Source: an uncultured bacterium
GTDB lineage: Bacteria; UBP6; UBA1177
Reading direction: 5' to 3'
Assembly: GCA_905235605.1 (NCBI GenBank)
Contig: CAJOMF010000027.1
Span: 1-35,414 of the forward strand
DNA: 35,414 nt
Shown here piece after piece: positions 1-35,414 of this stretch. A program made the translations under genes and the position numbers. Below the pieces are notes generated by a model. It ran no database searches and was not told where the DNA came from. It saw nothing but the letters and a program-made list of their open reading frames with translations. Numbering within the stretch: position 1 is the first letter of the stretch; each line of letters begins with the position of its first letter.

Positions 1-346
1 ACTGGTTCGGATTGCACGGATCTTGCGGTTCAGTGTCAGCGTCGGTGTCAGCGTCCGTGTCAGCATCCGTGTCAGCATCAGTATCTGCGTCGGTGTCAGC
101 GTCGGTGTCAGCATCAGTATCTGCGTCGGTGTCAGCATCGGTGTCAGCATCAGTATCTGCGTCGGTGTCAGCATCGGTGTCTGCAACCGTGTCAGCTGTG
201 TCAGCCGGATCGGTTGTATCCGTGTCAACCGCCTCGGTGTCAGGGGTGTCCGTGTCTATAAGATCTCCAAGTTTAGTGTTACCGTCGCAAGCGACTGCAA
301 AGAACATTGCTGCAAGAATTGCAAAAACAGAACATACTTTTTTCAT
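1..346 (-). CDS. Lipoprotein with Asp-Ala-Asp-Thr repeats (N-terminal part, cut by window edge)
   Basis: Reads leftwards out of the window, so only the first ~115 residues are present. The N-terminus is a lipoprotein signal peptide: two Lys, a hydrophobic stretch, then a lipobox ending FAVAC with Cys20 as the predicted lipidated residue. It is followed by an acidic Asp/Thr/Pro linker and about a dozen DADT units encoded by a 12-bp DNA repeat. The last visible residues (EPQDPCNPNQ) resemble the CDPNPC start of the EGF-like module in the 852-residue lipoprotein at 31554-34112, so a Cys-rich domain probably follows. ATG at 346 was chosen over ATG at 358 because GGAG lies 8 nt upstream of it. A promoter is visible at 412-439. 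The function is unknown; a surface or periplasm-facing lipoprotein on a flexible acidic stalk is inferred. Confidence 0.8.
   Translation of the reverse strand, partial: MKKVCSVFAILAAMFFAVACDGNTKLGDLIDTDTPDTEAVDTDTTDPADTADTVADTDADTDADTDADTDADTDADTDADTDADTDADTDADTDADTDADTDADTEPQDPCNPNQ
35..186 (-). repeat. 12-bp tandem coding repeat (DADT)n
   Basis: About a dozen near-identical 12-bp units coding for Asp-Ala-Asp-Thr lie in the lipoprotein gene at the left edge. Units differ only at third positions and in alternating GAT/GAC. Because the unit is a multiple of three, copy-number slippage changes stalk length without breaking the frame. The complementary strand gives long Val-Ser open frames, which are artefacts. 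Confidence 0.85.
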
Positions 347-411
347 CTTTTTCTCCATCAAAATTCAAAATATAAACCGTTCATTTCTACCAACTTTAAA
401 AAAGCCGCGGC

Positions 412-439
412 ATTATAGGCGAAAAAAATAAAAATGCAA
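412..439 (-). promoter_or_regulatory. Sigma70-type promoter for the DADT lipoprotein gene
   Basis: On the minus strand TTGCAT (434-439) is followed after 16 nt by a perfect TATAAT (412-417). It points at the lipoprotein start at 346, leaving a leader of about 60 nt. Confidence 0.65.
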
Positions 440-477
440 GAGCTTTTTTTACTTTTTTTGAAAAAAATCCGCGTATT

Positions 478-506
478 AACAAAAAAACGGGGACCGAAGT
501 CCCCGT
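478..506 (-). terminator. Intrinsic terminator of the inositol-3-phosphate synthase gene
   Basis: A perfect 8-bp stem (487-494 with 499-506) closed by a TTCG loop on the minus strand is followed by a T-rich tract. It lies just after the stop codon of the minus-strand gene ending at 530. Confidence 0.85.
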
Positions 507-529
507 CGAAAAATCAAATCTCAGAAGAA

Positions 530-1858
530 CTAGTCTTCTTTCGAATAGTCGTAGTATTCGTTGCCGAGATGCGTGATAAGCTCTTCGCCCATCATGTATC
601 TCAAAGTATTTTTCAGTTTGGTGTGCTGAATGAATACATCGTGTTCCGGATACAGGCCTTCTGCAACCATCGGGGACTTGAAGTAGAAGCTCATCCATTC
701 CTGGATGCCGTACATTCCTGCTCTTCTTGCAAGGTCGATGAAAAGAAGCGTGTCAAGAACGACCGGAGCTGCAAGGATGGAGTCGCGGCAGAGGAAGTTT
801 ACTTTGATCTGCATCGGCATGTTGAGCCATCCGAAAATATCGATGTTGTCCCATGCTTCCTTGTCGTCTCCTCTCGGCGGATAGTAGTTGATTCTTACTT
901 TGTGGTAGTAGTTGCCGTAAAGTTCCGGATAGTTTTTAGCGTCAAGAATGGTGTCGAGAACGGAAAGCTTCGAAACCTCTTTGCTCTTGAAGTTCGCCGG
1001 ATCGTCAAGAACTTCGCCGTCGCGGTTTCCGAGGATGTTGGTCGAGAACCAGCCGTTGAGACCGAGCATTCTGAGTTTGAGTCCGGGTCCGATTATCGTC
1101 TTCATCAGGGTCTGACCGGTTTTCCAGTCTTTTCCAGCGATAGGCATCTTCATCTTGTTTGCAAGTTCCTGGATCGCTCTGTTGTCAACTGTGCAGTTCG
1201 GCGAACCGTTGATGTAGGGAAGCCCCATGCTGAGTGCTGCATAAGCGTAAACCTGGCTCGGAGCAACTTCAGGATGGAAACCGTCTTCCATAGCCTTTTC
1301 GAAATCAGCAAGCGTGTTGTGGATTTCACACGGTTTGTGGTAAGCTTCAGTCGATGCGTTCCAAACCATAACTGCTCTTGAGCAGCCTTTTTCCTTCATC
1401 GTGTTTTTGATGTCGTCCATAAGCTGATGAGCGAGATCCATGTAGTTTTTGCCGGTTTTTACGTTCGGACCGTCGAGTTTTTTGACCCATTCGTGGTTGA
1501 AAACAGCCTTCATCGGTTTGATTGCGAGCATTTCGTCTTTAACCGGTTCAAGGTCTTCCGAGCGGACTACTGCTGCGTGTTTAGCCGATTCGTACATATT
1601 GTCGGTGAAAATATCCCAGCCTGCGAATTCAAGGTCGTTGATATCTGCAAGCGGAACGAATTCCTTAATGAGCGGAGAGCGGTTTTCCGTTCTTTTGCCA
1701 AGTCTGATGTGTCCCATCTGGGTGAGCGAGCCGATCGGTTTGTGAAGCCCTTTTCTGATGTTGAAGATACCGGTGAGAACTGTGGATGTGATTGCACCCA
1801 TACCAACGAAGAAAACCAACATTTTGCCGTCTGCGGGCTTGATTTCTCTAGCTGTCAT
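530..1858 (-). CDS. ino1: Inositol-3-phosphate synthase
   Basis: Predicted 442-residue cytosolic enzyme of the myo-inositol-1-phosphate synthase family, which converts glucose 6-phosphate to inositol 3-phosphate with NAD+ as bound cofactor. Family features visible include GSPNCTVDNR, AGKDWKTGQT, the GLNGWFSTNILGNRDGE block and FKSKEVSKLSVLD, which carry the conserved lysines and cofactor contacts of the family. The start at 1858 (MTAREIK) was chosen because GGAGG lies 7 nt upstream; an in-frame start 10 codons earlier has no ribosome binding site. The gene stands alone, with its own terminator downstream and a 180-nt gap upstream. Inositol could feed phosphatidylinositol-type lipids or a compatible solute; nothing nearby decides between them. 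Confidence 0.9.
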   Translation of the reverse strand: MTAREIKPADGKMLVFFVGMGAITSTVLTGIFNIRKGLHKPIGSLTQMGHIRLGKRTENRSPLIKEFVPLADINDLEFAGWDIFTDNMYESAKHAAVVRSEDLEPVKDEMLAIKPMKAVFNHEWVKKLDGPNVKTGKNYMDLAHQLMDDIKNTMKEKGCSRAVMVWNASTEAYHKPCEIHNTLADFEKAMEDGFHPEVAPSQVYAYAALSMGLPYINGSPNCTVDNRAIQELANKMKMPIAGKDWKTGQTLMKTIIGPGLKLRMLGLNGWFSTNILGNRDGEVLDDPANFKSKEVSKLSVLDTILDAKNYPELYGNYYHKVRINYYPPRGDDKEAWDNIDIFGWLNMPMQIKVNFLCRDSILAAPVVLDTLLFIDLARRAGMYGIQEWMSFYFKSPMVAEGLYPEHDVFIQHTKLKNTLRYMMGEELITHLGNEYYDYSKED

Positions 1859-2038
1859 TTTAATTCCTCCAAAAAAATATAAGGTCAATAATCACACTTA
1901 AAAAAACTAAAGGCGGGGAGATTAAGCAAAAGTTGTGCCAGCCGCAAAAAAGCGGTTTAAATCGGGAAAAAGGCAAAAATCTTTAAGTTTTTTCGTTCAA
2001 AAAAATAAAATGTAAAGGATTTTTACAAAATTTCATAT

Positions 2039-3916
2039 CTATAGATTCTTACCTGTTGCTTTGCTGTTTATCTCAAAATTCCTGTATTCAATGTAATTTC
2101 TTAATTGCTCCAGCATTTTATCGTCAAGCGTATCTGCGAGATTGTTGTTTTCTAAAGGATCGTTTTTCAAATCGAAATAATAATTTTTGCCTGTAATATG
2201 GTTGAAGAAGAATTTGTGGTTGCCGTCCAGAATCCCGCTGTGGAGGTTCATCGCCCGCGTGTAGATGAAAACGGGTGAGGTATTTCCTTCAAACATATTG
2301 TTGCCGATCCATCCTTTGTCCGACTCGATTCCGGTCATAGCGGCAAGTGTCGGCGCAACATCCATAACCGTTGTCGGATTTGTGACTGTTTCCGGTGCCG
2401 TATCTGTAAATCCTTTGGCGTAAATCAGAAACGGAACATGGAGATTTTCGTCCCAAAGATAATTGGGGTGGATGAAGTTCCCGACTTTTCTGCCGAATCC
2501 CTCGCCGTGATCGCTGGTAAACACAACTATCGAATTTTCAAGGATCTTTTCTTTTTCAAGCCTATCCATGAATTCTTCCATTTTTTCGTTCAAATATTCC
2601 TGAGACTTGTAATAACGTTCAAGATGACCGAGTTTTGAAGTGTCTTCAAACGGAACTTCGTAAGGCGCGTGTGTCCAGTAGGGGAAATAAAACGCGAAAA
2701 ACGGTTTGTTCTCAGAGTTAAGTCCTTGAATATGCTTGAAAAAATGTTCCTGAACGATTTCTTCTTCTATTGCTGTGGCAGTGCCGAATTTTCTCTTGAA
2801 AGTGCCGTTTTTCAAAATCTCGGAAGGCTCAAAAACATAGTCGATTCTCTTGAGTATTTCTGAATTTTCAAAGTTGTCGAAATCAAGCAGAACAGGTGAA
2901 AAAAACGAGGTCGAATAACCGTTTTTCCTGAACACATCGAAGATAGAATCACAGTCGAAAACGGCATCTGTTTTTGTGATTGATGCGTAATCTGTTCCGA
3001 CATAGTTCGAGCAGAAAAGCGATAAAACTGAGCGTGTCGTTGCAGGAAAAACTGTTCTGTGAGAAATAAAACTTATTGATTTTTTTGATAAATCAGTCAG
3101 AAACAAAAATCTGCTCTTTTCATCGCCGCCAAGCGGGGTCCGTTCAAAGGCTGTACTCTCCAGAGTTACGAAAATCACGTTTTTTCCTTTCATTTGTGAA
3201 TAATCGAAATCAATTTTCGGAAAATTTTTATCTTTGTCCGCAAATTTCGGATACTCAACTTTTTCGGCTTTTTTATTCACAGGAAGATAATAACTGCTTA
3301 AAATCCTTGTTGAAAAATACTCGAAAACAGGAGATTTGCCGAGCCCGACAGTCTCTTTAAAAGGGATGAAGTGCAGAACACAAAAGAAAACGATGTTCAA
3401 AATCAATAAAACCGATACGGTACGGTCTGAGAATGGTTTTAAGAGCCGGTGTTTCTTTTTTGCTGCGCTAATGAGCATTAGTGTAAGCGTGAAGAAATAA
3501 GATATGATGATCCCGACAAAAAACATATTCATTGAGTAAACGACATATCTCGAGATTTCTCCGGAACTGTAAGCTAAAAATTGTGAAAGGCCGTAATTGT
3601 TGAATTTACGAAAATACTGGAAAAGAGCGACATCGTAAAAGAAGAAAATTAGAGATGATAAAAACAGAATGGTGTAAATCCAATTCAATAGTTTGAATTT
3701 ATTGAATAAATCGCAGATTTTAAAAAATATGAGAAGAAAGATGAAATCGGCTGATGCAAGAATGATCGAAAAGGGCGGGAAAAACAGAATCGGCTGATGG
3801 TTCGGCACAGAGTAAAGATACTGTCCGGCCAGAAGTATTTTGTAAAGCAGTATGAAAATGTAGGAGATTGTCAGAAAATATCTTGATGATTCGGATAATT
3901 TTAGAAATTTAGGCAT
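2039..3916 (-). CDS. Membrane sulfatase-family phosphotransferase (LTA-synthase-like)
   Basis: About 625 residues. The N-terminal ~200 residues hold roughly five hydrophobic helices; the rest is an extracytoplasmic alkaline-phosphatase-superfamily (Sulfatase, PF00884) domain. Metal and catalytic motifs are visible: NVIFVTLEST, ATTRSVLSLFC (likely nucleophilic Thr), TSDHGEGFG and HVPFLIY. Membrane proteins of this layout include lipoteichoic acid synthase, phosphoglycerol transferases and phosphoethanolamine transferases. The substrate cannot be told from sequence, and true LTA would be odd in a Gram-negative cell. The ATG at 3916 overlaps the end of lgt by 8 nt; a TTG at 3940 is an alternative, and neither has a strong ribosome binding site. 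The overlap implies translational coupling with lgt. Confidence 0.8.
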   Translation of the reverse strand: MPKFLKLSESSRYFLTISYIFILLYKILLAGQYLYSVPNHQPILFFPPFSIILASADFIFLLIFFKICDLFNKFKLLNWIYTILFLSSLIFFFYDVALFQYFRKFNNYGLSQFLAYSSGEISRYVVYSMNMFFVGIIISYFFTLTLMLISAAKKKHRLLKPFSDRTVSVLLILNIVFFCVLHFIPFKETVGLGKSPVFEYFSTRILSSYYLPVNKKAEKVEYPKFADKDKNFPKIDFDYSQMKGKNVIFVTLESTAFERTPLGGDEKSRFLFLTDLSKKSISFISHRTVFPATTRSVLSLFCSNYVGTDYASITKTDAVFDCDSIFDVFRKNGYSTSFFSPVLLDFDNFENSEILKRIDYVFEPSEILKNGTFKRKFGTATAIEEEIVQEHFFKHIQGLNSENKPFFAFYFPYWTHAPYEVPFEDTSKLGHLERYYKSQEYLNEKMEEFMDRLEKEKILENSIVVFTSDHGEGFGRKVGNFIHPNYLWDENLHVPFLIYAKGFTDTAPETVTNPTTVMDVAPTLAAMTGIESDKGWIGNNMFEGNTSPVFIYTRAMNLHSGILDGNHKFFFNHITGKNYYFDLKNDPLENNNLADTLDDKMLEQLRNYIEYRNFEINSKATGKNL

Positions 3917-4718
3917 TGCTGTTTTTGAAAGACTCCGCAATTTCTTTTCTGTTTTTTATGAAAAATACCAGACCCGCCGTAATCAGACCCAAAGAAATCC
4001 ACTGCGACATCGAAAGCGGTCCCCAGAATTCCCGCGGATCGATCCTGAAAAATTCGACTATGAAGCGGCCGGATCCATACAAAAATGCTTGAGCAAAAAA
4101 ATAAAAATAAGGATAGCGGGTCTTGTTTCTGCAGAAAAGGATTAATAAAAACAGGAAGATAGCAAAATCGCCGGCAAAAGAAAGCAACTGTGTCGGCAGC
4201 AGTGGAACAGTTGCCTTGTTTACAACCAAAGCTGTGTTCTTTAAATGGGCGTAAGCTATTGTTTTCCTGGAAAAAGATACTCCGAAGGTTTCGCTCGGCT
4301 GCCCGTAGCAGCAGCCTCCTGCAAAACAACCTAACCTCCAGATCGAAAACAATAGAGATGTCGAAATGGCGGATATATCAAGAAAATCGGAGAAAATCTT
4401 TTGTTTTGTAAAAAAATTGGCAAGAAATAGCCCGAAAATCAAGCCGAAATATCCGCCGAACAAAACTTTGCCCCTCTTGTTTTTCGGATTGATGATATCG
4501 ATAAGTACGCTGAAAAACGAATCATTAGCAGACAATGACGAATCTGCACCGTTAAGGAATATAGCAAAGAGAGTCGCACACAGTAATCCGAAATAAATGG
4601 CGACGATCGGTGCGAACCAGGTTTTTGACAATTTTATCGAGCGGATTTTCAGAAGGATCAAAAATACCGGGATATATGAAAAAAGTGCGATATTTGCAAT
4701 GACTGACGGTCTAAGCAT
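3909..4718 (-). CDS. lgt: Prolipoprotein diacylglyceryl transferase
   Basis: A 269-residue polytopic inner-membrane enzyme that moves diacylglycerol from phosphatidylglycerol to the lipobox Cys of prolipoproteins. Family signatures visible are WRLGCFAGGCCYG in the middle and GSGRFIVEFFR...GPLSMSQW near the C-terminus, which carry the conserved Arg residues. The usual HGG motif reads FGGYFG here, as in variants with an aromatic residue at that position. The start at 4718 is fixed by GGAG 7 nt upstream; a TTG eight codons earlier was rejected. It follows yidC after a 175-nt gap with its own candidate -10 box, and overlaps the downstream sulfatase. At least six lipoprotein genes in the window encode potential substrates. 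Confidence 0.88.
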   Translation of the reverse strand: MLRPSVIANIALFSYIPVFLILLKIRSIKLSKTWFAPIVAIYFGLLCATLFAIFLNGADSSLSANDSFFSVLIDIINPKNKRGKVLFGGYFGLIFGLFLANFFTKQKIFSDFLDISAISTSLLFSIWRLGCFAGGCCYGQPSETFGVSFSRKTIAYAHLKNTALVVNKATVPLLPTQLLSFAGDFAIFLFLLILFCRNKTRYPYFYFFAQAFLYGSGRFIVEFFRIDPREFWGPLSMSQWISLGLITAGLVFFIKNRKEIAESFKNSNA

Positions 4719-4826
4719 TACTATTCTCCGTACAGAAAACAATTTTCAGGCTCGGGAAAATTTCCTTTGAATCCACTTTTCCTGTATTGATGTGATTTCC
4801 CATGATTCCCTCCGCAAAACCGCCGT

Positions 4827-4854
4827 ATTATACTCGGTTTTCTGGAAAAATCCA
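4827..4854 (-). promoter_or_regulatory. Possible promoter for lgt
   Basis: A perfect TATAAT (4827-4832, minus strand) lies in the yidC-lgt gap. The hexamer 16 nt upstream is TGGATT, only half matching a -35 box, so lgt may be both read through from yidC and weakly transcribed on its own. Confidence 0.4.
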
Positions 4855-4893
4855 CGTGTTTTTTGACAATTACGGTTATTCTGAGGGACCAGG

Positions 4894-6486
4894 TTACGCG
4901 TTCTTGTATTTTTTGTTGATGTAGAACTGCTGAGCGATTCCTAAAACGGTGTTGACGAACCAGTAGAGCGTCATTCCGCTCGGAAGCATGAGGGAGATCC
5001 ACGTGAAAACTATCGGCATCGTGTACATCATGATCTTTGCCTGTTTGTTGTCGGCAGTCTGCGGTGTGAACTTGGTCTGCAGGAGCATCAGGACGCCGAG
5101 GGAGATCGGGATTATGTAATACGGGTCTTTTTCGGAAAGGTCGGTGAGCCAGAAGGGCAAAAACGGCGCGTTGAAAAGCTCGACCGCGTTCTGGATCATG
5201 TAGTAAAGCGCGATGTAAACGGGCATCTGGATGAACATCGGAAGGCAGCCGCCGAGCGGATTGATGTTTTCTTTCTGGTAGAGAAGCATCGTCTCTTTGT
5301 TGAGTGTTTCCTTGTCATCCTTGTATTTTTCCTGCAACTCTTTGAGTTTCGGCTGCAGAGCCTTCATTTTGTTCATTGACTTGTAGCTTGCGTTGGAAAG
5401 CGGCCACAGAAGCAGTTTTACTACGATCGTGAGCAGGATTATCGCAAGACCGTAGTTCCCGAGGAAGCCGTAGAAGAAGTTGAGCGCCAGAAGAAGCGGT
5501 TCAGCCAAAAACGAAGTCCAGCCGAAAGTGATCGTTTTTTCAAGCCCGAGCTCTTTCTGTTTCAGCAGTTCGCGCTCTTTCGTGCCGTAGTAGAGCGAAA
5601 ACTCTTTTGTAACGCTTTCGCCGGGGTTTACGATCATCTTTTCAGCAGTTGCCGAAAACCGCGAAAGGTTTTTCTTGGAATCGATCTCTGCCGCCGCGTG
5701 AAGTTTGTTTTCGGGCGAGATCACCGCGAAAATGAAGTAGCCGTAGTTGACTCCTATCCAGTTTACGAGGTCACCTGCTTCGAAAAAGTCTTTGATGTCG
5801 CCGCTGTCATCCATATCTTCGAACTTTCCGTCGGTATTCTGAGCGACGATCTTGAATTTTTTGTTATATGACGAAAGGATGTCCGAATTTTCGAACTGTG
5901 AATCGAAAGAGACTGCCGGAGTCCATTCTACCGCGTTTTCGCCGTTGTTGATTATCGTTTTGGAAACGGTGAGATTGAAATTATCCTTCAAAGTTATCGT
6001 TTTCTGTTCGGTAACGCCCTGATTTTCATAGATAAAAGTGACTGAATCAGCTCCCTGTGCGGCAAGTTCGTATGCCGGTTCGGTGCCGAAAACGGAGCTC
6101 ATAGCCGGAAAGTACGCCCCCTGAGCGAGACCGACCGAAAGATCGACTTCCTTTGATTTATATCTTTCTTCTGTGATGAGCGATTTTGTGACTTTTCCGC
6201 CCAAAGTAGAGAAAGTGAGTTCAAGCGCGCCGTTTTTGATGCTTCCCGTTTTTTCCGGATTGGTTTTATCGGCTGTAAGCTGCGCCGTAGCGACATTCGC
6301 GTTATTCACCGGTCTTTCCGTGACGATTATGTTTTTTGGTGCGCCGTCATCCGCTTTTTCAGCCTGTTCAGCCTGCTCCTGCTGCTTTTTCAGCGCTTCA
6401 GGATCGGGTTTCGGGGCGAAAAACTCGCTCCAGATGAACATTACTGCAACGGAAAGGATCATTGCGATTATGAAATTTTTGTTCAT
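4894..6486 (-). CDS. yidC: Membrane protein insertase YidC
   Basis: A 530-residue inner-membrane insertase of the Gram-negative type. It has an N-terminal signal-anchor helix, a large periplasmic beta-rich domain (about residues 60-330) and a C-terminal five-helix insertase core. The core shows NYGLAIILLTIVVKLLLWPL, MALQPKLKELQEKYKDD-type cytosolic helical hairpin sequence (here KALQPKLKELQEKYKDD), NPLGGCLPMFIQMPVYIALYY and LPSGMTLYWF. The groove Arg of E. coli (R366) aligns with Lys in VVKLLL, a conservative change. The start has GGAG 6 nt upstream. It sits in the classic rpmH-rnpA-yidD-yidC order; lgt replaces the jag/mnmE genes often found downstream. Confidence 0.95.
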   Translation of the reverse strand: MNKNFIIAMILSVAVMFIWSEFFAPKPDPEALKKQQEQAEQAEKADDGAPKNIIVTERPVNNANVATAQLTADKTNPEKTGSIKNGALELTFSTLGGKVTKSLITEERYKSKEVDLSVGLAQGAYFPAMSSVFGTEPAYELAAQGADSVTFIYENQGVTEQKTITLKDNFNLTVSKTIINNGENAVEWTPAVSFDSQFENSDILSSYNKKFKIVAQNTDGKFEDMDDSGDIKDFFEAGDLVNWIGVNYGYFIFAVISPENKLHAAAEIDSKKNLSRFSATAEKMIVNPGESVTKEFSLYYGTKERELLKQKELGLEKTITFGWTSFLAEPLLLALNFFYGFLGNYGLAIILLTIVVKLLLWPLSNASYKSMNKMKALQPKLKELQEKYKDDKETLNKETMLLYQKENINPLGGCLPMFIQMPVYIALYYMIQNAVELFNAPFLPFWLTDLSEKDPYYIIPISLGVLMLLQTKFTPQTADNKQAKIMMYTMPIVFTWISLMLPSGMTLYWFVNTVLGIAQQFYINKKYKNA

Positions 6487-6495
6487 GTTGAGCTC

Positions 6496-6708
6496 CTATT
6501 TTACAGGGTCGTAACCACAGTTTTTGTTTAACGGATTGCATCGCAGGATGCGCCAGATACCCATTGCCGTGCCCTTGAATGCGCCGTATTTTTCGATCGC
6601 CTGGATCATGTAGGTCGAGCAAGTGGGATAGAATCTGCACTGTCCGCCGAAATACGGCGAAAGGAATTTTTTATAAAGACTGACGAGAAATATCAGAAAC
6701 TTTGCCAT
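6496..6708 (-). CDS. yidD: Membrane protein insertion efficiency factor YidD
   Basis: A 70-residue protein with the family pattern: an amphipathic N-terminus ([15 protein letters not shown]), then [19 protein letters not shown], then a conserved end ([20 protein letters not shown]). YidD assists YidC-dependent membrane insertion. ATG at 6708 with GGAG 7 nt upstream is the likely start. The gene begins inside the rnpA coding region (38-nt overlap), as is common in this operon, and ends 9 nt before the yidC start. Confidence 0.93.
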
Positions 6709-7030
6709 TGAATTTCTCCGCAAAATAGAGGAAATCGCGCCTGATCTCGTCAAAACTGAGCTCGCTTCTTCTCGGGATTACGACAAGGTCGACCGGGCGC
6801 GAAAAGGCAGTCCTGTTCAGTCTGAAAACTTCGCGTATCCACCTTTTTGTTCTGTTTCTCGTGACGGAATCTCCGACTTTTCTCGTGACGATAAGACCGA
6901 GTCTCATTTTATCGGATTCCAAAAAGTTGAAGACAAGCAATTTAGTCTTGAAAACGTTACCCTCGGCTTTCAGCCTCGAGTAATCATGACCTTTTCTGAT
7001 TTTATCCTGTTTGGAAAAAGAAAAAACCAA
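6671..7030 (-). CDS. rnpA: Ribonuclease P protein component
   Basis: A 119-residue basic protein that binds RNase P RNA and helps it cleave tRNA precursors. It begins with the usual [16 protein letters not shown] and carries the RNR signature in [16 protein letters not shown]. No ATG is available near the expected N-terminus, so a TTG at 7030 is taken as the start. It lies 14 nt after the rpmH stop and has only a weak ribosome binding site, so translation is probably coupled to rpmH. The 3' end overlaps yidD. Confidence 0.92.
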
Positions 7031-7044
7031 AAGATTTTCGCCGA

Positions 7045-7194
7045 CTACTTTTCAAATATAGCAACTGAAAGAAGCTTTCTGCCTTTTTTTCTGCGAGCTT
7101 TGATGACGTTTCTGCCGTCAGCGGTTCTCATTCTTTTTCTGAAGCCGTGAGTTCTTTTTCTCGAAATTTTGCTCGGCTGATATGTTCTTTTCAT
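7045..7194 (-). CDS. rpmH: Ribosomal protein bL34
   Basis: A 49-residue, very basic protein reading [18 protein letters not shown] and then [19 protein letters not shown], the standard L34 sequence. It ends with a short extension ([10 protein letters not shown]) beyond the usual 44-47 residues. AAGGAG lies 6 nt before the ATG, and a good promoter lies 43 nt upstream. It is the first gene of the rpmH-rnpA-yidD-yidC operon. dnaA, often divergent from rpmH, is not next to it here; the neighbour is the Mla operon. Confidence 0.97.
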
Positions 7195-7236
7195 AACATT
7201 CTCCTTAAAAAATGACCCAAACCAAAAAACCGCGAC

Positions 7237-7264
7237 AGCATACTCGGAAATTCCGGAAAGTCAA
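7237..7264 (-). promoter_or_regulatory. Promoter of the rpmH-rnpA-yidD-yidC operon
   Basis: On the minus strand TTGACT (7259-7264) and TATGCT (7237-7242) are separated by 16 nt. The ATG of rpmH is 43 nt beyond the -10 box. Confidence 0.7.
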
Positions 7265-7357
7265 ATTTAAAGCCCGATTTTTGTCTTTGCAGTTTATGCA
7301 GTACTTGGAAACTTAACATTAAAGCTGCTTTAAAGGGCCGCTTTTCTCTTCATTTAC

Positions 7358-7386
7358 TTGACGTATCGCACTTTGGCTGTTATTTT
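7358..7386 (+). promoter_or_regulatory. Possible promoter of the Mla/MCE operon
   Basis: TTGACG (7358-7363) is followed after 17 nt by TATTTT (7381-7386), some 22 nt before the likely TTG start at 7409. The -10 match is only fair. Confidence 0.4.
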
Positions 7387-7408
7387 ACTGCGTTTTTTGG
7401 GAGAATGT

Positions 7409-8159
7409 TTGAAATTGTTGAATTTTTTTTATAATTTGGAACGCAGTTCAAGAGATTTCATGCGCTTCTTTCTCGATTGCTGCCGGTGGCTTTTCGTGCC
7501 GCCCTACCGCATCGGGCAGATCGCGGAACATATCGAAAGGATAGGGATTCAGTCGATCCCGATAGTTGCGCTTTCGGTTTTTACGACGGGCATGATCCTG
7601 GCGCTGCAGCTTATCAATATAATGTATATTTTCCGCGCCGAGACTTTTGCGGGAGCGGCTGTTGCGATCGCGATGAGCAGGGAGCTTGCGCCGGTAGTTA
7701 CGGCTATCGTGCTGATCGCGAAAAACGGTTCGGCGATGGCAGGTCACGGAGCAGATCGCGGCGATGGAAACTATGGCGGTAAGTCCTTTGCGTTACCTCG
7801 TCGTGCCGCGTATTTTCGCGTCGGTCCTCGCTTTTCCGGCACTTACGGCGATAGCGAACGCTGTCGGGGTCTACGGCGGATACTTTGTTGCGGCTTATGT
7901 CATGAGTGTGAACCGTGTCGCATACAACCAGACAATGTTCTTTTATGTTGATCCCGACGACATCTGGACGGGGCTCATCAAAGCAGCGGTGTTCGGGTTC
8001 ATCGTCACTGTGATATGCTGTTACCACGGTCTCAGGACGAGCGGCGGAGCTAAAGGTGTCGGCAGAAGAACGACTGCAGCTGTTGTTCTTTCAACTGTTG
8101 CTATTCTTGTAGCTGACTATGTAATGACTTTTTTGTTCATCAGATTGCTGGGTATGTAA
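7409..8159 (+). pseudogene. mlaE: MlaE-type ABC lipid transport permease, frameshifted
   Basis: Two overlapping frames together spell a complete MlaE-family permease (five to six helices, inner membrane), which would move phospholipid with the ATPase and MCE protein encoded next. The first frame covers the N-terminal half through MSRELAPVVTAIVLIAKNGS and then AMA. The second frame resumes at VTEQIAAMETMAVSPLRYL and runs to the natural end. Family members carry a conserved AELGTM(R/K)-like stretch at the junction; here only one base (7742) lies between the two conserved blocks, so about 20 bases appear to be missing. TTG at 7409 has GGGAG 5 nt upstream; ATG at 7460 is an alternative. The rest of the gene and the overlapping neighbours look intact, so this is either a recent mutation or an assembly error. 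Confidence 0.8.
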
Positions 8160-8923
8160 TGGCGGAAACGATAGTTAAAGTCAGGGAACTCTGCAAATCG
8201 TTCGGGGAGCACAGGATCCTGAACGGGGTAGACCTCGACATCGAGGAAGGGCGCATAACTGCTGTCATCGGCAAGAGCGGAACAGGCAAAAGTGTCCTTC
8301 TGAAGAACATTATCGGGATAATGAAACCTGATAAAGGCGAGATTTTTTTCCGCGACGCCGATATTGCTAAAATGAATAAGGACGAGCTTCTGGAAATAAG
8401 AAAAAATATAGGTTATCTTTTCCAGGATGCGGCTCTTTTTGATTTTATGTCGGTTGAGGATAATATAAGATTTCCGCTCGTCGAGCAGCTTGGGCTGAAA
8501 AACGGGAAAGAGCTTTCGGCCAGAGTCTCCGAGCTTCTCGAACTTGTAGGGCTTCCGGGAACTGAAAAGAAGTTCCCGTCGGAGCTTTCGGGCGGCATGA
8601 GGAAAAGGGTAGGGCTTGCGCGGGCCATCGCCGTTGAACCGAAGATCGTCCTTTTCGACGAGCCGACGACGGGGCTTGACCCGATACTTGCTGAGAGTAT
8701 CGACGCGCTGATTGATAAGGTAAACAAAGAGTTGAATATGACCTGCGTTGTGATAAGTCACGATATTGCTTCGGTTTTCAGACACGCCGACAAGATCGCG
8801 CTTTTGTATGACGGTGTGATCCAGTTCTGCGGGACGCCTGACGAGGCCTATGCTTCTGATCATGAAGTCCTGAAGCATTTCATTTCCAATTCTTTCAGGG
8901 AATTCGGTGCGGAGAAGAGATGA
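8159..8923 (+). CDS. mlaF: ABC transporter ATP-binding protein, MlaF type
   Basis: A 254-residue cytosolic ATPase subunit expected to power phospholipid transport through the MlaE-like permease. Walker A is GKSGTGKS (residues 38-45), the Q-loop is in GYLFQDAALF, the signature is LSGGMRKR (about 143-150), Walker B is IVLFDEPTTGLDP and the H-loop is SHD (His201). The AALFDFMSVEDNI stretch after the Q-loop is typical of the Mla/MCE-associated ATPases. The ATG overlaps the permease stop codon by one base, and its own stop overlaps the next start by 4 nt, so the three genes are translationally coupled. Confidence 0.9.
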   Translation: MAETIVKVRELCKSFGEHRILNGVDLDIEEGRITAVIGKSGTGKSVLLKNIIGIMKPDKGEIFFRDADIAKMNKDELLEIRKNIGYLFQDAALFDFMSVEDNIRFPLVEQLGLKNGKELSARVSELLELVGLPGTEKKFPSELSGGMRKRVGLARAIAVEPKIVLFDEPTTGLDPILAESIDALIDKVNKELNMTCVVISHDIASVFRHADKIALLYDGVIQFCGTPDEAYASDHEVLKHFISNSFREFGAEKR

Positions 8924-10419
8924 CGCGAGCACTTAAGATAGGAATTTTCTTCATAATCTGTTCGTGCTGTGCCGGGATCTACATCTATAAATCGGCCGAT
9001 TTCTTCGAGGGTAGCACGAAGACTTACTACGCGCTTGCAGACGATGCGATGGGGCTTCTGCGCGACAGCAACATACTTGTTTCGGGTGTCGTTGTCGGTA
9101 AACTCGACAAAATCGGGCTTGAGAACGGAAAAGCGAAATTTACACTCAAAATTTCGAAGGATCTTGCCGTTTACGAAAACGCAAAACTCGAAAAAGTTAT
9201 GGAGAGCATGCTCGGGACTTATGTTTTGGCACTTGAACCGGGTGACAGTTCTGTGCCTGTGCTTAAGGAAAATGACTACATAAAAAATGTAAAAACCGAT
9301 TCCGGAATGTCGGCCGCAATGGATAAAGTTACAGAAATCATGGAAAAAACGGATGCCCTGATGGAAAAGGTGCTTGAACGTGAAAATCAGGAAAAACTCA
9401 ATAAAATCATAGATATGCTGGTCAGAATGACTGAAAACACCTCGCAGAATGTCGAAGGGAACATGAAGATGCTTTCCTCAGTCCTCAAAGATATGTCGGA
9501 AGTGATGCATAAAGTGAACGCAAAAAGCGATGCCGAAATGGAAAAACTCTCTAAAATACTGGAAAATACACTCAGAGTTACCGACAGGATCGCCGAGATT
9601 TCCAACGGTAAGGACGAAAAACTGAATCAGACTTTGGATGATCTCAGAAGCAGTCTGAAACTTATTGCCGACGAACTTGCGGCCTCCCGCGGAGCGATGC
9701 AGGAAATGCGTGAAATCACTTCGAATGTCAATCAGATCACCGAAAAAGTGGCGAAAGGCGAGGGAACGGTCGGCAAACTTCTTACCGACGACAAACTTTA
9801 TCAGGATATCACTAAAGTTTCAGACAAGCTCTCCGATTACGCCGATACGCTGCTCGGAATGAAGGTTTATGTCGATGCGCACTCGAACTACATGGTCTTC
9901 GACAACGCCTTCAAGACCTATTTCGACATAACGCTTCAGCCGCGCAAAGACCGCTTTTATATGCTCGGTGTCGTTGATGATCCGCGCGGCAATGTTTCGC
10001 ATACTGTTACGACTCACATGACCGATGTGGACGGAACGACATACATCGTCGAGGATGACAAAACGGTCGTTTCCGACAAGCTGAAATTCAACCTTCAGAT
10101 AGGCAGGATCTTCGGTCCGGTCGCGCTCCGCGGCGGTATATTCCAGAACAAGGCGGGTCTCGGACTTGACTATAATCCGTGGAAATATGTTTCGCTTTCG
10201 GCAGAAATTTTCGATTTTTCGAGCGGCGGTGCGCCGCAGCTGCGCATCCAGGGGCTGGCACGTCCTTTCCTCTGGACGATAGAGCCCTTCAGCTGGCTTT
10301 ATGTCACGGCGGGAGGCGAGGATCTGATCAACGGCAGGCGTGACCTTTACTTCGGTCTTGGCTTAAGATTCAACGACGATGACCTCAAAAGCGTAGTTTC
10401 TTCAGTTCCGAAACCTTAG
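8920..10419 (+). CDS. MCE-domain (MlaD-like) lipid-binding protein with coiled coil and beta-rich C-terminus
   Basis: A 499-residue protein anchored in the inner membrane by one N-terminal helix (about residues 5-24). An MCE domain follows (about 35-115; ...GVVVGKLDKIGLENGKAKFTLKI...). Residues ~125-300 are a long Met/Lys/Glu-rich helical segment. After GEGTVGKLLTDDKLY comes a C-terminal segment (about 325-495) rich in alternating hydrophobic residues and Gly/aromatic positions (FGPVALRGGIF, YLGLGLRF-like ends), suggesting beta strands. In long MCE proteins the helices can form a periplasm-spanning tube; a beta-rich end that reaches the outer membrane is inferred. It is the substrate-binding partner of the ATPase encoded just before it. 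Confidence 0.85.
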   Translation: MTRALKIGIFFIICSCCAGIYIYKSADFFEGSTKTYYALADDAMGLLRDSNILVSGVVVGKLDKIGLENGKAKFTLKISKDLAVYENAKLEKVMESMLGTYVLALEPGDSSVPVLKENDYIKNVKTDSGMSAAMDKVTEIMEKTDALMEKVLERENQEKLNKIIDMLVRMTENTSQNVEGNMKMLSSVLKDMSEVMHKVNAKSDAEMEKLSKILENTLRVTDRIAEISNGKDEKLNQTLDDLRSSLKLIADELAASRGAMQEMREITSNVNQITEKVAKGEGTVGKLLTDDKLYQDITKVSDKLSDYADTLLGMKVYVDAHSNYMVFDNAFKTYFDITLQPRKDRFYMLGVVDDPRGNVSHTVTTHMTDVDGTTYIVEDDKTVVSDKLKFNLQIGRIFGPVALRGGIFQNKAGLGLDYNPWKYVSLSAEIFDFSSGGAPQLRIQGLARPFLWTIEPFSWLYVTAGGEDLINGRRDLYFGLGLRFNDDDLKSVVSSVPKP

Positions 10420-10430
10420 ATTGGTGAAAA

Positions 10431-11522
10431 ATGCGTCCTGAAATAAGAAAAATAGTCATAGATCCCGAATTCGGAAACGCTGAACTGCCGCATAAAATAG
10501 CTGAAGGACTCTCACTCAAGCCTGAATTTAAGACGAAAGATGAACTTTTGGAGGAAATCAGGCATGATCCCGGTGATGATCTTTTCAAAACTGCCAAAAA
10601 AGTGCTGTTTTTCACCGAAAACAAAGGGCGTTTCCTCAAAAAATGTCCTGGAAGCAAAGGCGTCGTCTGCTGCAATTACTACACGATAAACAGCGTAACG
10701 GGATGTCCTTACGACTGCTCCTACTGCATTCTGCAGCACTATATCGGCAACAATCCCTTCATCACGGTTTTTATGAACAGGGAACGGGCTGTAGAAGAGA
10801 TCGTTTCGTTCCTTGCCGAAAACCGTTTCCTTCGCGTGGGAACAGGGGAGCTCGCTGATTCACTGGCGCTTGATCACCTGCTTGACGAAAGCGGATTTTT
10901 TATCGGTGAACTTGCAAAGCGCTCGCTTTTCGACAGGGTACAGTTCGAGTTCAAAACCAAATCTGCAGAGGTCGAACGGCTGCTTGAAGTGAAAAAACTT
11001 TATCCCGAAGCGAATATCGTCACAGGATTTTCGGTGAATATTCCGCGTTTCAGCTCACGTGAGGAACCGGGAACAGCCACTCTTGAAGAGCGGATGAACG
11101 CGGCGCGGCGTCTTCAGCGTGTTGGTGTCAAAGTCGCGGTACACTTTGATCCGGTGCTTATGCTGGACGAACTTTTCGAAGACTACATGCAGCTTATAGA
11201 TTTCATTTTCTCTCAGCTCGATCAGTCAAAGATCGCATGGATCAGCATGGGAGGATTCCGTCACACCCTTGCTTTAACAGAAACAATAGTCGGACGAAAC
11301 CCGCGAAGTCTGCTTCTGCGCGGCGAAATGTTTCCGTCTGACAGTGACAATAAACTGCGTTATCTCGCTTTTATCCGCCGCAGGTTCTATACCGCGTTCA
11401 ATAAGCGTATTTCACGGTTTTTCAAAGAAAATCCGCCGCTTTATATGTGCATGGAGAAGGCTTTTATGTGGTCAGACATGATGATGCCGCTTCCCGAAGA
11501 TGTTTTTCGCAACAATAAATAG
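10431..11522 (+). CDS. Spore photoproduct lyase-family radical SAM protein
   Basis: A 363-residue cytosolic radical SAM enzyme with the CxxxCxxC cluster motif CPYDCSYC (Cys92, 96, 99). Similarity to the SplB family continues through GTGELADSLALDHL, FSVNIPRF, EPGTATLEERMNAA and VAVHFDPVL. By eye alignment with Bacillus SplB, two residues that pass the hydrogen atom during DNA repair are absent: the Cys before the substrate loop is Gly137 and the Tyr after the third cluster Cys is Ile100. So it is probably a family member with another reaction, not a true photoproduct lyase. An extra Cys-rich stretch (CPGSKGVVCCNYY) precedes the cluster. The start has GGTG 5 nt upstream, and it follows the MCE gene by 11 nt. 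Confidence 0.8.
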   Translation: MRPEIRKIVIDPEFGNAELPHKIAEGLSLKPEFKTKDELLEEIRHDPGDDLFKTAKKVLFFTENKGRFLKKCPGSKGVVCCNYYTINSVTGCPYDCSYCILQHYIGNNPFITVFMNRERAVEEIVSFLAENRFLRVGTGELADSLALDHLLDESGFFIGELAKRSLFDRVQFEFKTKSAEVERLLEVKKLYPEANIVTGFSVNIPRFSSREEPGTATLEERMNAARRLQRVGVKVAVHFDPVLMLDELFEDYMQLIDFIFSQLDQSKIAWISMGGFRHTLALTETIVGRNPRSLLLRGEMFPSDSDNKLRYLAFIRRRFYTAFNKRISRFFKENPPLYMCMEKAFMWSDMMMPLPEDVFRNNK

Positions 11523-11606
11523 ATATCATCTCTTCCTTTGACTTCAAAAGACCTTGTTTTGTTAAGATTCTTCTTTTAACCGGGTGAAATTTTTAAGTTT
11601 CAGAGC

Positions 11607-11632
11607 AAAAAAAACCGGGCTCGAAAGCCCGG
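11607..11632 (-). terminator. Intrinsic terminator of the Asp-Thr repeat lipoprotein gene
   Basis: A 7-bp GC-rich stem (11615-11621 with 11626-11632) with a TTCG loop on the minus strand is followed by eight T residues (11607-11614). It lies 25 nt after the stop of the gene ending at 11657. On the plus strand there is no T tract, so it would serve the minus strand only. Confidence 0.88.
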
Positions 11633-11656
11633 CTAAAAAGAAAGTTAAACTTAAGA

Positions 11657-14125
11657 CTAGTTGCAGGATCCGATTACAGTTTCCGGATTTTCAGCATCTA
11701 TCGGAGTCTCAACATAGTTTTTGTATGTAGCTGCATCCCAAATCGGAATAAGGACTGCATCAGCCATGTCGTAGGTGCAGACAGGATGGTTTACAGGGTC
11801 GATCTCGATGCCCTGATCTTCCATTTTTGTGTCTGTAACGATTGCGTTGCCCGGATATGAGGTGTTGCTCTCAGGAGATGCAAGAGAGTTGTCCCATTTA
11901 ACGACTGCGATCGCCTTCCACTCATTGACCTTGATTTTGAAATCTTTCGTTGTCGAAGCATAGCTGTCTTCCGGACGGTCTTTTCCGGCTTTTCTCGGAG
12001 CTTCGTCACCGTCGATAAGGATTTCGACTCTGGCATCAACTTCGTAAGCACTTTCGTCACCGGAGTAAGATGATTCACAGTGATCTGAGCCGTCGGCATA
12101 GTTGGAAGTGCAGTTTACATATCCTACAACAAGAAGATACTCATCATCAATAACCGGAACATCGGGAACACCGTCACCGTCAGCATCCGTGATCGGACCA
12201 AGACCTATTGTTTCAGGTGTTTCGTAGTTGTTACCGCCCCAGGTGTTGTCTATATCGAGGGAAGCGTGCCATGCAATCGTTCTGCCTTCGTCAGTACCTT
12301 CCAGACCCTGGTCACCGAAGGAGCAGTCATCATGACGCCAGTATTTCTCGCACTCCGGAAGTGTTACAGGACATCCAGCATCCATATCAACCGAACGCTG
12401 AGCGGTTCCAAGCAAACCTTCTGTCGGTGTAAATCCGTATTGGGGAGCTTCAAGACTGCTCTTTTTGATCATGTGAATATCGATATCGATAGCTGTTCCC
12501 TCTTTGGACTCGGATTCTGCTTTTGTCCTGAATCCCTGTTTGTAGGAAAGCTGTGCAACAACACGCGCCTGCGGGATGATTTTCGGAACGATTGTTATAT
12601 CTGCTGTGTCACTGACAAGGTCGGTCTCTTTGTCGACTGTTTCAGCCTGAATACTGACTTTGTAGTATTTCGAACGGTTCTCTTCGCAGTATTTCTGACG
12701 GCAGATGAGATAATCTGAAATCTTGAGGAAAAGGAAATCGTCAGGATTGTTTTTGTCGTATACCGGCTCGCTTCCGCATTCAGATGTACATTTGTCAGCG
12801 TTGTAAGTCGGGTTTTCTTCGCCGGGATATCTTCTCGGAGTGATCATGAGTCCGGTGAAAGTAGCTCTCTTCGGGTTGTCTCTCTTTCCGTCATCGGGAA
12901 GCCACTGACCTGCCGAGCCGCTGCTTTCAGCAAGCTGAAGTTTTGACTGGTCAAGAAGAGGAGTAGGCGACTCTTTCATTTCCCATTTGTATTTAATATA
13001 GTATCTTTCCTGCCAGTTTTCAAGGCATTTGCGCTCGCTTTCCGGAGCATCAGGATCGGAAACGCAAGTCTTAGAAAGATCCATATCGACTTTGTCGTAA
13101 ATATTTCTGTATGACATCGGCTCGGTGATAGTCGATTTGAAAGCGACATGGATTATCGGTTTAGGCGGCTTGTTGGGCTGTCTGGTAATCTGGATACGAT
13201 AGCTTGTCGAGCTTTCGCCGCAGGTGTCGGTTTTGCCTTTCGTAGGATCGTTCGTGCAGATTTCGATCGAAAATTCACCGCTGAGTTTATAGTCTGCCGG
13301 CGGATTTTTCGTCAATTCTTCCGCCGCAGCCTTGTCATAGCTGATGCGGATTTTGAATTTCGAGTTATATTTTTTCAGATCGAACCCTTTTTTGCAGGTT
13401 TTTACAGCTGAGTCGAGCTGAAGCGGGCAGAGGGAAGCGATCGCATCGTCCTTATTTTCGCCCATGTAGTCGAAAGTAAGTCCTTTTGCGTTGTAGCCTT
13501 CAGTTGCAATGCCGTTTTCCATCTTCTGAACTTCGATCTGGAAAAGTTTTTTGTATGTTGCATTATCAAGGTTTGCGATAAGCTGACCGTTCGGGTCGAT
13601 CATGTTGATCTTTCTGATCTTGAGTTCACCCGTAACACCGCGGTTGTAAATTTCAAATTCTTCGGTGATTACATCTGCAACAGCTGATTTTACGAAATAA
13701 ACCGGAGCTTCTTCTACAGCACCTTCGCCTGAATCCGTATCGGTATCCGTGTCGGTATCTGTATCAGTGTCCGTATCGGTATCCGTGTCGGTATCTGTAT
13801 CAGTGTCCGTGTCAGTATCCGTATCGGTATCGGTGTCGGTATCTGTATCCGTGTCCGTATCGGTGTCGGTATCGGTGTCGGTATCGGTATCCGTGTCCGT
13901 ATCGGTGTCGGTATCGGTGTCGGTATCGGTGTCAGCCGGTTCCGTGTCGGTATCTTCCTGGTTGCCGGTGTCGGCATCGCTTCCGTCATCCCACGGATAG
14001 TAAGCAAAGACCATTTTTGCCGGGTTCGACGCAATTTCGGGTTTTCCTTCAACATCGTAGCTGTTGCATGAAACGAAAACCGTGCATCCGAACAACAACA
14101 GCATAACTACCAGTAATCTCTTCAT
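11657..14125 (-). CDS. Large lipoprotein with a (Thr-Asp)n stalk
   Basis: An 822-residue lipoprotein with signal peptide and lipobox FVSC (Cys20). Residues ~65-135 are an almost pure Thr-Asp repeat of about 34 dipeptides encoded by a 6-bp DNA repeat. The ~690 residues after it are soluble and beta-rich in appearance, with about 18 Cys often in pairs (CTSECGSEP, CRQKYCEEN), a proline-rich PNKPPKP hinge, and an acidic DADGDGVPDVP stretch that looks like a calcium-binding (thrombospondin-3/EF-type) loop. No named domain was recognised. GGAGG lies 10 nt before the ATG; a strong promoter is upstream and an intrinsic terminator downstream, so it is transcribed alone. A surface-exposed role is inferred. 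Confidence 0.85.
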   Translation of the reverse strand: MKRLLVVMLLLFGCTVFVSCNSYDVEGKPEIASNPAKMVFAYYPWDDGSDADTGNQEDTDTEPADTDTDTDTDTDTDTDTDTDTDTDTDTDTDTDTDTDTDTDTDTDTDTDTDTDTDTDTDTDTDTDTDTDSGEGAVEEAPVYFVKSAVADVITEEFEIYNRGVTGELKIRKINMIDPNGQLIANLDNATYKKLFQIEVQKMENGIATEGYNAKGLTFDYMGENKDDAIASLCPLQLDSAVKTCKKGFDLKKYNSKFKIRISYDKAAAEELTKNPPADYKLSGEFSIEICTNDPTKGKTDTCGESSTSYRIQITRQPNKPPKPIIHVAFKSTITEPMSYRNIYDKVDMDLSKTCVSDPDAPESERKCLENWQERYYIKYKWEMKESPTPLLDQSKLQLAESSGSAGQWLPDDGKRDNPKRATFTGLMITPRRYPGEENPTYNADKCTSECGSEPVYDKNNPDDFLFLKISDYLICRQKYCEENRSKYYKVSIQAETVDKETDLVSDTADITIVPKIIPQARVVAQLSYKQGFRTKAESESKEGTAIDIDIHMIKKSSLEAPQYGFTPTEGLLGTAQRSVDMDAGCPVTLPECEKYWRHDDCSFGDQGLEGTDEGRTIAWHASLDIDNTWGGNNYETPETIGLGPITDADGDGVPDVPVIDDEYLLVVGYVNCTSNYADGSDHCESSYSGDESAYEVDARVEILIDGDEAPRKAGKDRPEDSYASTTKDFKIKVNEWKAIAVVKWDNSLASPESNTSYPGNAIVTDTKMEDQGIEIDPVNHPVCTYDMADAVLIPIWDAATYKNYVETPIDAENPETVIGSCN
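13732..13934 (-). repeat. 6-bp tandem coding repeat (Thr-Asp)n
   Basis: About 34 tandem 6-bp units coding for Asp-Thr, differing only by GAT/GAC and ACA/ACC/ACG synonymous changes. The units fall into higher-order blocks of several hexamers, a sign of expansion by unequal exchange. Length changes stay in frame. Confidence 0.9.
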
Positions 14126-14179
14126 TTTTTCTGAACCTCCAATAAAATTCCAAGAATCACATAAACAAAACTTCGCATG

Positions 14180-14207
14180 ATTATAGGAATAAGCGTTTAA
14201 AAGTCAA
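14180..14207 (-). promoter_or_regulatory. Promoter of the Thr-Asp repeat lipoprotein gene
   Basis: On the minus strand TTGACT (14202-14207), a 16-nt spacer, and a perfect TATAAT (14180-14185). This is the best-matching promoter in the window; the ATG at 14125 lies about 55 nt downstream of the -10 box. Confidence 0.8.
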
Positions 14208-14229
14208 AAATAAATTTTTAATTTTAGGA

Positions 14230-15519
14230 TTATTCTCTCACACATCTGACAGAATATCCGTCTGCGCGTCCTCCGACAGCTTTCGGAGAGGCTGAAACTG
14301 TTTCTCCGAACTGGAATGCAAGCGCGAATGCTCCGCAGGGAACGACAGTGTCATCCGATTTGTCGGCATCAGCGTACCAGTAGTTGCCCCAGAGTCCGGT
14401 TTTGCTGCCCATCAGCATCGCGTAGGAGCCGTCGTAGCGCGTTGCGGCAGGAAAATAAGAGTGTGAACCCGATGCCGGATCAAGCAGGATGTGCCAGCCG
14501 TTTTTGTAGTCATTTCCGTCAATTACACCGTCCATGGAGATGTCGTAAACGGAAAAAGAGGCGATATCGGTCTCATATCCGCCGCTGGAAGTGAAAAAGT
14601 CGAAAGTTCCTGCTTTAGGCACTCTGTAACCTGCAGGGCACGGGTCGAAAAGGCTCTTTTCTCCGTCGGAGCCGCCCCAGAGCGCAGGATTCGAGAACTC
14701 TGCATGCAGCCAGTCGCGGCATTCTGTATATTGAGAATAGTTGCTCAAAACCGTCGTAGGGTTGGAAATCGCATATTCAAGAGTATTGTTGTCTGAATTT
14801 TCCATTGAAGAATGAGCGGTCTCGACTTCATCTCCGTCAGCATCGTAGATCGGAACAGGCATAGTAGAAGTCGTTCCGCCGGAAACTACGGGTGAAGCCG
14901 GAAAAGGATCCTTTCTTCCCCATTGGTAGAGCAGTCCGTGGCTTTCCGGAGAGTCAGGATCAAGTGATGCTGCTCCGAGATTTCTGTCCATCACCATAAC
15001 GCCGTCTGCTGTTTTTACGTCTAAAATATCTTCGTCCAAAAGCCAGATGTGCCAGCTCCAGATAATGTTTCCCGCCTCATCGAGTGCAGCTGCAAGAGCG
15101 TTTCCACCCAGATTTTTTGCGGTAAAATAAATTTTTCCATCTTCGAGTTGAAGTGAATCGATCAGACCGTTTTTATCACTCTGCCAGACAAGTTTTACAC
15201 CTGCAGGATTTAGTTTTTCGTCAGTAAAATCAATGCCTTTAACTTTTTTCCCGTTTCCGCGCACAGTCGCATTAAAACTGTATTTTCCAGCGGTTCGGAC
15301 GATGTAGCAGTTCGCTGTTCCGGACTCGGAAAGGTCGGTAAGGCTTTCCGGTTCAATATCATCAGTCTGAGTCGGATCTTCATCATTCTGCTCAGATGAA
15401 GTGTCTGTATCATCAGTGTCAGTCGCGGAATCGGTTTTATCTTCATTTTTCGAGCCGCTTCCGCATGAAATCAGAAAAAACAGGCAGAAAATGGTGAAAG
15501 CAAGAAGTGATTTTTTCAT
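14230..15519 (-). CDS. Lipoprotein with a FISUMP-like (Fibrobacter major paralogous domain) C-terminus
   Basis: A 429-residue lipoprotein with lipobox LISC (Cys19), then an acidic Asp/Thr/Glu/Ser linker to about residue 65. The body resembles the domain TIGR02145 found in many Bacteroidetes and Fibrobacter surface proteins: IIWSWHIWLLD, VMVMDRNLGAAS, GLLYQWGRKDPFPAS, LFDPCPAGYRVPK and the terminal GYSVRCVRE. These domains are thought to be extracellular with carbohydrate- or protein-binding folds, but their function is not established. GGAGG lies 5 nt before the ATG. It is 89 nt downstream of the leucine-rich-repeat gene on the same strand, with an unusual repeat in the gap. Confidence 0.8.
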   Translation of the reverse strand: MKKSLLAFTIFCLFFLISCGSGSKNEDKTDSATDTDDTDTSSEQNDEDPTQTDDIEPESLTDLSESGTANCYIVRTAGKYSFNATVRGNGKKVKGIDFTDEKLNPAGVKLVWQSDKNGLIDSLQLEDGKIYFTAKNLGGNALAAALDEAGNIIWSWHIWLLDEDILDVKTADGVMVMDRNLGAASLDPDSPESHGLLYQWGRKDPFPASPVVSGGTTSTMPVPIYDADGDEVETAHSSMENSDNNTLEYAISNPTTVLSNYSQYTECRDWLHAEFSNPALWGGSDGEKSLFDPCPAGYRVPKAGTFDFFTSSGGYETDIASFSVYDISMDGVIDGNDYKNGWHILLDPASGSHSYFPAATRYDGSYAMLMGSKTGLWGNYWYADADKSDDTVVPCGAFALAFQFGETVSASPKAVGGRADGYSVRCVRE

Positions 15520-15538
15520 TTTTGCCTCCGGTTATCTC

Positions 15539-15593
15539 GGCGGCGCGGGAATAGGGAGCCTAGGGAGTATAAGGAGTTTAGGGAGACGCCGCC
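15539..15593 (-). repeat. Four 9-bp tandem repeats inside a 7-bp inverted repeat, in a 5' leader
   Basis: GGCGGCG (15539-15545) pairs with CGCCGCC (15587-15593). The 41-nt loop holds four copies of a 9-bp unit, TAGGGAGNN on the plus strand, starting at 15552, 15561, 15570 and 15579 (third copy TAAGGAG). In the minus-strand transcript each unit reads CUCCCUA, complementary to the GGAGG of the lipoprotein gene just downstream. There is no T tract, so it is not an intrinsic terminator. Confidence 0.8.
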
Positions 15594-15608
15594 AAAAGCT
15601 ATTTTGCA

Positions 15609-16481
15609 TTATTTCGTCTGTACTTTTTTGCCCAGAATTTTGCAGCCGCGTGCTTCGAGGTCTGCGACGCTGTCGAATGAGTAGATCGAGTTCATTTCGA
15701 CATCAACGAGTTTGAGTTTCGGGTGATCGTTGATCGGCGCGAGGTCGCGGAGCTGGTTGTCCTGCATGTAAAGTTCTTCGAGAGCCAAGAGTTTGCCGAG
15801 GACAAGGATGATGTCGATGCGGTTGATGTTGAGGCTTAAGACTTTGAGTTTCTGCAGTGGTTTGAGCGGGAAAATCTCGATGACGGCGTTGTCGTTGAGG
15901 TAGAGATGTGTCAGCTCGGTGAGGTCTGCGATCTGTGCGACATCGCTTATCCTGTTGCTGTTGAGATAAAGTTTTTTGAGCTTTTTGAGCTTCGAGAAAT
16001 CGGCAAGCCCCTGTATCCCGTTGCGGCTGAGGTCGAGTTCCTCAAGGTTGACGAGGTCTTTTACCGGGCGCATGTCGCCGATGAAGTTCTTGTCAAGGTT
16101 GAGATAGGTAAGACCTGTCAGATTTTCGAGCGGATACATCGTTGTGATCTCGTTTTCGCCGAGGTCAAGGTGTTTGAGGTTTTTGAGCTGCGAGAGCATC
16201 GAAATATCGACGATCTTGTTCTTTTTCAGAACGAGCTTTTCAAGATTCGTGAGTTTTTCGACGCCTTTGATGCTGTTTATAAGCGATTCGCCGAACGGGT
16301 TTGCCTTAAGCGTCTCTTCTGTGTTGGAGCAGTCAAGTTCCCGGATTTCTTCAAACTTTTTGTCAGTTTTTTTGATGCAGTTTATGAAAACTTTGTCTTC
16401 GAAGCCTTCGAAATTCTGCCCCGAACTGCATGAAATGAACAAAAACAGAACTGAAAGGACCGGAATGAGTGAAAATTTCAT
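15609..16481 (-). CDS. Leucine-rich repeat lipoprotein
   Basis: A 290-residue protein with lipobox FISC (Cys18) and a short cap with a Cys pair. About nine 22-residue leucine-rich repeats of the SDS22/internalin type (LxxLxxLxLxxNxIxDxxxLxx) span residues ~76-275. Such repeats form a curved binding surface, so protein binding at the cell surface or in the periplasm is likely; the partner is unknown. GAGGT lies 6 nt before the ATG. It starts 18 nt after the gene at 16500-17600, so it may be the last or next-to-last gene of the DUF1538 transcript. Confidence 0.88.
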   Translation of the reverse strand: MKFSLIPVLSVLFLFISCSSGQNFEGFEDKVFINCIKKTDKKFEEIRELDCSNTEETLKANPFGESLINSIKGVEKLTNLEKLVLKKNKIVDISMLSQLKNLKHLDLGENEITTMYPLENLTGLTYLNLDKNFIGDMRPVKDLVNLEELDLSRNGIQGLADFSKLKKLKKLYLNSNRISDVAQIADLTELTHLYLNDNAVIEIFPLKPLQKLKVLSLNINRIDIILVLGKLLALEELYMQDNQLRDLAPINDHPKLKLVDVEMNSIYSFDSVADLEARGCKILGKKVQTK

Positions 16482-16499
16482 TTTTTACCTCTTAAAATA

Positions 16500-17600
16500 T
16501 TACTTTTTCTTTTTGTCGGTGTAGGAAAACGCTGTTCCGCTCTTCTTGACGATGATCTTTCCGTCGGTTTTGTCTGAGAAGAAGCCCGCTCTGACGAGCG
16601 CGGTGAGGATCCCTTTCCGCTGTGCTGCACCGATTACCATGTCGGATATCTCCATCGATTTCTTTGCGAAACCGTCCTTCGTTTTGGTCATCTGCCGGCA
16701 GTTCGATATCGTTGCGCCGCTTGCTCCCGCCGACATTGCCGCGTCGAGCATCTCTTTCGACTGCGTGTCGTTGCAGATGAGCATGATGTTCTCAAGGTTA
16801 GACATGTAGGTTCGTTCTATCGCGTTTTTGGCGTTGAGAGTCCGTTTTCTCCACTCGGTGCCGCCCTGGATCGAGTCGATGACGCTGATTATCTGACCCA
16901 TGCTGGCAGCCGCGCGGTTAGCTCCGAAGAAGGTTTTCGAGTCGAGAGTCGCAAGATTTACCGGATAGGAGAAGATAAAGCCCATGCCGGGACGGTCGAG
17001 GTGACCGCCTTCAATGAGGAGATCCATCATTCCCTGCGCATCGTGGTTGGCGACGACAATGTTTATCGTCTCTTTTTCAGCGGGGATCGTGATCCTGATG
17101 AGTCCCATTCTGTCGCGGATCCCGCCGCCGATGCCGTAGGAGATCATCGGAACGCCCGAACCTTTGTCGATCGCTGTTTTTGCGAGGGTGAACCCTTTTC
17201 CGCGCTGGGTTATCGCGCAGATACCCATGTAGTTCGACTGTCTGCTTTCAAGCTGGAAATCAAGTCCGTCGAAATTTTCGTTGTTTCCGCTTTTTTCAAT
17301 AAGGACTGCCGGTTCGGTGAATATCGAGCCGCGCCCTTCCTGCGAGAGGTCGGCATCGTAGACGATCTTGTCGAAAACTTCCTTCTCTTTTTCAGCCGGA
17401 ACGTAAAAGTGGTATGTTTCAAGGATGTTTTCGGCAACGCCCTTGCGGTTGAAAAGCCAGTGCTTGTCGGTCGAAACCAACGAGCTGCTGCGCTGTGCGA
17501 TATATTCGTCTATACCACATTCCTTCAGGGCTTCTGCGACTTTCGGAGAGACGTTTTTATAAACACTGCACGTGAATTTTGCGATATTCGTGAATTTCAT
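16500..17600 (-). CDS. Protein with three tandem P-II-like modules, partner of DUF1538 protein
   Basis: A 366-residue cytosolic protein. Three stretches have the pattern of the P-II nitrogen-regulator fold, with ferredoxin-like halves ending in a G-x-G-x-I-F-type strand: residues ~1-100 (ending GRGSIFTEPA), ~124-215 (ending RPGMGFIFSYPV) and ~268-356 (ending KTDGKIIVKK). The middle module is the clearest, with GLIRITIPAEKETINIVV and LLIEGGHLDRPG. P-II-like genes often accompany DUF1538 membrane proteins, and this one overlaps that gene by a single base, so it likely senses a metabolite and controls it. GGAGG 6 nt before ATG 17600 fixes the start; a longer frame into the upstream gene was rejected. 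The module assignment is by pattern only. Confidence 0.65.
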   Translation of the reverse strand: MKFTNIAKFTCSVYKNVSPKVAEALKECGIDEYIAQRSSSLVSTDKHWLFNRKGVAENILETYHFYVPAEKEKEVFDKIVYDADLSQEGRGSIFTEPAVLIEKSGNNENFDGLDFQLESRQSNYMGICAITQRGKGFTLAKTAIDKGSGVPMISYGIGGGIRDRMGLIRITIPAEKETINIVVANHDAQGMMDLLIEGGHLDRPGMGFIFSYPVNLATLDSKTFFGANRAAASMGQIISVIDSIQGGTEWRKRTLNAKNAIERTYMSNLENIMLICNDTQSKEMLDAAMSAGASGATISNCRQMTKTKDGFAKKSMEISDMVIGAAQRKGILTALVRAGFFSDKTDGKIIVKKSGTAFSYTDKKKK

Positions 17601-19513
17601 TATCTGCCTCCGTTGTTTGAATTCTGCATTTTCTTCGCCTTGCGGCTCGCGCTGATTCCCATGAGGAGGACAGCCAGGATCGGACACGCCGAAGCCATGC
17701 TGAGGATGCCGAAACCTTCGACGACGCCTTCAACTCTCGCGCCGAGTCCGAGACCCATGGCAAGAACGAGCGGGACTGTGACGGGACCTGTGGTAACGCC
17801 CGCGCTGTCCCAGCCGATGTTGACGTACTGCTCATCTGACATCAGCGTAAGAATGAGCAGGATTATGTATGACGGAATGAGCATCCAGAAAATCTGAATG
17901 TTCCAGATGATCTTCACTGCGCCGAGCGCGATGCCTAAGCCTACGCCGAAAGCGACCGCATAGATCAGAGTTGTTTTCTTGAAAGTACCGACAGAAAGTT
18001 CTTCTACCTTCATGCCGAGCGCGTTGAGTGCAGGTTCGGCCAGCGTTGCTCCGAATCCCATGATGAATGCGAAGAGAATGACTATCAGGTATCCGCCGCT
18101 GCCGCCGTTTTCGCCGAAAATGGGGCCTATCTGCGGGATGTAGCGGTAGATTTTTTTCTGTTCGTCGTAGTTTTTCTCAACGAACGGGATCTGCGAATAT
18201 TTGTTGTCGTCCTCTTTTTTGAAGAAAAATTCGTTGACTTCGCCATCAGGCGTGATCGACTTCTGCACGATCGCCTTGTCGAAGTTGTGCATCGTCTCCT
18301 GGCTGTCGCTCAGTTCTATCGCGCTGAAAGATGCGGGAAGACGCGAACCGACCTGTGTTCCGATCTTGGAAAGGCCGTATTCCATGCCGATCCCGAAAAG
18401 TCCCATGCCGAGGATCGAAATGAAGATCCCGAGGAAAATTTCATCCTTTTTAGGCAGTTTTTCGCGCAGAAGAACGACGAAAACGAGAAGGATGAAGATC
18501 GTGAGCGGAAGGATCGCCTTTGCCGCTTCGAAGAACTTCGTGCTTGCGACATTGACGAGGTTTATCGCTTCTTCAACTTTTTCGCTTGCCGAGAGAGCCG
18601 CTTCGGAAAACTGCTGCTTGACAGCTTCGAATTTTTCTTCAGAGCCGACTATCTGGAGAGCTTTTTCATGGTTCGAAACACTGAAAAAATCACTCTGCGA
18701 CATCGGTTCAGGCAGACTCATGTTGAGTGCTGCGCCGAAAATATATACTGCAAGGATCGGGAACGCGCTGGCCAGAGTGACTACACCGAAGCCCATCGAA
18801 TCGCTGTCTTCGCTGCCGACCGTTCTGCAGATACCGATACCGAGTGCCAGAACGAGCGGGACCGTGACAGGACCGGTCGTAACTGCGCCGCAATCCCATG
18901 CAAGACCTGTGATATAGAGGATATTCGGATCAAAAACGCCCCAGACCGTGAAAACGAGAAGGAGCGGAATGACTGATAAAATAAAAGGTTTAAGAGAGAT
19001 CGACTTCATGAAACGGAGCATGCCGGCGATGACCGCGATGCCGACACCGATCCCGACGAATGCAACGAGATATTCCGCTTTCTGGTTGAGCATCACGAAG
19101 AGAAGAGGCGCTTCCCACGGCTTTACGAAAGAACCGTTCGCCTTGAGTATCGCGATCGAAGGTTCTGCGTAAGTCGCACCGAAACCGAGAATGAAACTGA
19201 ACGCGATTATCGTGAATAGCCCGCTTTTAAGCGGCAGTTTGACACCCAGGATCTCGCCGAGCGGCATGATGCCGAGGAAAAGACCTTCGAGGAAAAATGC
19301 CAGTCCGAGAATAACGAGACCGATACCTACTGAAATGACGCCAGCTTCATAGATCGGCATGCCGAGGATCGATGACTGGAAGAAAATGAGATAGATGACT
19401 ACCGGAAGGACTGAGACAACCTGTTCCTTGAGCTTGTCCTTGCAGAAGCCTAGCAGCATCATCATTGACTGTTTCAGCGGGATTTTGAGTTTTTCCTGTT
19501 TGTTCGAAGCCAT
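17600..19513 (-). CDS. DUF1538 integral membrane protein, two DUF1538 copies fused
   Basis: A 637-residue polytopic inner-membrane protein with roughly 12-14 helices. It holds two copies of the DUF1538 pattern: GFGATYAEPS ... AVTTGPVTVPLVLALGIG in the N-terminal half and GFGATLAEPA ... GVTTGPVTVPLVLAMGLG in the C-terminal half, with a soluble loop of about 130 residues between. From memory, DUF1538 proteins of a halophile encoded as a gene pair (UmpAB) were reported as a Na+(Li+,K+)/H+ antiporter; cation transport is therefore possible but inferred. The start at 19513 has GGAG 7 nt upstream. It shares a transcript with the P-II-like gene downstream, and a consensus promoter lies upstream. Confidence 0.85.
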   Translation of the reverse strand: MASNKQEKLKIPLKQSMMMLLGFCKDKLKEQVVSVLPVVIYLIFFQSSILGMPIYEAGVISVGIGLVILGLAFFLEGLFLGIMPLGEILGVKLPLKSGLFTIIAFSFILGFGATYAEPSIAILKANGSFVKPWEAPLLFVMLNQKAEYLVAFVGIGVGIAVIAGMLRFMKSISLKPFILSVIPLLLVFTVWGVFDPNILYITGLAWDCGAVTTGPVTVPLVLALGIGICRTVGSEDSDSMGFGVVTLASAFPILAVYIFGAALNMSLPEPMSQSDFFSVSNHEKALQIVGSEEKFEAVKQQFSEAALSASEKVEEAINLVNVASTKFFEAAKAILPLTIFILLVFVVLLREKLPKKDEIFLGIFISILGMGLFGIGMEYGLSKIGTQVGSRLPASFSAIELSDSQETMHNFDKAIVQKSITPDGEVNEFFFKKEDDNKYSQIPFVEKNYDEQKKIYRYIPQIGPIFGENGGSGGYLIVILFAFIMGFGATLAEPALNALGMKVEELSVGTFKKTTLIYAVAFGVGLGIALGAVKIIWNIQIFWMLIPSYIILLILTLMSDEQYVNIGWDSAGVTTGPVTVPLVLAMGLGLGARVEGVVEGFGILSMASACPILAVLLMGISASRKAKKMQNSNNGGR

Positions 19514-19547
19514 TTTTTTCTCCATAAAAGTTCAAAAAAAGCGGGTG

Positions 19548-19575
19548 ATTATACGCAAAACGGTTTTGAGTTCAA
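19548..19575 (-). promoter_or_regulatory. Promoter of the DUF1538/P-II-like operon
   Basis: On the minus strand TTGAAC (19570-19575), a 16-nt spacer, and a perfect TATAAT (19548-19553), 35 nt before the ATG at 19513. Confidence 0.75.
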
Positions 19576-19612
19576 AAAAAACGGATCCGGTGGCGTCACA
19601 ACCCAAAATCTT

Positions 19613-19640
19613 TTGCTATTTTTTGTATTCTGTGTAAAAT
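19613..19640 (+). promoter_or_regulatory. Promoter of the DRTGG/HATPase/HydS-like operon
   Basis: TTGCTA (19613-19618), a 16-nt spacer and TAAAAT (19635-19640), 50 nt before the first gene. It is divergent from the DUF1538 promoter. Confidence 0.55.
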
Positions 19641-19690
19641 ATTTGCCGTTTTGTTTGATTACCGTTTTTTTTATTTAAGGTGTTTGAAAC

Positions 19691-20035
19691 ATGAAAATAA
19701 GTGAAATTGTTAAACTTCTCGATGCAAAAGTCGTTTGCGGGGAAGAGTTTGCCGACCGCGAGATCGAGAGGGCTTTCGCATCTGATCTGATGAGTGACGT
19801 TCTGACTACTCCTTTTGACAACGGGATCCTGATCACGGGGCTTGCAAACCCGCAGTCGGTAAGGACTGCCGACATGATGGATGTTTCGGCGATACTTCTT
19901 GCAAGAAGGAAAAAAGCGACCGAAGAGATGATCAGTTTAGCTAAGGAAAACGATGCCGTGATAATCGAGTGTCCGCTGTCGGTTTTCCACATTTCGGGGA
20001 TACTTTACAGTCACGGATTGCAGCCTGTTTATTGA
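19691..20035 (+). CDS. DRTGG domain protein
   Basis: A 114-residue cytosolic protein matching stand-alone DRTGG domains: MKISEIVKLLDAKVVCGEE, ASDLMSDVL in place of the usual SDLLSDVM, a central GILITGLAN...DVSAILLARRK, and a PLSVFHISGILYSHGL end. Stand-alone DRTGG proteins are recurrent neighbours of hydrogenase-type Fe-S proteins and small HATPases in anaerobes, as here. Their biochemical role is unknown; ligand sensing is inferred from CBS-linked relatives. AAGGTG lies 9 nt before the ATG. It is the first gene of a three-gene operon with gaps of 17 and 11 nt. Confidence 0.75.
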   Translation: MKISEIVKLLDAKVVCGEEFADREIERAFASDLMSDVLTTPFDNGILITGLANPQSVRTADMMDVSAILLARRKKATEEMISLAKENDAVIIECPLSVFHISGILYSHGLQPVY

Positions 20036-20052
20036 TTTTTTAAAGGTGAAAC

Positions 20053-20466
20053 ATGAAGTTTGAATATCACGTGGAAGGCGGCGATTTCCTTAATGCCGGA
20101 AACGCTTCGGGTAACATCAAGAAAGTTCTCAAAAAACTGAATGTCGATACAGGGGTGCTGAAGCGCGTTGTCGTCGCACTTTATGAGGCCGAAGTCAACA
20201 TTGTCGCTCACGCTTACCGCGGAACGATCACAGCCGATATTTCACCCAAGAAAATAGAAATCGTACTTGACGACGAAGGTCCCGGCATCCCCGACATCGG
20301 TCTTGCAATGCAGCAGGGCTACTCAACGGCTTCGACAAAAGTCCGCGAGATGGGTTTCGGTGCAGGAATGGGGCTTCCGAATATCAAGGCCAATGTCGAC
20401 GACATGAAAATAGAAACAGAGGTCGGGAAAGGAACGAAATTAACTCTCTCCTTTAATCTCGGATAG
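20053..20466 (+). CDS. Anti-sigma-factor-type ATP-binding protein (HATPase_c)
   Basis: A 137-residue single GHKL ATPase domain of the RsbW/SpoIIAB type, without a dimerisation or sensor domain. Motifs: N box LYEAEVNIVAHAY, G1 box DDEGPGIPD, G2 box GFGAGMGLPNIK. Such proteins act as Ser/Thr kinases of anti-anti-sigma partners, but no such partner is encoded here. In hydrogenase gene clusters of Thermotoga and Clostridia a similar small ATPase lies beside DRTGG and HydS-like genes, so a redox-signalling role is plausible. GGTG lies 5 nt before the ATG. Confidence 0.8.
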   Translation: MKFEYHVEGGDFLNAGNASGNIKKVLKKLNVDTGVLKRVVVALYEAEVNIVAHAYRGTITADISPKKIEIVLDDEGPGIPDIGLAMQQGYSTASTKVREMGFGAGMGLPNIKANVDDMKIETEVGKGTKLTLSFNLG

Positions 20467-20477
20467 CAGGAGGTCGA

Positions 20478-21857
20478 ATGACGACACACAACAAACGCCC
20501 TTTTTTTCATCACGCACTGCGAATCAACAAGAACAAGTGCATCGGCTGCACGCACTGCATGAGGACTTGTCCGACAGATGCAATCAGGATCCGCGGAGGA
20601 AAGGCTTCGGTAAACCCCGACAAGTGTGTCGACTGCGGAATGTGCATGATTTCGTGCAAACACGATGCGATAATCGTCGAACAGGACGATTTCCAGAAAA
20701 TTTTCAACTACAAATGCCGCGTTGCGCTTGTTCCTTCGGTTTTGATGGGGCAGTTTGACGAAAAATCAGGCACTAGATCGGTTTTTGAAGGTTTGAAAAG
20801 TGTAGGTTTTACCCATGTTTACGAGGTTTCCCGCGCATCGTCGCTTTTTGAAGAGGCTCAGAAAGAGTTTGAAAAAAGACCCGATGCCGAATTTCCTCTG
20901 ATTTCCTCTTTCTGTCCTGCTGTCATAAGGCTCATCCAGGTCCGTTTCCCCTCGCTGCTCAAGCATATCGCCCTTATCAAACCGCCGCTTGACATCGCTG
21001 CGGCGCACTGCCGTAACGAGCTCAAAAAAACAGGGATCAACCCTGCTGAGATAGGAATTTTTTACGTTTCTCCGTGTGCCGCGAAGATCGTTGCGATCAA
21101 ACATCCTGTAGGCGAAAAAAAATCGAGTATCGACGGGGTTATAAATATGGATCTCGTCTACAATAAAATTTATTCTTTTGTCTCAAACGACAAAGCCGAT
21201 TCGGGAAAACTCTGCCGTCCGGCGGACAACACCCATGTTGCGTGGGAACTTACCGGCGGCGAGTGCATCAGGCGAGACAACCACGCTATGGCGATCGACG
21301 GGATACACAATGTTATCGAGATTTTGGATAAACTCGAAAACGGCGATCTTGACGAAAACATAAATTTCCTTGAACTCAGGGCATGCGATGAAAGCTGCGC
21401 AGGAGGGATCCTTGTTCCGGGAAACCGTTTTCTCACAGTAAGGAATCTTCTTCAGCGTGTAAATCTGCCGCCGTGCGACAAGTCGGAAGAGGAAAAAGAC
21501 AATCCTGCATGTGCAAACTGCAGCCTTTTCGGCAAGTGCGGAAACGAATATCTCAAGGAGGCTTTCAACCTTGAAAAACTTCAGCCGAGATCAATGCTTT
21601 CGCTTGACGACGACATGGAAAAAGCTCTTGAAAAAATGGAGCATGTCGATACGATCATGCAGGTCCTTCCCAATATCGACTGCGGAATGTGCGGATCTCC
21701 CTCATGCCAGTCTCTTGCCGAAGACATCGCCCGCGGCATCGCAGAGATTGACCAGTGTGTTTTCCTCAGGATCACGGCGACCAAAGACGCCGAAGATGTG
21801 AAAACCCTTAAAGAATCAGTCCGTAACGTCTGGGGCAGGATCAATAATAACGAGTGA
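20478..21857 (+). CDS. HydS-like Fe-S protein related to [FeFe]-hydrogenase
   Basis: A 459-residue cytosolic protein. It has two ferredoxin [4Fe-4S] motifs (Cys21/24/27/31 and Cys50/53/56/60). A hydrogenase large-subunit-like core follows, with counterparts of the three H-cluster motifs: SSFCPAV (Cys146), SPCAAK (Cys200) and RACDESCAGG (Cys303, Cys307). The C-terminus adds CANCSLFGKC and a DCGMCGSPSC cluster domain with Cys427. All four cubane ligands are kept, but the first Cys of the hydrogenase TSCCP motif, used for proton transfer, is Phe145. It is therefore likely a sensory or electron-transfer relative rather than an active hydrogenase. No hydABC or maturation genes are in the window. 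GGAGG lies 4 nt before the ATG. Confidence 0.82.
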   Translation: MTTHNKRPFFHHALRINKNKCIGCTHCMRTCPTDAIRIRGGKASVNPDKCVDCGMCMISCKHDAIIVEQDDFQKIFNYKCRVALVPSVLMGQFDEKSGTRSVFEGLKSVGFTHVYEVSRASSLFEEAQKEFEKRPDAEFPLISSFCPAVIRLIQVRFPSLLKHIALIKPPLDIAAAHCRNELKKTGINPAEIGIFYVSPCAAKIVAIKHPVGEKKSSIDGVINMDLVYNKIYSFVSNDKADSGKLCRPADNTHVAWELTGGECIRRDNHAMAIDGIHNVIEILDKLENGDLDENINFLELRACDESCAGGILVPGNRFLTVRNLLQRVNLPPCDKSEEEKDNPACANCSLFGKCGNEYLKEAFNLEKLQPRSMLSLDDDMEKALEKMEHVDTIMQVLPNIDCGMCGSPSCQSLAEDIARGIAEIDQCVFLRITATKDAEDVKTLKESVRNVWGRINNNE

Positions 21858-21865
21858 TTGCGGCG

Positions 21866-22372
21866 CTATTTCTTTCTCACGCATTTCGTGAAATGCGTTT
21901 CGTTTTTGGCTGCCTGATTTTCTTTGGTTTCTTCTGCTGAAATAGTGAAAACGAAAATTTTTTCGCCGTGAAGCTGTGTTCTTGTCCAGAATGATCCGAA
22001 ATCAAAATTTTCTTCATATTTTACACATTTTCCGCAGAGTTCGCTTTCGCAGTTGTTCCATTCGCAGCTGTCGGTTACGGCGCAGAAATCGGGATTTTCC
22101 TCTTCCAGACATTTGTCGGCAAGAGTTCTGATTTCGTAAAGTTCAGGCAGGTGCCAGTCATTGAAACCGTTTTCTTCAAGATTTTCACAGTATTTTTCCG
22201 CATTTTCGAAAGTCATCTTTTCCACAGCCGTCTGCGACCATAAAAAAGGGTATTCGTAAGGTTTTTTGCGCAAAAAAAATCCTGCCGCAACGACAGCGGC
22301 AATCAGAAGAAGCAGAAAGATTCTTTTTTTTGCCGGGCGTCGGACAGGATATAAAAAACCGCGTGATCTCAA
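21866..22372 (-). CDS. Membrane-anchored DUF1566 (Lcl C-terminal) protein
   Basis: A 168-residue protein with a basic N-terminus, one membrane helix (IFLLLLIAAVVAAGFFL) and an extracytoplasmic DUF1566-like domain. The typical WSQTA...FENAEKYCENL...GFNDWHLPELYEIRTLADKC block and the ending THFTKCVRKK are present. Cys residues of the domain are frequent and may be disulfide-bonded. The same domain closes the 852-residue lipoprotein at 31554-34112. The only plausible start is a TTG four bases after the rho stop, without a good ribosome binding site, so translation is probably coupled to rho. It converges with the HydS-like gene, whose stop is 8 nt away. Function unknown. Confidence 0.7.
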   Translation of the reverse strand: MRSRGFLYPVRRPAKKRIFLLLLIAAVVAAGFFLRKKPYEYPFLWSQTAVEKMTFENAEKYCENLEENGFNDWHLPELYEIRTLADKCLEEENPDFCAVTDSCEWNNCESELCGKCVKYEENFDFGSFWTRTQLHGEKIFVFTISAEETKENQAAKNETHFTKCVRKK

Positions 22373-22376
22373 AGGT

Positions 22377-23627
22377 TTATGCGTTCATAGCCTTGAGGAA
22401 ATCCTTGTTGGATTTGGTTTTGCCCATCTTGTCGAGCATGAACTCCATGGAGTCGATGACATTGAGCGGATGGAGAAGTTTTCTGAGGATCCAGACTTTG
22501 TTGAGAACGTCCGGCTCGAGAAGAAGCTCTTCCTTTCTTGTCGCCGACTTGTTGATGTCGAGACACGGGAAAATTCTCTTTTCCATGAGCTTTCTGTCAA
22601 GGTGGACTTCCATGTTACCGGTTCCTTTGAACTCTTCAAAAATGACTTCGTCCATACGGCTTCCGGTATCGATAAGAGCAGTCGCGATGATGGTTAGTGA
22701 GCCGCCTTCCTCGATGTTTCTTGCAGCACCGAAGAATCTTTTCGGTTTGTGGAGAGCGTTTGCATCGACACCGCCGGAAAGGATCTTGCCTGACGGCGGA
22801 ACGACTGCGTTGTAAGCTCTTGCAAGTCTTGTGATCGAGTCGAGAAGGATAACGACGTCTTTGCCGTATTCAACCATTCTCTTAGCCTTTTCGAGAACCA
22901 TTTCAGCGACCTGAACGTGGCGGGTAGCCGGTTCGTCGAACGTTGAAGCGATGACTTCAGCCTTAACGCTTCTCATCATATCGGTAACTTCCTCGGGACG
23001 TTCGTCGATAAGGAGAACGATGAGGAAAATGTCGGGATGATTTTCGGTGATTGAGTGAGCGATGTCCTGAAGAAGGACGGTCTTACCGGTTCTCGGCGGA
23101 GCAACGAGAAGACCGCGCTGTCCCATGCCTATCGGAACAAGCAGATCCATGATCCTCGTTGACATAACGGTGCTTTTCGTCTCGAGATGGATCTTCTGAG
23201 TCGGGTAGAAAGGAGTGAGGTTGTCAAAAAGAGGTGTGTGTCTGTTCTTTTCGATGTCTTCGGACTCAAAAACCGATGTGATTTTCTGAAGTGCGAAGTA
23301 TCTTTCGCCTTCTTTCGGGCTTCTGATTTCACCGCTGATCGTCTGACCTGTGCGGAGACCGTATCTTTTGATCATTGACGGCGGAACGTAAATGTCGTCG
23401 GGACCCGGAAGGTAGTTGTATTTCGGGCTTCTGAGGAAACCGAAACCGTCCGTGAGGATCTGAAGGACGCCGTCCGCTTCAATGATTTCATTGTTTTCAA
23501 CGAGTTTCTGCAGGATCTCATAAATAAGTTCCTGTACTCTTTTCGATGAAGCCTCCTCGATACCGAGCTGTTCGGCCATTGCGACGAGTTCATCGGGTTT
23601 TCTGTTCTTCAATTCTTGTAAATTCAT
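22377..23627 (-). CDS. rho: Transcription termination factor Rho
   Basis: A 416-residue hexameric RNA helicase that ends transcription. It has an N-terminal helical RHO-N segment ([20 protein letters not shown]), a cold-shock-like RNA-binding domain ([21 protein letters not shown]) and the ATPase core. The P-loop reads APPRTGKT (Thr where Ala is usual). Q-loop [11 protein letters not shown] and R-loop region [20 protein letters not shown] are standard. GGAG 6 nt before ATG 23627 fixes the start; an in-frame TTG at 23639 overlaps that ribosome binding site and was rejected. The promoter at 23783-23810 leaves a leader of ~150 nt, compatible with the autoregulation known for rho, though no specific element could be named. 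Confidence 0.96.
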
Positions 23628-23782
23628 AAGATTCTCCAAGTGGTTGATAAAATATCGAAATCAAAGGACTCTTTCAAAGAAGTTACCCATTTCTTTCAAA
23701 CTGACTAGAACCATTTTTGATTTTTGTTAAAACACCCAAGCATTGGCATTGAGAGTGAACAAAACGAAATTCACGGGCAGGA

Positions 23783-23810
23783 TTGATAGTAAATAAAAGG
23801 CGTTTGTCAA
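23783..23810 (-). promoter_or_regulatory. Promoter of rho
   Basis: A perfect TTGACA (23805-23810, minus strand), a 16-nt spacer and TATCAA (23783-23788). The transcript would carry a leader of about 150 nt before the rho ATG. Confidence 0.65.
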
Positions 23811-23869
23811 GATTTTTTTGCTCTCATCCTGCAAATAAGCGATTTTCCTGAAAAAAATATGAGCGTTTT

Positions 23870-24982
23870 TTACTCGACTTTATTGTAATATATCCTTGCC
23901 GTGACGCGCAGAGGCTTTACCGATTCGCCGCCGGTGACGGAAATTCGGTAGGATATCGGTCCGTTATGACCTTTCGCCGCCTGGCTGACGTAAGCGATAA
24001 AGTATCTGAAGCCTTCGTTTTCTTCAGGAAAGAATATGCTGACAGGCGATTCTACAAGCTGTGACGGAAAGTATCCCATGACCGTGCCGAATTCGACATT
24101 TATTTCGGGCTGAGGGTCATTTTTCGCCGCGTTTTCGTCAAGATACCTGATCTCAAGAAGCATTTTCGCGTGCTGGTTCGGATCGGCGTCGAAATTTCCT
24201 TTAAGTTCATAAGTACTCAGTTGGAACGAAGGATTTTCGCTGTTTACGATGCCCGATTTCTTCATGACTCTGTAGCCGGTTTCGTCGGGGTCTCCATAAT
24301 CCCAGACCGATTCGAGGTCTCCTTCGAAGTTGACGCCGTTAAGTTTGTATTTGACCGGGATCCCGAGTGTCGGGCTGAAGTAGACTTCACCGGTAAATTC
24401 TGTGTTTCCGAGAAAGTCGCCGAGAGTCCCTTCGCTTATATTTCCGCTTCCAGTGTAGTGGCGGACTCCCGAATAAGAGCCGGAAGGAGTGTTTATAGAA
24501 ACGTCTTCCTCCTCAAGTTTGAGTGTCCAGTCGAGCGGGACATCGACTTCGACCGGCATTCCCGGGAGTTTTACCGTGAATTCTCCGCTTCCTTCTGTCG
24601 TTTCGCCGAGTTTCGGCAGATCTACTTCGATTGCCTCTTTCGGTTTTATCCCTTCACCGCTTTTTGAAGTGTAGCCGCCGAAAAAGATCTTTTTTGTCTC
24701 TTTCGTGACAGGAAACGGCGAGAAAAGCATCTCGGCTTCGCTGCTGTCATTGATCTTGACATCGATAACGTCGAAAACTCTTCCTGAAAATTCAGCCGTT
24801 CCCGATCTCTCAAGGACATGGAGCTTTTTCTCATTGGTGAGCATACCGATGTTGATAGCTGCGACACTTGTGACAGTAGGATCGCCGTAAGCGCTTTTTT
24901 CGGCGTTGAAAGAGCTTCCGCTTCCCCCACCGCATGCAAACGCAAGAAGTGCAAATAATGCAAAGAGCATAAATTTTTTCAT
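23870..24982 (-). CDS. Lipoprotein of unknown function downstream of uvrB
   Basis: A 370-residue lipoprotein with lipobox AFAC (Cys17) followed by GGGSGSS. The mature part looks soluble and beta-rich, with segments such as GSGEFTVKLPGMPVEVDVPLDWTL cut by acidic turns, and no Cys after the lipobox. No known domain was recognised. GGAG lies 6 nt before ATG 24982, and the gene begins 12 nt after the uvrB stop, so the two are co-transcribed. The link to DNA repair is likely accidental. Confidence 0.75.
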   Translation of the reverse strand: MKKFMLFALFALLAFACGGGSGSSFNAEKSAYGDPTVTSVAAINIGMLTNEKKLHVLERSGTAEFSGRVFDVIDVKINDSSEAEMLFSPFPVTKETKKIFFGGYTSKSGEGIKPKEAIEVDLPKLGETTEGSGEFTVKLPGMPVEVDVPLDWTLKLEEEDVSINTPSGSYSGVRHYTGSGNISEGTLGDFLGNTEFTGEVYFSPTLGIPVKYKLNGVNFEGDLESVWDYGDPDETGYRVMKKSGIVNSENPSFQLSTYELKGNFDADPNQHAKMLLEIRYLDENAAKNDPQPEINVEFGTVMGYFPSQLVESPVSIFFPEENEGFRYFIAYVSQAAKGHNGPISYRISVTGGESVKPLRVTARIYYNKVE

Positions 24983-24994
24983 GTCATTCTCCAA

Positions 24995-26956
24995 TTATTT
25001 ATCCAGACTCGCTTTATATTTGAAGATCTTGTCGCGGAGCATCGCGGCGTACTCGAAATCCCAGCTGTCGGCTGCTTTTTTCATCTCGGCTTCAAGTTCG
25101 GAGATGAGTTTGACTATCTTGTGTCTCGGGGCTTTCGGGGAGTCGTCCTTTGAGTGACCGGGGATGTGCGATTCTATGTCGAGTATCGCTTTGTTGCTGA
25201 CGCTGTGAGGCGTGATGCCGTGTTCGGCGTTGAATTTTTCCTGGATCTGCCGGCGGCGCATGGTCTCGTAAACTGCGTTTTTGAGGGAATCGGGCATTGA
25301 GTCGGCAAAAAGGAGCGCGCGTCCTTTTTCGTTTCTCGCGGCGCGTCCGATCGTCTGGATGAGTGAGGCTTCGCTGCGCAGGAATCCCTCTTTGTCGGCA
25401 TCGAGGATCGCAACGAGCGAAACTTCGGGGATGTCGAGACCTTCTCGCAGAAGGTTGACTCCGACAAGGACATCGAACATGTTTTTTCTGAGTTCCATGA
25501 CGATCTTGAGCCTCTCGATGCTGTCGATGTCGCTGTGGAGATACTTGGCTCTGATGCCGCGTGCCTTGAGAAAATCAGTGAGGTCTTCCGCCATTTTTTT
25601 TGTGAGTGAGGTGACGAGGATTTTGCCGCCCTCGGCAGTTTCTTTCACGATCTCGTCGTATAGTTCCGCGATCTCGTTTTTAGCCGGAAGTATCTGCGGA
25701 AGCGGGTCAAGAAGCCCGGTCGGCCTGTTTATAAGCTCAATGATCTCGCGGACTTGATCGATCTCATACTCTTTTGGAGTTGCCGAAACGAACATCACTT
25801 TGTCGGTCTTTGAAATGAACTCGTCGAAATTCAGAGGCCTGTTGTCAAGTGCGCTTGGAAGGCGGAAACCGTAGTTCACGAGCACCTCTTTTCTTGCGCG
25901 GTCGCCGCGGTACATTCCCTTTATCTGCGGCAGAGTGACGTGCGATTCATCAACGATCACAAGAAAATCGTCGCCGAAATAATCCATGAGTGTGGGCGGC
26001 GTTTCACCAGCCTCGCGGTTCGTGATATATCTCGAATAATTCTCGATCCCCGAGCAGTAACCGGCAGTTTCCAGCATCGCCAGATCCTGCGTCACGCGTT
26101 CTTTTATCCGCTGCGCCTCGATGAGTTTGCCGCTGTTTTCGAAGTATTTTATCCGCTCGGCGAGCTCAACTTTGATTTTTTCGACCGAACGCTTCAAAGT
26201 CTCTTTTTCGGCAACATAGTGGCTTGAAGGATAGACGCTGACCGAATCTAAGTTCTTGATTTTTTTCCCTTCAAACGGCTTTATCAGAGAGATCTCCTCG
26301 ATCTCGTCACCAAAATATGAAATCCTTACTGCGACATCCTCTTCGTAAGGCGGAAAAATCTCAACGACATCGCCTTTTACGCGGAATTTGCAGCGCTGAA
26401 GGTCGGTATTCGTCCGTTCGTACTGCGTTTCGACGAGGTCGGCGCACAGTTTCTGCATCGGGTAGGTGTTGCCGACAAAAAGTTTTATCGTGAGATCCTT
26501 GTAGTATTCGGGCGAACCGATGCCGTAGATCGCACTCACCGAAGCGACGATCACGCACTGCCTGTTTTCAAGCAGGTGAGCCGTGGCGTAGTGGCGCATC
26601 CGCTCGATGTCGTCGTTGCGCGCAGCGTCCTTTTCGATGTAGGTGTCAGTCGTCGGAATGTAGGCTTCAGGCTGGTAGTAGTCGTAAAACGAAATGAAAT
26701 ATCCCACCGCGTTTTCAGGAAAAAAGTTCTTGAATTCGCCGTAAAGCTGCCCCGCAAGCGTCTTGTTGTGGGCGATGACGAGAGTCGGCACGTTCAAAGC
26801 CTTGATGAGATGCGCCATGACGAAAGTTTTTCCCGTTCCCGTCGCACCCAGGATAAGTTCGCGCTTCGAGCCGTTCTTGAAATTGTTTATGACCTTTTTT
26901 ATCGCCTCGGGCTGATCTCCCGCCGGCTCGAACTGCGAATGAAGCTTGAATTCCAT
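24995..26956 (-). CDS. uvrB: Excinuclease ABC subunit B
   Basis: A 653-residue DNA damage-verification helicase of nucleotide excision repair, working with UvrA and UvrC. It shows Walker A GATGTGKT, the beta-hairpin region YYDYYQPEAYIPTTDTYIEK, VASVSAIYGIGSPE, the DESHVTLPQIKGMYRGDR motif, LREGLDIPEVSLVAILDADKEG and QTIGRAARN helicase motifs, and a C-terminal UVR domain (LISELEAEMKKAADSWDFEYAAMLRDKI) that binds UvrC. The start at 26956 (MEFKLHSQFEPAGDQP) has GGAG 6 nt upstream and matches family starts; the longer open frame before it is not coding. uvrA and uvrC are not in the window. Confidence 0.97.
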   Translation of the reverse strand: MEFKLHSQFEPAGDQPEAIKKVINNFKNGSKRELILGATGTGKTFVMAHLIKALNVPTLVIAHNKTLAGQLYGEFKNFFPENAVGYFISFYDYYQPEAYIPTTDTYIEKDAARNDDIERMRHYATAHLLENRQCVIVASVSAIYGIGSPEYYKDLTIKLFVGNTYPMQKLCADLVETQYERTNTDLQRCKFRVKGDVVEIFPPYEEDVAVRISYFGDEIEEISLIKPFEGKKIKNLDSVSVYPSSHYVAEKETLKRSVEKIKVELAERIKYFENSGKLIEAQRIKERVTQDLAMLETAGYCSGIENYSRYITNREAGETPPTLMDYFGDDFLVIVDESHVTLPQIKGMYRGDRARKEVLVNYGFRLPSALDNRPLNFDEFISKTDKVMFVSATPKEYEIDQVREIIELINRPTGLLDPLPQILPAKNEIAELYDEIVKETAEGGKILVTSLTKKMAEDLTDFLKARGIRAKYLHSDIDSIERLKIVMELRKNMFDVLVGVNLLREGLDIPEVSLVAILDADKEGFLRSEASLIQTIGRAARNEKGRALLFADSMPDSLKNAVYETMRRRQIQEKFNAEHGITPHSVSNKAILDIESHIPGHSKDDSPKAPRHKIVKLISELEAEMKKAADSWDFEYAAMLRDKIFKYKASLDK

Positions 26957-26981
26957 CAGTTTCTCCAAAAAAACGCCGGTG

Positions 26982-27009
26982 ATTATACGCTGAAAAAATT
27001 TTTTGTCTG
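26982..27009 (-). promoter_or_regulatory. Probable promoter of uvrB
   Basis: A perfect TATAAT (26982-26987, minus strand) with CAGACA 16 nt upstream, matching the last four bases of TTGACA. It is 26 nt before the uvrB ATG. No LexA-type inverted repeat was seen. Confidence 0.5.
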
Positions 27010-27010
27010 C

Positions 27011-27090
27011 AATATTCTCTTGAAACCTCAACCCCTTATTTTGTGAAGCCGTGCGCTGATCGGCGTTGCGGACGCCGCGGACATTTGTTA
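27011..27090. repeat. Dispersed ~80-bp repeat, copy A
   Basis: Shares its whole length with copy C (30213-30294) and its core with copy B (28194-28256). The common core runs from CCCCTTATTTTGTGAA through CGTGCGCTGATCGGCGTTGC and ends near GCGGACAT...TTTGTTA. The centre is a near-palindrome around GATC. This copy ends four bases from the stop codon of the DUF3825 gene. Confidence 0.85.
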
Positions 27091-27093
27091 GTT

Positions 27094-27864
27094 TTAAGGT
27101 TTCAACCAAGTGCTTTGCGGTTTTGTGATAAGTCGGGCATTGTTGTAAGCCATTTTCATCGTAAGGCATGTTCTTGCGATATAGCATTTTTCATGTTGTT
27201 CCAACGCGAGAGCCAGATCGGGATTTTCCGAGTGAGAAAGATAAAGCGGCAGCAAAAGCTGAATTTTTCCGTTGTAATATTGAGGAACAGCGATGTTGTA
27301 ATTCGCAAACGCCCGTTTCTTCGCAATCCCTATTGCTCCGAGCAGCAGAGAATTTTGAGCCGGAGTATTCAAAGACTGAAAAAACGGCGGAAACCTGTTG
27401 ATATTGTCTTTGATAATATGCTCGACATTAGAAGTTATTTCATACAGCGGATTCAGAACAAGTTCTTCAGATTTCTGAAAATAATTTGCTCTTTTTGGAA
27501 GATTTGCTCCCGAAAAATGCTGCGCAAGTTTGTGGTCGCTTTCTTTCATAAATCCCAACAGATAGAAAGGCTGGCAGTCTTTTCCCGATTTAAGTCCGTG
27601 ATGCTCGGTAAAAAGAGCGTAAATATCTTCGTAATAAGGTGTTGTCAGCCCGGTATTGAAACACGCGGACCTGTTGTCAGCCGTGTAGGCGATCTGTTTG
27701 TCGTCATAAAGTTTTTTGAAAGTATATTGAACATAATTCTTCAAAATGGCACATATTTTCTTTTGGGAATCGGAAAAATCCCAACTTTCTTTGTCTGCGA
27801 GTTCTGCTAAATTGAAAAATCTGTCATCGTAGTTGCTGATAAAGGCGAAATCGAAGAGTTCCAT
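27094..27864 (-). CDS. DUF3825 domain protein
   Basis: A 256-residue cytosolic protein matching DUF3825: ELFDFAFISNYDDRFFNLAEL at the start, then NYVQYTFKKL, CFNTGLTTPYYEDIYALF, GFMKESD, LPKRANYF, NVEHIIKDNINRFP and a C-terminal MAYNNARLI segment. The family has no established function; it turns up sporadically in accessory regions, sometimes as a domain of larger proteins. ATG 27864 has GAGGAA 6 nt upstream. Expression appears tightly controlled: a promoter at 27979-28006 is followed by a leader whose terminator ends right before the ribosome binding site. The gene is flanked on its 3' side by repeat copy A. Confidence 0.72.
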   Translation of the reverse strand: MELFDFAFISNYDDRFFNLAELADKESWDFSDSQKKICAILKNYVQYTFKKLYDDKQIAYTADNRSACFNTGLTTPYYEDIYALFTEHHGLKSGKDCQPFYLLGFMKESDHKLAQHFSGANLPKRANYFQKSEELVLNPLYEITSNVEHIIKDNINRFPPFFQSLNTPAQNSLLLGAIGIAKKRAFANYNIAVPQYYNGKIQLLLPLYLSHSENPDLALALEQHEKCYIARTCLTMKMAYNNARLITKPQSTWLKP

Positions 27865-27878
27865 GATAATTTCCTCAT

Positions 27879-27903
27879 AAAAAAACAGGGAGCCGAAGCT
27901 CCC
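27879..27903 (-). terminator. Intrinsic terminator between promoter and DUF3825 start
   Basis: On the minus strand a perfect GGGAGC-TTCG-GCTCCC hairpin (27888-27903) is followed by TG and seven T residues (27879-27885). The T tract is two bases from the GAGGAA of the downstream gene. Confidence 0.85.
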
Positions 27904-27972
27904 CATAATAATGAAAGAATAATAGCTTATGCAGATAAACCTGCATGGTCTAATATCAAAAAAACTAATTTC
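27879..27972 (-). ncRNA. Candidate ~94-nt leader/attenuator RNA (or small RNA) before the DUF3825 gene
   Basis: Between a good promoter and the DUF3825 ribosome binding site lies a compact transcript with two hairpins. The first is ATGCAG/CTGCAT with a 6-nt loop (27929-27946). The second is an intrinsic terminator (27879-27903). A 23-codon open frame begins at the ATG of the first stem (27946), contains the run His-Lys-Leu-Leu-Phe-Phe-His-Tyr-Tyr, and stops inside the Shine-Dalgarno of the next gene, but it has no ribosome binding site of its own. Termination would leave a small RNA; read-through would express DUF3825. Confidence 0.5.
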
Positions 27973-27978
27973 GCGATA

Positions 27979-28006
27979 ATGTTATTGGGATATTTTCGAA
28001 TGTCAA
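27979..28006 (-). promoter_or_regulatory. Promoter of the DUF3825 leader
   Basis: A perfect TTGACA (28001-28006, minus strand), a 16-nt spacer and TAACAT (27979-27984). Confidence 0.65.
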
Positions 28007-28378
28007 GAAAAATATTAAAAAAATTTTTACTTAAAATTTGTGATTAAATTAACGAGAGTTTTTAATCCCTTGTTTTGTGAACCCTCTGGGAGTGCGGGCG
28101 ACTCGCCCGCTTGTCATCTTGAACGAATGTGAAAGATCTCTGAGATTCTTCGCTTACGCTCAGAATGACGAATAACCGAAAAACATGTTTGGAAAATCTC
28201 TTGTAAAATCAGTAAGCTGTTTTGTGAAGCCGTGTGCTGATCGGCGTTGCGGACGCAAAAGCAATATTTCGGCTAAAATAAGAATTCGTTTTTTTGAGAT
28301 TGCAAAGATTTTGGAAAAAGCAAAATGTCGAAAATATTTCTGGAAAAAATCTTTTATTGTTAGCATGGTCTAATTTGA
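28007..28378. other. Gene-free segment with palindromes and repeat copy B
   Basis: No credible gene on either strand. It contains a perfect 7-bp hairpin with a 3-nt loop (28094-28110), a long imperfect inverted repeat (28113-28169, ends GTCAT/ATGAC) of a kind common as intergenic palindromes in gut bacteria, and repeat copy B. The segment is bracketed by identical 12-bp direct repeats at 27943-27954 and 28363-28374. Confidence 0.7.
28194..28256. repeat. Dispersed repeat, copy B (shorter)
   Basis: Matches copies A and C from the TCTCTTG...AAATCA start through TTTTGTGAAGCCGTG and the GATC-centred palindrome to TTGCGGACGC, with one A-for-G-type change in the palindrome flank (GTGTGC for GTGCGC). 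It lacks the CCCCTTA stretch and the GCGGACAT...TTTGTTA end. Confidence 0.8.
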
Positions 28379-28407
28379 TTGACATATAGCTAATGGTTTG
28401 GCAGAAT
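28379..28407 (+). promoter_or_regulatory. Probable promoter of exbB-exbD-tonB
   Basis: A perfect TTGACA (28379-28384), a 17-nt spacer and CAGAAT (28402-28407), 41 nt before the exbB ATG. Confidence 0.5.
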
Positions 28408-28448
28408 CAGGCGATTTTGTTGTTTTTCTATTTTTTAAGGAGTCAAAG

Positions 28449-29051
28449 ATGGCTGAACTTATTGAAAAGGGCGGATTTATGATGTATCCGATAATCCTTT
28501 CTTCGATCATCGCGCTTGCGGTATTTATCGAAAGGATCCTCGTTTTTTCCAAAGTCAGAATGATAAGTGCCGGGAAGCTGGGTGAGATCATGGATGTGCT
28601 CAAAAACAAAGGCGCCGGTGTTGCAAAAGATCTGCTTGAATCGGAAAAGGGAGCTCTCAAAGGCTTTTTTTCGGCTGTTCTTGAAGGGGATTCGGAAGAG
28701 GCCTCCGAAAAGGCGGCAAGTGTCGCAGGAGACGACATTCTTTTCGAGCTGAACCGCAGGCTCGACTTTCTTTCGATGCTCGGAAGCGTCACGCCGCTCA
28801 TGGGGCTTCTGGGAACTGTCATCGGTATGATCAAAGTTTTTTCGCGTGTCGCTGCGGCGGGAGAAATGAGCGACATCAGCATTCTTGCAGGAGGTATCTG
28901 GGAGGCGCTTCTTACGACTGCGGCAGGGCTTGCAGTGGCCATCCCGATCCTTTTCGCCCACAACTATCTTGAAAGAAAACTCGACAAGATCTCGCACCTT
29001 ATGATGCAGAATGCCCAGAAGATGATCGCCGCTATGAATCAGGGGAAGTGA
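28449..29051 (+). CDS. exbB: ExbB/TolQ/MotA-family proton channel protein
   Basis: A 200-residue inner-membrane protein with three helices (about residues 11-33, 113-138 and 155-182) and a cytoplasmic loop between the first two. The family core is clear: LDFLSMLGSVTPLMGLLGTVIGMI and GGIWEALLTTAAGLAVAIP. With ExbD it forms the motor that uses the proton gradient to energise TonB. AAGGAG lies 7 nt before ATG 28449; an upstream in-frame start at 28398 overlaps the promoter and was rejected. It is followed one base later by exbD. Confidence 0.92.
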   Translation: MAELIEKGGFMMYPIILSSIIALAVFIERILVFSKVRMISAGKLGEIMDVLKNKGAGVAKDLLESEKGALKGFFSAVLEGDSEEASEKAASVAGDDILFELNRRLDFLSMLGSVTPLMGLLGTVIGMIKVFSRVAAAGEMSDISILAGGIWEALLTTAAGLAVAIPILFAHNYLERKLDKISHLMMQNAQKMIAAMNQGK

Positions 29052-29052
29052 G

Positions 29053-29490
29053 ATGATAAAATTCAATCATGGCTTTCAGAAAAGAGAGCGGCGCGAAGTG
29101 AACCTCACTCCGATGATCGACATAATCTTCAACCTTCTCATATTTTTCCTCATAACCGCGGTGATCTCGCAGAAAGGGCTCAACATCAAGCTGCCGAACG
29201 CCGAGACTGCCGAAAAAAGGCCGATGAAGACTCTTGAGATCACTGTAACTGCCGACAACACGATAACTTTTAACGGAAAAGTCGTGAAAAAAGATGATGT
29301 CTTTAATGAACTCAAGCGTGAAAAAGAGCTCGCAACGGCTGAAAAGCACGATGTCATAACGCTCAAAGCAGATGAATCGGCGCACTTCGGACTTTTTATT
29401 TTCGTGATGGATGCTGCGCGGAAACTCGGTTTTGAAAATCTGGCTATCGCGGCTGAGAAAAAAGCGGAGAACGAACTTGAACAACACTGA
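29053..29490 (+). CDS. exbD: ExbD/TolR-family biopolymer transport protein
   Basis: A 145-residue protein with a short cytoplasmic N-terminus (EVNLTPMIDIIFNLLIFFLI), which carries the conserved Asp in the membrane helix used for proton passage, and a periplasmic domain with the ITADNTI-type pattern (ITVTADNTITFNGKVV) and LKADESAHFG. It partners ExbB. The ATG is one base beyond the exbB stop; the 3' end overlaps tonB by 14 nt. Confidence 0.92.
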   Translation: MIKFNHGFQKRERREVNLTPMIDIIFNLLIFFLITAVISQKGLNIKLPNAETAEKRPMKTLEITVTADNTITFNGKVVKKDDVFNELKREKELATAEKHDVITLKADESAHFGLFIFVMDAARKLGFENLAIAAEKKAENELEQH

Positions 29491-30163
29491 CCGTATTTTC
29501 ACTTTTGCCGTTATATTCTCGATATTCCTACACGGTCTCTTCCTTCTTTCAAGGACAGATCTTTTTAAGGAAAGCGATGTCGTCAAAGCGACGAAACTCA
29601 TGCTGAAAATGGAGAAACCGGCTCCGCCGGAAGATCTGCCCAAGCCGAAACCGAAGCCTGAAGTTCCGAAGCCGAAAAAAATCGTGAAAAAAGATACTTT
29701 GCCCGAAAAACCGGCCGAACTGAGAGAAGAGATTAAAGAAGTTGTTTCTCCGGAAAGCGGCCTCAGAATGGCTGAAATGACCGATGCTGAAGCCGGGAGT
29801 TATGAAAAAGGGCAGGGAAGCAAAACAGGAAGCGCTGAAGCCGCTGAAACTCCGAAGACAGACACGAAAAAAATTGTTGCCGACTACAACAAAAAAGTGA
29901 ACGAAGAGATCGCGAAAAACAAAGTTTATCCTCTGCTGGCGCAGCGCCACGGCATTGAAGGAGCTGTTAAGATCTCGTTCGTCATCGATACTGACGGCTT
30001 CTTCAAAGAGATAAGGATCACAAGGTCATCGGGAGAGGAGATCCTTGACAAAGCGGCACTTGACTGTGTCGAAAAAAGCAGCGGAAAAATCAAAAAACCC
30101 GATGAAATCAAAAAGACAAAAATCAAAAGAAATATCGTGATAAGGTTCGAACTGAACAAATAG
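29477..30163 (+). CDS. tonB: TonB-family energy transducer
   Basis: A 228-residue protein with an N-terminal membrane helix (TFAVIFSIFLHGLFLL, including the His of the SxxxH motif), a Pro/Lys-rich periplasmic stretch (KPKPKPEVPKPKK), a charged linker, and a C-terminal TonB domain: YPLLAQRHGIEGAVKISFVI and ITRSSGEEILDKAALDCV. It would transmit energy from ExbBD to outer-membrane receptors; none are encoded in the window. The best start is a TTG at 29477 with GGAG 7 nt upstream, inside the end of exbD. No intrinsic terminator follows; repeat copy C begins 50 nt on. Confidence 0.9.
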   Translation: MNNTDRIFTFAVIFSIFLHGLFLLSRTDLFKESDVVKATKLMLKMEKPAPPEDLPKPKPKPEVPKPKKIVKKDTLPEKPAELREEIKEVVSPESGLRMAEMTDAEAGSYEKGQGSKTGSAEAAETPKTDTKKIVADYNKKVNEEIAKNKVYPLLAQRHGIEGAVKISFVIDTDGFFKEIRITRSSGEEILDKAALDCVEKSSGKIKKPDEIKKTKIKRNIVIRFELNK

Positions 30164-30212
30164 TGACAAGGTTTGTCGGAGCGCGTGGGATCAGCCGCAA
30201 CGGATTCTCTAA

Positions 30213-30294
30213 AAATCTCTTGAAAAATCAACCCCTTATTTTGTGAAACCGTGCGCTGATCAGCGTTGCAGACACAGCGGACATCATTTGTTAT
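30213..30294. repeat. Dispersed ~80-bp repeat, copy C
   Basis: Nearly colinear with copy A, with scattered G-to-A changes and two short insertions. The centre is a perfect 12-bp palindrome CGCTGATCAGCG. Its end runs into the last codons of the YhcG-like gene, so like copy A it sits at the 3' end of a minus-strand accessory gene. Confidence 0.85.
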
Positions 30295-31336
30295 GTTGCA
30301 GCCTGAAAATTTCTTTTTGTGCCTCGATTTCTGCTTTCAGTTTCTGTTCATCGGGGAGGTAAAGTTTGTATTTTGTCGCAAAAAGTTTTTCATTCCCGTG
30401 CAGAATGGAATATTTTGCAATATTTTCGTCAGTATCTGCACACAAAATAATGCCGAATGTGGGATTATCACCTTCCGTTCTTTTCAGTTCGTCATACATT
30501 CGGACATACATATCCATCTGTCCGACATCCTGATGTGTTACTTTTGATGTTTTCAGGTCAATCAGCACGAAACATTTTAGAATATAGTTATAGAAAACAA
30601 GATCTATGTAATAATCTTCTTTTTCAGTATGAATGTGCTGCTGGCGCGCCACAAAAGCATAGCCCTTGCCTAATTACATGAGGAATTTTTGAATATTTGT
30701 GATTATTGCGGCTTCAAGCTTACTTTCTGTAAAATCAGTGTTCTGCGAAAGTCCTAAAAATTCTGCCACCATCGGATTTTTTATAAATTCCAGCTTGTCC
30801 TGTAAAGGTTGCGTGATTTGATGCATTTCATCTTTTACAAGCTGTTTGTGCTGGGAAAGCAAAGTTCTCTCATAATACTGCGAAGATATGTTGCGCTGCA
30901 AAGTCCGCGTGCTCCATGTTTCTGTTATAGCTTCTTTTGAATACCAGTCTCTTGCCTGTTTATCTTCCACTTGAAGCAGAATCCTGAAATGAGACCAGGA
31001 CAAAGATTTTAGACTCACTGCGTCTAAATTTCTGAAAGCCTGATAAAATTCAATATACTTATACAGGTTGCTGGCGTCAAATCCTTTTCTGTATAAGTCG
31101 GTCAGTTCCTTTGAAAGATTTTTGATAACCGATTTTCCGTACTCAGCTCTTGCCTCACCGCCTAAATCTTCTTCGGCAATACGTCTGCCAAGAAGCCAGT
31201 TGCGTTGAGTAATCGCATAATTTATGGCTAAATATGCAAAACTTTGCGCCGATTCGATGATTATTTTTGCGTCTTCCAAAATATTGTTTGATTTCTTGTA
31301 TTCTATTCCGCCGTAAGAAATAATTGTATCATTCAT
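30284..31336 (-). pseudogene. YhcG/DUF1016-type PDDEXK nuclease, interrupted by one in-frame TAA
   Basis: The frame reads through as a 350-codon gene except for one TAA at 30674-30676. Before it lies the N-terminal DUF1016 helical domain (220 residues; NYAITQRNWLLGRRI, NLYKYIEFYQAF, LSWSHFRILL, WSTRTLQRNISSQYYERTL, VAEFLGL). After it, in the same frame, is the nuclease half (LGKGYAFVARQQH, then DYYIDLVFYN and FVLIDLKT with the catalytic Asp and DxK, then QMDMYVRMYDELKR and LHGNEKLFATKYKLYLP). Relatives read ...KFLLELGKGFAF..., so TAA replaces an expected Glu (GAA). DUF1016 proteins are often near restriction or toxin genes, but their role is unsettled. GGAG lies 6 nt before the ATG. Confidence 0.85.
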
Positions 31337-31423
31337 TTTCTACTCCATAAATTAAATTTACAAAACAACAATATTTGGAATAGCACAATTTTAAATTTAA
31401 TTCAACTAAAAATCATGTTTTTT

Positions 31424-31515
31424 CGACTCGCCTAAAGGCGAGAAAACCCTCTCAGACGCTTCGCGTCAGCTCCCCCAAAGGGCGAGCCGAGCCCGCCCCC
31501 TTCAAAAGGGCGGGC
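31424..31515. repeat. Palindromic intergenic element
   Basis: In the 217-nt gap before the YhcG-like gene there are perfect hairpins at 31427-31442 (CTCGCC/GGCGAG, loop TAAA) and 31491-31515 (8-bp GC-only stem), with a short ACGCTTCGCGT palindrome between. Neither strand has a T tract after them, so they are not called terminators. They resemble repetitive extragenic palindromes. The rest of 31337-31553 shows no gene. Confidence 0.6.
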
Positions 31516-31553
31516 AAAAATGCTCGCTTCGCTGCGCTAAATGCGGTCACGAC

Positions 31554-34112
31554 CTACCTCACACAACGGACATGCTTGCCGTTAGTCTTATTGCTGTCGT
31601 ACACGTAGCCGTAGCTGAAACCCACGCCCCATGCGTAACCTGTATTATCTGAATTAGTAGAGGAAGACCATAAAAAGTCGGTGTCTCCCAACTTGCTGTT
31701 TGTACCAGAACAACCGGAACAAGCACCATTGCTGCAATTACTGTATGAAAGGCATGAATCGGTAACACCGCAGGAGCCGCCTGTCTGAGTTGCAGAGCAA
31801 TTCTGAATAAGTGTTCTCAACTCGCTGATCGTCGGCAGATGCCAGCCGCTGAGTCCGCCCTCTGAATAGCTGCTGCAATAGTTGACTGCATTCTGCCAGG
31901 TATAGCTGGTTGTCGCCCTTGTCGACCAGGTGAGTCCGCTTGATGAATCCTTGCACGGTGTTGCACTTGTCGAGCTACATTCCGGAAGATTTTCCGGATC
32001 AACAAGGCACTTAGATTCAGATACATTCCAAGTGGAACCGGTTTTGCATCCGCATGAAAAGTCAGTTAAACTTGTTGCGCTGCACTCTCCTGTCGAATTC
32101 TGATCGCTACTGCACGACGTGCATGGGGTAACACATTTGCCAGAATCTGAATCAAAGAAATAGTTATCATCACATTCGCAGGAATATTCAGAGATATTTA
32201 TTGCTGTACATGTGCCGTGACCGCACGGATTGGAAGTGCATGGACTAACACACTTAGAATCACTCCAAAAATAATTTTCTTTGCATTTATATCTGCACTG
32301 ATTTGTGCTTGGATTTTCGTTGTAGGAACCCGTGGCTGTCGGAACCCAAGTCCCCAGGTAATCATCCCATTTTTGAATGATTTCTGAAACAGTGTTCCAT
32401 TCGGTATTTGATATTAAACCTGTGCACGCAGCAGTTTGTGTCTGAGTTGTTCCGCAGACACTACCGTCCCAATAATAACCTGAATTGCATTCGCATTTGT
32501 AAGTCGTGCCACCGAAAACAGAGCACTCTTGTGTCGAATTTGCGACACTAAGACAAGGATTGGGGTCGCATGGTGTTGTTGATGAGCCGCCGCTTGCGCA
32601 TGTCGAGCCGTTCCATGTGTAATTTGTTTCGCATTTGAACCGGCATTCGTCCTCACTTGCTTCTGTGTTGTGAACTGAGGTCGTCGAGGGCTCCCAACTT
32701 TCTCCGTTGTAGGTCTGCGTTATGCTCGAAACACTGTTCCACTGCGCGTGTTCAGGCTTGCCAAGGCAGTCCGCTGTCCTTGTCGGCGCGCTTATGCAGC
32801 TCGTTTCATCCCAGACAAAGCCTGTTTCACATTTGAATGTGCATGTTTCCGCTGTTTTGCTGTAGGTAGCTTCGTAGCCTGCCGGATACCAGCCTGAATC
32901 GGTCCAGGTCTGGGTGAACTTGCCGCTGCCGTTCCAGACTGAATTTGCAGGCTTGCCTGTGCAGTCGGCGACATTTGTTTCCGGTTCGCACTTTGAAGTT
33001 GAAGCGTTCCATTTGTAGTTTGTCTTGCAGACAAAACGGCATTCTGTGTCGCTTGCGGTTTTGTTGTAGACACCAGTCGTTGAGGGCTGCCAGTCAGAGC
33101 CGCTCCATGTCTGTTCGATGCTGTTTACTGTATTCCACTGACCGTTTGTCGGAAGATTCATGCAGGGGGAATTTTTCTTGTCAGCTGTGCATTCGGAATT
33201 TTTCCAAGTGTAATGTTCTTTGCATTTGAAGCGGCATTCTTCAGTGCTCGGATTTTCGTTGTAAACACCTGTTGTCGATTCAGGAACCCATTTTTCACCA
33301 TCCCAAGTCTGGGTTATGGTCGAAGTCGTGTTCCACTCGGCTCCGACTAACGGAAGACCGGTGCATTCAACAGTCTGAGTCGGAGCGGTTTCACACTCTG
33401 AACCGTCCCAAAGGTAACCCGTGGCGCAGACAAATCCGCATTCGACCTCGCTTTTGCTGTAAACTGCCGCGTGACTTGCAGGAGTCCAGGCAGAGCCGTT
33501 CCAAGTCTGGGCGAAGGTGCCGTTTCTGCCGCCGTCATTCCAAACTGAGTTTTCAGGTTTTGCGTCGCAGTAGGCGTTTTTCACGTCAGCCGAGCAAACT
33601 GAACCGTTCCAGCCGTAGTTCGTATCGCATTTGAACCGGCATTCGTCCTCGCTTCCTTCAAGATTAAACGATGCGACAGCTGACGGAACCCACTTTTCTC
33701 CGTTCCAGGTCTGGACTATTGCCGAAACAGTGTTCCAACTTGCGTTTTCAGGAAGCCCCGTGCAGTCTGCGACCCGCGTTTCACCGACGGTTTCACCAGT
33801 ATCGGTGACATCTGGATCAATGAAATCTTCATCGTCGCCGGAATCCGCATTGTCATCGGTAGGATCGGCATCATCCGGTGTAGTATCAGTTTCACCGTCC
33901 GAATCATCGCGGAAATCGGAAGAATCCGAAATTTCTTCATCATTTTGATTCTCTGGATCCTGAGAACTTGGAACAGAATCAGAATCGTTTGTTTCGGAAG
34001 AGGAATCGTCAGAATTTTGCTCGTTGACTATTTTTGTTGTTCCGTCGCCGCCGCATGCAGCAAATAAAAACATCACGCAGAAAAGCGCAAACACAGCACA
34101 GAATTTTTTCAT
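31554..34112 (-). CDS. Modular Cys-rich lipoprotein: seven WN..QTW modules, three EGF-like modules, DUF1566 end
   Basis: An 852-residue lipoprotein, lipobox FAAC (Cys20), followed by ~90 residues of acidic Asp/Glu/Ser/Thr linker. From about residue 114 to 575 come modules of ~63 residues with the pattern C-x-G-x-P-x(3)-x-WN(T)-S-I-x-QTW(N/D/S)G-x-W-x-P ... E-CRFKC-x-N-Y-x-W-N-x-S-x-C, four Cys each; seven copies are visible. EGF-like modules (CDPNPC..., CTSNPCGHGTC..., CTSCSSDQ...) separate or follow the last copies. The C-terminus from about 715 is a DUF1566/Lcl domain (GLTWS...WQNAVNYCSSY...LSGWHLPTISELRTLI ... GKHVRCVR). The likely role is adhesion or binding at the cell surface. GGAG lies 7 nt before the ATG, only 16 nt after the KwaA-like gene. 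Confidence 0.87.
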   Translation of the reverse strand: MKKFCAVFALFCVMFLFAACGGDGTTKIVNEQNSDDSSSETNDSDSVPSSQDPENQNDEEISDSSDFRDDSDGETDTTPDDADPTDDNADSGDDEDFIDPDVTDTGETVGETRVADCTGLPENASWNTVSAIVQTWNGEKWVPSAVASFNLEGSEDECRFKCDTNYGWNGSVCSADVKNAYCDAKPENSVWNDGGRNGTFAQTWNGSAWTPASHAAVYSKSEVECGFVCATGYLWDGSECETAPTQTVECTGLPLVGAEWNTTSTITQTWDGEKWVPESTTGVYNENPSTEECRFKCKEHYTWKNSECTADKKNSPCMNLPTNGQWNTVNSIEQTWSGSDWQPSTTGVYNKTASDTECRFVCKTNYKWNASTSKCEPETNVADCTGKPANSVWNGSGKFTQTWTDSGWYPAGYEATYSKTAETCTFKCETGFVWDETSCISAPTRTADCLGKPEHAQWNSVSSITQTYNGESWEPSTTSVHNTEASEDECRFKCETNYTWNGSTCASGGSSTTPCDPNPCLSVANSTQECSVFGGTTYKCECNSGYYWDGSVCGTTQTQTAACTGLISNTEWNTVSEIIQKWDDYLGTWVPTATGSYNENPSTNQCRYKCKENYFWSDSKCVSPCTSNPCGHGTCTAINISEYSCECDDNYFFDSDSGKCVTPCTSCSSDQNSTGECSATSLTDFSCGCKTGSTWNVSESKCLVDPENLPECSSTSATPCKDSSSGLTWSTRATTSYTWQNAVNYCSSYSEGGLSGWHLPTISELRTLIQNCSATQTGGSCGVTDSCLSYSNCSNGACSGCSGTNSKLGDTDFLWSSSTNSDNTGYAWGVGFSYGYVYDSNKTNGKHVRCVR

Positions 34113-34128
34113 AGTTCTCTCCTAATGG

Positions 34129-34689
34129 TTAATAATTTTTATCATCATGAAAAAGACAGTCATTGTTGATAATTTTCGTATTTATCTCTGTATCTACTAA
34201 AGTTTTTAAATCATCTTTGCTTATTATGGTTCTTTCAATGGTAACTCTTGTTTGTGTATTTTCGATTTTACACAGAAAGGCTTTGTAACCGCAGAGTTCC
34301 AAAAATATATTTGCTGGAAAATAATTGTGACGACTATAGAGAAAGAATAGTGTGAAAAAGAAAATCAAAAAAAGTAGAGTGTCAAGCCAAAGGGTAAAAT
34401 TAAAAGCTAATATTGGAAGAATATATGCCGAAATGTATTCTGCAGTATTCATTTTTAATTCCGAAACGCTTAAGATTTTGTATTTTATAGCTGTTTGTTT
34501 TTTACTTCGATTAAATACAAAAACTCCAATTGAAATTATAAAACAAAGCAAGATAGAGAAAAAACTTGTAATTTCAGTGTATATATTCGGAGAGAGCCTG
34601 TATATTTTGACAATATCAATTATCAAAATTGAAATCCATAAAGGGAGTAAGGATAAAAATAGCATGCTGAAAGATAAAAGTGTAGACAT
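34129..34689 (-). CDS. kwaA: KwaA-like four-helix membrane protein (Kiwa anti-phage system)
   Basis: A 186-residue protein with about four membrane helices in the first ~130 residues (LLSFSMLFLSLLPLWISILII; FFSILLCFIISIGVFVF; YISAYILPILAFNFTLW; LLFLIFFFTLFFLY). A small cytosolic tail follows, containing CGYKAFLCKIEN and then a Thr/Ile-rich strand and acidic helix. Size, topology, the G-Y-K tail motif and position next to a DUF4868 gene fit KwaA, which senses phage attachment at the membrane in Kiwa. The sequence alone is too divergent to be sure. GAGGT lies 7 nt before the ATG, 12 nt after the KwaB-like stop. The gene is noticeably more AT-rich than the housekeeping genes, in keeping with transfer. 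Confidence 0.55.
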   Translation of the reverse strand: MSTLLSFSMLFLSLLPLWISILIIDIVKIYRLSPNIYTEITSFFSILLCFIISIGVFVFNRSKKQTAIKYKILSVSELKMNTAEYISAYILPILAFNFTLWLDTLLFLIFFFTLFFLYSRHNYFPANIFLELCGYKAFLCKIENTQTRVTIERTIISKDDLKTLVDTEINTKIINNDCLFHDDKNY

Positions 34690-34701
34690 GGATTTAACCT
34701 C

Positions 34702-35361
34702 TTATTTCCATTTTGTTGTTCCTTCCACTTCAATAGGAGTTTGGTTAAAAGGTTCAAGAGCAGCTTTATCACAAAGGAGTTTGATGACTTTTTCAGCATC
34801 GTCTTTGTTCGCGATATTGAATTTATTTAATGAATTTAATGCTATAGAAAATTGCTTGGCAAGTTGTTTACGTCTTTCCGTATTTTTTATGGACTCTAAA
34901 TTATCTTTATTGTATGCCATAAAACGTCTGGGGTTAAAGCCGCTTTCTGCAACTTTTTTAAATAAATCAAAATCGTCGATAATATCGGCATCTTGAATTT
35001 CTTGAATTTTTACTTGAGCATTGTTTTTATAAGCTCGTTCCAAGTTGAATAGTTTTTCTCCATCCAGATTCAGAAAATATACAGTGTCGTTAATAATCAC
35101 GACATCAATCATCGTCCGCAAATTCAAGACTTTGTCTGTTATTTTGCTGAAAGTATTGCTTGAATATAAAAATTTGTGTTTTAATCTAGTTGTCGGATTT
35201 TGCATGGAAACAAGAATAACAGTTTTTTTCCCGTCTTTAAAATCAATAGAGCATTGCAGAATGTAGGCATTTTCATATGTTAAAGGATTGCTTTCCACAT
35301 TCTGTTCAGACAATTTTTTGGGTTCAGTCACATTTTGTGTGGGATAAAAGATTTTGTTCAT
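34702..35361 (-). CDS. kwaB: KwaB-like DUF4868 protein (Kiwa anti-phage system), probably N-terminally incomplete
   Basis: The open frame gives 219 residues that look like the middle and C-terminal parts of DUF4868/KwaB: YILQCSIDFKDGKKTVILVSM, a hydrophobic IDVVIINDTVYFLN strand pair, FNLERAYKN, DDFDLFKKVAESGFNPRR, a Lys-rich helix and AEKVIKLLCDKAALEPFNQT near the end. KwaB binds DNA and acts with KwaA to halt phage. KwaB of E. coli is, from memory, a little over 300 residues, so ~95 are missing. ATG 35361 has no ribosome binding site, unlike nearly every other gene here, and the frame just upstream is closed by TGA. The missing part may lie in the other frame at 35324-35413. Confidence 0.6.
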   Translation of the reverse strand: MNKIFYPTQNVTEPKKLSEQNVESNPLTYENAYILQCSIDFKDGKKTVILVSMQNPTTRLKHKFLYSSNTFSKITDKVLNLRTMIDVVIINDTVYFLNLDGEKLFNLERAYKNNAQVKIQEIQDADIIDDFDLFKKVAESGFNPRRFMAYNKDNLESIKNTERRKQLAKQFSIALNSLNKFNIANKDDAEKVIKLLCDKAALEPFNQTPIEVEGTTKWK

Positions 35362-35413
35362 GTCCGTGTCTGCTCATATCAATAAGTTTTAAGAAAAAGT
35401 ATTCGTCGTCATT
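35324..35413 (-). CDS. C-terminal fragment of an upstream frame, possibly the KwaB N-terminal region
   Basis: Entering from the right edge, one minus-strand frame is open and reads NDDEYFFLKLIDMSRHGHEQ and then nine more codons to a TGA at 35324-35326, overlapping the KwaB-like start by 38 nt. The EYFFLKLID stretch resembles a beta strand of the kind seen early in DUF4868 proteins. Removing one A from the CAAAAT run near 35353 would join it to the KwaB-like frame (HEQ-IFYPTQ). It could equally be the end of an unrelated gene that overlaps kwaB. Confidence 0.4.
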   Translation of the reverse strand, partial: NDDEYFFLKLIDMSRHGHEQNLLSHTKCD

Positions 35414-35414
35414 A

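What the first reader, a model, noticed from the sequence alone, without database searches (positions are those of the whole stretch)
34129..35413. Kiwa-like anti-phage locus with a B-before-A order and a possibly frameshifted KwaB
Seen: a four-helix small membrane protein lies 12 nt after a DUF4868-like protein, in AT-rich DNA. As I recall, described Kiwa loci place kwaA first; here the KwaB-like gene is first. The KwaB-like frame is short by about 95 residues, its ATG lacks a ribosome binding site, and a coding-looking frame overlaps it upstream. A one-base change in the CAAAAT run would fuse the two frames.
Basis: partly seen in the sequence, partly recalled or inferred. Interest (0 to 1): 0.65.

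Follow-up and report, generated by a model that had tools for sequence, protein, structure and literature searches.

The report
Phage-defence gene cut by jumping element
The end of this contig carries a real but ordinary Kiwa anti-phage gene pair whose first gene (kwaB) has lost its beginning to an inserted jumping element, so the suspected frameshift is really the element's edge, and the gene order is one already seen in a working system.

Summary
Both genes are Kiwa genes. 34129-34689(-) is KwaA and 34702-35320(-) is the C-terminal two thirds of KwaB (PADLOC, Pfam, NCBIfam, PDB sequence and fold searches). The frameshift idea is wrong. Bases 35321-35414 are the right end of a multicopy ISL3-family insertion sequence: the same end lies at ten other contig ends of this genome, and a diverged full copy with inverted ends lies on contig C16. 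The 'coding-looking upstream frame' is the transposase C-terminus, and the RBS-less ATG at 35361 lies inside the element. The missing KwaB N-terminus (101 codons, good RBS) was found on contig C33, running into the left end of the same kind of element. A KwaB N-terminal profile scores it above all 308 non-KwaB decoys. The 8-bp target duplication agrees at only 7 of 8 bases and the frames do not join cleanly, so this pairing is likely but not proven. B-before-A order is ordinary: it occurs in a sister species, Paenibacillus, Lacticaseibacillus, several IMG/VR contigs and the experimentally active Kiwa of Streptococcus thermophilus 90730; A-before-B occurs in another sister species. Most likely this is a Kiwa system inactivated by an IS insertion.

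The parts
34129..34689 (-). kwaA: 186-aa membrane protein, intact, with an AGAGG ribosome-binding site
   Evidence: PADLOC KwaA 1.8e-10 and NCBIfam KwaA 1.7e-13; phmmer to PDB KwaA 0.013, profile 1e-16; Foldseek to KwaA cryo-EM entries, probability 1.00 (model pLDDT 60)
34702..35320 (-). 3' part of kwaB (205 codons plus stop); the 5' part is missing
   Evidence: Pfam KwaB PF16162 2.9e-14, PADLOC KwaB 7e-13; PDB KwaB by profile 5.6e-8; Foldseek to KwaB, probability 1.00 (model pLDDT 68)
35321..35414 (-). right end of an ISL3-family insertion sequence, cut by the contig end
   Evidence: same sequence at ten other contig ends and, 83% identical, at one end of a 1533-bp unit on C16 that encodes a PF01610 transposase
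35321..35347 (+). terminal inverted repeat GGTTCAGTCACATTTTGTGTGGGATAA
   Evidence: twelve exact places in the genome, eleven of them contig ends
35324..35413 (-). C-terminus of the transposase (the 'coding-looking' upstream frame)
   Evidence: NDDEYFFLKLIDMSRHGHEQNLLSHTKCD* against NDDDYFFLKLIDMSRL* of the C16 copy
35359..35361 (-). ATG taken as the KwaB start; it lies inside the element and is probably not a native start
   Evidence: position relative to the element edge; no ribosome-binding site
35313..35320 (-). CAAAAAAT, expected 8-bp target duplication; C33 has AAAAAAAT at its element edge
   Evidence: 7 of 8 bases agree; another copy (C97/C5) has an exact 8-bp duplication

Best explanation
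A two-gene Kiwa anti-phage locus (kwaB then kwaA) that was inactivated when an ISL3-family insertion sequence landed about 100 codons into kwaB. Shown: identity of both genes, the element edge at 35321, its multicopy nature, and that the overlapping frame is transposase. Strongly suggested: the lost 5' part of kwaB is the 101-codon ORF at the end of contig C33, beside the left end of the same kind of element. Inferred from published work: an intact pair makes membrane KwaA tetramers carrying KwaB dimers that gather at phage entry sites and bind the injected DNA; without its N-terminal domain, predicted to form the dimer, KwaB should not assemble, so the locus is probably dead in the cells that gave this assembly.
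For: Gene identity. Element: the last 94 bp recur at ten other contig ends, with identical end sequence and different outside DNA; C16 has the unit with inverted ends and a PF01610 transposase; exact 8-bp duplication GTGAAAAA at the C97/C5 copy. Upstream frame is transposase. Missing half: C33 ORF with GGAGG 6 nt before its ATG runs into the element's left end; PDLC00231 rises from 26.7 to 33.2 bits and starts at residue 1 when the halves are joined; N-terminal KwaB profile gives 12.2 bits against 4.6 for the best of 308 non-KwaB decoys and 2 of 4982 shuffles as high. Mechanism from PMC12904381 and PMC11514479.
Against: PDLC00223 falls from 46.6 to 41.9 bits when the halves are joined, and the C33 piece alone matches no PADLOC model. 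The duplication agrees at 7 of 8 bases and the two pieces are one base out of frame across an A run; C116 also agrees with C33 at 7 of 8, though its edge is non-coding. The element interior is not assembled. Loss of activity is inferred, and an unbroken allele could exist in the population.
Confidence: 0.93

Rival explanations
1. kwaB is frameshifted (really or by sequencing error) and the overlapping upstream frame is its own N-terminal part.
For: The upstream frame is open and overlaps the KwaB frame; a one-base change would fuse the two.
Against: The upstream frame is the C-terminus of an ISL3 transposase, repeated at ten other contig ends beside unrelated DNA.
Confidence: 0.01
2. The element did cut kwaB, but the C33 ORF is not its other half: the lost 5' part lies on an unassembled or unbinned contig, or was rearranged or deleted by recombination between element copies.
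For: Duplication inexact and frames out of step; eleven right ends but only six left ends recovered; sister-species synteny shows rearranged joints at element copies.
Against: The C33 ORF has the expected length, a native-looking start, and the profile match described.
Confidence: 0.18
3. The truncated KwaB, started from the ATG inside the element or from an internal start and transcribed from the element, still works with KwaA as a shortened Kiwa.
For: The transposase and kwaB read in the same direction; kwaA is intact with a good ribosome-binding site; the remaining KwaB frame has no further break.
Against: The N-terminal domain is predicted to form the KwaB dimer (PMC11514479), which the KwaA-KwaB complex uses (PMC12904381); the start lacks a ribosome-binding site. 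All full relatives keep the N-terminal part.
Confidence: 0.04

Closest known systems
Kiwa of Streptococcus thermophilus 90730 (kwaB 0688, kwaA 0689; PMC11514479)
   Same: two genes, kwaB before kwaA, KwaB with DUF4868 domain and small membrane KwaA; that pair is active against phages sk1 and c2
   Different: kwaB is complete there; here its first third is cut off by an insertion sequence, and the proteins are divergent
Kiwa of solved structures (PDB 9mrg, 9mrr, 9mrx, 9mtn, 9nyu, 9o0i)
   Same: sequence profiles and predicted folds of both window proteins match KwaA and KwaB
   Different: about 12-19% identity in the structural alignments; window KwaB lacks the N-terminal domain
B-before-A Kiwa of sister species G006 (RGIG7134, water-buffalo abomasum; L046/L059)
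   Same: same genus, same gene order, adjacent genes
   Different: complete kwaB; only about 20% identical, so an independent acquisition rather than an orthologue
ISL3-family insertion sequences
   Same: PF01610 transposase with ISL3 zinc ribbon, GG-starting imperfect inverted ends, 8-bp AT-rich target duplication
   Different: the window copy is known only from its ends and from a diverged copy on C16

Membership tests
Kiwa anti-phage system | KwaB with DUF4868/KwaB domain | tested here: met
   Pfam PF16162 53.9 bits, cut-off 26.3; PADLOC KwaB 7e-13; below the NCBIfam equivalog cut-off, 33.9 of 200 bits
Kiwa anti-phage system | small four-helix membrane protein KwaA | tested here: met
   PADLOC 1.8e-10, NCBIfam 1.7e-13 though below its cut-off (50.8 of 100 bits); fold match to KwaA
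Kiwa anti-phage system | the two genes adjacent on one strand | tested here: met
   12-nt gap; either order occurs in the family
Kiwa anti-phage system | both genes intact | tested here: not met
   kwaB cut at 35321 by an ISL3 end; this is a broken locus of the family, not a working system as assembled
Kiwa anti-phage system | protection against phage | not testable with these tools
   needs a plating assay
ISL3-family insertion sequence | DDE transposase of the ISL3 type | tested here: met
   PF01610 8.7e-40 on the C16 copy; window frame matches its C-terminus
ISL3-family insertion sequence | terminal inverted repeats | tested here: met
   C16 unit 18648-20180 and left/right contig ends
ISL3-family insertion sequence | 8-bp target duplication | tested here: inconclusive
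   exact at the C97/C5 copy, 7 of 8 for the window/C33 pair

The most novel reading that the evidence does not exclude
The insertion is reversible or present in only part of the population, so that movement of the ISL3 element into and out of kwaB switches a costly Kiwa system off and on.
Probability: 0.04. Interest if true: 0.4.

Novelty: new member of a known kind. Interest (0 to 1): 0.14.

Why it matters
It corrects two tempting claims: B-before-A Kiwa is a common arrangement with an experimentally active example, not a new variant, and an apparent frameshift at a contig end can be the edge of a multicopy insertion sequence. It also adds a divergent, broken Kiwa to a gut lineage in which two sister species carry unrelated Kiwa loci in opposite gene orders, which fits repeated gain and loss.

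Tried and rejected
Frameshift fusion of the two frames: rejected, the upstream frame is transposase. Close relatives of the window KwaB in plasmids, phages, IMG/VR, 84,980 species genomes and 290 relatives: none, so no close full-length homologue could join the halves. Trees of KwaA and KwaB to place the window: very long branch, no supported place. Pattern search for the expected duplication beside the right-end sequence: none, because the element's left end has a different sequence. C116 as partner of C33: rejected because its edge is non-coding DNA behind a korC-like gene. Sister-species synteny as proof that C33 and C27 are adjacent: inconclusive. No Rfam family or tRNA in the window.

Full report
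Observation. The window is contig C27 of a 136-contig genome and its last base is the contig end. The membrane protein matches KwaA models of PADLOC (1.8e-10) and NCBIfam (1.7e-13); the other matches KwaB of Pfam (2.9e-14, over the curated cut-off) and PADLOC (7e-13). Profiles made from the window proteins and their relatives find the solved Kiwa proteins (KwaA 1e-16, KwaB 5.6e-8). The predicted folds are of low confidence (mean pLDDT 60 and 68), yet their only convincing PDB matches are KwaA and KwaB, probability 1.00. The identity is therefore settled, although neither protein reaches the NCBIfam equivalog cut-off.

The 'frameshift'. A search of the genome with this region returned ten other places that match only its last 94-109 bases, all at the very ends of contigs, plus an 83% match inside contig C16. 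On C16 the matches lie at both ends of a 1533-bp unit in inverted orientation, enclosing a transposase of the ISL3 family (PF01610, 8.7e-40). All eleven contig ends share GGTTCAGTCACATTTTGTGTGGGATAA with different DNA outside it. The element edge is at 35321. The overlapping frame NDDEYFFLKLIDMSRHGHEQNLLSHTKCD* is the transposase C-terminus, as in the C16 copy (NDDDYFFLKLIDMSRL*). The ATG at 35361 lies inside the element in another frame. So kwaB is cut 205 codons before its stop, and the contig ends where the assembler met a repeat.

The missing part. The element's left end is found on six other contigs. One pair, C97 and C5, shows an exact 8-bp duplication GTGAAAAA, the length usual for ISL3 elements (general knowledge). 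On C33 an ORF with a strong ribosome-binding site (GGAGG, 6 nt before the ATG) runs for 101 codons straight into the element. Alone it matches no PADLOC model. Joined to the window part it raises the PDLC00231 score from 26.7 to 33.2 bits and makes the match start at residue 1 of both, while PDLC00223 falls from 46.6 to 41.9. With a profile of the N-terminal parts of 14 KwaB proteins it scores 12.2 bits. Of 311 decoy N-termini from the fetched loci only three score higher, and these three are KwaB proteins themselves; the next decoy has 4.6 bits, and 2 of 4982 shuffles reach 12.2. The duplication agrees at 7 of 8 bases, and the two pieces are not in one frame across a run of A. C116 also agrees at 7 of 8, but its edge is non-coding DNA behind a korC-like gene. 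I take C33 as the other half with probability about 0.8.

Gene order. Among complete loci found here, kwaB precedes kwaA in sister species G006, Paenibacillus crassostreae plasmid pPC03, two Lacticaseibacillus species and several distinct IMG/VR contigs. kwaA precedes kwaB in sister species G001 and in plasmids of Vibrio europaeus, Hymenobacter and Microvirga. The A-B loci form one group in the KwaA and KwaB trees, while the window sits on a very long branch without a supported place. This sample was gathered mainly with B-A queries, so the ratio is not a census. Streptococcus thermophilus 90730 has kwaB then kwaA, and that pair reduced plating of phages sk1 and c2 by 5 and 4 logs (PMC11514479). 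B-before-A is thus known and functional.

Mechanism. According to PMC12904381, which summarises the structural work, KwaA tetramers in the inner membrane carry KwaB dimers, the complex gathers at phage injection sites, and KwaB binds the entering DNA without cutting it. PMC11514479 predicts that KwaB dimerises mainly through its N-terminal domain. That domain is what the element removes here, so loss of function is the natural inference; it has not been tested. The transposase reads in the same direction as kwaB, so transcription into kwaB-kwaA is possible, but no native KwaB start remains.

Surroundings. In sister species G003 the korABC genes (C116 here), the exbB-exbD-tonB-like genes (window 28398-30163) and the gene at the C79 end are neighbours. 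In this genome the DUF1016, lipoprotein, kwaA and kwaB genes and element copies lie between them, which marks an insertion-prone spot. The neighbouring DUF1016/YhcG-type nuclease gene is itself broken by one in-frame stop.

Verdict. Interest is low.

Noticed in passing
window 30284-31336, minus strand: A DUF1016/YhcG-type PDDEXK nuclease gene (PF17761 1e-38; PADLOC PDC-S02 4e-68) is split by one in-frame TGA between FLM and LGKGYAFVARQ, a second broken defence-like gene 3 kb from kwaA.
   Followed up: partly
L038:5215-5345 (contig C33) and 14 other places in the genome: A dispersed AT-rich repeat of about 70-100 bp lies just upstream of the kwaB 5' fragment, often followed by GGAATCA-type short repeats; two copies abut ISL3 ends (C79, C97).
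   Followed up: partly
G001 (L047) and G006 (L046): Two sister species of the same genus carry unrelated Kiwa loci in opposite gene orders (A-B and B-A).
   Followed up: partly
L065/L084 (IMG/VR 2512047057_000011): A kwaB nearly identical to L061 has a broken reading frame beside an intact kwaA, so broken kwaB genes recur.
   Followed up: no
G000 C27 30163 / C79 9677-9803 against L078 (G003 C19): korABC, exbB-exbD-tonB-like genes and the C79 gene are contiguous in sister species G003 but separated in this genome by the DUF1016-lipoprotein-kwaA-kwaB block and ISL3 copies.
   Followed up: partly
window 2-361, 11657-14125, 31554-34112: Large lipoprotein genes, two with long Asp-Thr runs (DTDTDTD) and one with Cys-rich repeats and an Lcl C-terminal domain.
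   Followed up: no
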